In this document: positions 1 through 64,000 of the stretch, in pieces
How the letters are laid out: each line of letters opens with the position of its first letter
Numbering within the stretch: position 1 is the stretch's first letter
Assembly: GCA_947034885.2 (NCBI GenBank)
Contig: OX344750.2
Coordinates: forward strand, 46,475,821-46,539,820
Source of the DNA: Thuidium tamariscinum
Taxonomy: Eukaryota; Streptophyta; Bryopsida; Hypnales; Thuidiaceae
Reading direction: 5' to 3'
Length of the DNA: 64,000 nt
The notes under the pieces: model-generated
The model's database searches: none
Told to the model about the DNA's origin: nothing
Seen by the model: only the letters and a program-made list of their open reading frames with translations
Position numbers and translations under genes: made by a program

Positions 1-590
1 AAAATCAACATTTTGACAAGCATTATCAATTTTTTTGAAATGTAAGTATGCAAATTCAAACTAGAACATGTTAGAGATTGATTAAGAAAAGAAAACACAA
101 CAATATCAATTATGGATTGAAAGATTATAGTGTTTGATCATGAGGGTGTTAAAATTGCAAAGGTGACTTGAAGTCTTTGAATGCTCTTTTGACATGTCAA
201 ATCTAAAATGTTGGTCACAAAAAAAATGAGGTTAAAGGACCTAACATGCATAACCCCAATGAATTTATAACTTCTCAAAACCTACTCTCCAATTCTTTTA
301 AATGAATTTCTAATGGTGGTTTTTCTCTAAGATCTAGTCTATTTGACTCTCATTTCTAAGGGCCCTCAATAACATGGAAAGTCAAGATTGCAATGGACAC
401 CTTGTACAAAACCTTGAATAGAAAAATCATAATCAATTATTTCTAAGATTGGGTTTTTGATGCTTGAACTAGACTTCAAAAATAAGTTTTCAAAAATATA
501 AACTACTAAAAATAGCAATTTATTTGGATTTTATTTCACTTTAAAGTTTTGCAAACATCAAATTTTGGTACCTTGGGCATTTAGGGATTA
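1..590 (-). repeat. Inverted copy of a TTAA-CCC transposon, cut by the window edge
   Basis: This stretch is the reverse complement, with scattered mismatches, of the element at 2296-2936. For example, the text around 60-140 (AAATTCAAACTAGA, GAAAACACAACAATATCA) reappears inverted around 2770-2835. The inner end at about 571-590 (CCTTGGGCATTTAGGGATTA) matches the inverted left end of the other copy (TTTAACCCCTAAATGCTCAA). The outer end should lie about 45-50 bases before the window start. No open frame is present. It is non-autonomous. Confidence 0.75.
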
Positions 591-2295
591 GGACATTTGA
601 AATGATGTATATCAAACTTTAGTTTTTTTTTCTCACCTTTTTTGAGATTGGAAAGCTAATTAATCCACTAGAGAATCTAAGTTTTACAAGATCCAATTGT
701 TTGGCTAAAAAGTTGTATTTTTTATTTTGACTTTTAATTTTTAATTTGGACAAATGATGAGAGGATTATTTAGCTTTGAAAATTTGTATAAGCTTACTTT
801 TCCTAGTATAAGGCTCTACCTACATTTGAAGTTGTTAAATCTTTTTGTAGAATAAAATTTGAGGCGTGGGACTCAAAAACTTAATAAAGCTATATTGTCA
901 AAAGCTTTGGCAACCTTGAAAAAACATTGTATTGTTCTTTGCTTGGTCATATTTCACACATTCAAAATTACTTTTAGATACCAATTTTTAAGGCAAGCCC
1001 CTTGGACTATTGAAGAATAAGATCTTATTGTTAAAAATTCTAAAATGTGGATAAAATTTTTATGTCCATGCTTTTTTTAGGAAAAAATGTTTTTGGTAAT
1101 TTTGATAGTAATTTTGAATTTTTGAGCCAATAGTATTTTTAATTATTTTATTTTGAATCTAACCATCATAAAGAGTAGTGAAAATTTGGTAAATTGGTGT
1201 TATATGCACTATTAAAACAAATTAGTCTTTTCTATATGTGTCTAGATATACAATGATTTCATCACATGTTTTTTGAGACTTCCATGAGACTATGGGCTTC
1301 TGAACTATGGGATCATTGTAGGAACTTTGGAAATGTTGTAGGAAAATTCTAGGAACTCTATTACATAAGCATGTTGACTTGGTTACAAAACTACCGTGTC
1401 AAATAATACTAATTAATTAATTAATTAAATTGAATTTATTTTTTAGATTGAATCTTTCTTAAGAAATTAGCTTTCAATTTTCTTATACTTTCTCAAATAT
1501 TTGAGATTTTTTTCTTTTAATTGATTATTTTTTGAATAGCCAGATTAGGAATGGTTGATGCACTATGCAAGGAACAATTTTGGTGAACAACCTTGAAACA
1601 ATCTCTTAAAAGGTTGAAAAAACATGTAATGGTGATGAACCATTTAAAAAAAGAACTTATTAAAATTTGAAAGAAAAAATCCTTTTAGGTTTCTCAAAAG
1701 TGATTTCTATATATGCAATCATAGAATTTTTTTCTAAATCAAGGAGTAGAGTTGGGATTATAAGTAGGCTATAGTTTCCAAAAAAGTTGGCAACCCTAAT
1801 ACTATTGGCCTAGGGCTTAGAAAATACAATGAGTCTCATCTTATTTGTCTTAATGTCTAAAGTTCTAATTTCTTCTAAAAAATTGTTGAATATTCTACTA
1901 TATTGTATTTGCTTGAAGAAACAAAACAAAAAAACATTTAAAAAATCTAACTATAGAATCTTATACTTAACTTGTTTGAGATGATGTGGTAAATATTTCA
2001 TAAAATTTGACCCTCTATAGACTGGAAGAAAGAGCATTCAAATTTGGAAAAAAATTCTTTTGAACTTTGTTCATCTATTCTAGATAATTTTGATTGCCAT
2101 TAATTTTGTAGAAATTTTTTGCTCTAAAAACTTTGGATTAAAATGTTTTTGCCTTTAAAAATTGAGTTGAGAGTCTTATAAATAAAATTCACAAAAAGAA
2201 CACTTGATTTTTATTCTTTAAAAAATTGTTAAGTAGAAGTCAATCCAGGCCAAGATTGAATGAAAATCAAAATTGTTAATAGCTCTAAGATGAGA
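591..2295. other. AT-rich spacer without a gene between two inverted element copies
   Basis: No coding frame or RNA gene is recognised. Around 1262-1640 there is a degenerate copy of an element also seen at 46575-46900: a left part with GTAGGAACTTTG and AATGTTGTAGG, a TAATTAATTAATTAA run in the middle, and a right part with GAACAACCTTGAAACAATCT. The remainder is A/T-rich sequence with no visible structure. Confidence 0.6.
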
Positions 2296-2936
2296 TTTAA
2301 CCCCTAAATGCTCAAGGCACTAGAATCTTGTATTTGCAAAACTTTGAAGTTAAATAAAACCTAACCAAGTTGCTATTCTAGTAGTTTATATTTTCAAAAA
2401 GTGTTTTTAAAAGTCTAGTTTCAATGTCAAAAATCCAATTTGGAAAATGGATGATGGTGATTTTTCTATTCAAGATTTTGTGTAAGGGTACCCATTGCAA
2501 TCTTGACTTTCTGTAGGATTGAGAGCTCTTGAAAATGAGCCTCATATAAACTAGATCTTGGAGAAAAAATCATATTCAAAATTCATTTACAAAAATTATA
2601 GAGTAGATTTTGAGAAGCCATAAATTGATTGGAGTTATGCATGTTAGGCCCTTAACCTCATATTTTTTTGGTCACCAATTTTTCAGATATGGCTTGCAAA
2701 AGAAGATAGAAAGACTTCACATTCCTTTTGCATTTTTTAACACCCTCATGGTCAAATATTATAATCTTTCACACCATAAGTGATATTGTTGTGTTTTCTT
2801 TTCCCATGCAATCTCTAACATGTCTAGTTTGAATTTGTACGTTTACAATTCAAAATAATTGATATATTGGCATTTTGTTCAACTTAGAACAAATTCCAAG
2901 AAGCTCAAAAGAGGCCTTGGCATTTAGAGGGTTAAA
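2296..2936 (+). repeat. TTAA-CCC type non-autonomous DNA transposon, complete copy
   Basis: The left end reads TTTAACCCCTAAATGCTCAA. The right end at about 2914-2936 is its inverted complement with few changes (CCTTGGCATTTAGAGGGTTA). The ends therefore have the form TTAA followed by CCC, as in piggyBac-type elements. Length is about 640 bases, with no open frame. An inverted sister copy lies at 1-590, which leaves a large inverted repeat with a spacer of about 1.7 kb. Confidence 0.75.
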
Positions 2937-3344
2937 CACAATAATCCCAATGGTGAGATTGTTTAAGCAAAAAACTTAACCTTCTCCAATTCTTTTTTGA
3001 AGAATTGTAGAAATTGCATTTAAAAATGAATCCTACAATTTATTTTTTCAAAAAGATGTTTAGATTGCTTGGAAAACAATTTTGTCCTTAATTTTCTCAT
3101 TAAAAGCCCAAATAGAATGAATTGAAGCTTTAAAACAAATAAGAATATAATATTATTTTAATAATTTAAATTTTTTATTTAGCCTTTTTGTGTTTTTTTG
3201 TGCTACATGCAAGTTCAATTTTAGATTCTTTATAGAATGACTTTCTCTCCCAAATACCAATTGAATTAAAAATTATATTCCCACAAAGTAATTAATTTCC
3301 CTATCTTCTAAGAATTTCAAAAAAGGTTTCACCAGAAATTTCAA

Positions 3345-3565
3345 CAACGCTAGTATCTGGGCATAGAAGTGTGAGCATGTGTGCCTTGAGCCTAAATATA
3401 AGTAAGTATTTTACACTCATTGAAGGTGTTTATAACATAAACACCTATAATATAGATACACTATAACCATTGAGGTGTTTATAATATAGACACCTATACT
3501 ATAAGTGTCTAGAATTCTAGACTCATAGGTTCACACTTTCTATGCTCACATATTAATAATTGTGT
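3345..3565. repeat. Mutator-like MITE, copy 1
   Basis: The left end CAACGCTAGTATCTGGGCAT runs into AGAAGTGTGAGC. The right end (TTCACACTTTCTATGCTCAC, then ATATTAATAATTGTG) is its approximate inverse. The interior is a chain of short TATAGGTG and CACCTATA palindromes. The same layout recurs at 9890-10127 and 58818-59056. No clear target duplication was found for this copy. Confidence 0.65.
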
Positions 3566-4820
3566 TGTCAATATAATATATCAAACTAATTGACCAAAAT
3601 CACACTATTTGCAAAATTATAATAATAATGTAGGCTACAATATTATTGAATAGTAGTAACTTCTAGCAAATAATATGTAATAGCAATTACTAATTTTTAA
3701 GTGTCTCTACTTTTTTCGTTACCTAATATAAAAATAATGGTGACTCCATTTTCATAATGTCACAAGATGGCATTTGGATGATTTCAAATGAGCCATATTG
3801 AAATGAAAAACTTCAAAATTTTTATTTGGTTTATTGAGAGTTCTTCAAAATCAATGTGTTTGCTCTAAGTGTTGGTAGAAAATGTAAAACAATTCAGTTT
3901 TCAACTTAGAACTTGAATAAAGCCATTAGCAAAAGTGGATGTTCATAGTGCCCCTATTCATGCATTGCTCACTTGCTTCAAGTTGTTTTTAATCAACATT
4001 CAAAACTACTTGCAATGTCTTTCTCTACAATTTACTAAATTAATTGAACAAAAAGTTTACAATATGGCCTCACAAAAGACAATGAAATTCTTATATTGTT
4101 GCTTTAATCCATAATGAATGAGATGTCAATGTTTTTCAAGAGAAAATTTCAAAAACTATCATGTTTGAGTGCATTGTCCAAAATTTGAAATAAAAACTTT
4201 GTTGTTGAACTTCAACCCTACAAAATGTAATTGACTATTGTGACAATGCATGGAAAAACTTTAGCCCATTTGACTACATGGATTGAAAGATTATAACATT
4301 TGAAGTGAAAACTAAACTTTTTATGATTTCTTTAAGCTAGGTTCATATATTTTGAACCCTCTCCAAGTTGTTGTTTTTGCTCTTGATGAATTTGGGTCTC
4401 CTCTATTTAATTCTAAATCTCAATACGTAAACTCATAGCAAAGTAAAGAGGTTATTGTGTGAATTGGTAAAACACTAGTAATTTTTGATAATTTCTTGTG
4501 AAGAGAAGGATTTAAAAAATTTTAAGCCCAAATAGTAAAATTTCCAATCATACATTTCAAACATAGAGAATTTTTTTGGAGGAGCTTTGAAGTCACAATT
4601 TTTTTTAAATGTTCATTTTTTTTCAAATTTTGCCATTAGTGTTAGTATGGTACTATGGTTTGATTCCTTTGGGAATGAGATTTCTGTGCTAAATGTATTT
4701 TTTCTTGCAATTACACATTATATCATATTAGTTACGTACATGCCAAATTTTAGAAGAAAATGAGGAATTTTGCAATAGATGCCAAAATTGTCCACATTGC
4801 CTTAAACTATTCACATTTCT
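3566..4820. other. AT-rich intergenic stretch, nothing recognised
   Basis: No gene, RNA or clear repeat boundary was seen. All frames are broken by frequent stops. Confidence 0.5.
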
Positions 4821-5662
4821 TTAACCCCTAAGTGCTCAAGTGACCATTTTATAGTCGCTGCCCAACTTCGAGCAGCATTTTTGGGCAAAACAAAACTTTT
4901 TTCAATTTTTTTTTTTCAAAATTTCAAAATATTGAATTGTGTTTCAACATTTGCATTCAAAACTAAGATTTATACGGTCAAACAAAAGTTATAGCAAAAA
5001 AAAGGAGAAATAGTACAAAGTGTCTAAAATTGCTTAGTGTTGAAAAACTTACTATTTGGGGGAAGTATTGATGCTCTCATTAATAAATATTTTTTATTTT
5101 TCAAACAAATCAATAAAAAATACAATTTTGACCAATAAAAAAAAATTTCAAATCCTAAAGATAGAAATTGTATTTTTGATGAATTTTTGAAGTTATATCT
5201 TCAAAATTCATTTGAAGAGAATCTATAAATATTTTTTTAATTTTGATCATATGGATACTTTCTACTTTTTGTGCTTTACATTATCTTCTTTGATGCTAAC
5301 TTCAAAAAGGTTGTCAAGCTTATATTTTGTAACACATTTGTATTTTGTCTTAATCCCTTGGGCTTTTAGAGGTTGAATATTTTGAATTTTTTTATAAATC
5401 AATAAAAAAACACAATTTTGACCAATAAAAAAAATTTCAAATCCTAAAAATAGAAATTGTATTTTTGGTGAATTTTTGAAGTTATATCTTCAAAATTCAT
5501 TTAAAAATAATCTAATTTTTTTTTTACTTTGACTGTATGAATACTTTCTACTTTTTGTGCTTTACATTATCTTCTTTGATACTAACTTCAAAAAAGTTGT
5601 AACACTTATATTTTATAACACATTCGTGTTTTGTCCTAACCCCTTGGGCTTTTAGGGGTTAA
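4821..5662 (+). repeat. TTAA-CCC transposon with a duplicated right end
   Basis: It begins TTAACCCCTAAGTGCTCAAG and ends CTTGGGCTTTTAGGGGTTAA, inverted ends flanked by TTAA. The right half is present twice in tandem, about 5093-5370 and 5395-5662. Both units carry AATTTCAAATCCTAAA, GTTATATCTTCAAAATTCAT and TACTTTCTACTTTTTGTGCT, and both end in CCCTTGGGCTTTTAG. The inner end is degenerate (AGAGGTTGA). No open frame. Confidence 0.75.
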
Positions 5663-6116
5663 GCAATACAACTTTTGGTCCACGATTCCTATTGAAATAT
5701 TTTAGAGCTCCAATAAAAAGGATAAAGGTTCCCAAATAATTTCAAAATTTTGAAAGCATTTGTTAAAAGTTGACTTTGTATGACCCTAATTGAGTCTTGA
5801 AGTGTTTGTTGAATAGACACTCAATCCTCAAGAGATTAATGTTTTTCTATCTTATGAACATTATGTTTCAATTGGGTAATAGTGACTATGCAAATTTCAC
5901 CAATACTAGTGTGCATTGTGCCATTGTCATAGTCAAAATCAAAGTAAAAGTAATTTCCTAATTTTTTAATCCATTAAAATTTTGAAATTTGATAACATTC
6001 TTGCCATGAGTCCAAATGCCATGAAACCAAGCCCATGCATTCCTCCTCATTGAGGGCTTTCCAACAATATGAAGCATGTGACCGGGGGATACACGGTTAA
6101 AGAGATGTAAGTGTGA

Positions 6117-6145
6117 CAAACAAACAAACAAACAAACAAAACAAA
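6117..6145 (+). repeat. (CAAA)n microsatellite
   Basis: A CAAA tetranucleotide is repeated about six times with one A-run interruption. Confidence 0.85.
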
Positions 6146-6162
6146 TAGCCTATCTTTAGATT

Positions 6163-6378
6163 TGTCATTCTTTGACCCTACGCCACCACGGATGTCTGGC
6201 GTCCTTTGAATGACAAAGAATCTTTCCTTGTAGGATAGAAGTGTAACTTTTCATCCTCGGTATTAGGGACGGAAAGGGAAAATCTTCTATAGTACTTTGA
6301 CTTCCAATGAGTATATTTAGCTACACAATATCAAAATGCATGATTTCCATGGCTACCATTCTGTCCTTCAAGGGTTAA
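6163..6378. repeat. Short TTAA-CCC family element, related to the receptor-kinase intron copy
   Basis: The stretch from AATGACAAAGAATCTTTCCT to the end (CTTCAAGGGTTAA) matches 53734-53923 with few changes, including TTCCAATGAGTATATTT and CAAAATGCATGATTTCCATG. Its left part forms a hairpin: GTCATTC at 6164 pairs with GAATGAC near 6210. The right end is GGG-TTAA. The left terminus is not clear. Confidence 0.65.
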
Positions 6379-6955
6379 ACTAAAATCTACTCTGTGAAAA
6401 ACTTTCAAGTGTTTGTCATTTACCTACTTAGATGGATTGTTTTAGCCAATATAACTTTCAATTTGTAGAGTCCAAAAATCTAAGGTAAACAAATCCAAAC
6501 TAATATACTCATACTATTAGGTGATTCCAAGAAACAATGGAATTATTTCAAATCACATGTTGTATATTCTCTATGTCTTCTTTAATAACTTTTAAATTAG
6601 TTTTCTTTCAATTTAAAGATTAATCTTGCTAATTTGTCTCAAGGTTTTCATGTTTAAAAAAAATTTACAATACCCAAAATTAAGAATCTCAAGGTGAGCT
6701 TCAAATGCTGTATTCTTACTCCAGATTTAAATTGACTTTGAAAAGAAAACTTGAAAACAATAAATATTGTGAACTCTAGTTGCATGTATAGACAAATCTT
6801 TTGCACTTAGGCTTTTAGACATTAAAAAAAAAGAGTTGATTTTCATTTCTTGGATGGTATATCAATTTCAATAATTTCATAAAAATTATATTTGAATTAA
6901 ATATTTTTATTTATTAATACTTTAAATGTCATCGTATCTAGTTTCTTAAGATTTT

Positions 6956-7589
6956 GCATTAGATGAAATTTGAGGGCAACAAGCATTAGAAGAAATTTGA
7001 GGCCTCTAAAGGGCCGTTTCGGGATTGTTCTCGAAACAGTTCACGAAATGGTCGAGAGCTGTTAGGCCGGTATTTTTTGGGGGAAAAAAAGTTTTTTTCT
7101 GGGTCCTGAAATGCCAAAAAAAGTCAATTTTTTTTTAAAATTAAAAAAATTACGTGGCAATGGCGGCATTGCCCCTGCCACATCGAATTCATGTGATTCT
7201 GTAGTTTATTGCATTCCTAGACTATGGGAACTCGCAATCTCTTGGAGCCTTGAAATTTCTTCTAATGAGACTTATTTGGAGCTATTCCTTTGGTAGTTTC
7301 CTATACTATATAGGAATTGCAAACTAACCCCAACAATCTTACTTTTTGAATTTTCAAAACAAAAAATTAAATTTTCTTTTTTCAAAAATTTCAAAAAGTA
7401 TTAAGAAATTGACAACTAAACAAAAAAATGATATTTTTAAATTTAATCAATCAATTAATTAAATTAAATTATGACATGGCACAATCTTGGCTAGTTGGCC
7501 ATGCTACATTTTTGATGTGACAATGTTCCTAGAGTTCCCACAATTTGGAAACTAGCAATCTTTTTTTGCCCTCAACTTTCATCTAATGC
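6956..7589. repeat. CATTAGA-family MITE (outer element), interrupted by a sister element
   Basis: The outer ends are GCATTAGATGAAATTTGAGG on the left and CCCTCAACTTTCATCTAATG on the right. About 27 bases inside the left end a second family member (6983-7267) begins, which makes this a nested insertion. Without the insert the outer element is about 350 bases, near the 270-320 typical of the other copies here. Confidence 0.7.
6983..7267. repeat. CATTAGA-family MITE (inner element)
   Basis: The left end is GCATTAGAAGAAATTTGAGG. The right end GCCTTGAAATTTCTTCTAAT is its near-perfect inverse, and the length is 285 bases. Close to the left end it carries GGGCCGTTTCGGGATTG, a subterminal motif also found inverted near the right end of the copy at 36195-36481. 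The 61-codon frame inside it is not a gene. Confidence 0.75.
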
Positions 7590-9530
7590 ATTTTCTTCTT
7601 TTTTATATTTGAAAAATTACTTTGGGCTTCATTTTTTAAAATGAATTTGTAGAGGTCTAAACATTGGTCCTACTTGAATTTATCACCAAAATTGAGTTTC
7701 TAATTTTAAGACATTACTAATAATTTATATAATTGATGCTAAATGAAACTGCAACAAATCATATAAAAATTAATTACACTGAACTTGTAGTATTCCAATA
7801 CCTATATATCTTTCAAAATCCATGTTTTCAATATGAAATCATACCTATAGGTGATTGTAAGATATGATTATCTTTTTTTTGGTCCTCTTGGCCTTGGAGA
7901 GGTGGTTTTTGTTCACAATTTTTGCATCTTAAGTCATTTTTCTGTAAAATATAAAATAAAATTAAGGAGACATAATAGTTTTAGACTTTGAGTAATTTTT
8001 TTTCTTGTATTTAAAAATTAACCTTTTTTTAAAAACAACCCTTAAATGAATATCTAACTTTGCCATGGTATATTTACTAGTGGATGCTTGTGTTGGTGGT
8101 GTCAGTACACAACTCTCATTGGAAAAAAATCACACCTTCAAAGGGCTCCAAGAAAGTCTAGAGAAGACCTTGAATCTTATATTTAATATTGCACTTTCAT
8201 TATTTTTTCTCCCATTGCTTTTCACATTATATTGGAATGTCAATTGGTTTAAAATCCAAGTAATAGAGGTCCAATTCATTATTAAACATTTTTTAATGTG
8301 GTGTACCTTGCACTTTTTACCAAGTTGTATGTTAAAATAAACAAAAAATGGTCAAAATAGTTTGATTACCATCAACCATCAAGAATCTCCTTTTTTTGAG
8401 GATGTGAAAGACTTATTTCATTGACATTTAGCAAAAATGATGGGTGGTGAGGTTCTTTTCATAATGAAATCAATTTTCCATATTGAATCTTCAAAAAATA
8501 CAAGATAATTTGAAGATGAGAGCTTAACCACTTGCAATTAAGTCAAAACATAAAATTGTGCTTAAAGAGTAAATTTAGACGTCATTTTAGCAAAGTAGAA
8601 TATTTTTCTTCAAAAAACTTTGAACTAAACAAAGTTAATCAATCTAATTTTTATCTCTATAAATCTATTTGAGGTTTTGAGACTCCGACTAAAATTTGTG
8701 GACAAATTTTAGAGAAGGTTTGGAAGGGTTGTTTTCTTTGACATTTTCAAACACCCTTGCAAAATTTTGTCCATAATCTTTTATTGGACACTCTGAACCT
8801 CAAATGGATTTTTTGAAATTAAACTAAGGCCAATTCCTCAAATTTTTTTAAAATAATTTTTATGAGAAATTATTTTTCTATGCTAAAATGATATCTAAAA
8901 TCCTACTTTTTGCACAATTCCTATGTTTTGACTTAACTATGAGTGGTTGAGTTTCTATTAACCTAATTTACATATCCAAAATGGATTGTTTTACCTACTA
9001 CTCACCTACTTGTGTACAAATTTTCTCTTATCACCTTTAAACATATAAAATTAAGTCGCTTTTGATATGAAGGCATGAAGTTAGTTGTCCAAATGATTAG
9101 AATTGATTAAATGCCTTCAATTCTAAATTGATTAATAATCTTAAATGGATTTAGGGTTGGTTATTAAACACCTTTTGTATTGCACCTTGAATACTATGTC
9201 TTGACTACCTTTTCAAAACTTAGAAAAGTTGAACCACCAATTAGTAGGATTCTATGAGGGCCATGCAAGATATAGAAATCCAAAAGTATATCATTTCTCG
9301 GTGATCCCTCGAGAAGCTTGATTTTTTCTCTGATGCATATCATATGGCCTTGATTATAATTACTTATAATGCATATTAGTCCAATTATATACATAAAATG
9401 AATATTTTTTGAGAACAAAAATAGAATTGAAAACCTAATTATATTAGTTTTTTTAATACATGTATTATGAAATAAGGTGTATAATACAAGAGTTGTGTAC
9501 CAAGGGTGATTGGGTGGATTTGATACTATC
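7590..9530. other. AT-rich intergenic stretch, nothing coding
   Basis: No gene was recognised. Near 7850 (GGTGATTGTAAGATATGATT, then GGTCCTCTTGGCCTTGG and GGTGGTTTTTGTTCACAA) there is a degenerate left end like that of the element at 19961. A matching right end was not found. Confidence 0.5.
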
Positions 9531-10700
9531 TCGAGGGGACACTCTTACTACATTTGGGGGCCCCACGTGCGGTAGAGGGGTATTTTTTGGGGGCCTATTT
9601 ACCTCCTAGACAGCATTAAGAGGGCCCATATCATTACCTAATGTGGAAAAATCTCCTATATAATCATCTATATCATTACTTATAATATCTAGGTCAATGC
9701 AATTTTTTTAACCTATATTTTTTGTAAGTAAAAAAATAAAACAAAAAAATAATGAGAAAGTAAAAGTGACAAGGAAAAGTTCATAGAAAAAAGGATTTAA
9801 TCTCTAACTTAAAATCTTATACAATCTCAAATAATGCTATGTTCAAGGTTTAGAAAATGCAGTTTTTATTGAAAGAGCACTTTGAACATCACGGTTGCTA
9901 GTATGTGAGCATAGAAGTGTGAGCTTATGAGCCTAAAAAATGATGCACCTATAGTATAGGTGCTTATTCTATAAAAACCTTCTATGATAAGAGTGTATTT
10001 ATACTATAGGTATGTTTATTGTAGGTAGTTTTACTATAAACACCTTTAAAGGTGGTAGTATATCTACTTATATACAAATTAGAAGCTCACATGCTGGCAT
10101 GTTCCTGCTCACACATTAGCATCGTTGCTTTGAACATACATACTTTCAAATGCATTGACATGTGAATGTAAACAATAAGCACATCTCAACACCAATTAGC
10201 ATGAATGAATCAAATACAAAACATTAGAATTGAAAGCCATACTTGAATTAGAGGCCAGATAAAGAATGTGTTCAAAAATACAAAGCCAAAATCAAAAGTA
10301 CTAAATGTGCAAAGTACTGAAAATGTACCTCAATGTCAAAATGCAGACAAGAAGAAATGCCTTCATCTATATTGATATCGCACCTTCATCTATTTATTGT
10401 ATTGTAACTATAACATACAAGTACTCTACTATTGAAACTCTAATTTAGTACAACCAGATCCTATTATATACAATTCCTTGGATTCAATTCTCTTGCCCCT
10501 AAATTACATATATCTAAAAATGAATGAACCATATCTTTTCACTACTTACATTGCTTAAAAAGGACTTGCCACTTTTCATATCCCGTACTTTATATGTAAT
10601 TTTTTTAATAAATATTTATAAATATTACCCAAAATGAATTAAATCCACCCTATGTTCCGTTGCATGTAGGTTCCTAAAATGCGGGAAGTATTTCTCCCAA
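9531..10700. mobile_element. hAT-like non-autonomous element carrying a nested Mutator-like MITE
   Basis: The left end has GAGGGGACACTCTTACTAC followed by CCCCACGTGCGG. The right end has TTCCGTTGCATGTAGG, then GCGGGAAGTATTTCTCCC. Both match the ends of the cleaner copy at 30878-31175. Flanks share TACTAT, a possible worn 8-bp target duplication. The element has grown to about 1.17 kb by insertions, including the MITE at 9890-10127. No transposase frame was seen. Confidence 0.6.
9890..10127. mobile_element. Mutator-like MITE, copy 2, with target-site duplication
   Basis: The left end CACGGTTGCTAGTATGTGAG and the right end CTCACACATTAGCATCGTTG are approximate inverses. It is flanked on both sides by CTTTGAACAT (9880-9889 and 10128-10137), a duplication of 9-10 bases, which is typical of Mutator-like transposons. 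The 238-base interior has no open frame. Confidence 0.8.
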
Positions 10701-11880
10701 GGGTACTATTTTTTTTTAATCAAAAATTGTAGATTTGAAGGTAAAAAATGGGTGATATGGACTCACTGAAGACTGAAGTTAAGTAAGTGCATGAAGAGAT
10801 TTTTTGAATATAGTGAAGTGTCAACCTTCACATTTGTTTAAAATGCATTACCTATCTACAAGTGTAGAGAATACATTTTTTTGAATTTTTTTTATTGTAT
10901 TACTATTTACTCTAAAAATCAAACATCGAAGTATTTTTTTTTATCATTCTATTGTTCTTTTCTTTGTATGTTTAATTTTATTTTCTATGCATCAAAGTAG
11001 CATGCATGTGAAAATTTAGGATTCTTTCTCTATCCTTGTCTATCTGTGTATGTATATTGCAAAATTTGGTTCTAAAATTGCCCTACCCTAATGAAATTGA
11101 CGTTACATCTTGCAATTGTTGGGTGGAACTACAATATATATTAAGAATGTTCCTAAATCATATTAATCCAATGATATATTGTATATTCCAACACATAATA
11201 GGGTTATTGGTTTTTCATTTTAACGATGAAATGTTACATAGGCAAACAATGGTCTATGGATGACAAATGGCTTTCAAAATTTCTCTGAAATTGAAGAATG
11301 CACCTATTAAATCATATAAGAGATCAATTTTGGCAAAATAACCTTATTGATTGGTCTCATCCTTTCCAAGTTAATTCTAAAGCAATCCAATACTCAAGTT
11401 TCATTATCATTATTGCATGTATGAAAGTCATTCAAATTTGTTGCCATACTTTATCAAGTTGTTGTTCTATCTGATGGTTGGATTTGGTGATACTAGAGTA
11501 TGTGTATTTTTAAAAACTACAAATTTGGAAGTATATCAAGTAGTTGACCAAGCCAAAATTACTTTGATTCTAGTTCAAAATTAGATTTGCAAAAATGAGG
11601 TCACACTTAATGAACACAAAAATTTGAAAAATCACCATATCAAGAGAATCTTATTTCAAATCAATTCCAACAAATTTTACTCAAAAAATGATGATATTTT
11701 GCTCGTAAAGTTGTAATTGAATTAAGAAGGAAATTTAAAATTTTCCTTTCAAAATTGATAAAAAATTATTGGTGATAGCATTGATGAATCCAACCTTATG
11801 GTTGGAATCAAAACCTCAAAATCTACAATTTTGATTTCAGGCTCTGGATTTTTAGTGATAAAAGAAAAAAAATTGTGTGT
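10701..11880. other. AT-rich intergenic stretch, nothing recognised
   Basis: No gene or clear repeat ends were seen. Base composition changes to a higher GC level near 11890, which marks the start of the first gene island. Confidence 0.5.
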
Positions 11881-12437
11881 GACAAAATCATGCCTCAGCC
11901 TGCTCTACCGTAATCGGGTTCCATAGATCTCTCTCTAACATACATGTCTGACAAGGAGCGGTGCATCGGCAGCCCGAAGTCAGTCCTGCTTCAGCCATGC
12001 ATCCCGCCCTCAGTGCAAATGAGTTAAGGTCATGACAGAAAATTAAATTCCATTGAGAGTACTGTGAGAATTCGGAAAGATATAATCGTGAGGAAATATT
12101 GAATCTAAGTTAGCTAGCCTTTCATTGCTGTGTAATCCTGAACATTACACTCAAATTTGGCAGCCGTGTGAAGGCTGTGTTGGGGCCTAGACCTCGATGC
12201 AATGGAGGATTGTGTTTGCTTTGGGTCCAGAATGAATTGAAGGACCAGTGCAAAGAACACTACATCTGCTCTCAGCTCTAGCTTTAGCTCTTTCAAGAGA
12301 TTATGTATTCTTGAGCAGTCTAACTACTCTAGATCTATGATTTAAAGGGGTAATACACGACTCCAAATTATCAGTGAGGACGGCGTGCCCTCTAATTTTG
12401 CAAAGACTGGTACGTACGATCACATATGTATCTGAAG

Positions 12438-13124
12438 CTACGCGCCGTCACTCCACCCAGAGGGCAGCTGTTGATTGGCTAGAGCCAACCGCCGCTCCAA
12501 TTGAGCAATGTGTCGATCCATTCGCTTCGTTTCCTGCGCCAAGTCCGAGTTCCTTTGCACCAACTCGTTCTTACGTTGTTTCAGACGGGATTTCTGGTGA
12601 GCTCGATCTAACCTCAAACTGCGGCTTCGGGATCTCTCGCGGACAAGCTCACCCATTGCTCCAATTATCGCCATGGCGTCGGAGAACTCGGACTCGGGAC
12701 TTGAACCTGGTTCCCGAGGAACGAACAAGAGTGGGTTGCCTGGACGGGGTGGGACGACGTTCCCTGGACCTGCAGCTTCACTGGCGCTGCCATTGCCGTG
12801 GCTTGCCCTTGTCTTTGCCTTTGCAGTAGCATCTCCAGCACCGTGGTGAAGAGAAAGGATGTTCAAGTTTCTGCTCAAGAGCTTCCTGCAAATTGGGCAT
12901 GGCTTCAGTGAGTTCTGGAGCCACTCACTCAAGCATGTCCAGCAGAAGACGTGACCGCACGAGGTGGCCACGGGATCCGTCGGAGCATCCAAGCAGATGT
13001 GGCACTCCAGGATCGCACGTGGAGGTTCGTCATCCACAAGTATGCCGGAGGAGGCTGCGGATGGCAGAGGACAGCTTTCTCCCGTGACTACGAATTGGTT
13101 CTCTTGGGCATGACCAGTAGCCAT
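12438..13124 (-). CDS. RING-type E3 ubiquitin ligase, RMA/RNF5-like, with C-terminal coiled coil
   Basis: This single exon of 228 residues probably encodes an E3 that passes ubiquitin from an E2 to a substrate. The C3HC4 RING is complete: Cys41, Cys44, Cys56, His58, Cys61, Cys64, Cys76 and Cys79. Trp68 and the Pro after Cys76 stand at the usual E2-contact places. The sequence around the metal ligands (ECHICLDAP, SCGHVFCWTCL, KPCPICR) is closest to the RMA/RNF5/RNF185 group. RMA proteins usually end in a membrane anchor. This one instead has a charged, Arg-rich helix of coiled-coil type at about 171-219 and no hydrophobic tail, so it may be soluble. The start is the first ATG in the frame, at 13124; the frame is open upstream only through a TTG. 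GC content is well above the surrounding DNA. The RING call is firm; the subgroup and substrate are not. Confidence 0.88.
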   Translation of the reverse strand: MATGHAQENQFVVTGESCPLPSAASSGILVDDEPPRAILECHICLDAPTDPVATSCGHVFCWTCLSEWLQNSLKPCPICRKLLSRNLNILSLHHGAGDATAKAKTRASHGNGSASEAAGPGNVVPPRPGNPLLFVPREPGSSPESEFSDAMAIIGAMGELVRERSRSRSLRLDRAHQKSRLKQRKNELVQRNSDLAQETKRMDRHIAQLERRLALANQQLPSGWSDGA

Positions 13125-13489
13125 CGAAAACTCAGTCTTCAATATATAATGCTATTCAGCGCTCGCTCGGCAGTACGATTAATTTGCTACTTGCGCACTT
13201 TGCTAGATGCAAGGTGTGCAAATTACGGATCAACTCAATGCTCAATCAGCTCTGGTGGTAAATATATGAAGCGCAAATGCGAACGGCCGGATCCGCAAGT
13301 AGTAAAGATCTAGACTGAAGAAAAAGCGTACGCTACTGGAATGCAGTGCTCTTGAGGCCTCAAACCGTTCGCTCTGGGGAAGCTCTCACGATCCCTGATT
13401 GCAACCAGACTCTAAGCTTAAACCGAAGGTGTGATCTTACGAACTGAGAAGTTGTGACAGTTATGGTGCGAGTGCCCTGCCTAACACCA

Positions 13490-13500
13490 GCTTATATAAT
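13490..13500 (-). promoter_or_regulatory. Possible TATA box for the RING gene
   Basis: On the minus strand this reads ATTATATAAGC, a good TATA match about 370 bases before the RING start codon. That distance would need a long 5' leader. A second candidate (ATATATTTA) lies nearer, around 13260. Neither is proven. Confidence 0.25.
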
Positions 13501-13523
13501 CGATCTACAAATGTAATTACGTG

Positions 13524-13573
13524 CCTCGTTGGTGCGATGCTCGACCTCGTTGGTGCGATACTCGACCTCGTTT
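13524..13573 (+). repeat. 21-bp tandem repeat, about 2.4 units
   Basis: The unit starts CCTCGTTGGTGCGAT and ends CTCGA. Two full units (13524-13544 and 13545-13565) differ at one base, and a partial third follows. It lies upstream of the RING gene. Confidence 0.85.
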
Positions 13574-14981
13574 CTGTCAGTCTCGAGAGCACGTATGTGA
13601 CTTTGGATTTGCGTCGTTGAAGCTGGTCTCGGTAGTTTCTAGATGACAAACAATCCTTGCATTTGAAGCTCCGGGTCATGTTCAATCCTCGGTTGGGGAA
13701 CATACATAGAATGAGAGAGCAAGCGAAATTGGCAAAAGTTCAGTTGAAATGGCAAAGTATGATTCAATTGTACTCATAAACTTTAGACTGCACCTGTACC
13801 TATGTAACAGGGAAATCTGCTTCTGACTAATTAACTAGGATTTGGAGGGTTTGTAACATTTTTCAGTAAGTATGCAACGTTTGGGACATGTAGAGTCTTT
13901 TAAGTAAACCCTCCCAAACTTTGTTTACTTGGAGAACGGTCAGTACCAACCATTTCACTGATTAAGTGTCAAACTTTGGAATCTTATTTTTGGTGGACTT
14001 TGTAGGCAAAGAAGAATTGTAGTAGTGCATCTCATTTTGGCTATTGAGAATTGTAAATTATTTTTTATTAATTGAAATTACCTTGTATATTCAATATCAA
14101 ATTCTTATAATGTACAGCACAGTATACCATACATGTAGGGCACAGAAGTATCTTTTTTAAACAATGGTTCATCACCAGAACTCCAAAGATCAATTTTCAA
14201 ATGAAATTCTCCATTATTCCATTATTTCCATTAGGTCGTCAATAGTGCGCGGCTGCGTGCATGTCGACCTGAACTGTCCTACATTCTGATGCCACAAGTA
14301 CATAATTTTTATTTCATACGTGCTTTAACTACAAGATTTAGAACGTCTGATGAACTTTCCCTTCAATCAATTAACCACTAAATTGAATATACACTATTAT
14401 GACTCTTTGAAAGATGAGCAAGCTGTCCTTCCGTCCCAGAAGTCACAGTGCATACAGTAACTCGATCATTCCAATTACTGCGCTGCACAAACTCTGCTGC
14501 ACCAATACAATCATCTCTCCTTCGAACCGATGACATTTTATTGAAAATCCGAGAGTGAAAACCACCTAGAAGGCTAGAACGTCATTCCGCTAAAATGGGC
14601 AAAAATTTCAATACTTTGGCACCTTTCAAAACGCTTGTTCCGAAACATAAATCCATACTGGTCCTACATTTAGACCATTATGTACACATATGTCGCAATT
14701 TGTGGCGCTGGAATTTGGCCACTTTAACAAAATTGAATTTTTAGGTCAGGAAATTAATTAGTACCTCGTGGGTAGCCTATAGTTAATTTTCTGTAATATA
14801 ATTATTTTGCAGATGGAGAATCGAACTCATGATGCCTTCCGCTATTTTGAGGAAGATGCTCATCCGTCTAAATTTGAAGTCATACGTGAAGCAAGCATGC
14901 ACGTATGCGGTGCACGCAGCTCGCTCGCTCGATGGTCTGGTTGCATTACATCATCGATCATTCCAGGAACTGCACGTGCAA
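13574..14981. other. Intergenic stretch between the RING and AP2-type genes
   Basis: Composition is mixed and no gene was recognised. It is downstream of the AP2-type locus and upstream of the RING gene, both on the minus strand, so it should hold the 3' end of one and the promoter of the other. Confidence 0.5.
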
Positions 14982-16366
14982 TTAAACAACCATTTGAATT
15001 GAATGATCCACTTCAGTCGTCATTTTAGCATTAGCAGCCTGCTTGGTAGCTTGCTTGCCATGGCCGGCCTCAATGTCGTCGGCGGAGTAGTTGCTGGGTC
15101 TGTAATTCGTGATGTACCGCAACTGCTCCACTTCCGGCAGATGCTGGCGCAGGAACAAGAGCGCTCGGTCGTACGCTTGGCCCGCCTCCTCTTCACTTGC
15201 AAAGAGGCCCAGGTCGATCGAACGTTCGCTTCTTGTCTTCCCCGAACTCCTTGGCCGTCAGGCTGAGCTGGGATTGGTCTCTGATCACCCACTCCTGGCT
15301 TTTCTTTGCCAATCGTTTCCTTACGCTCACCCCCTTCAAGCTGCTCTTGCCTTTGTTGGACTTGTTTGATGCGCACCGGATCTTCCACACGAAGTCGCGA
15401 GCGGTCCAGTGGGCGTGGTCCTCCTTGAACAGCCTCGGGAAAGTTCAACAATTGAGGCTTCCCGCTCGCATTCGGTGGCATACTGGCATCTGTTGTGGAA
15501 ACGGACAACGTGTTTCAGAGAAGTGCGATTTGCAACTAAGCTACCGTATTTACAAATGGGAGTACGTTCCAATAACTACGGCGTTCTAAATTGGTGCCTA
15601 GTGAAATGCTAATCTGGACTTTTTGCACGTGGAGACATTTCTTGCTTGAAAATATGAACTAGTGACAATCAATTATGACAAAATGTTCCGCACAATTCAT
15701 GCCCAAATTTTCAAATAAACATGGTGACGGACTATTTGAATATGACTTGATTTACCTTGAGTTTGATGGCAGCTCTGTCGTGCGCCACTTTCACCTCCTC
15801 CTCAGTTTCAAAGTTTCCCAGAAAGATCTGCATGCCCTTCTTCTTGCTTCCGTTCAGCTGGTGGCCCTTGATCCACAAGTGCGCTTCCCATTGCTTGTTC
15901 TTCTTATGATAACTGACCCCGATCTATCTTCTAGCCGGACGGCAACTGCGGTTGCAAGGCGATTCCTCCAGTGGATTCATCAATGTGATCATGTGAACAT
16001 TCTCCACCTCACTCCTCAGACTGATCCTCCTCTTCGGATCCATCTCCTTCTCCCGATTCGTTCGTCTCTTCCGACTGATCGAGCGGTGTTAAGATCAGGT
16101 ATGGTCTCTCTCGTTGAGGGCCACTGGAGCTCCTGCGACTGAGGCTCCCGATTCAGTTGCTGTGCAGGCTCCCCATTCAGCTCCGGTGCACGCCCCGAAT
16201 TCGAATCTAGCTGCTCCACGTCGTCCTGGTTTGGGAGAACGTTGGCGTGATCCACTTGAGCACCGTCACTATGAGGCGGAATCATGGCGTCATCAAGGAA
16301 CAGCCGTTGATAGTGATAGTTATGGTGAATCAGATAAGGAACAACGTCACAATCCGCCGCAAACAT
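14982..16366 (-). pseudogene. Double-AP2 (ANT/BBM-like) transcription factor with broken frame
   Basis: Two AP2-type DNA-binding repeats can be read. Repeat 1 is an exon at 15756-15923 (56 codons, AG and GTAAAT at its ends) with GVSYHKK, EAHLW, KKKGMQIFLGNF and HDRAAIKLK. Its phase-0 intron sits where ANT-type genes have one. The next exon starts near 15458 with PQLLNFP, then must change frame near 15430-15440 to continue as the linker (RLFKEDHAHW, RDFVWKI) and the start of repeat 2 (LKGVSVRKR). It changes frame again near 15211-15218 to give LGLFASEEEAGQAYDRAL and YITNYRPSNYSADDIEAG, ending at TAA 14982. Each change is one base, with no usable intron. The Gln-rich N-terminus from ATG 16366 (MFAADCDVV) also needs a frame change or a short intron near 16060-16090 to reach a basic stretch (RKRR, PKRR). 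Repeat 2 lacks much of the usual YRGV core. It is a decayed gene, or an intact gene with assembly indels. Confidence 0.6.
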
Positions 16367-17100
16367 GATGGTGGAATTTTCCAACGTATTAATTAGAATC
16401 CGAACCCCAATTCATGTGGGACTGTGATGCTTCCATCTCGCTGAAATCAATGGATTGAAATTAAAGAGCTGACTGCTTCGAAGGTAAGTCAGAGCAACGG
16501 GACTAATTAACATACAGCTAGTGTGGTGGACAGAGAACAAAGAAGGTAGGTGACACACAGACACACAAAATCGATGGCCAATGAAATGATCTGAAGTACC
16601 GTAACTTAATTTGGGAAGGCTGGGGACTTCATATGTTGCCAAGAATAATGGCATCGAAATCTCGCAAGTCGAAAAACGTACGTGGGGAAGCACGTCCCGA
16701 AATTAAGTCGAGAAAAAAGGGCTTGTTTCCTAGTTCAAACCTGCTCTGGTGCTACTCGAGTATCAACCAGTGTTGGGTTGGAGATCGACTTGAATTGCTT
16801 GCCAGTATTCTAGTAATGCATAGAATACTACATTACTAGAACACTTCACTCCAATTTTGATGCAATCCGGGGCTGGAGATCGACTTGCTAGCCAGTATTG
16901 ACTTTGAAAGAGAATATGTCGGCATCCATTTTGGCGAGCAGTGTCACTCGTTTGCTCAAGCTGCCCTGCATTCGCATTGCGATGAGGCTCATGGACAAAT
17001 CAGCCAGAAGGTTTTTGATTTTTCTCGAGCCTTGATACATCATATGATCGATGATGGTGGTTCGAATGCATAATTCTATAGCCTTTGGAATACTGAAAAG
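16367..17100. other. Upstream region of the AP2-type gene
   Basis: Gene-like base composition without a convincing coding frame; probably promoter and leader. The AT-rich repeat zone begins after about 17100. Confidence 0.4.
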
Positions 17101-17929
17101 TGCAAATCATAGGCATAACTTCCAACGATACGAAATGTGGGTTAGAATTTAACAGTCAAAGACTCAGAGCTGCTTAATTAACTGAATTCAACAACAACAA
17201 GACTGTGGGCATCAGTTGGATTTCTTATAATAACCCTAAGAGTGTTCACATTTTACTTAACAGTTCATTTCTTCTTACTTCCAAGTAGATTTTTATCAAT
17301 CAAGATCGCTCATTTCTTCTTAACTTCAGTTTCGTTGAGTTGGCTTTTTTCCAGTGCAAAAATTATGACATATATAACAGCTTGGTTTCCTCAAAAATCT
17401 TTTAATTGAGAGAGTTAATAGTTTTTGACACAACTAGAGGGACTTCAAGGTAATGAGTGGAACATAGGGTTCACTTTGCAACCATGGGTTTTGAATCTTT
17501 GGGAGTTGTTGAATTGATAATTTACTTAGGATCTAATGTTGGCTATTGGTTGATAATTTGATATATACCAGTTCTCCAAAGTTCACCATGACAAGTTTAA
17601 AGTTGCCAAGACTTCTATATTGATAGAATTATAACCTTAAAAGAACAAACATATCACCATTTTTTCAAACTTCATTTTCAACTATCTATAAATTTAGTTT
17701 TTGTGTTTATTTTTAAGGAGTGTGATTACATGTTTTCCATGTGTCAAAAAAATTTCAGATATATTTTGTGAAAATTTGAATTATTATTGTGAAAATTTTA
17801 ATTAAAAAGGAAAAAGTGTATATTAAAAAATTAGATAAATTACGTATGTATTTATATTGTAGTGTAGAATATTGAAGTGCAATTTTGGTTTACTAAATAA
17901 TTCTAAAATATTAAATTATCACTCCATAA

Positions 17930-19591
17930 TTAACCCCTAAAGAACCAAAGAACCCATTTTGGGATTTTGAAAACTTGAGCAAGCTCTATTGACTTCATAA
18001 TTTGGAAGTTTTGCATGAATTTTTTAGGATGAATGCTATTCATCATAATCTATATGTGCAAATTTGTTTTATGCCATTTCAATATATATAGCAAAATTTA
18101 GAAGTTTAAAAACAACAACTTCAATGTCAAGATTGGGCACCAAAAAAAATATTTCTTTTAAAAGTATAAATGATTTTTTTAGAATTGTATAGATAATAGA
18201 TTGATACATTGTCATAAAAAATTAGAACATTCAATTTTGAATAATTAAATAAGAGGTAGGAAGAGTTTTATTTTGAAAGCAATGAAGGTAGAAAAAAGAT
18301 TATATATTGTCTTTTGATTTCAGATTGAAATTTTTTAAATAAAAATGAATATAAGGGTGAATTCAAGAAACACTTGTATTATTTTTTGTCACACGACATG
18401 TGCTGATCTGTTTTTTGGCCATAACTTTTGTGTTTTAATTCTAAATGACTCAAAAATTATAGGGAAGGTACTCATGACTATCATAAACTTTAGGTAATTT
18501 TTTTCATAATTTTCAAAAATATTTTAATATTAAAATAGTACTAATGATTGAATGTCACAAATGCCAAATTTGGAGGTTTCTAGTACTATTGAGTACCTTT
18601 TTTTTTAATGATTTTGAGCTCAAATTTGGATGAATTGGTCTTCTATTAGACTTCTAGCTTTCTAGCAAAGGGATTCTTAAAAAAGTTGTTTTTATGTGGT
18701 GTACAAGTCCACAAAGTGAGCCTCCTTCTACATTTTTTTGGAAACATGTAAAAAATGATTTTGGTGATTTTTTTGATGAATAACCATCTACATAAAGTTT
18801 TTGCAAATGGACGATTTTTTTTTCTTAATTCCTTATTTTTACTAATTAAAACATCAAAGTATGTATTTTTTTGAGGTTTGGTACTTTTCAAGTTCTCCTA
18901 TTTAGAGATTTTTTTTAACAAATTTCCTTCGGTGGTTTTCTTCATCTCAAAGGTTTTACGTTAGTCATATTTTTTTAATTTAAAATTATTTATCTAATTT
19001 TAAAGTACTCCCAAAGAAAATCAGCAAAACGCAACAAATAGTACAAGTGTTTCATGAATTCACCCATAAAGGATGCTATTTTCTTCCTAAAACATTTTGT
19101 ACCATTGGGACTGACAATTCTTAAATTCTTCCAAAAGTTATTAGTATGTTTAGTTTTTATCTTTCATTCAATAATTACTTAGTTACACCTTCCACTTTAT
19201 AAATTTTTTAGAAATGAATATGAAATTTGTTTTGGTTAAGAAAATTTACACATATTTTCAATCCGTTTTCAAACATATTGACTAAAATGCACAAGTTATA
19301 AGACATCTTCATTTTTCTCTAAAAATTTTTGAAGACAAAACTCCACCTTTAGAAAGGACTAGAAATGCCTACATTTTGAAGTTTAGACACATTGAACTTG
19401 CAAAATTGCAATTAGTGAATATATTCATTCTACAATCTTGAAATAAAAATGTACTTGAGTAAGTTAATCATTTGAAGGATCTTATGGTTGAGTTTGTTAA
19501 AAAGTATGTATTGACAAAGATTTTGACCTTGCTTTGGTAATGAGTATTTTGAAGTAGTTTTGGGCCTCTAAACATGCCTCTTAGAGATTAA
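17930..19591 (+). repeat. TTAA-CCC family element interrupted by another transposon
   Basis: The left end reads TTAACCCCTAAAGAACCAAA. A worn right end (CCTCTTAGAGATTAA) lies at about 19577-19591. Removing the nested element at 18355-19065 leaves about 950 bases, which matches the 0.93-kb size of the copies at 31813-32736, 32971-33903 and 37343-38268. This supports one original element with a later insertion. Confidence 0.5.
18355..19065. repeat. Inverted-repeat element with GGGTGAATTCAAGAAACAC ends
   Basis: The left end is GGGTGAATTCAAGAAACACT. The right end is AGTGTTTCATGAATTCACCC preceded by TACA, an inverted copy with one change. Length is 711 bases. Flanks may share ATAA. It is related to the element at 19961-20742. 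No open frame of a transposase was seen. Confidence 0.7.
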
Positions 19592-19960
19592 AGTGCAAAA
19601 GTTTAAAATTTAGAATGCTATAAGATATAAAATTTTAGGAATTTTTGTAAAATTTCAAATAGGAATAGAAAAAACAACTTGATAAGCTTAATTTCACAAG
19701 CTGATTTAAATTCAAAAAATTACATTTTCATGTGAAAATAAAGGGAAAAGAATATAGGTTGTCAATAGACAGTACAAGGACTTATCATTTACTTATGATT
19801 GTAGGAAGTTGGATTTCAATAACATTGCTACGAAAAAATATTCAACACCATTCATTGAAAATTAGCTCAAGTAAGTTCCTCTAAACAAAGTAATTTTGGA
19901 GCTTTATCTAAAATCATCCAATAGATGCATTTTACTCAAGAGTTTCAAGGTTAATATAAA

Positions 19961-20742
19961 GGGTGATTGCAAGAAACACTTGTCCTATTTTGTGTCCCCT
20001 TGTCCTTGGACGGGTGGTTTTGTGCTCATAACTTCTGCATTTCTTGTACACTGGGCATGAAATTTGGAGTGAAGGTATATGTAATAGTTGAAAACATTGA
20101 ATAATTTTTTCAAATTTTTTCAAATTTTTTTAGTATTTTTAACGTCCTCCTAACTAATAGTCTATCTTAGCCATTTGGAGGGGGGGGGGGGGGGGGGGGA
20201 GGTGGGGAGGATTTTGTCCTATTTTTAATCCAAAAATGAAAATTTGAAGCCACAAATTAGACATGTCGGAGGTCTACTAACATTACAAGGATTGAAAATA
20301 AACTTTTATGAAAATAGAAACATGTTGGTTGTATATGTGGTGTCAAGGTGACTCTCTTTTATGCAAAGGCTATAGAGAGTGAAAAAGTTTCTTACAAGAA
20401 TTCTTTGGTATAATGCAAGCACAATCTTCTTTAGAAAATGGCTATTTCTATAGAAATTTTAAGATTTTTTGTAAATTACTAAAAATGAAAAAATCCACTT
20501 ACTCCTTTGTTAATTTATGCTCCTAGTGTCTTTTGAAGTACTACATTGTAGTCTCTAGTATTGCGTAGTACTACATAGAACTATATAGTACTCAATCAAT
20601 GGTTCAAATCTACAAAATCAATGGTTGAGATTGGTTGAGATACCATTGACACATACTATAGGTAGCATCATGTAGTACAACCAATCCTATGCCCAAAACT
20701 ACATTTTTGAGCCAAAATATGAAGTATTTCTTGCAATCACCC
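19961..20742. repeat. Inverted-repeat element with GGGTGATTGCAAGAAACAC ends
   Basis: The left end is GGGTGATTGCAAGAAACACT. The right end is AGTATTTCTTGCAATCACCC. The first part (CCTTGGACGGGTGGTTTTGT, GCTCATAACTTCTGCAT) resembles the element at 18355 and the fragment near 7850. It contains the poly-G tract at 20180-20199. Confidence 0.7.
20180..20199 (+). repeat. Poly-G tract
   Basis: Twenty consecutive G, followed by AGGTGGGGAGG. The length in the assembly may be inexact, and the tract could fold as a G-quadruplex. Confidence 0.9.
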
Positions 20743-22260
20743 GAAACACTAAAAAAAATCTATATTTCTTAAGTTGAAAAGCACCCTCTGAAATATTCCA
20801 ACATAGAATGTGTTTTGCTAAAATTACCCCCTATATATACACCCAAAATGTTCAAAACCTACAATTGAATGTCACTAATGGTGAGGACTCAAGAGAGCAC
20901 CAAAGCCCTAGTTGAATTTGTAAGTATGTAATATATTTCAATTTAATTAAATTTTGAAGAGTTATTTAAAATTAAAATAGTCTTTAGTACTAGGTTTTTA
21001 TTGTTGACCAAAGTGTTGGCAATACAAATGGCTTTAGAAAAAATGGGTCATATTAACTACTACATAGTCTATACAAGCCATAAAGTACCAAATTTTTAGA
21101 AATTACTTGCAAAAAGTCTAAGTTTAGTAGTTGTAATTTGACTTGAACATCATACTAAAGGCTTCTAAAGAAAAAAAACTAAAACTAAAAACAACTAACA
21201 ATTATTACTTAGAATCATAGCTAATTAATCCTTGAAATTTTTTTCAAATTAGTAGGATCAATGGTGGATATGCTTAGCTTATTTTTTTGCTATAAATAAA
21301 GCAAGATAAATTTTCATGAAATTAAAGAAAATTACACGTTTATTGACAATACAAAATCTTTATATGATAAAAATTCAAATATAAAAATATAATAAAAAAA
21401 ACTAAATTGAGCTTAGAAATGATGTTTTGACCTAATAGCATATAGAATTGGTCATTACTAGCTTATTAATGCAACTCAAAAATAGAACTTAGTCTCTTAT
21501 ATAAGATTGATGAAAAAATTATGTAATCTTTTTAAAGATTGAAAAGAGATTTTAAATATAAAAATAATATATTATTAGAATACTATCTACAAAAAGCTAT
21601 ACCTTATTTGGGTACCGAATACAGAGATTATAGTGAGACAAATTTTTTTTAATAGATGTTTTAAAATTGATTTTGTCAAGAGGTATATAATGTATTGATA
21701 AAAGAGAATTTCAATGTTTAATCAAGTGGCACTCTTGAGTATCCTTACCTTAAATTAGTTAGTATCACAAGCCTCTCTAATGATTATGTCAAAGAAGAAG
21801 AAAGGACCTTAATAATTCCACATCTATAGGTGTTCTCTATCTAAAATTTGATGCATATAGTACATGACAAATTCTCATAATATATTAGGAATGTTCAATT
21901 AGTATGGAATTTTGATTAGAAGCTTGAATATACCAATCAATTCCTCTCTTATCATATCTCAAAGTAACAAAAATACCACTAAATGGATAGTGGGTTTATC
22001 TTATCTCTAATATAAGTATCAACTAAATAAATAGAAGGTTTATATTATCTCAAAGTAATAAAGGTACCCACTTAAAAGAAGCTGAGTTTGAGTTTCATGT
22101 GGAGTTTGGTACTGCATTTTGATTGGAGAGTGGTTTTAGAGTGGAGGATGAGCCTATCCAAATTTCTTAAGAATCTTAAAGAGTGGCTATTGAAGTACAA
22201 AAGGGCTTAAAGTGGTCTTGTGTAGACAAGTCCTTGCTTCCAGGTCAAAAAACCATCATA
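20743..22260. other. AT-rich intergenic stretch, nothing recognised
   Basis: No gene, RNA or clear repeat termini. Composition shifts toward genic DNA near 22260, downstream of the exonuclease gene that ends at 22743. Confidence 0.5.
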
Positions 22261-22742
22261 TTTCCCATCATGTTCAGAAGCTTGGGATTTAAAGTTCTGT
22301 GTCTTTTGCAACCTCATCCCCTGTTTTTACAATTCGCGACTTAGCAGATGACTAGAGTAATGTTCAACATATTTATCATATAGCAATCTCCAGAAATTGC
22401 CAAGAAAATAATGTCATTATGAGTAAAATTCTTATCTATAACAAGACACAATTTTCAGTCGTAATTCAATAACAAAGAGCACCTTCAACCTAATCCTAGA
22501 ATCAAGAGAGTACTCACAAAATATATTTCCAGTCAACTATCTGTGCAAAAAACTTAATGAGGTCCCCTCTGCTCAAGCAATTACAAGGTTCATGAGATTG
22601 GACAGACCACATACTAAGTAACAATTGTCGGTAACTTGATAAATCTCACATGATCTGTATGCACCAGCGGATCGTACCAAGCTCTGGAAAACAGTCTGTG
22701 TACCTCAATGTAATCATATACACTGACATGGCTTTGTGAATG

Positions 22743-25700
22743 TCAAGCCAGGCCTTCCCTGCGAGATAGTGCAGCAACCAGCTTCTGCAAAGCCTTAATT
22801 TCGTCCGCTCTAGCCTCGGACACCTTGCGCGCCTTGGCAAGTTCAGATTTCACAGACTCCAGTTCTTGGGAGTGAGAACAACAAAGTCTTTTGTCCACCG
22901 CAATATCTTTCACCTTCCCTTCAGAAATCTCTCCCTCTTCCATCTCTCGGTCATCTTGAACCTGATTCAAGAGCTGGTATTTGTTAACCCAGGTTGGGCT
23001 CATTGAAGGTCCCTGACTTTGTGACTCACCAACACCACCATCACGAAGCTCTGTAGTAACTACGGTACTACAATCTAACTCCGCAGCGCTATCTGAAGAA
23101 ATCCTCCGGCGTTTTGCTACTACAATATTCTCATCACCCACAGTGGACCTCTTGCTTGAACTGCTCAACACTTGAAGTTCCTCACTTGCTGGTCCAGTTG
23201 CTGGTCCAGTTGCCAAAGAGTTGAGCATTTTGCGTACTAGAAACTCGGCCATTCTCATCTGATTTCCTGTACGATACGTCAAAGTCACGGACTTCTGTGG
23301 ATATCCACCCGAATCCTGCAAACACAAAAACATGATGTATGATTCATTGACACTCATAAGTCGTTGCAAAAACATTCATAGTAATGAGTACCATGGTGCC
23401 AATTTGAACTGCCCACATTATGGCCTTGCAAAAGTGGCTACTACCATGGAATATGTGAAGTTGATAATCCAAATCACTATCTTGAGAAAATATAACATAT
23501 TCAGAGAGACAAAAGTAATACCTTGCCCAATTCTCCCTTTAGGTGCTCATACGCTCTGTCAGCTTCCTCTGTGCTTTCAAAAATTGCTACAGTCGAGCCT
23601 ACTTTGCCTCTATTCTTGTACACAATATCCTACAATCATGATATTATTAAAACACGAGAATGTCGGAAGTTAACTAAGCTAGAACCAGTTCTATAGAACA
23701 TGAACATAAAAGGTTAACAAGACTACAAAATTGACAATGACAAACATTAACAAGATTACAGAAAACTAGTGCAAGAAAGACAGGTCCTACAATCAAGAGA
23801 CTTTGAGACAACCGCACACAAGTAAATAATAGAAGAACACCTGTATTCGACAAGCTGAATCTTTTGGGAAGATGGTCCGAAGTGAAGATACCGGGATTGA
23901 CATTGGCAACTTGTGCAAGAATAATTTGGACGAACCCTCTAGATTCACATCCTGCAAAGTGAAGAAAAAAAGTCAATAATACAGATCATTTGAGTCTAGC
24001 TGGACATTTGAATTGGGCACCACAGCAATTACTACAATCGCTAAGAAGTAAGAGCAAAGACGGAGGTGGATTACACGTCAATAAAACCAGATCCATACCT
24101 TTCGTGGTAAAGCAAGAGACAAACTGCTCGTGTCATGCTCAAGCCGGTAATGTACCAACCGCATAGGAATTATAGCATCATTCAAGCAATCATGAGGCTT
24201 GCCATCCTCTCTAAAGTTGTACTTCAAAATGGCCTGCAACCCACAGTTTTGTCAAAAATTCATGCAAGGTTCCCAAATATTAATAATTCCAAAAAAAAAA
24301 CTTCACAAACCTCACAAATTAAAATACATCATGACTGGGTGCCATAATGAAACAGGGAGCATCTTTTCACCTGACAAAGATTGGGAAGGCTCGGAAAGTA
24401 AGTCGGCAGCCAACTAGAGTCCCGAAACAACAACGACGTATCAATTACCCGTTTATGATCGATTTGCAAGGCTGTAATAAAAATTCAATATAAGTTCAGT
24501 ACCCACATTTTCAGACAAGATTCACATGAGTCTACAACAACTCGAGGGACGTCTGACTGTACGAATACCTGTCTTAATCTAACACACTCTGACCAGCTTA
24601 GACCAAGTATAAGAGGCTTAAATCATAACGATCATCAGTAGACACAAGACGTGATACCTCTCAAATCATGGTGTAAACTGTGTCCAACAAGAACAGTGCC
24701 CGGAGTCAATAGATCCATCACCAACTTCTGCAACATAAAACACAAATGCTCTGAGTAAAGCTTCCTATTACAGAGGTCGGGAGCAAAGTTCGCACAACAA
24801 CACAGAATTAATTCACTGCACCGGACGATACACATAAAGTATAAGGTCGCACGTAGCAAATTGTCCTTCAGGACGGTGTAAATTCAAGTTAAGACTCGGG
24901 AACATTGACAAAATCCGAGGGGATTCAATAGGGAAAATATCTCCAGCCAACAAACAAAGCAGTTTTAAGAAAATCATTCCTTTCAGATTCAACCCTATCA
25001 ACCTGCATGGACAATGATTGCGAAAAATTCCCTGTAGATCTTTCTGTAGAATCCGAGGAGACAATACCTGGGCATCAGCTTGCGAGAAAGTAACTCCCTG
25101 TAGATCTCTCTCTGAAACTCCAGTGATATTTGTTAAATAGTCGGTCACCGTTCCGTTGGGCACAACTAACTCGTCAGCCAATGTCTGCAGCAGCTCCAGG
25201 AAAAATCTACAATCAGAATTTCGATTGCTTTCCGCCACCAGGAACAGGAAATTAACAATGCAGCACAAAAACAGTTGTGCTGCCACTATCAACTTCAAAA
25301 ACGTAATTAAGGAGATAAGAAAGTCGCAATGTTTAACTGTGTAGATCCCAAAGAAAGGAGCGCATTGCCAGACGCATCAAGAAGAAGCAATACAAAATAC
25401 AATTCACATTCCATCCAATTACAATCAAGAGGGAAGTGAATAGATAACTGCAATAACATGAAAATATAATCCTAATCGGATGTACTCACTTTGTAATCAC
25501 TTCCCACAGCACAAACACGAACAAGTTCCTTAACACCACCTTCACAAACCACCATCTCGCAATCAAGTGATATCAACTGCACGGAACTATCGGGGTCTCC
25601 TCTCCTTGAATGTTTCCAACCCTGAAAACGATACGACACCAAAGTCAGCGATAGAACCCCCATACAGAAAAGCGCTTGTACAGGAAATAATGAAACCATT

Positions 25701-27520
25701 AATTCAGGAAGCACCTTCGAACCTTCGAAGGTGCTGTTAGAACCATAGTCGAGCTTGGCAAATCCAAAGTTGGAATATTCATAGGATTATTACTGTAAAA
25801 TTTGCCAGCACGAGATGGACAGTTTACATGATTCCGTCAAAATCTAGTAGAGCTTTTAACCACGGAGTGCCCCTGGCCAAAGTGGCCGCTTACATACTCT
25901 CTAGGAGTTGAAAAAAATCATTTAGGACGCTTCAAGGAATGGAACAGAAATTAACCGGTAGAAAAGAAGTAATCATACCTTACATTCATTAATAAAAGAA
26001 ATATGTTCAGAAAGTTGCTACAACCGATTATGCTTTCCAAATGAACCTTCTATTTACAGCTTGGGGACTCAGAGGTTAAGAAACACCGTAAGGATTCAAG
26101 AATAACTCCAGACTTTAGAATACAGTAATAACTAGGTGCATATATCTTGAAGAGGTTGATTGGCTACCTCCATCCAGGATTGGAACTTGTAAAGGGACCC
26201 AAAGCGCGGATGACGTTGAGTGAACTCCACGAGCTCCTGCACTGCCATCACCACATTAACGATATTTCAACCTTTGTCCTAGCTCCACTTGTTTAACAAT
26301 GTTCTACAGTACATCCTAAGTTAAAACTTCAAGTTAAATTGACTAGAAGCAGAACTCTCCTTCTCAATGACACTGCAGAAGAGTTTGATGATGAACATTC
26401 AATTGAAGTCAACGGAAACGCTACAAACAGACAGGAGTCCATTGATCAGGAGAAACGTAACACCCTCTCAACCGGAAGCTCACATAACTAAAGCTGTTCC
26501 TCCCGCCTAGGATTAGAGTACCTGTTCCGGAGACTTGGTAAACGGATGTGTCTCATTCAGCAATTTCTGATTTTTAGAATAAGTGACCCAATTACGTATC
26601 CTTCTAACCATCTGCATTACCACTTCAAAATTCTTAAAGTAAGTGTACACAAAAGTGATATCATCCGAAACCTAATGCCTAATCTTCAAAACATTAAGGA
26701 AAAACCATAAGGTCACAATTTAAAAGTAACCAATGCAAGAAGATGCAAAAACGGATTGAATGTGTCCAATTAAATGGATGTCGTTTAGGCTCCCCATGCT
26801 TTCAACTTTGAGAATCAGTAGAATATGATATGAATATTGGAACCATACGAAACGACTTCCGTTATGATTCTATTGCTCAAGCGTTGATCTAATCTCTTGC
26901 CAATACCCTCAACCACGTGGTGGGATCAGAAAAAAAATCTTATCTAGGGTTGGTTACTGTCATGGAGTTGTACAAAACCCGCACTGAAACATACATTCGA
27001 GTGACATACGTAATTTTCGGAATCCAAGAGACTAGAAGAGCAGTTAAGAATTTAAAAGCAATGAAAATCGGAATGCTGTCCAAGATAGGAACACTGCAAA
27101 GGGCAAGTTGAGAATCTACGAGAGTGTTACCTCAACGTCTTCCTTCTTGGAAAAAGTCTGTACAAAAGCAGCCAACACATCCACAGGATGCTTCGCAGGG
27201 TCACTGTGAGTCCCACCCCGCTTCTTATTCACATTTGCCACAAAATCGTTCCAATCACCACGCTTCCCCTTGACCTGACTCACCTGTGCTGCCTTCACAA
27301 TTATCACCAGGCTCTGTTCCACGCGTATCAAGACGGGAGTTTATCAGTAAAATCTCAAACTCTAAAACCCTCACTTTCCTGAGACAAATCGTGATGTGTG
27401 CTCTAAACCCTAAACCCTGAACTTCTCTAACAAAAAATTCCTTCAGTTTGAATCCTTGCTTACTTGGTGATCTGTGTCTTTGAATCCGTTCAGACACTTC
27501 AGCGATTTGATGGTCGCCAT
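22743..27520 (-). CDS. SDN: SDN-like small-RNA-degrading 3'-5' exonuclease (DEDDh + RRM)
   Basis: The product is predicted to trim mature small RNAs from the 3' end, as plant SDN proteins do. Twelve exons join in frame with GT-AG introns: 27464-27520, 27131-27313, 26522-26611, 26168-26236, 25490-25621, 25068-25184, 24658-24727, 24371-24471, 24099-24233, 23841-23951, 23522-23629, 22743-23315. Only the seventh intron is not phase 0. The protein has 581 residues. All five DEDDh residues are visible: Asp153 and Glu155 (SLDCEMV), Asp237 (VGHSLHHDL), His287 and Asp292 (PHDCLNDA). An RRM-like fold follows at about 328-410 (SKLFLHKLP, GSTVAIFESTEEADRAYEHL). Then come a basic nuclear-signal-like KRRR (459-462), an acidic stretch and a coiled coil over the last 43 residues. 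ATG 27520 is the first in-frame ATG. Which SDN paralogue it is cannot be said. Family assignment is firm. Confidence 0.92.
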
Positions 27521-27720
27521 CTCTACATTCAATTCAATTTCATTTCCAGCACGCGTAGCACACACAGAGCACAAGTCACAACAATCGAGAGCTTGAGAAG
27601 CTCCAGCTACAGAGGGCCGTGAGACGAGAAGAGGAATGGATGGATGAAATGAGTCTTCAAAGAATACAGTAGAGAGATCAAGAAGGAATGTTTTTTTCTG
27701 TGCGAACAAAGTTCTTACTT

Positions 27721-29203
27721 GAACTCAACAATTTTTAAAGAATGAAAACAATGGGATTTTTGAAAGAATTAATCTTAAAGTGTGCAATGCAAAACCAGGA
27801 GTTAGAGTTCAACATAAATACAAGATAAAAATTTCTAGGGACACTAAAATTGGGTTTTAAATACAATTAACTCTATTTTATTGTTTTTTACTAAATCTTC
27901 AACTCAATCCTTCAACATATTTTTATTTGAATTCAAATTTTGTACTACAAAAAAATTTAAGTCTAGATATTCAAATATATAATCTAGCTATACTTATTCC
28001 AATTAAACTAAATTCATTGTCTAAATTCCTAAACATTCTCTTACAAGTTTAGTGCAAGGTCCTATTGGTGGATATGCAAAAGAAATAAATCTTCAAACTT
28101 TTAGCTATTTGCATTTGAAACAATAACTTTGAATAAGTTTTGACAAAAAAAAAATGGGAGGGCTTTTAGACTTGAAGGTTTAATCAAAACAACATTAATG
28201 AAAGAAAAAACTACAATGCAAATCAAATTGAGAAATCAATAATTGAATACAATAAACAACTTCAATTGTTTTTTTGCATTTTTTGCCCTCAAGATAAAAA
28301 TCCTCATAATTTTCATCTTACAAACTTGAAATGAATGACTCAAAGTTTTAGCGTAAATATCAAACTATCCATTCCAACGAAATGAGTACATACATTTTGT
28401 AGAACATTTTTTTAGTTGGCATTGAATGAATATAAATTTTATTACTTTTGCTATATTTGTTAGAATTATGGTTGAAGAATCTACCCACATAGAGAATGAT
28501 GGATAGTAGATATTCTAAAAGTTTCAAGAAAAACATCTACGAACAATAATACCTTCAATTTTAATAAAGTGAAAGAACTATTATGAAGGTTTGTTTTACT
28601 TTTTTTAAAGTAAAATCCAAAAATCAAAGGTTGCTTTTACTTTCAAACAAAAGTGTATAAAAAGAGTTGGAAGAATACAGAAAACATTGTTTGCATTTAC
28701 TGTGTTGAATATATTTACAATTATTTATTGTTACCAAGTTTTAATTTAATTCATTAATTTTGGAAAGTTGTAAGAAATCTAGAGTACAAAAGAGAAAAGA
28801 GGGAAAGGTAATGTGAGTATGAAGTGCAAAGCTGATACAAAAGTACAACATGGGAGAACTTTGAAGGTTTAAACAATAATCATAAACCTGTTCAATGTAC
28901 TTGCTAATTGTATAAATCAAGATTTATACAACAATTACCATGCCTTTATGTGAAAACATTTGATGAAGCATGAAAGGGGGCTTTCTATTACTAGGCCGCA
29001 TGGAATTCACAAACTTAGAGCAAAGCTTTATAAGATTCTCAAGTAATCTTAATTCTATATTTGATGATTTTTGCAATACCTTAATTTCTATTAAGAGTAG
29101 AATCACAATTCATATGCATATAGAATTGGGGCTCCATAATTGGACACAATAGAAAATTAGGAAGAGTGAGTGATGGATTCTAATATAATGGAAAAAATGT
29201 ATT
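27721..29203. other. AT-rich intergenic stretch upstream of the exonuclease gene
   Basis: No gene was recognised. The first few hundred bases next to 27720 should hold the promoter of the exonuclease gene, but no clear TATA box was seen. Confidence 0.5.
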
Positions 29204-29394
29204 GTTTTGAGTTATAAATTCTATATTGACTTTGGACAGTGTGATGGAATTGTGAAAATCATTTGGAGTGCAAAGTTTGACTTCTACTCTCAAGTAGAAT
29301 AGAAATCAAATTTTGCACGCCATATGATTTCTACAATTCCATCACATTGTCCAAAGTCAACATAGAACCTAACATAGAATCTATAACTCAAAAC
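29204..29394. repeat. Fold-back element, long near-perfect hairpin
   Basis: The left arm starts GTTTTGAGTTATAAATTCTA and the right arm ends TAGAATCTATAACTCAAAAC. Internal pairing continues through GACTTTGGACAGTGTGATGG with CCATCACATTGTCCAAAGTC, and GGAGTGCAAA with TTTTGCACGCC. Each arm is about 90 bases with a short loop near 29298. It could be a small fold-back transposon or, if transcribed, a source of hairpin RNA. Confidence 0.8.
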
Positions 29395-30142
29395 TATAAA
29401 GTTCCCCCAATTTTCTAAAACACATAGCTTATTTTTGCTAATTTTTCATTGTATTCAACTAAAGAGCCAAAATTCCATATGCATATGAACTATGATCCCA
29501 CTCCTAATGGAACGTATTGCAAAAAACATCAATTGTAGAAATAAGATTACTTGGGAATCCTACAAAATTTTGTTGTAGATTTATAAATTCTAGTTGGTAA
29601 TGGGAAGTTCGCCTCTAATGCTTCATCAATTGTTTTTACTTAAGGGCTTGATACTAGTTCTATAAATCTTCATTCATACAAATTGGCAATTCATTTTACT
29701 AAACCCACTTTGTCTCTCTTCCATTCATTTATAGATGTTTGAGAACTTTGAATACTATGCCTCATAACATAGTGTCCTATACTACTTCTAGGTGAGTGAA
29801 AACAATATGATTTATTTGAATTAGAACATATAACCAAATAGCAAAGATTTGGGTAGATAGAACAAAGTTATTTATGAAAGGTCAAAGAGATGAAATAGAT
29901 GTCATTAGAAAAATATGTAGACTAAAAGAAATTGTAGAGAAAATGAAGCAAGAACTAAATAATGATAGGTAAAACACAATAGATTATTGTAAAATATACT
30001 AGGTAGTCATTGACTTTCAATCTTGAAATTATAATGGTTAATTGCCAATTTTGAGTGCATAGTGGCACTTCTATCATTGTGCACTCAAGATTTTAATTAA
30101 TTAATTTTTTAAATTTTAAACTCCCCTATGGAATATGGATTG

Positions 30143-30155
30143 CCCCCCCCCCCCC
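30143..30155 (+). repeat. Poly-C tract
   Basis: Thirteen consecutive C following GGATTG. Length may be inexact. Confidence 0.85.
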
Positions 30156-30239
30156 GGAGCTTAAAAATATATATTAATTAAAATTAATTTATTACCCTCC
30201 CCCCTTTTCCCCTACTTGTAATTTTTTGAAGGGGATTAA

Positions 30240-30440
30240 CATGACAATCAATATAAGACATACCAAGTATCTATATCGGTATTCTAGTATCGTACATATA
30301 TTTTGTACTCATATAGTATCCATATTCTATATCTATATCCACTTTTGCCCCCATATATATATTCATAATTTCATATTTGCATACCAAATATCCATATCTA
30401 TATTTTATATTCATAGAATATGCATATTTGTATCCAGATC
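30240..30440. repeat. Degenerate short tandem repeat of ATATCCATAT type
   Basis: The motif TATCCATAT and variants (CTATATCTATATCC, TATTCATA, CATATCTATATTTTAT) recurs throughout with varying spacing, giving open frames on both strands rich in Ile and Tyr that are not genes. Confidence 0.6.
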
Positions 30441-30877
30441 CAAAATTCATATTTGGATTATTCAAATTAAATCTCACAAAGATCAACGGCTTGTGAATTT
30501 TTAAGAAATTGAAGGCATTCTAGAGGGGAAGCATTTTTTTTGAAAAAAAATCAACAACTTGTGATTTTTGAGAGAGAGAGAGGGGGGGGCAACTAATGGC
30601 AAATTAGATGTGTGCTTCTTCTTTTAAGGCCATAACCATTGTATAGTACTCTATAATTTGAAGAATGATGCAACCTTTTCTATTTGGCTCATTTATACTC
30701 CTATTTTTGTAGATTAGCAAATTAGCCATAGAAATGTTTTATACAAATTTCAAAGACCAACTATTAGAATGAAGCTTATCAAATATAATTTTCAAAATTG
30801 ATTATTTTTGAATATTTCATTGCAATTTGAAGTTAGAGTCCATTACTATACAATGTGGATTTTCTAATTTCCTAATG

Positions 30878-31175
30878 CCCGGGGAGGACACTTCTTGTAT
30901 ATTTGAGGGACCCACGTGCGGCGGTGGGGTATTTTGAGGGGGGCTATCAATTACTTGTAATCATTACTTGGCAACATTAAAAGAGCCCCTATTTTACCAT
31001 AAAGCAGAAAAATCAGCCATATTATCATCCCTATTTTATTTTTAAAACACTTTGCCTTTTTAATGTCCCCTATTTTATATGTAAATTTCTTATAAATTTT
31101 ACCTAAGATTATTTAAATGTACCCTATATTCCGCCGCACGTAGGTTATTAAAAAACGGGAAGTGTCCTCCCCTAG
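30878..31175. mobile_element. hAT-like MITE with 8-bp target duplication
   Basis: The ends are GGGGAGGACACTTC on the left and GAAGTGTCCTCCCC on the right, a perfect 14-bp inverted repeat. It is flanked by TCCTAATG at 30870-30877 and again at 31176-31183. An 8-bp duplication is the hAT hallmark. Subterminal CACGTGCGGCGG and CCGCCGCACGTAGG also pair. Its 298 bases hold no open frame. Larger relatives lie at 9531-10700 and 41083-42188. Confidence 0.85.
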
Positions 31176-31812
31176 TCCTAATGACATGATAAATATGTTG
31201 CATCATGTCATCCAATATGATTATGTATGTTGGCTCTCCCAAATGTCCATAAACTTATAAAGTTGTGCCATCACAAATTTAAAAACCGGGTTAAAAACTG
31301 AATTTTTTTGACAAATTTTAGACTTGAAGTAACGCACTTGAAAAAAATAATTGATGTATATTTTTTATTTTTTATTTTATTTTAAATATTTAATCAAATT
31401 TATTATTAAATAGGCTTCTAATTCAAGTAATTCTCATTTAGAATCATTAGTAAGTGGGATGAGAAGTCTTCTTGGTATTTTGTGGTGAAAAATTCATGAA
31501 TTTCAATTATACTATCAACAACTTCAATTTTGAATTGTTAAAATTTTTAAAAATTCTAGTGTAATGAGAAGCTTCAATTTATTATTAATTAATTTACATT
31601 TGCAATTCAATTGGAAGCTCAAATTTGTCATCTTTTTTTAATTTTCTTATTCAGTCCAATTCGGATCTTGAATTTATAATTCGGGATTTGTAATTTGTTT
31701 TTTTCAAATTTTAGTTCTATTTGGTGTGCAAGTATTTTAATATTTTAATTTTTGGTAGAAGTAGAAGCTTAAAGTTGTCATTTTTCAATCTTCAATTTTG
31801 TTTGTTGTCCAA

Positions 31813-32736
31813 TTATCCCGTTAAGTTCTTTGACTATGTTTATTCCAAAAATGGTCAAAAACTACCATTTCTAGTATCAACACTAATTTTTCTTTAAAAA
31901 TACTTTTTGAGATTTGTTATTGTAAGATCTTATAGTAAATTAGTTTGAGAACATATGCAAAAAACTTTAGAGTTTTTCACTGTGTAGATTGCAAGATATT
32001 AGTGTTTGAATGTTTTAAAATTATTTTTTTCACCTTGTGGAAATCAAGGCAGTTGCACTTTAGATGGCAACAATTATTTGAAAAATGGTCCTAAATGAAT
32101 GTGCATCTTTATATTCATTGTTGAGCCCAAGTAGGGTACTTGCCTAATAAAATTTCAAATTGTTTAGAATTGTACAACATATAGGAAAAAATAGTAAGTA
32201 AAAAGTAGCAAATGACTCAAAATACAAAATTGTTAAGAATTTAATTGTAGAATTAAAAAATCCTAATCTTAATGATTGGAATGTTGTAATAAACAATCCA
32301 CATCTTGTAGTTTTTGTTTCTATTCAAAAATATGAAAAATTGAATAAAATAAAGGACTTCAAAGTTTATTTTAGAGTAGAGAATCTATAATTGCCCACAA
32401 CCAAAAAACCTCATAACTTTTGACTCATTGATCAAAATGGAATGATTTAAAGCTTTCCATACATACATATATGAAAACTAATTTCAGATTTTTTTTTCTG
32501 GAAAAAGTGATTTTTTCAATCTGCCCGAACTGCCCAATTACCAAAAAAAAGTAATATATTAGGCCATATCTTTTGACTAATATTTCCAAATGTCGTGATT
32601 TTTTTAATACAAAGGATATTCTTCCTCCCCACCTTCTACCAAATTTTGGGCTTAAAATATGGAAATCTCTACTTGCACATACTTGCCCGAAATTACTATG
32701 TTGCCAAATTTGGCACACTGGTCCTTCAAGGGTTAA
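31813..32736 (+). repeat. TTAA-CCC family element, about 0.92 kb
   Basis: It starts near TTATCCCGTTAAGTTCTTTG and ends CTGGTCCTTCAAGGGTTAA. Over its length it matches the copies at 32971, 34102 and 37343, with shared blocks such as AAAAACTACCATTTCTAGTA, TAAACAATCCACATC and AGTTTATTTTAGAGTAGAGA. No open frame. Confidence 0.75.
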
Positions 32737-32970
32737 GATCTGAGCTTATAATATTTATTTAATATTTATTTTCAGTCCAATTAGGAGTTTGAATTTATAA
32801 TTATTCAATTAATTTTTTCTGCCAATTACAAGTTTAAATATTTTTAAATTTCCTCCTTTTTAATATTAATAACTGGAAGGTTGAGCTAGTAAAGTGACCA
32901 TGTATATTGGTGAAAGAAGGGGGAACCAAATCCTTGCTTAGATGCTCCTTAGAATTAATTTTAACTGAAC

Positions 32971-33903
32971 TTAACCCCTAAAGGACCACAACTATGTTTC
33001 CACCAAAACTGCTCCAAAACTATCATTTCGAGGATAGCTACCAAATTTCACAAAAAAAAACATTTTTTGACATATATAACCATAGGATCTTTTAGTATAC
33101 TATTTTATAAAGATGTAGAAAAACTTTCAGAAATTTCCGCCATGTAGATTGCAAGAAATTAGTGTTTGAAGTTACAAAAATCCTTTTTTTACCATTGCAA
33201 AAATTTGGGCAGCTGCACTTCAATAGGCCACATTTGTATGTAAAAATGTCCAAAATGGTTGCAACTCTTTGGATTCATTCTTCAATTCAAGTTGGCTACA
33301 TGCTTGAAAATTTTCAATTCATTTGGAATTGTACAACATATACCAAAAGAATAATAAGTAGAAAGAAGTATAGAATGATTCAAAATACAAAAATGGTAAC
33401 AATTTATTTATTGAATTGAAAAATGCCAATTCCAATGGTTCAAATGTTGTAATAAACAATCTACACCCGATGCTTTTATTTTTTTACAAAAATATTGAAA
33501 ATTGAGTAAAATAAAGAACTTCAAAGTTTATTTTAGAGTAGAGAACCCATAACTACCCGCAAACTAAAATCCTTCATAACTTTTGACTCATTAATCCAAA
33601 TGGAATGATTCAAAGCTTTCCACGTATATATAAATCTAGAAAACCAATTTCAAATTTTTTATTCCAAAAAAAATGATTTTTTTTATATGCCCAAACTGCC
33701 CAAGTTGAGAAACAAACAACATATTGTGCTATAATTTTTCAACCATGAAGTCAAAAGTCACAAAAATTGTTTGGCTTTAAAGATATTCCTCGTCCACATC
33801 TTCTATTAAAGTTTGGTCCCAAAACATGGAAAATCTCCAGTCACATGTACCTGCCAAAATCACTATGTTGCCAAAAAAGGCATGTTGGTCCTTTAGGGGT
33901 TAA
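32971..33903 (+). repeat. TTAA-CCC family element, best-preserved copy
   Basis: It starts TTAACCCCTAAAGGACCA and ends TGGTCCTTTAGGGGTTAA, an 18-base perfect inverted repeat that includes the TTAA on each side. Length is 933 bases. The TTAA target followed by CCC matches the piggyBac superfamily pattern. No transposase frame, so it is non-autonomous. Confidence 0.8.
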
Positions 33904-34101
33904 CATACCATTATGGAAATCATCCTATATGCCTTTCAACTAATATAATTGTCATTAAGAGATAACCAAGACTTATTGTGTAGAGAAAAATTTGGGCAAG
34001 GTTAGATTATTTATGCATTTTTATTTTATTTTTCTAATTTCCTTTAGTCCAACCAAAAACAATCCAAATGACTTTTAAGGGTAACAATTTTGTGATTTGC
34101 A

Positions 34102-34993
34102 TTAACCCCTTAAGTTCCTTGACTATGTTTACTCTAAAAATTGTCAAAAACTACCATTTCTAGTACCAGTACCAAAATCTTCCTAAAAACTATTTTTTGA
34201 GAATTGTAACCATAGGATCTTTTAGTAAATTAGTTTGAGAACATGAAAAAATTATTTGAGAGTTTTTCGCTGTATACATTGCAAGATAATAGTGTTTGAA
34301 TGCTCAAAAATAATTTTTTTTACCTTGTGGAAAACAAGGCAACTGTACTTTAGAAGGCAACAATCATATAAAAAATGGTCCTAAATGCCCTCGTTCTTCT
34401 TTGGATTCATTGTTTTGGCTAAGTATGGTACTTGACTAAAAAATTTCAAATTATTTGAAAGTGTACAACATATAAGAAAAAAATAGTAAACAGAAAGAAG
34501 TAGCAAATGATCTAAAATACAAAATTGTTAAGAATTCATTTATGGAATTAGAAATTGCTAACTTCAACAATTGGAATGTTGTAATAAACAATATACATCC
34601 TATTATTTTATTTTGTTCAAAAAATATTGAAAATTGAGTAAAATAAAGAACTTTAAAGTTTATTTTAGAGTAGAGAATCCATAATTGCCCACAAACAAAA
34701 ACTCTTTATAACTTTTGACCCCGCTTTTGACTCATTGATCTAAATGGATTGATTCAAAGTTTCCACACATATATGAAGAAAATCAATTTCATATTCTTGT
34801 TTTTAAAAGAAGTGATTTTTTCAATCTGCCCAAACTACCTATTTACCAAAAAAAAAACGTATTAGGCCATAACCTTTGACTCATAGTTTCAAATGTCCTA
34901 ATTTTTATTACATATGAAAGATATTCCTCATCCCTACCTTCTAATAAAATTTGGGTCCGAAATAAAAAAATCTCTAATTACACATGTTGTAAA
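34102..34993 (+). repeat. TTAA-CCC family element, right end lost
   Basis: It starts TTAACCCCTTAAGTTCCTTG and follows the sister copies up to about 34990 (AAATCTCTAATTACACATGT). There the similarity stops before the expected GGTCCTTTAGGGGTTAA end. Confidence 0.7.
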
Positions 34994-36194
34994 AACACAA
35001 AATTTGTAACTTTGTTGCTCAAAAATGAATTTGCTCATCCATAACACCCTACTATTGCACATACTATAAAATCAAGAAGCGATTGTCTTAATATCACTAA
35101 ATCCAATTCAAACCCAGATTCTATTTAACCATAGTGATTGTGCCACAAGTGAAACAATACAAGCAATACGAATTACAACACCCTTCACTTTGTACTAGAA
35201 GATGGCGACCCGTTACTAATCAACCCCCATTTCCAATCAATAGGTTGTTTTCTTTCCATGAAGTTATAGTGTAGCTCCCAGAGCAATTGTGGCACATTAT
35301 GATTGGTTACAAGGCTCTTATAAATGCAACTAGCCCTTGGTTGGCTTTGTATTAAACCTATATCACCATTATAGGTCGAAGAGAATCTTCTACTAAAAAA
35401 TTCATAGCAATTACAATTTGTGTGATAAAATTCTGATAAATATGGCATCCTTCCAAATTATATTTCTATACATGAAAAAAATTGCATTAAAAAAAGGTGC
35501 AGGCTACACATGTGTAATTGCTTAAGTGGTTGGAAATGGGTGAAATACTCTAGCTTATCTTCAAAATTTAACAATGTGAGTCAAGAATCTCCCAAAGTAT
35601 TGCACAAGGCAATCGCATTTACTTAAACTAAATATAATTATTACTACACTACACACTCACATCTTGTTGGAACTCAAACCCTAATAAATTAAAGAATTGT
35701 TGTTTGAACTATTATCCGTTTTACTATCCATGTCTTTCCAAGTATTTGAAGCCTCAAGTCTACATCTTCAAACACACTTCAATAATACTTGACCTTCATA
35801 AAATGAGGCACTAGGGAGTTGTAACAGCTCCAAATTACACAATTATAAGACTTGGTGACGATTTGGCTAGGCTTAAGGTAGTGGGCTCTATAATGGAGCA
35901 TGTAAGGGCTGGTCCCCTTTTTTCATGTATTTTCTTGAATGGAAATATTTTTAGCCCATTTTTCAGAGAAAGAGAAATTGATGAGGAATCTAACACTAGT
36001 GGTTTCATAATTTTTGAAGCATTTTAAAATTAGTTATGAATTTTCAAAGGAGATGTGCCGTAGGTCCCTATTTTATATCTCTAGGTCTTTCATGAATGGT
36101 TCACTTGCAATTTCTAAAGAAAGATGAAGAAGCAAAGAGTATGATTGGCTCTCACTATTCCCAATGCATCTTTCCTTAATTCATTCAATGAATG
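34994..36194. other. AT-rich intergenic stretch, nothing coding
   Basis: No gene, RNA or paired repeat ends recognised. Confidence 0.5.
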
Positions 36195-36481
36195 CATTAG
36201 AAGGGATTTGAGGGCTCTGGAAGCCTGTGAGTTCCCACAGCCCGAAATCGCGAAAACAGCCGTGGGAACACAGTTCTGCAGGAATCCGATGTGGTCGAGA
36301 CCGTGCCACGTCATCGACTTTTTTTTGGACTTTTTTTCATATTTCAGGATCCAAAAAAAATCTTTTTTTAATTTTTTTTAATTTTGAGAAAATGCTGACC
36401 TGACAGCGGCCAACCGTTCCCAGACCAATTTTGGGAACAGTCCCGAAACGGCCCTCGGAAGCCCTCAAATCCCTTCTAATG
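36195..36481. mobile_element. CATTAGA-family MITE with perfect 20-bp ends
   Basis: The left end CATTAGAAGGGATTTGAGGG and the right end CCCTCAAATCCCTTCTAATG are exact inverses, and the repeat extends one base further (C/G). Length is 287 bases. Inner sequence also pairs (GCCGTGGGAACA; CCAATTTTGGGAACAGTCCC). Perfect ends suggest recent movement. Relatives here: 6956-7589, 6983-7267, 44371-44693 and 47186-47456; a worn one may lie at about 36909-37215. Confidence 0.85.
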
Positions 36482-37342
36482 TGGAGTTTCATTTAAGAAC
36501 CACCTATTGCTCATTTTACAACCTTTTATAGGGTCCATTCTTAATGCCCGCTCCATTTTAGAGCGGATTATTTTACCACCAAATTCACCAATCTGCAAAT
36601 AAAAGAAATGTTAAAAAATGATAGGCGTTGAACAATTCTTCCATAATGAAGGCATTATTACAAGCTCTTACATATTCTAAAAATAAAATAGAAAGATTTG
36701 AATTTTTGGCCTATAAAACATGAAGTGTTCATCTAAAAATTAAAAATGACATGGTAAATTGATTTGTACAACAATATTCAAAGAAAATTTTAGATTTTTT
36801 AAACATATTTTGTAATTGACATGATTTTTTCATTATTTATTAATTATTTTTATGGATTTCTCTCAACAATGTAATCACAAAGACTACACTACTAATTATA
36901 CCATTAATCATAAGAAGATTTCACTGAGCCTTTGAGAGACCATTTTAGGGTCATTCCCTGAAACTATTCCCACTGCTATAGACCAACCCTTGTTGGTTTG
37001 AATTTTTGAATTTCGGTTTTTTTCCCCAAAAAATGTCAAAATGTCTTAAAAAGCACTAAATTTATTTTAAATTTATTTATTAATTAATTGAAACAATTAA
37101 CTAATCAATATTATTTGATGTGGCAATCGCTCGACTAGGTCAGCATGTTCATGTGGCATCGTTCACAACATTCGGAAACTCACAATCTTCTAAAATGGCC
37201 ATAAATCCTCTTGTGGATGTTTATCACAATAATTATCTCCATTTTTGCTGAAAATCTCATACTTTTTTATCATTTTAAAAATTACTATGATTTTTGTTTA
37301 AATTTGTTTAAGAAAATAAACATGAATTTCAATTTAATGTGT

Positions 37343-38268
37343 TTAATCCTTAAATATTTTTTACTATGTTTTCACCAAAATTCCACCAAATTTGCCATTT
37401 TTAGTAAAATTACCAAATCTTAGGAAAAAAATGTTTTTGGACATATGTAATTGTAATGTCTTGTGGAACACTAGTTTGAAAAGATGTGGAAAAAAATTTA
37501 AGAAATTTCCACCCTGTAAATTGTAAGATATTAATGTTTGAAATGATAGAAATCCATTTTTTGGCCTAGTGAAAAAATGGGCAACTACAATTTACAACCT
37601 CACATTTTTATGAAAAATTGTCCAAAAATGGTGTTGTTGCTTTGTTCATTCTTCAAGGCAATTTGAATACATACTCAAAAAATTTCAGATCATTTAGAAG
37701 TGTACACAATACAAATTAAAAATAGTAAATAAAAAAAATAGAGAATGATTCACCATACCAAATTGTTAAGATTTTATTTATGGAATTGAAAATTGCTAAT
37801 CCCAAGCTCTAATAAACAACCACTACCAAATTTTTTAAATTTTTTTCCAAAATAATTTGAAACCAGATTAAATAAAGAGTTTCAAAATTTATTGTAGAGT
37901 AGAGAATTCATAATTGCCTCAAAACTAAAACTCTTTGTAACTTTCATCTCATTAATTAGAATGGAATGATCCAAAGTTTTTTACATATGTATAAATCTAC
38001 AAAACCAATTTCAAATTTTTATTTCTTAAAAAAGTGATTTACACTTAAAAAAAAATTAGGCTACCCATTCAACAATCAAAACTACATATCATACAACAAC
38101 TTTTAAACCACGTGGCCAAAAGTTATGAAAATTGTTGTGCCTTAAAGCTACTCCTTGAGTAGATGTTGTATGAAATTTCAATGAAAAATAAAATAAAAAC
38201 TCCATTTGAGTTGTTGGCATTCATTGTATTGCCAAAAAAAACCTATAGGTTGGGCATTTTGGGGTTAA
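37343..38268 (+). repeat. TTAA-CCC family element, worn copy
   Basis: The left end is TTTAATCCTTAAATATTTT and the right end GGGCATTTTGGGGTTAA. The interior follows the same order of blocks as 32971-33903 (GATCTTTTAG-like and TAAACAACC-like motifs, AGAGTAGAGAATTCATAATT). Length is about 926 bases. Confidence 0.65.
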
Positions 38269-38939
38269 TTATGGAAAAATTTAATTAAACTCATGAAACT
38301 TACCACCATGAAATGTCCTCGAAGGGATAACGAATTGTTTTTTGTTTTTTGTTTTTTTAAATTTTGTTTGTCTTGAAACTTGAAAGGCTCCCAGAAGTTT
38401 CTGGAGGTGTAAGGACTGCCCAGTCATCAAACTTTTTAACTTGGGTCAAAATTGGCGAGCCAGACGGGTCTTCCAGGATGACTCACTTTTGAGCTTCAAG
38501 TCCACCTGGCAGTCAATGGATTAGTCTGCTTGACTGCCCTAAAAGTGTTTTTTTTTGGGGGGGGGGATTCTAGATCTCCGACTGGCTCATTTCACTTCTA
38601 AGGTAGAGGCACCAGTAGCCGCTCATCTCAGCAATTTTGGAGCAGATTGGGAGGAGGAGGAGGAGGTGGAGGATATTTTTCTCACGTACAAAGGTGGGAA
38701 ATATGTGGATAGCAAAATTTTGATGAATTTTACTCTGAAAATTGAAATAATCGTGAATTCGAGAGTCCTAAAGTGCACTTTATGCACTACCAATGTCTTA
38801 CTTCTTCTAATTTCGATCACACTAGAATTATTGTTTCTGCTCACTTCTTCCTACTTTCTTGCTTACTAGTCACTACTATAAGATATGCCTCATCACCTTA
38901 TTCATACTAACTTTGGAAAGGACCAAAAAATACATTCCA

Positions 38940-39317
38940 AGCTTTGAAGTGGAGGCACTAATTGTCAACCACACCCAATAGCCAACTTGTAGGGGTGCAA
39001 CGTTTCCTATCAAGGCCAAAATAGATTTCCAACCAAAGCTTGAATTGCGTGTTTTTCGTATTTTTGGAGGTTCAGACTAATAAGGTATGGCCACATGTTC
39101 CAAATTAGTGAGCAGACAACAGTTATGGAATGATCAGAATTGGAAGATTCTAGACATTGGCTATCAATGAAAATAAAATTTTGGAAATAAAATTCTAAAA
39201 ATATTGAAATACCCATATTTCTTATCTTTTGTATGGAGAAAATGTCCACCACCTCATATTGTGCACCATTTATTCTAAAATTACTTAAATGATTGGATCT
39301 TGGTACTTCCACCTTAG
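38940..39317. repeat. Inverted-repeat element with AAGGTGGAAGTACC-type ends
   Basis: The left end is near AAGTGGAGGCACTAATTGTC and the right end near GATCTTGGTACTTCCACCTT, roughly inverse. The right half (GAATGATCAGAATTGGAAGA, TCTAGACATTGGCTAT) matches 42570-42600. The sequence at 38599-38800 (AAGGTAGAGGCACC, GAGGTGGAGGATATTTTTCTC) resembles its inverted right half. Confidence 0.5.
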
Positions 39318-41082
39318 TTGGAAATTTCTTCTAGCCTTAGTTGGAATCCCTACATCTTATAGGTTAAATACTGGACATGGATGATAATTGGGGCCTCTAC
39401 CTTCATGAATGACACTTTTGGGTGGGTGGGTGGATGGCATTATAGTACTAGATTTCATTGGAAAAAAATTTGGCTAAAAAAAGGCAATGGATCCTGAAGT
39501 TTTTAACCAAAAAATTTAAATTAAAGCAAAATATCTCAAATGAAATCATTAGATTGTAGATGAAATAGAATTATAGACATGTGATATGTACTAATGTGAT
39601 ATTATCTATTCAAATAGTATACATTTTAGGAGGTGGATTCTCTTAGAGATCATCATGTTTTAACTTTGAAAATTCAAACTAATTTCAAGAAGGTCCAAAA
39701 TTTTGAAACAACTTGGGTTAGATGCCAATTCCATTTTTTTTCATATAAAATTTACTAAAACATATTTCAAGAAGTCTAGCCTTTGTGAATTCAATTTCCA
39801 ACTCTTAAATAGGTGCTTCACGGACTTCCTACTAGTACCCCACACTAAATTTACTAAGGTTAATTGCTTCAAAGTTCTAAAGAAAAAATACATGGAATAG
39901 TAAAATTAGGTTATTATATTCAAAAAACTACATCATGATTCATGGTTGTTCATGTCCAAGAGGCACATGTAACTCTTGAAATGGCCTTGAGTCAATATAC
40001 CAACCCATATCACATACATTATTATGGGTTGATGAAAATTAATGCATCCTTATATAATAACAATAAATATTTATAGAGTATAAAATGTTGAGAAATTAGT
40101 GAGGAACAACCTAATTTCACTATTCCATATACATTAAGAAGTCATAGTTAGTTGCCTCTTAGATTTTTTGACAAATTTGTTGAAAATAAAAATGTCTTCT
40201 TGGTTGATGAAGAATTCTTTTGTAAATTTATTATTTGTGTTTATTGCTCCTACTAAGTCTTTCCCTTACGAAAAATTCTTTCAAGGAATTTAGTTGGGGA
40301 ATAGTATCGTATTGGGTATAAGGGAATGCTCAAAGGAACGTTATCTTTATAAAATTTAATTCATACTTTTGATGAATGCTCAAATGCATGTTGTCTTTAT
40401 AAGGTTTAATTAATACTTTTGATGATTGTCTTGATGAATGAAAAGTTGTTATGGCAAAAACTTACGTCAAAAGCATTGAACAATCAAAATATAAGATTAG
40501 TACATTTTTTTAAAGGTAGAAACAAAATATTAATTGAAGTTGGTGACTTTTAGGTTTTTATGTCACACCTATTGTTGTGTAACTCCAATGGTTGATTTGA
40601 CTAAAGATTTGTAATATATTAGGCATTAGAAGGATAATGGGGAAGAAAAAACAATAAAACAATAAGTTTATTTTTATCTTTTTACAATACCCCTATATCT
40701 TTTATTATCTAAAATCAATGATTGATTTGCCTAAATATTTTTGAATACTTAAGTCAATAGGATGCAATTATAAGAATGTGAAAGTACTTCTTGAAATTTT
40801 CAAATGTATGTACTTGTTGGATACACATGTAAAACATAATACAAAGTAGAAAACAAGAGATTTTAAGATAAGTGTAATATATCTATAATTTTTTTCTAAA
40901 TGTTGTTGCTACATCTAATGGAGTTTGTTTTACAATAAATTCTACAATCTAGTATTTTAGACCAAAAAATCTCAAGTATATGAGACTTGACTATATATTT
41001 TATCTATTGATGCAAGGTTTATAATAATTGGTTGGTTTCTCCATTTTTGTGTTTAAAAAAAAAAATAGACTCTTTATTCCAC
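39318..41082. other. AT-rich intergenic stretch, nothing recognised
   Basis: No gene or RNA seen. All frames are broken by frequent stops. A local near-duplicate (AATGCTCAAAGGAACGTTAT and AATGCTCAAATGCATGTTGT) lies at about 40326-40410. Confidence 0.45.
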
Positions 41083-42188
41083 TGAGAGGGGCACTTTATG
41101 TATATCTTGAGTACCATGTGCAACAAGGGGGCAATTTTTTAGGGGGGTATTTTTAGGGGTCTATTTAGCTCTAAGGCAAAAATTAAAGGATCCCTATAAG
41201 TACTTAAATTTGTGAAATGGCCTATTTGTTGGAAACCTATCATTATTTTTATTTTTTATGCCAATGTAATTTTTTCTAATCTATATTCTATTTAAAAGAA
41301 AAAATAGAATTGAAAAGGAAGGTGAAAGGAGAAGGATTAGACAAAAAAGTAAAAAAATTTCATGCATCGAATTTTGCCTACTTTCATGGGTTTTCAAATA
41401 GTAGGTGATTGAAGTTCAATAATGTTATGAATATAAGAAAAAAATAAGACAACATGTCCAAAATTGAAAGACACAAGAACAAGGACCTAATAATACCATT
41501 TCACATGTCATGAACTCATAACTCATTCTACAAAATTTGGAAATGTATTGTGAAATAACTTAAATTAGATGGCAATTTCATTCATCTTCCAAGGAAATTT
41601 ACTCAAAAAAATTCAAAGACATTCAAAAGTCTAAATTAAGTTTTAGCTTTATCAATAAATGTTAATCAATACAATAAAAGAATTGAATACAATCTGAGAG
41701 TAGTAAAAATTGTGCTTGTTGAGAATTTGTCCTTTTTGTTTTAAAAAACACAAGGCAATGCTAATAAAGTACTCAATGTCAATGTACATCTCAAACTTAG
41801 TACTAACATAGTAGTTAATATGAATAAATGTTGCAAACTAAATGCACTTACAAAGTGATATTTTTGTCAAACTTTTAAAGGCCTGCACCTCAAATGAAGT
41901 AATTTCTAGTCAAAAAACCTTTGATCTGACTATGCACCTAGCTATTTAAATGGGTTGTAGAAAAGATATTATATAGGATCTAAAATTTTAGACACTAAAT
42001 TACAGGTACAATATTCTAATGGACTAGATTTGTAGACTACCTACATTTTTTGTAATTGGTTTCTCACTTTCAATGGCCCTTATCTTATTTGTAGCTAGCT
42101 TTTTAGTAAATTTTACATAAAATGAATAAAATGCTATCTATGTCCTATCGCAAGTTGTTTCTAAAATGTGTTAAGTGACTCCTTCAAA
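41083..42188. repeat. hAT-like element, worn large copy
   Basis: The left part (GAGAGGGGCACTTTATGTAT, ACCATGTGCAACAAGGGGG, TTTAGGGGTCTATTTAG) and the right part (TATGTCCTATCGCAAGTTG, AAATGTGTTAAGTGACTCC) are degraded versions of the ends at 30878-31175 and 9531-10700. The interior has no coding frame. Confidence 0.5.
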
Positions 42189-42379
42189 TTCTATTAAGGA
42201 ACAAATCTCACCAAACTTGAAGTTAAAATTATAATTATGTAAATGTTGTACATTTCAAATCCTTAAATAGAGCCCAAGGTTCTCTATTCTATAATACATT
42301 TTGTAAGCATTGCAGTTCATCATTTGCAATTATAAAATCACAACATACACATTTCAATATAATAGATTGTAGATTGACT

Positions 42380-42788
42380 AAGGTAGAACCGCCCATAACC
42401 AACTAGCACTCCATAGCCAATCTATAGATTCACATATTTCCAACCAAGGCTAGAATATTTGTTTTTTTTCCTTTTCAAAGTTAGGACTAAAAAATCATGG
42501 CACGTGTCCCAAAGTAGTGTGCAATAAAGTATAAAGTATTGTAGTGAGTAGCAAAATAGTATTTTGAATGATCGGAATTAAAAGAGTCTAGACATTGGCT
42601 ATGGTTTTGGTGTACTTTTCGTCTTTTAAAATTTCTAGTAATTTTAATTAATGTAATAAAACTATCAATTTTTTTGCAATCTCCATCATTTCTATTGTTT
42701 CACCTCTGAAAATATTTGCTTTACTTAGTGCTAGACTAGATAATGTTTAGAATACCTTAAATGATCGGTTATAGGTAGTTCTACCTTA
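42380..42788. repeat. Inverted-repeat element with AGGTAGAACC ends
   Basis: The left end AGGTAGAACCGCCCATAACC and the right end GGTTATAGGTAGTTCTACCT are inverses with a small insertion. The body matches 38940-39317 in part. Length is about 409 bases, with no open frame. Confidence 0.65.
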
Positions 42789-44370
42789 TTTTAGTGTAGA
42801 AATTCATTTTGACTTCAATTTTATTCCAATTCTATATATATTTCTAATGTATAGGGTTCAATTTTGTAACATTTTCTCCAATGCAAACATTTATTGGCTT
42901 CTTGGGGTGGTGGGATTAAATTTTAAATAAATGAACTAATGAACAAAGTTCATCATTGTGTAATCAAATCTCAAAATCTTTCATTATGTATGCTTCATTT
43001 TTTTGCTATTTAGGAGAGATTTTGTATTTAGTAATATTTTTTATATTATTGTAAAATTTCAATTTATTGTAAATTATTGAAGAAAAAATCAAGTAAAATG
43101 ATATCAAATACAAAGTATGCCTAAAAATCTAAAAATTTCAAAATAGAAGTATTTAAAGTTTTAAATATTATATAAAATAAAGAGAATTCTCTTGTCTTTT
43201 TACATTTACAAACATAGATCCTCAATCTTGAAATTTCAATAAAATCTTTACTTTTTGGTAATTTTCAAAATTTTCAAACATATTGAAAATTCAAATTTAT
43301 TAGCTTTATTCTTTAGGTTTGCTCAAAGCAAAAAAATCACTATGAGAAAGAAGTTTTGAGGTAGAAAAACTCAAAGTAATGAAATATATTGTATATTGAT
43401 TGTACCACTGTTTTAGATAAACTATCCCATATAAAACAAGAAACAACTAAATATAAAATTGAATTCAATGATATTGATCTATTGTAGTATATATATATAT
43501 ATATATATACTAAAGCCTATTTTAAATTTGTGAATTTGTGAATTTATAAATTTTCAAAATTGAAAACTAAAAATTCACAAATTATTTGTGAAAAGTGAAT
43601 ATTTACCTTGTAAACTAATAATTTCCTAAGCATTTAGTTCTTTATTTGTAATTTTGTAAATTCATAATTTACATTAGTTGCTCTGTTGGTAATTAATTTG
43701 AATAATTAAATTCATAAATTTAAAAAATTCGAAATTCAAAAATTTATAGAATTGGAAAGTTGGAAATCTTGATATTTAAAATTTAATGAGTTTAAATATT
43801 CAACACTTTTAAAATTTTACAATTATCAGTTGATCATATTTCTAAATTTCAAATGTTTTTTCAATTTGATTTTTGAAAATAAATAAATATATTAAAATTT
43901 GAGTTTCAAATAAATTTTAAAATAATTGAAATAGAGTTGTTTAAATTTTTATAGTTTACCAACCTACTAGCAATACACATAATGTTTAGAAAAATGGATT
44001 GACTCATGTTTTTTTGCCAAAGGAGTTTTTATATTTAGGCCAAAAAAAAGGAATTTAGACAATTCTAAAAGAATCCACCTATTCTCTTTAGATAGTAGAT
44101 ATACCTTAAATTTTCAAAAAAAGTACCAAATTTTTTGTTGATTCTTAGACTATATAATCAAATCTACAAATAAATATAAAGATGGTTTGGTCAAAAATCC
44201 AAAGAATCATTGACAATCTATTGAGCCAAATACTAGTCTTTCATTTGAACATCTACTATAAAAGAATTTTTTAATTAAAAAATGACTGAGGAATTAACCT
44301 CATAAGGAAGGTTGGGACTATGACCACTAATTTCAATCTCCTTGCATGGTATCCTATAAGCTACCATTTT
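42789..44370. other. Very AT-rich stretch with a (TA)n run
   Basis: No gene recognised. A (TA) dinucleotide run of about 22 bases lies at 43488-43509. The DNA around 43520-43920 is made of AAATTT, TTTAAA and AATTCA words with long imperfect palindromes. Confidence 0.5.
43488..43509. repeat. (TA)n microsatellite
   Basis: About eleven TA dinucleotides in an uninterrupted row. Confidence 0.9.
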
Positions 44371-44693
44371 GCATTAGGAGAGATTTGAGGCAAATAGAAG
44401 ATTGTGAATTTCTGGACTGTAGGAACTTTAGGAACAATGCCACATTTGTGGTTTGATGTGGCCGAGACCGTGTCATGTCAGATATTAATTAATTAGTTAT
44501 TTAATTTTAAGAGATATGTTTTTTTAATTCAATTTTCAAAATTTAATACTTTTGGAAATTTTGGAATTCAAAAGAATTCAAAAATTCAAAAAATCAAACT
44601 TTAGGGCTGGTTAGTATGCTTGGACAATATAGGGAACTACGAGGGAAGCAACCCTTAATTGGCCATTTTTTGCCCCAAATCTCCCCTACTAGC
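44371..44693. repeat. CATTAGA-family MITE
   Basis: The left end GCATTAGGAGAGATTTGAGG and the right end CCAAATCTCCCCTACTAGC are inverse with a few changes. The interior includes GTGGCCGAGACCGTGTCATG, nearly the same as a motif in the copy at 36195-36481 (GTGGTCGAGACCGTGCCACG). Confidence 0.7.
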
Positions 44694-46574
44694 AATTAGA
44701 TTTGAATAGAAAATTTTACATTTGTTTTTAGAGATGAAGCTATATATCTACTACAGTTCATTATATTTTCAAATTTTTTATAAATTTTTGAAAATTACTA
44801 TGAAATTTTTAAGGAGAAAAATGAAAAATATTACAAAAAAATAATATAAAATATACTAAAAAAAATCTAAATTTTTTACTAAAGATGTATACTATAGTGT
44901 AGAACATTATAGTATAAATCAAATTTAGCACATCACTCTAAAATTAAAAATTCATCAAATGATGTCTCTAGGTTCAAAGTTCATATTAATATAAAATATT
45001 GATACTTAGAAACTTCTTAAAATTTCTGATTAGAACAGAAATAATACTTAATGAGTTTCATTTTATAAGTCAAATTCAAATTCAAAACATCTTTTTTTAT
45101 TGCTAAAATTCTCATGAAGAACAAATAGGGAGGAATGGCCCAAACATACTACAAGGGTAGTCTATGGATTAAACATTTTCTTCTTTAGAAAAGTCAATAA
45201 TATCACAATGAGGAAATTTGCAATACTATTAATTGAGAATGTACTCAAATACCTCCAATAAACAAAATTGAATGAAAAACCATTTTTTTCCATCCTATAG
45301 TATGAGGTGGAGTCATCCATCAAATACTTAGTGCCTAGAGTAGCATTACAAGGTTGAGGTAGAACAATCCAATGCCATCATCTATTAGCCCCTTCCATTT
45401 GTGTCACCCACTAGCCCATTACTACAATCTTAAAAAACCTTTAACATCATGACAATGTACTTGGAGAGGGGACACATCAACCTATGATTCATCAAATTTA
45501 ATGTCTACTTGTGCTTTACCAATTAAGCTCTAACAAACTTTAAGGTCATTGGAAGAAAGACCACCCATTTTGTGTAGCATTTGGACTATTCTTTAAGAAG
45601 TATTGTGAGATTAGAAAAGTAGTATTTAAAAAGTATAAAAAAAAATATAAAATGTAAGAACCTTCAAAGAGAAGGTACCCTTAGGAAGAAAAGCATAAAA
45701 AAAAACTTATTAAGTATGAGAACTAGAAAAGTGAAAAATGTCAAGAAAATAGATATTTTGATATTTTCATTTTTTTTAAATGCAAAAAATAAATTTACAA
45801 AGACACTAACAATTGGCAATTTGGAAGGAGTTCATGGCAATGGACTTTCACCAAGAGAATTATCTTGAAATCATTTTCAATATTCACAAGTGTATACATG
45901 CAGTGGGCCTTGCTATCATGCATGTGGAAGATATAAAATAATCTTTTTTTAAAGTTTCCTTTGGTAGGTACATACTTGCCTAGTGTAGGAATAGATTCCT
46001 ATAGAAATTTCATGTATACATTGATCATTAATTTTTGGTAAGTACTCCCTAGTTCTAAAAACCATTAGGTTACAAATTTCTAAAAAGTAATGGATTTAAT
46101 TGCTATTAAGTTAGATATTTTCAATAATTTTTTTGAATTAATTGGATTCATACTTCAAAGGAAGCCTAGTTTTGAGGGCAACATAATTACACTATTTTGT
46201 ATATTTAACAATAGGGATGCTTATCTTTCTTCATTGGCTTTTGGTAAGAATGTAGGGTAGGGTGAGGTTGATTTTATGATGAAACCCATTGTCCATCAAA
46301 ATCTTCAAAGAATTTGGGATAATTTGTAGATGAGAGCTTGACTATTTGATGTCAAAGTGTATGAATTTTAATGTTTAAAGCAAAATTTTAGGTCTCACTT
46401 TTGCAATTTGCATAGTAGAATAACTTTTCTTCAAGAAACTTTGAACTAAGAAAAGTTAAAAAATCAAATTGAATTTCATTTAAAAAAACTTTTTTATGAT
46501 TTCAATTTTCTAAAATAAAATTTTGGGCAAATTTCAAAATGGATGTTTGAAATGTCAAAGAAAACATTAGATGA
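44694..46574. other. AT-rich intergenic stretch, nothing recognised
   Basis: No gene, RNA or paired repeat ends recognised. Confidence 0.45.
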
Positions 46575-46900
46575 TTTTTTCAGGAGGATGCAAGTTCCTA
46601 GATTGTAGAAATGATGTAGGAACTTTGTAAATGTTGTAGGGAACTCTTGGAACTCTACCATGTGAGCAAGCTAATGTGGTCAAGATAATGCCACATTAGA
46701 TAATATTAATTAATTATTAATTAATTAAAAAAATCTTTAAAAAAAATCATTTTTCAAGTTTTATTACATTCTAAAAATTAAAAAATCAAAAAAAAAATTA
46801 ATTAAAAAATCAGACTAGTAGAGGTTGGTTCACGGTACAGGGGATAGTTTTGGGGAACAACCTTGAAACAATCTTCTAGAGGGTTGAAAAATCTTTTGAT
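46575..46900. repeat. MITE-like element related to 1262-1640
   Basis: Shares GATGTAGGAACTTTG, AATGTTGTAGGG, a central TTAATTAATTATTAATTAA run and GGAACAACCTTGAAACAATC with 1262-1640. Its exact ends are unclear. It resembles the CATTAGA family in plan. Confidence 0.5.
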
Positions 46901-47185
46901 GTGTCCTTGTCACATCCCTCTTTGAATTTTTTCTACAACTTTGTCTTGGAGTTTCAAAGTCACAAATAGATTTTTGGAGATGAACATTAGTTTGATTTTC
47001 CAACCTTTTTAAGTCCAAATTTAAAAAGAAAATCTATTATGCTAAATAAAGTCTATAATTCTACTTTGAATACAATTTTTACATTTGTCAATGGGCGGTT
47101 AAGCTCTCATCTTCAAATTATTCTATAACCTTTGAGGAATTTGTAATGGACAACAAATTTCATTATAGAAAATGACCTCTCTACT

Positions 47186-47456
47186 ACTAGATGAAATTTG
47201 AGGCCTTTGGAGGACCGTTTTGGATTTGATCTCAAAATTGTTCCTGATATCGTAGGCTACTATCAAGCTAGCATTTACCAAATGAATAAATAAATTTGGG
47301 TCCTCAAATGTGAAAAAAAGTAAAAAAAAAAATTAATTACGTAGTAGCCTCTTGACCTTGTAGGATTTCTACAATTCTACATTCCTATGGCAGTTTTTGT
47401 GTTACCACAGTCCGGGAACTCCTAGTCTTTTAGAAGCCTCAAATTTCATCTAATGC
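47186..47456. repeat. CATTAGA-family MITE
   Basis: The left end ACTAGATGAAATTTGAGGCC and the right end GCCTCAAATTTCATCTAATG are near-perfect inverses. Length is 271 bases, with no open frame. Confidence 0.75.
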
Positions 47457-48279
47457 CTATATACCAATTGTCAATGGAATAACTCATTAATTTTTCCATT
47501 ATAATTTTACTTGATGGTAGATGGTCAAATGATAGATTGGTATCCGTAATATTCAATACTTATGATTGTATTGGACTTTGGCTATTTTAGACCTTCTAGT
47601 TGACATTCGATGATTTTTTTTCAACAACTTGGTCACCTAATTCTTGTTGACTTTGAAAAATTCTCTTATTGATTTTATTTTTTTTCTAACTTGTCTTTAA
47701 AATAGTTATTTTCTACCGCCTTTCTATTACAATTATAGTAGTACTAGTACATGGAATAAAATTGCATTCAGTTATAACTTTTAGCAAAGGAAGAAATTTT
47801 TTATCCATAGTTCTTCTACTAGTGCTATTCTTGTCAAAAAATCATCATAAATATCATTAGAGAAAATATACCTCGTTAATAAAAAGTTATAACCATATGT
47901 AAGTTTGTTATGTAAGATGCATTAAAAGGACAAGTTTATATATATAACAACAAAAATCTTCATTAAGTTTTTCTTTGAAATTTAAAAAAGTAAAAAATTG
48001 AATATGTTTTGGTTGAAAATTTAAAAATCCCTAATCCGGGGTCTTGTCCTCCAAGTTTGATGCACTTTTTCCCTTATAAATAGAATTAATCCATTTGTTT
48101 AGAAAAAAAATAAAAAAAATCGGTCATGAAGTAAATAAGAATTCATATAGAGGTCAACTTAAGATCTACACCCGTAAATGCGACACCAACCCAAAATCAC
48201 GATCAACCCAAAATTAGTCAATGTATATCTCTAAAATCAACACTTAGGTATGTACGTGACGCTTTCAGAACTTCCACCA

Positions 48280-51200
48280 AAAAAACTTTGACCCTTCATA
48301 ACTTTTGCATATGATATTCAAATATCACATTCTTTGGTGCGTTGGAACCTCCCTTCACTTCCCAACAATAAATCATAAAAATGTGAACAGTCTAATAACA
48401 GTAACTAGGCACAGTAGCAAGAATAGCCTGTTGGGGGTGGGGGCTGCCCACCTCCTCATCTCAATTCGTGACCATCATTTTGTCATAAATCCTGTGCAGG
48501 GTACCTTTTGCCTGTGCCTACAAAATTGTTACACTTTAGTTTTGACTTTCCATGATGAGGAAATCCTTGGTCAATACTCAAAGTTAACATTGTGTTGGAA
48601 GTACACAAAATATCCAGGTTTCCCCAAATGCATCATGCCACTATTGCTATTCTCCCCTCCGTCTCATTCTCTCAAAGCCAGACAGACGGAGTGAAACGTG
48701 AACTTCCTTGTACCTTACTTCCTGTGACACCCCAGTTCCTCACCACCACCATTCTTTTTGCTTTTTAGTAAGTACAAATATTATGATGATGGTTAAGGAC
48801 ACCGATTTTGAGGTACCCAGTAAGCTTAGGCCAGCCAATTCTCTTGACAGGAGGATAGTACCGTATTTCCTATTGCTTGCATGACGAAATGGAAGAGATG
48901 ACTCACTGCATTTGCAGTCATACTCTCGACCACCCTTTGTTGATGATTCAGTCTAAATCCACAGACGGAACCCCCAAAAGAATGAAAGGCAAGAATACTG
49001 TGAAGACCCTTCTTTTCGAGAGAGTCAACAGGGAGTCAAGGTCTCCCACCTGGTTTCCTCCAAACAACGGAAACTTTCTGTCGCAATATACGGCCGGCCT
49101 TACACCTCCCGGTGGCATATTTTATGACCGCCGTAGTTTCTTAGGTTTTTACAAATCGCACATGCCGCAGTTGAGTGGCAGGCAACAAGAAGACACATTC
49201 AGTTGTATCTATTTTTATCCAATTGGGTGGAAATACCGATAGTTTACTACGAGAAGAAAATTTGAGAAATCCCAGGCCGTGGCTTGGAAGGAACTGACGA
49301 AGTGCTTCCGCAAGAAACTTGAAGTTCTTTAATTTACTTTGGAGTTGGCATTTGGACCGAACTTTTTGTTGTTGGAGAGAAACCTCTAAACAAGAATACA
49401 TCCCGGAATACGCTGTTTACGACGCTCAGTGTAGTCGGTGTTTAGAATACCCAACTTACCCCCTTTTCTAATTCTTCAGCTTAAAATTTAGTTTTTGGAT
49501 CATCAAATGAACAAGTCAGAGGTATACATTGAACTGTTGTGGTGTTGTAGATCAGGTAAGAAGTCATGAGTTCTAAGTAATTTTTCTTAAGGTAGGAGGT
49601 CTACAAATTGCTCATTTAAGAGCTGGAACTGAATTTTGGGGAGGTGAAACATTTTGAAATATTTTTCCTTAAATTTTTCTTGGAAGACAAGTGGAATTGG
49701 CATCTACCCCAAGTCATTTCTTATTTTTCTGAGCTCTGAGGAATTCTTTATGAAATTTTGGAGCTGAAGTGGCATAGGCTCTGAAATCGCCCACTTCTTT
49801 GAATGTACATTACTTGTACATTCTACTGTTTTGTAGCTTTCATCAATGTGTTAAGAACCGTCCTCCTACCTTAAGACAAGTCAGAGCATTCAGTTACACT
49901 GTCAAGGCATAACCCAACTTCAATTTGTACAAATATTTTAATTGCCGAGTCAAGGTTGAATACGAGCACGTTGTAGCATTCTGTTGTGTGTCATTAATAT
50001 GGCCGTTAGCTTCGTAGCACTTGGGGTTCCAACTTCTTCACTACAACAAGTCTGACAAAGGTGTTCCAGTCAACGATATCGTGCTCCAGAATGCCATTTA
50101 AAAGGTCATACTAAACAGGCTTGTTCAATTTACATGTTTCCAGAATCAAGCTGTATCTTACGAGGCAGCGGCGAATTCACCTAATCAGTTTGGCAGAAAC
50201 TCACTACATTGACACTTTCAAAGGCGGGTGCTTTGAGGCGTGAATCCAAATGCGTCCTACATTCTAGGGTCTCAAATGTCACAAATTCTCGCGCCCCGGA
50301 AAACACACTCGCACGACATTATTATGTAAACTAAAACAATGTTTCAGGCACGAAAACAAGGGAGTCACTAAAGCAGCAGCATGTGAGTTGAATAGCAGAC
50401 CAAAAGTTCCGTTTCAATGCAAATCAACGCTGTACTCTATCATAGATGCAACAACGAGGAACATCGAGCATGATTATATAGAATAGACAAGACTCTTAAG
50501 TACCATATATATTCACCTCAAAATCTTTTTTTAAAGGAGCCTGGAAGTCATGGCTTAGGAACTTTGTTGGTGGTATTGCAATAAGTTCACTCGAGCAATC
50601 ACGTACTTGTGCCTCTCTATAACACGATCCGTGTTGAATGGCTCTAGAGTCTGAATCGGAAAGAGCCTGGATCGAGTTTCAGGAGGAGGCTTTCAGCGTT
50701 GACAGAAGCTGTATGTGAGTCCTGAAGCTTGAGTTGGGCCTTTCTCGAAAAGCGAATCATTGTTACGGAGACAGAGCATCTATAGATTTCGTAGCCTAGC
50801 TAGCTAGCTAGCTAGCTTCTGGGTTTCTTGGTACGTGGTAATACAGAGGGTCATGTAAAATTATTTTCCTCTGGGATACCAGCATTCATTGAGGTTAGAA
50901 ACCAGCTGTGACGTACAACCCCTTCGATCACTTTCTTCTCTTTGTTGCCGCGCTTCACTTGTTTGTTCAGGTCTTCCGGAGCCCGGTTCTAGTCATCCTC
51001 AAGTCCCGCGCAGACGCTGACCAGAGATGGAGATTATTGCTCGAGATTATTCCTATTTTGCTTTTGGTCTCCTGTTAAAAAGGGTCCATAAAGAGTTTTG
51101 AAGTTTCGTGGTCATGGAATAATAAGTGAGCCTACCTTCGCTGCGTTCACTGGAGTGCACCTTCGAGGCTATTATGATAGATCTTGACTGCTCCTTTCGT

Positions 51201-52092
51201 CGAAGTCTCGTGCGTGGCCTGAGAACTGTAGAGTACCACCACAGGCTTCATTAGCTTAGGCAAACACTGACTTTCAGAGTAGTGTTCCACTTTGAATGAG
51301 CATCTCTGAGGTCGTCATTGCAGTGATCTTCAGAAGTCGTTCTGCTGCCGATTCTTTCGTGCAGAACTTCGTCATCAATAGCCTCAGAGTACGTGCTGTG
51401 ACAAGTGATGGAAGCTTTACCTCCTGGTACTCTAGACCTTCAGTCTGACGCTCTGTTGGAGGGATGTTTCGGACCAGTAGTCCTCTTGAGTTCATATATT
51501 TTTAGGGCGTTGTAATGAAGTGATGGAAGCGAAGAAAACTGAGACTTGCGCACAGCCAAGAAACTCAATATCCTGTACACGAGCTCACATTGAAGCTCCA
51601 CGCTGCCGCCGAAGTTTAAGACCTTGCGTCGTGGTAACCAGAAGCTGCAACGACGAAGTTACAAGAGAAAGTACAGTCACCCTGAAGTGAGCCGTGAGTA
51701 AGAATTAGTTGCAAGGGCAGAGAGATTGGTTACATAGATAGCAAGAGCAGGGAAACTATCGATGGAGATGAGAGAATCCATCTGGGTGTCGCGAGTTCAA
51801 GACTTGGGCTCCGAGAATGGAGGCGATTTTGGGCAATGTGGTAATTTGAAGTTCTGTGAGAGGCCAGTGCTTTGAGGCAAGGCTCTGAACGGCACTATCC
51901 CGGATTCGGAGAGAAATCATGAACTGTGACACCCGGGCAAATATTTTGGTGACCCGGTCAGACAAGTTCTGTTTGATGACTCGGACGGGGACATGCTGCT
52001 GGCATCTGTAGGAAAGTGGGTTGCCTCTTAGAGTCTCAACTCTTACACTATTAGTTGCAAGCGCTGCGGCACTCCACCGTTTCATAACAGCC
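48280..52092. other. Gene-like composition upstream of the receptor kinase, no gene supported
   Basis: GC is higher than in the DNA to the left, so this is probably promoter, leader or a lost gene. Frames of 120-130 codons (48305-48694, 48877-49242 plus; 51756-52157 minus) show no recognisable motif, and several open only with a non-ATG codon. A CTAG repeat lies at 50796-50817. Confidence 0.4.
50796..50817. repeat. (CTAG)n microsatellite
   Basis: The self-complementary CTAG tetranucleotide is repeated about five and a half times. Confidence 0.9.
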
Positions 52093-55000
52093 ATGTCCAT
52101 AAACTGGATTTTGTTTCTTTGCATCCTTCTCGGACCACACTTCGTAACAGCGATCATTCAGGTTGATTTTCCTCGACCGGAAGGTGCGATTCGAAGTGCT
52201 GGGAGACGCTCAGGGAGGAGCAGATTTCGAGGTGAGTCTCTTAAGTGATTGCATTGAACTTCCTTTTTAACACTCGTGAATATATTCGTTAAAATGGGCT
52301 TGCTTCAAAGCACCAAAACTGTGAAATCGAAGTGCCCAGAACCTTCAGTTTCGATTCTACTGGTACAAAATACGAACACAGCATTGGCACTTTTCCAAAT
52401 GGCATCTGGGAATGATATTCTAAACCAGTCCTTGTTTGTACATCGTACTTTGCGCGCTTAGTTGCATGTCAAATCTTTGACGCTATGAAATCAACACTCC
52501 AATTGAAATAATGAAAATTGACATTCCGAGCGCAGAAAACTAGAATAAGCAAAGATCTAAGTGTTCAACTGACACACTGTGCCACTTGCATGCACCGAAA
52601 TCTACCATTTCTATATCGAACCTGATCGAGGTTCGAAAGCTGTGATTGTCTGAGTTGACTGATGCACAATCTCACTTCTCTCAGAATTGCAGGCGACACC
52701 AGCATTGGCAAGAAATCTCTCCATGGGGTTGATCCGTGACGAATTCATTCTCCTATCGTGGCGAAACAGCAGCGCATATCTCGTAGAAAATTGGGTGCGA
52801 AGCGATGAGGGACCGTGTGGCTGGCTTGGCGTGCGCTGTGGGGACTGGCGAGGGGAGAGCCGGGTCACCGCCGTCAACCTGGTTTCCGTTAACCTCACTG
52901 GACCTGTGCCGGGAAGAATTTGCGGCCTGCAGGCTCTCACTTCTCTGACATTTGCAAGCAACAACCTCACGGGGAACATCCCTCCAGAAATCGGCAACTG
53001 TTTCAATCTACAGGTATAGAATCTGCCTTGTGATTCAAAATATATAGGAACCACTATCTGATAGATGCCAAGTCTGGGGTTCAAGGCAACTGTGCCCGCA
53101 GGTACAAATTCTACCTCTTGAAACTCTGCTGATGCCAAGTCTGGTGTTGTGTCACTGGTTTATTGCCTTGGGGGAGAGAGTAATATCGTCAGTGCACATA
53201 ATTTTACTCCTTGTTGTGAGCTTTTAGAGTAACATTATCGGCTTTGGACTGAAAGGGAGGAGGCTTTGCATTCATGAAAACTTACGTGAGGAAGTTTGAG
53301 TTGGACCTTAATAAGCAAGCTCATAGTAGGAGAAATGTTGGCTCTGTAGATCAAAGAAAAGAATCATGAGAAGACTCCACATGGTCAAGAACATTAGTTG
53401 TGGGAGTTTTGGGGCGTGCAAAATTCTCCAATCAAACACATTCTATACATTGAATAGGGGTTTTAAGGGGTCCATAATAATTAATCTATATTTTTGTTGG
53501 TGTACATCAATAGTTACTAAAGTGTCTGAGGTTGTATATCATAATTCAAACATCTATCTTTTTCTAAAATAAGTCCCTTTTATATTTTGGTTCCCTTAAC
53601 ACCCATATTTAGGTTAGCATTGATATTTGTAAGCATAAGTGCTTCTTCAATAATGCAATTAAGATTTTAATAAAGCTCATCCTTATCAATACTTTAACCC
53701 TTAAACATTGAGACCGATGTTTTATGTCCAATGAATGACAAAGAATCTTTCCTTGTAGGATAGAAGTACAACCATTCATCCTTGGTATGAAGGGTGGAAA
53801 GGGGACATGTTCTATAACACTTAGACTTCCAATGAGTATATTTGGCTTATTCAAAATAGATGATGTTACTTGGTATCAAAATGCATGATTTCCATGGCCA
53901 CCAATTTGTCGTTCCAGGGTGAAGTGGCACAAGCTTCAATCCAAAAAAACACCATCTCATCCTTTTTTTTTCGTAATAAAATGCTCCAACTCCTTTTCCA
54001 ACCTGCCATCGTTGCCCTTTCAATATACTTCTTAGTTATTATGATTGGTTTCATTCAATCTCACTTACCTCTTGTTGAAATTGAACACCTCATTACAATA
54101 GAACATAATTTAACCGACACTTGTTTCCCAACCCTGTCCGGCCTGTCGTTGATTGTAGCATGCTTGCCACATATTCAACGTATGCCATGGTGAAAAAGTT
54201 GGGGTGCGATTGAAGAGGATTGAGTGTGCATTAGTTGAAATTTCTAAGCCATGTGCAAACCTGCAGGAGCTGAATTTCACCGACAACTGCCTCACAGGAA
54301 ACATTCCAGCGGAGCTCGGAAGACTCATGAATATGAAGAACTTGGACCTGTCGCGGAATCAGTTGAATGGATCTATTCCATCTGGGCTATTTGCAAACTG
54401 CAATAACGTCAACTTCTTCAACGTGTCCTCCAACAACCTCACCGGAAGTCTTCCAGCGTTACTAAGCAGTTGTCCCAACTTACGTACCGTAGACTTCGGC
54501 AACAATTCTTTCCACGGTGAGATCCCTGAAGAATTCGGCCAGCTGAATTACCTTGAGGAGCTCGTCATGGCTGACAACAATGCCATCAATGGGTCCATTC
54601 CTGACAGTCTCCTCTCGAATTGTGAATCTCTATACAAGATAGACGTCGCTTGGAACAAATTAAGAGGTCAACTGCCGCCCAAACTCGGCAATTGCAGCAA
54701 CTTGGAGATGTTGATCATGCAAGGAAATCAATTCACCGGATCGATTCCAGGAGAATTAGGCAAGCTCAAGAAATTGAAGCTTCTAGGGTTGGGAAACAAT
54801 AACCTGAGCGGACCATTGCCACAAAATTTCAGTCAGTGCAGTTCGTTAGAAGTTCTGGATGTTGGCAACAATGCGCTCACAGGGACAATTCCGACTTGGC
54901 TAGGTCAATTGCCCAACCTCCAGATTGTGACATTGCAAATCAACAAATTCGTCGGGACGATTCCAGTGGAAGTGACCACGCTCAAATCAGTGCGGTACAT

Positions 55001-57521
55001 TGATTTGAGTAACAATTCCCTCCAGGGCAACGTGTTGCCGGAGTTTGGCAACATGAGTAGCTTGCGGCTCCTCCGACTTTCGTTCAACAACTTGACGGGC
55101 ACAATTCCTACACAGCTTGGGTTTCTGTATAAACTACAGGGGTTGGATTTGTCGTCGAATTTCCTAAATGGGACTATCCCGAAAACCCTCGGCAATCTGC
55201 AGGACCTCTTGTGGTTGCAGCTCGGAAACAACTCGCTGACAGGAAAAATTCCACAGACGCTCACAAACTGCTCCAGCTTGATGTGGCTCAACTTGGCGCA
55301 CAATCGTCTGAGAGGACCAATTCCTCAACTCGGCCCCATAGGGTGGGACTCCGACCGCGTCTTTCGACAAAACCGAGAGAATCCCTGGATTTTAGATGGA
55401 GTAGGCGAGTGCTCCATATTATCGACATGGTCGCCCGAGCAATCTCAGCACTTTCAATCGTTGTTGGACGTCTCAGATCCGAAGAAATGCCACCGATGGT
55501 TACCCCTCCTCGTTCAAGGCGCCTTGAAGCTCCGAAGCAGTCGGTTACTTGGCGAGGACAAAGTGCTCAGGTATTGGCAACTGGGAAAGAACAATTTAAC
55601 CGGCCCTTTACCCGATCTCCGAAACGCTACCCTAGGGTTCCTCATCTTATCAGAAAATCACTTACAGGGTCCGATCCCTGAACATATCGGTGATCAACCG
55701 CTTTACACCTTCAATGTGTCGCACAATAAGTTGAACGGGTCGATTCCGAACTCGTTAGGGAATGCCTCATTGCTGATCACCCTGGACATGGCCTACAATG
55801 ACCTCTCCGGCGAGATTCCAACCGAGCTCGGAGACTTGTATGCACTCACTGTGTTGAACGTCTCCTATAATCCGAAACTGAGCGGCTCCATCCCAAGGAA
55901 GGGGCAGTTTACAACCTTGGGATGGGATTCCTACATGGGCGATGTCAACCTCTGCTTCGACGACTCGGACCCGAAGTACACGCAGATACTCGCGAATTTG
56001 ACGACCAATAACACGAATATACCGAAGCTGTGCAGTCAGGCGCTTGGTGGGATTTCTTCCAATGAGATAACCACAAAGAAGACCATGCAAATCCTCGAAA
56101 TAGGTCTCACCAGCAGCTTCTGCACAATTTCGGCGCTGCTGTTATTCAGCTCGCTGTACTGCGTCGTGGCGAAGTGGCGAAGGAGGATGGCTGACGTCAA
56201 GAAGGATGTGGATGTCTGGAGCCCTAGCCACACAGAATCCCACTGGCGTTCCTCAGGTGAGATCTCGTACTGCTGACTATGGCTTAATTTGTTCAAGAGC
56301 ATTTACATCTGATTTTACAACTATACTCAAGTCAATTTGAACCTAGCAGATCTAGGTGTACCATGAACTAGCATATACAAATTAACTGGTAATCACCATC
56401 TCCAACCTTAAAACCCTAGACCCTAAATGCAATGCAATTTAATGCATTGTGCTGGAAATCAACCTAGTGCACAGTTTCTACTGCCCTCTCCTGTCTGCTA
56501 CTCCGTCTCACTTGCCTGTGTGACTCCAGGGAAATCGCATGCGAATTGGTCAAGAAGCAGCTTGGTTGAGTCGTTTGGAATGCCATGCCTGAAATCCCTT
56601 ACATACGCCCACCTCGAGCAAGCCACCGCGAACTTCAGCGAGGACAACATTCTCGGAGACGGTGGGTTCGGAATCGTGTACAAGGCCAAACTCGCCAACG
56701 GTACCACCGTGGCCATCAAGAAGCTGGTTCAGAACGGTGCTCAGGGTCCCCGGGAATTTCAAGCCGAGATGGAAACCCTCGGCCAGATCCACCACAAGAA
56801 CCTCGTCTCCCTGTTGGGCTACTGCTGCTACAAGGAAGAGATGCTGCTCGTGTACGAGTATTTCGTCAACGGCAGCTTAGACGACTGGCTGTACGAGAGT
56901 GACGAGGAGGCTGCGAAACTCCTATTCCCGCTCCGAATCCGCATCGCCTTGGAGACCGCGCGAGGCCTGGAGTTTCTGCACCACGGGTGCACTCACCTCA
57001 TCATCCACCGCGACATGAAGTCCAGCAACATCCTCTTGAACGAGAGCTTCAAAGCCGTGCTCACCGATTTCGGCATGGCGAGGATCATGGACATCGACTG
57101 CACGCACGTGAGCACGGTCGTGGCGGGCACGCCGGGGTATGTTCCGCCTGAATACTCGCAGACCTGGCGGGCCACGACCAAGGGCGACGTCTACAGCTTC
57201 GGCGTCGTCATGCTGGAGCTTCTGTCCGGGAAACGCCCCACTGGACCCCATTTCAATGGCAAATGCGGCTCGAATCTCATCGAAATGGCGAGGATTCTCG
57301 TCGCGCAGGGGAATGCTACAGCCGTCTGCAATGAGAATGTGCTGCGATCGGGCAAGGTCGAAGCGATTTCGGCGTTCCTGGATCTTGCGATGCGCTGCAC
57401 CGACGCCTCGCCGTTGAATCGGCCTGCAATGCTTGAGGTTGTGCAAACCCTGGAAACCATCGCTGCACTCAACCCTGCTCTGGAGAAAGATGGTGAGCGA
57501 GCCAAGCATGAACAGGTTTGA
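52093..57521 (+). CDS. LRR receptor-like Ser/Thr kinase with island domain (PSKR/PSY1R/EMS1-like)
   Basis: This is probably a plasma-membrane receptor for a peptide or small ligand. Four exons (52093-52231, 52685-53013, 54267-56256, 56530-57521) join in phase to 1149 residues. An N-terminal signal peptide (hydrophobic to about 20) precedes a Cys pair (Cys91, Cys98) and about 19 leucine-rich repeats of the plant LTGxIP type. An island without LRR pattern at about 512-597 (PWILDGVGECSIL, WLPLLVQGA) interrupts them, with about four repeats after it, as in the BRI1/PSKR/PSY1R group. One membrane span lies at about 769-791, followed by WRRR. The kinase is intact: GDGGFG 862-867, Lys883, His979-Arg980-Asp981 (RD type), Asp999-Phe-Gly and GTPGYVPPEY. 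Kinase-domain wording is closest to EMS1. ATG 52093 is the first in frame and the frame upstream lacks one. Intron 2 (1.25 kb) carries a transposon at 53694-53923. The ligand is unknown. Confidence 0.93.
53694..53923 (+). mobile_element. Short TTAA-CCC element inside intron 2 of the receptor kinase
   Basis: It begins TTAACCCTTAAACATTGAG and ends CGTTCCAGGGTGAA (TTAA changed to TGAA), rough inverted ends. The body matches 6204-6378 closely (AATGACAAAGAATCTTTCCT, TTCCAATGAGTATATTTGGC, CAAAATGCATGATTTCCATG). It lies wholly in the intron and does not touch splice sites. Confidence 0.75.
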
Positions 57522-58817
57522 GAACCGCAGTCTTATGTTCCTGGCACAACTATAGTAGTCCAACCTATTTTCAAATCTCAATTTTGACAATGATCTTACT
57601 TTTTGCAATTTGCAATGATGAAAATACTTGGCAATTTGATACAAAGGTCCAAATTTTGCAAAACCACCAAACTGCACACTCCCTCCTCCAGGACTTTCCG
57701 ACAACGCAGCACAATCCTCTACCTACTTCATACCCAGAGAACAAACAATCCAAACTAACCAAACATCAAGTTATTATCTTCAAGTAAGAATTGCTTGTTG
57801 CGTATGAATATTGTGAAAACCACATTAAACTCAGTATTTTGAACAGTACCTGCAGATTTCAGTGTAGGCGTGGTTGGAACAATGCATTATGTTACACTGG
57901 GTCTAGCCTCCAGGTGCAGCTGATTCTTGACGGAGTCGGAGAACCAGTTCCTATATCGACCTAATTTTAAGCCCCCAAAATCTTAGACGATGAGCAAAAG
58001 CTTGAATTTTGAAGACGTACACCTAGATATTTCATCTTGTGTTAGTTTCAGTTCATCTGCAAATAAACTTTAGAACTCTCATTGAACGTTTGCAGAAGCT
58101 ATCCAAATATTGCATGCTTCGGAACGTTAGGAACATTTTTTGTTTTTGTTTTTTTCATTTTTTAAGAATTGCCAGAATGGCAGTATAAAATGTTACAGTG
58201 ATGCTCTAATTTCAACATTCATCTACATATTGGATAGAAAATATCACATTCATACGTTTTGCATGTCTATAATTATGTATTTATCGACAAATTGGTGATT
58301 TCATTCAAGATTTTTTCAAAATTTGAAGTTTTCTAGCCATAAACTTTACAATTTTTAGTGATTAGTTTAGCCAAATTATTTTTTCTAGTGCAATCTGGCA
58401 CAAAAAAGCCAAAAAAAAAGCCTTGGTTAGGATCCAATTTCATGCACTGACAATAATGTATCTAGCTAAGGGAGCCAACTCATTTTTGGCAACTTAAGCA
58501 ATTAAGCTATCTAAAGCACGGGTAAGTTGAGTAGAAAAATCTTCCTACATACAACAAAAGATTTAAGAAGAATCCATAATTTTTCACAAATTTATATTCC
58601 GAAATAAAATTATTATGAGTTTTCTAGTTGAAGATTTTGTTTATCCTATACTAGTTATATAGGTTGTCCCATTTTTTACCAAGGGTTGGATGGAAAATTG
58701 AAATGCTGATCATAATGTGCCATAAGTTATTGTTGACTCATCTCTACCTATACAAAAAGAGAATAACCTATACTACCAAAGGATGATGATTAGGAATGGG
58801 TTGGCTTGTATAGAGCA
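57522..58817. other. 3' region between converging genes
   Basis: No further gene seen. The first half likely holds the receptor kinase 3' UTR. AT-rich repeat-like DNA follows after about 58130. Confidence 0.5.
58062..58067 (+). terminator. Possible polyadenylation signal of the receptor kinase gene
   Basis: AATAAA about 540 bases after the stop codon, in T-rich surroundings. It is the clearest such signal before the next repeats, but plant signals are loose. Confidence 0.3.
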
Positions 58818-59056
58818 CAACAACGCTAATATGTAAGCATGAAGATGCGAGTATATAAGCCTTGAGTATGCATATAAGTAGATATACAACAACCATTGAT
58901 GGTGATTATAACCTAATCACCTATAATTAAGGTATCTATTGTATAGTTGTACTATAAATGTAGAAAGTTTTCATACGATAGACACCTGTACTATAAATAT
59001 GTAGTCTTTTAGGCCGATGAGCTCACATTTTAGGTTCATATAGTAGCAACCCGCGC
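58818..59056. mobile_element. Mutator-like MITE, copy 3, with target duplication
   Basis: The left end CAACAACGCTAATATGTAAG and the right side GAGCTCACATTTTAGGTTCA, then AGTAGCAACC, resemble the copies at 3345 and 9890. Flanked by ATAGAGCA at 58810-58817 and 59057-59064, an 8-base direct repeat that may have been 9 originally. The interior has the same TATAGGTG-type palindromes. Confidence 0.75.
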
Positions 59057-59790
59057 ATAGAGCAAACTATTTAGGATAAAGATTTTCCTACCTTGGTCTT
59101 CAATCGCCATGCTACATTGATGGCATCAATACTTAGGGACAATAGAAGTTTATAATACTTTGGTGCAAGCTTATATGTAATAGATAACCAATGGATTGTG
59201 CAAGTAGTGAATTGGTTATGTATTAGATAATTGATGAGCTCTACTCATGGTGAATAGGTTATTGGACATAACTCATCGTACATTTTTCAATCACAACCTT
59301 TGATCTTCATAATCCAAGGATGTAGGAAGCAAGTTGAAAGAAAAGAAGGTTATCAGTTACAACTTGCTATGGTAATGGTGGGTTGCCAATGGAATGATGC
59401 CACTTTAGCATTGAAAAGTCAACAACTAATTATGTGCATCAAAGCCCAATAACTAGCAACCAACACTGGATAGCCTATTTGATAAAAAACAAAGCATATA
59501 TATTACGATTTTTTTTTTGGCTTTTGGGTGCTAGATTACACCAAAACAAAATAATTTGACTAAAAAATGGCAAGAAATTGTGAGGTTTCTCACCAAGAAA
59601 ACTTCAAATTATTAAAACAACTTGGATGGAATTGCCAAATTGTGGGTGAAAACATAATTATAGAAATGTGATATTTTCTTTCCAACATGTAGATGAATGT
59701 TGAAATTTGGAGCACCATTATAACATTTTATATCGCCACTTTGGCACTTCATAGAAAATGAAAAAAAAAAGAAGCCCTGAGATTGCATAT
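59057..59790. other. AT-rich spacer downstream of the DUF3445 gene
   Basis: No gene recognised; it probably includes the 3' UTR of the minus-strand gene that ends at 59791. Confidence 0.45.
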
Positions 59791-62732
59791 TCAACCGAGT
59801 GTTTGGGCGGCACAGTCTCGGAGGTACTTGAGGGCAACGTCGTAGAAGCCGGCCATGGTCTTGTACTTGGTAATGGAGTCCGGCAGAGCCTCCAAAGCTT
59901 GCACCATCTGAGTTGCTAGTAAAGGTCGCGACTCAAAGACTGTCAATGGTCTTATATATGTACGAATGGTGAAGAGAATGGCATCCGATCTGCACCCAAT
60001 CACCTCACAGCCTGTTACTGGGTGGAGAATGTGGAAAAATGAAAAAGAATTTAACAAACCTAATTAACCCACAACACCAAAACAGTGGTGGCTCCTTCAT
60101 ACTTAAGCTAAGCACACCTAAAACCACCACTATTTTCCACTGTGAAACAGTTTCTACAATAAGACTGTTGAAATTTTTATGTCTTCTCAATGGAAAATGA
60201 TATGGGGATTTCAATGCATTAAAGAATACATCATTTGAATTCCATAAGCAAAAGTTATGAAGGTTCAAAGTTTTTTTTGGTAGATGCTCTAAAATCGTTT
60301 CTTCATGAACAGCTACACACTTATTTAGGAGATGTACTTATTGTGATAACCTCATCAAGTGGCACAATTAGGCACCTTGCGCTTCTGGGTGTCCCTAACT
60401 TACTGTCACGAGGTGATCACCAAATGTGACTTCAATTGTGTTTTCTAAGCTGGAATAAAAATTGACTGTGACACAGAAGTGGCAGGACTCTTCCAAGGGT
60501 TTAGGTTCGGGAGTTTAAGTTACAGAATGAAGAAAGGGGTTACAGAGGAGGGCAGTGCACCTTGGAAGTCGCAGCAGTGTCTCCCGCTCACACCGTGTGT
60601 ACAGACGAGAGCCCACGTCCCCAGCGAGGTCAGTGACGTCGAAGGGGTTCCGGATATTGCCTTGCAAGGCGGCATAGATGTCCTCCTAATCAGAGAGAAG
60701 CAAAGAATGTGAGCCCGCATCACCAAAAACTAGATCAATCTTCCATAAGAATCCAACAAAACCGCATTAAATGATTTGAAACTTCTTGAAACACCGGGTT
60801 AAGACAACAGTTTCACCAGGAAAAATGCTTCAAGAAACATACATCTCTTATTCTTTACGATGCATTCAGTGATAACGTCCAAAATTTCATTCAACCACCG
60901 TTAGAACCACACGTTTCACTGCATACACTTTCTCTTACCTGTCTAAAGAGCTAGTCACACGAGAAATTCCTGCAATTCTATAATCAACGATTCCGTGAAT
61001 CCACAACTTTGTAATCAATGATCAAAGAGTTCACAGTCAAGAAAGAAAGCAATTTTTTACAATGTGAACCAAAGATTCACGAAGTTGGTGTGCAATTAGT
61101 GCGCAGAGAAGGGGAAGGTGCAGTCGATGGCAGGTCAACCGTACCTCATTCAAAGGTTGAAACAGAGTGGGATCGTCGGCGATAGCCCAATTGGCACGCC
61201 ACACAGGCTTGTCCACTCTCAAGCGGCCCATAAAGGTCTCCACAGCGGATCCAATCACCTCCGCATACAAGGGCACGGGCAGGTGAATGTCCCGCATGTC
61301 CATCCCCATCTTCTCCAGCAACTGCCACCGTTGGGGAAACAACACCGCACCCGAGACGAGTCTCAATTTGCCGTCCACTTTCATCATTACACATACATCT
61401 TCCTGCACATTCATCACCCCCACCATGACGTAGCTTCAGAATTCAAAGGGACACTCATTCCGCATACTTCACATGAAGAAAGGATTCAATTTGCGTCCAC
61501 CTTTACGCGTATACGGAATATATGCGTCCAACAGTCCAACTCCATACGTTAGTAGGAATGTGATTTTTGCAAGTTGAATAGAGCTTGCAGGAGAGATTCC
61601 TTTGGGTAGAAGAGCTCAATTTGTGGAGATCAAGTTCCATCAGAATGAATAAATTGCTTGTGCATAGAGGGAGGTTGCAGATCGACCACTATTGAGGGAC
61701 AGTATTCAAGCCCATTTTTATTCAAAGTTCAGTAGCCATGAACATTTATACAAGTCATGCTAAGGCTACTTGCAACTTGAAGGCTAATAAAACCAGTGTG
61801 AGAACAGATGAGATGCTGTTGGTAATAAAGCACAGTACAGGAGAGGAGATGGCGTTACCGTCCTCCACCTTACAGAGCCTCCGGATTTGCCTACAAGAGT
61901 GCAGAGCTGCAAGAAACGCATGAAAGCACAAACCCTAAACCGGTAAACCTAATTCACAAACTGAGAGCAATAGCTCTTTGCTACTCTGACGGCTCCAATG
62001 GAAACAGGAGACCCACCTGAATGAGACGCGACGTCACTTCGAGTGGATCAAGCGACCGATCATCGACGTTGTAGCACTCACCAGTCACGAGGTTATACAA
62101 CAGGGTGCCCTCACGACGGAACCGATCTGGGAAACGTTTTGGCAGAAACTCGACCAGCATCTCCAGCACTTCCCAGTTGGCCTCCGTCGCCTCGGGTCGG
62201 CTCACGATGACCACTTCTTTCCGGCTTTCCAAAATCTCGCGACGGAGAGCCATTTCTTCGTCGTAGAAGACGTCGATCTCAATCCAATCCTTCATGTCCA
62301 GCGGCTCTATGCCCATCGTCATCCGGTAAGGGATCTTCAGCGGCAAGTACTCGTATGTCCCTGAAACCACATGCAAATTATGCTTTGCAAACTATGCGGC
62401 TACTACCAATTGTGCACAGAGATTGTTGATCCCGAACAGTCAAGGGGTGCTACCAATTGCAGAATCCTGATATGCCCACAATTCAAATAGCACTGCAATT
62501 CAGGCTCTGTTTGAGAAAGGGCGAACCAGGCCCGAGATTGATGTCGTCTGGGGCTTCGGAAGATGGAGCAGGGGCATAGGGAGTTGTATTCACAGAAGGA
62601 CCCACCGTAGCCACGTTCATTTCCATCGACAGTTCTCGGTTGGCACCTTTGCCAATGGAGCTTTTGAAGCCGAAGGGACAAGAGCCTGCTGCTCTTACGA
62701 TGGATACTCGCCATTTCGAAATCTGTGCACAT
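59791..62732 (-). CDS. Heme-dependent oxidative N-demethylase alpha-like protein (DUF3445)
   Basis: Five exons (62699-62732, 62017-62360, 61145-61402, 60561-60685, 59791-59989) join through GT-AG introns to 960 bases, 319 residues plus stop. Family landmarks appear in order: YRMTMGIEPLDMKDWIEID (about 23-41), LIQEDVCVMM (about 124-133), GAVLFPQRWQLLEKMG (about 144-159), IHLPVPLY (166-173), PVWRANWAIADDPTLF (about 192-207), RCERETLLRLPRSDAILFTI (about 243-262) and RTYIRPL. Bacterial members are the heme subunit that oxidatively removes N-methyl groups from small amines. The substrate of eukaryotic members is not known to me. Length fits a single-domain member, and no signal or transit peptide is evident. 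ATG 62732 is the first after an in-frame stop; ATG 62714 is an alternative. The short first exon rests on a strong GTAAGA donor and matching phase, so it is the least certain part. Confidence 0.85.
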
Positions 62733-64000
62733 GATCACGTGGGCGAACTCCTCCTCGTTAGGTCAGGTCCACGAAATTGAAACCCCAGTGTTGTAACACA
62801 CAGAGCTTTAGGTTCCTTGAAAATCAAAGCTCTGAGAATGATAAGACGTTGCAGTTCGTTCAATGCCTTGCGAATTATCACCAAGCTGAGCACCAAATGA
62901 AACACACGGCGTTTGTACGCCACTTACTTTGCAATTGGGAACTGCAAATAGTGACAATTGAGCTCCGTTACGCCTGATGCACGGCGTTGGGCAGGGGGTG
63001 CACGTTCGCACACTCTGTGTCTGCAATTGTTAGCAAACTTGTAACAGCCCATAAACCAATTGTAATCCAATAACTCTTCCGTCAAGGGCCACGTCCAGAT
63101 TTAAGCCAATTTCACACAGCACCCTCAGGAGACAAATTTGATTAATTAATCCACAGCATGGACAAACCAGTCAGCATAATGAATTCCAGTCAAGGCGATT
63201 ATGCAATTGCAAACAATCATGATCCCGGAGAAAGAATTTGCTCTACACCAAGCAAGCTAGTCACTTCGAAGTCCTAAAATCATGAAAAGAAACAAGAGGA
63301 ACTGGGCAGACACTCCAGCAAGAGACTACCAACTCTCTGCCGCAAGGAATTCGCAAGTGATGGGAGCGTAGAAATCGTACAAAGGGGTTGGAAATGTGCA
63401 GGGATGCCATATTGGCCACGCTCAGCAGCCACAACACAGAGTCGCCTGATCCAGATGCAGAGTTGCAGTTGCAGAGAGCTCCTTTGATCCAAGCCGTGCG
63501 CTTGATTTCCTTTCCTTGCAAGAGAAACAAGAAAACACGGTGAAGTCACCTAGATTCCGTTTCTTCAAAACCACGATCGGTTCGGCCAGGTTGCCTTGGT
63601 TGTGTCGTGTCAGTCCGACTGCGATCCTCGAAGGTCGTACGTTTAAAAAAATAAAAATAAAAACCACGATCGGACACTCGGACCGAAATGCTTCACGTAG
63701 TTGCAGGAGTACGGAAACGACATTCCTGTTTTGACGGTGGATTCTGGGGTGAACTGAAGTATCCGATTTGCAGCGAAACTGTAATTGTGACTACTGTTTT
63801 CTGAAAGAGGTTGAGGCTTGTGACAAATGTAAAGTTTCTTTGAAAGGTGATGGTCGGCCTGCCTGGTGATGGAGGAGAATTCCTTCACTAAAGCTACTGC
63901 CAAGTGCCAACAACTGCAAGAAAGGCGCGATCTGATGCTCTCAGAAAGTCGGTTCCGTAGCAGGCTTGGGTTGAGTGTGTTTAGAAATGATTTTGCAGTA
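62733..64000. other. Upstream region of the DUF3445 gene, no gene supported
   Basis: Higher GC than the repeat zones. It should hold the promoter and leader of the minus-strand gene. Frames of 70-90 codons (for example 63643-63903 minus, which opens with TTG) show no recognisable domain. An exon of a gene beyond the window cannot be excluded. Confidence 0.4.

Follow-up and report, generated by a model that had tools for sequence, protein, structure and literature searches.

The locus raises the question of whether a moss chromosome carries a working gene of the DUF3445 family, and of which kind of family member such a gene would encode. The earlier note had read the sequence as a complete, spliced gene for a heme-dependent N-demethylase-like protein in a plant genomic context.

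Gene structure and chromosomal setting

In the window (the whole stretch of DNA analysed, 64,000 nucleotides), the gene is encoded on the minus strand, with its start at 62732 or 62626 and its end at 59791 (window coordinates). The exons and the neighbouring gene are as follows.

62699..62732, minus strand: exon 1 in the model of the earlier note; ATG at 62732, donor ATC/GTAAGA; gives a 319-residue product; outside homology
62527..62626, minus strand: alternative exon 1; ATG at 62626, donor CTG/GTTCGC; gives a 341-residue product; outside bacterial homology
62017..62360, minus strand: exon 2; acceptor TTTCAG, donor CAG/GTGGGT; first part of the PF11927 domain
61145..61402, minus strand: exon 3; contains His188 and Arg217-x-Asn219-Trp220
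60561..60685, minus strand: exon 4; contains Arg265 and Glu267; insert of ~10 residues at its start
59791..59989, minus strand: exon 5; C-terminal part of the domain, stop codon at 59791-59793
54159..57518, plus strand: neighbouring LRR receptor kinase; two open stretches, with Pfam and PDB matches

Exons 2–5 are spliced via GT-AG introns into a single open frame that covers a near-full PF11927 domain, which bears out the complete spliced gene of the earlier note over these exons. The five-exon model with its 319-residue product was also reproduced exactly, but its exon 1 has no homology, and five other start/donor pairs tie with it. Because six pairs, including the ATG 62732 and ATG 62626 versions, are equal in a simple donor match, and because homology in the alignment with bacterial relatives begins only at the start of exon 2, exon 1 and the exact product length are provisional. 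The 341-residue product (exon 1 at 62626-62527) served as the query for searches. Exon joints 2/3 and 4/5 interrupt motifs that are continuous in the aligned bacterial relatives. At the exon 3/4 joint, an insert of ~10 residues relative to the aligned bacterial relatives occupies the start of exon 4 (window 60685-60650).

The 341-residue product matches PF11927, HODM_asu-like (DUF3445), with 254.3 bits (E 1.7e-75; cut-off 25) over positions 1–271 of the 273 in the profile, confirming the family originally assigned. The LRR receptor kinase, which is BRI1-like (Pfam; best PDB match 4oh4, E 1.9e-82), lies 2.3 kb from the gene. The assembly comprises 363 Mb, in 11 chromosome-size contigs of 17.5–54.2 Mb plus eight small ones, with the window on contig C2. 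The nearby kinase and the character of the assembly support a location on a plant chromosome, in agreement with the plant context recognised earlier. Elsewhere in the window, a reading frame for a RING-finger protein (Pfam) lies on the minus strand at 12441-13151.

Two branches of the family and the position of the plant protein

PF11927 divides into two deep branches, a dimethylamine-monooxygenase (Dmm) type and a solo type. The only solved relative found for the plant protein is HODM (5LTE; E 9e-29, 104 bits, residues 59–333). HODM was not among the tree rows, and its assignment as Dmm-type follows from its scores, which are far higher against the Dmm-type proteins L027 and L030 (561 and 504 bits, respectively) than against the solo protein L086 (113 bits). 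Dmm-type proteins are ~27% identical to the plant protein. A further protein, L058, was considered as a solo type and rejected, as the tree places it as Dmm-type.

The two branches differ in their gene neighbourhoods, for which 28 loci were searched with DmmA, reductase, and GcvT-like queries. With queries taken from L027–L029, which are themselves three of the ten Dmm-type loci, DmmA and the reductase were each detected at 10/10 Dmm-type loci, and GcvT at 8/10. None of the three was detected at the solo loci (0/16 distinct places, from 18 loci, with L032 equal to L066 and L031 to L068), where the searched flanks were mostly 4–6 kb but extended for just ~1 kb to one side of L032 and 2.5 kb to one side of L073. 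The same three genes were absent from the ~1.5 kb flanks of 27 further loci, one of which is Indioceanicola again and another of which (L101) is poorly delimited. In a Pfam analysis of 20 mechanically chosen ORFs next to nine solo genes, no family recurred at more than two of the loci, and there was no shared partner: short-chain dehydrogenases were present at two, whereas enoyl-CoA hydratase, GMC oxidoreductase, thiolase, AcrB, and others were each seen once; one ORF was without any Pfam match. A single family name covers two different things: an enzyme branch with dedicated partner genes, and stand-alone genes of the plant and of many bacteria. Both DUF3445 branches coexist in one cell in four bacteria, namely G054 (L077/L081), G126 (L075/L080), G318 (L070/L083), and G334 (L071/L082), each with one solo and one Dmm-type gene.

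Conservation was counted over 21 solo and 11 Dmm-type rows, with 11 short or divergent solo rows left out. At 26 positions the residue is at least 90% conserved in both branches, and the plant protein has 24 of these; the exceptions are S165 and E269, so that the earlier statement that all conserved blocks are present holds for most core positions but not for these two. His188 is the sole invariant histidine among the compared rows. At the 13 positions that separate the branches, the plant protein has the solo residue at eight, neither residue at five, and the Dmm residue at none. Every tree also places it with the solo proteins at the main split (support 100/100 with 44 rows, 100/97 with 59 rows, and 100/100 with 56 rows). 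By sequence, it can be assigned firmly to the solo type.

Relatives are unevenly distributed among bacteria. Matches to either branch were found in 69/398 genomes of the phylum of G001, 47/385 of the class of G001, 1/198 of the phylum of G002, and 22/82 of the family of G909. We infer that the last of these is Azospirillaceae, because it includes a genome (G996) with a protein identical to that of Indioceanicola. Five genomes of this family encode proteins 43–47% identical to the plant protein (258–278 bits), and the remaining 17 matching members score at most 183 bits. The five are the alphaproteobacterial proteins L086 and L096–L099, the nearest sampled relatives; L086 and the plant protein are 46% identical across 297 residues. 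Three relatives came from a genome scan, one of them from Binatia (L032) at 43%. In a plasmid collection, 148 records had a match; among the 40 matches listed, the best was from Indioceanicola profundi (36.4%, 183 bits), and the other 39 were at 25.9–28.5% (72–115 bits). No relative was found in the viral contigs and phages scanned, so these give no sign of a viral or phage origin.

The exact position of the plant protein within the solo branch is less certain. The earlier note had proposed a tree as the means of separating old descent from transfer; the trees built here comprise only bacterial rows and the plant protein. From 71 protein rows, the omission of 12 divergent, short, or near-copy rows gave the 59-row tree, and the further omission of L101, L026 (identical to L106), and L043 (a long branch) gave the 56-row tree. 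In the 44-row tree, it is the plant protein that lies outside the 32 bacterial solo rows (91/91). With 59 rows it joins the five rows of the G909 family (87/99) and is nested inside them (81/81), and with 56 rows it joins them at 86/55. Holding all bacterial solo rows together in the 56-row tree costs 0.44 log units, so that a plant branch outside all of them is not rejected (p-AU 0.48), and the branch of the plant protein is long. The trees therefore settle the subfamily; the link to the alphaproteobacterial rows is not firmly supported, and with the exact position not firm, neither is the origin, whether by descent or by transfer. In a rather improbable history, the moss lineage would have acquired a solo heme-PAS gene from an Azospirillaceae-like soil alphaproteobacterium, added introns to it, and retained a single working copy; plants would then possess a class of non-P450 heme enzyme that functions in the absence of the bacterial partner subunits. 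Gene transfer to mosses would not by itself be new, given the 273 candidates already published for Physcomitrium patens (PMC11228847).

Decayed copies and the state of the window copy

Searching the genome with PF11927 yielded seven matching stretches, three of them belonging to this gene and four lying at two other loci, on contigs C3 and C9. Across the aligned DNA, which includes introns, both copies are 83–86% identical to the window copy. In the C3 copy, three stops interrupt the frame and an acceptor is lost; the stretch of this copy that matches alternative exon 1 (62527-62626) is still open. The C9 copy contains a single stop and has likewise lost an acceptor, and deletions have taken away exon 1 and part of exon 3. 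The window has the family consensus at two sites at which it differs from both copies, and the C3 and C9 copies therefore probably have a common stem. They also have in common ~3 kb of 3' flank (L008:6757-9899 and L009:6474-9605; ~81% identity) that is missing from the window; a mobile-element origin was considered for this reason, and the flank could either be such an element or stem from a segmental duplication. The two copies would be dead products of DNA-level duplication, and the window copy the intact survivor.

Selection was estimated over 270 codons that align in all three copies. On the window branch there are 15–16 private replacement changes and 7–8 silent ones (two scripts, differing by one), corresponding to 2.6% of replacement sites and 3.6% of silent sites, against 3.0% for introns (dN/dS ~0.7). 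As the replacement rate is close to the intron rate on this short branch, recent purifying selection on the window copy is weakly supported. These rates would suit a gene that is a recent casualty, with little or no expression, drifting in the same way as the two dead copies. The pattern of changes argues otherwise: from exon 2 onward the frame is open and the splice sites are intact, and when 15 private replacements are placed on the family alignment, three are at sites with at least 80% conservation among solo proteins. In two of the three, the residue is that of the family, and the remaining one affects a site where the family residue is missing from the copies as well. Of the replacements in the dead copies, 10/55 and 14/60 lie at such sites, and five and six of the 26 core positions are deleted or different from the window. 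Recent loss of function appears improbable; the gene can be regarded as a real plant member of a known family, belonging to the solo branch and probably functional.

Proposed function and comparison with known systems

The reading that we favour, and consider reasonably probable, is that the window contains a nuclear plant gene for a solo-type HODM-alpha/DUF3445 protein, which would act as a heme PAS-like oxygenase or oxidase served by a general reductase, and that this gene is a surviving intact copy. Alignment to 5LTE pairs His188 with His194, Arg217 with Arg224, and Glu267 with Glu266. The plant protein would fold as a heme-binding PAS-like domain in which His188 probably serves as the proximal heme ligand, with Arg217 and Glu267 placed in the oxygen/substrate pocket; a structure predicted for L032, a bacterial solo protein, together with two relatives had a mean pLDDT of 45, too poor to use. 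Electrons would come from a general cell reductase rather than from DmmA/DmmB, and the substrate would be small, possibly N-methylated, and oxidised. For HODM, a 2016 Nature paper reportedly found that R224 and E266 matter for catalysis and that the enzyme uses heme, FMN, 2Fe-2S, and tetrahydrofolate. HODM is also counted among the heme-B PAS proteins (5LTE residues 155–290; PMC8694187). From these points and the residue alignment, we consider heme binding by the plant protein likely, and the prospects for some oxidative chemistry evenly balanced.

Amine N-demethylation, as proposed in the earlier note, is a weaker proposition than it looks. A true dimethylamine-type heme N-demethylase would release formaldehyde from methylated amines, and the plant protein belongs to the same Pfam family and retains the invariant His, Arg, and Glu. 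HODM, however, is in the other branch (504–561 bits against Dmm-type proteins, 104 against the plant protein), the branch with DmmA and reductase partners, whereas the plant protein clusters with solo proteins and has no Dmm residue at the branch-separating positions. DmmA (PF22289) had no match in the plant genome, in a search that lacks a positive control (14 controls gave none either). We know of no activity for the solo branch, activity being known to us for the Dmm-type branch only, and consider N-demethylation by the plant protein plausible but rather unlikely. Alternatively, the protein might be a heme-based gas or redox sensor with a PAS-like fold, as in FixL or DosP, with which HODM is grouped among heme-B PAS proteins (in the same passage of PMC8694187); the lack of the Dmm reductase partner at the searched solo loci would be consistent with this. 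Yet the polar Arg217 and Glu267 are among the positions conserved in both branches, and Pfam identifies no output domain in the plant protein; a sensory role appears quite improbable. If a single-gene heme-PAS oxidase exists, as the favoured reading would have it, plants would possess an oxidative route that relies on neither P450s nor flavin oxidases.

DUF3445 appears in scattered contexts in the literature. The passages found in the searched literature describe no moss gene. In the parts of the sources concerned, the domain is tabulated as present in sea anemones and absent in corals (PMC6214176), appears by name in a figure legend from a survey of fungi (PMC10406608), and is encoded by a soil-derived duf3445 gene that raised the salt tolerance of Escherichia coli (PMC5809485). 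The demethylase name itself, in the 'haem' spelling, occurs in work on a poplar fungus. Its reported occurrence in 30 soybean lipoxygenases (PMC12709120), as given in the passage concerned, looks like an annotation slip.

Among known systems, fungal DUF3445 proteins, such as An08g07010 of Aspergillus niger, have the same domain name and a eukaryotic host; one A. niger member is listed as mitochondrial in the passage concerned (PMC6320622). HODM of Pseudomonas mendocina (5LTE, 5LTH, 5LTI) belongs to the same Pfam family as the plant protein, which keeps its conserved His, Arg, and Glu positions, but HODM is of the more distant Dmm type, with DmmA and reductase partner genes. The closest counterparts are the solo DUF3445 proteins of Alphaproteobacteria (43–47% identity) and Binatia (43%), which belong to the same branch and are encoded by stand-alone genes. 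Unlike the plant gene, these bacterial genes are unspliced and encode a shorter N-terminus, and those aligned do not have the insert of ~10 residues at the exon 3/4 joint.
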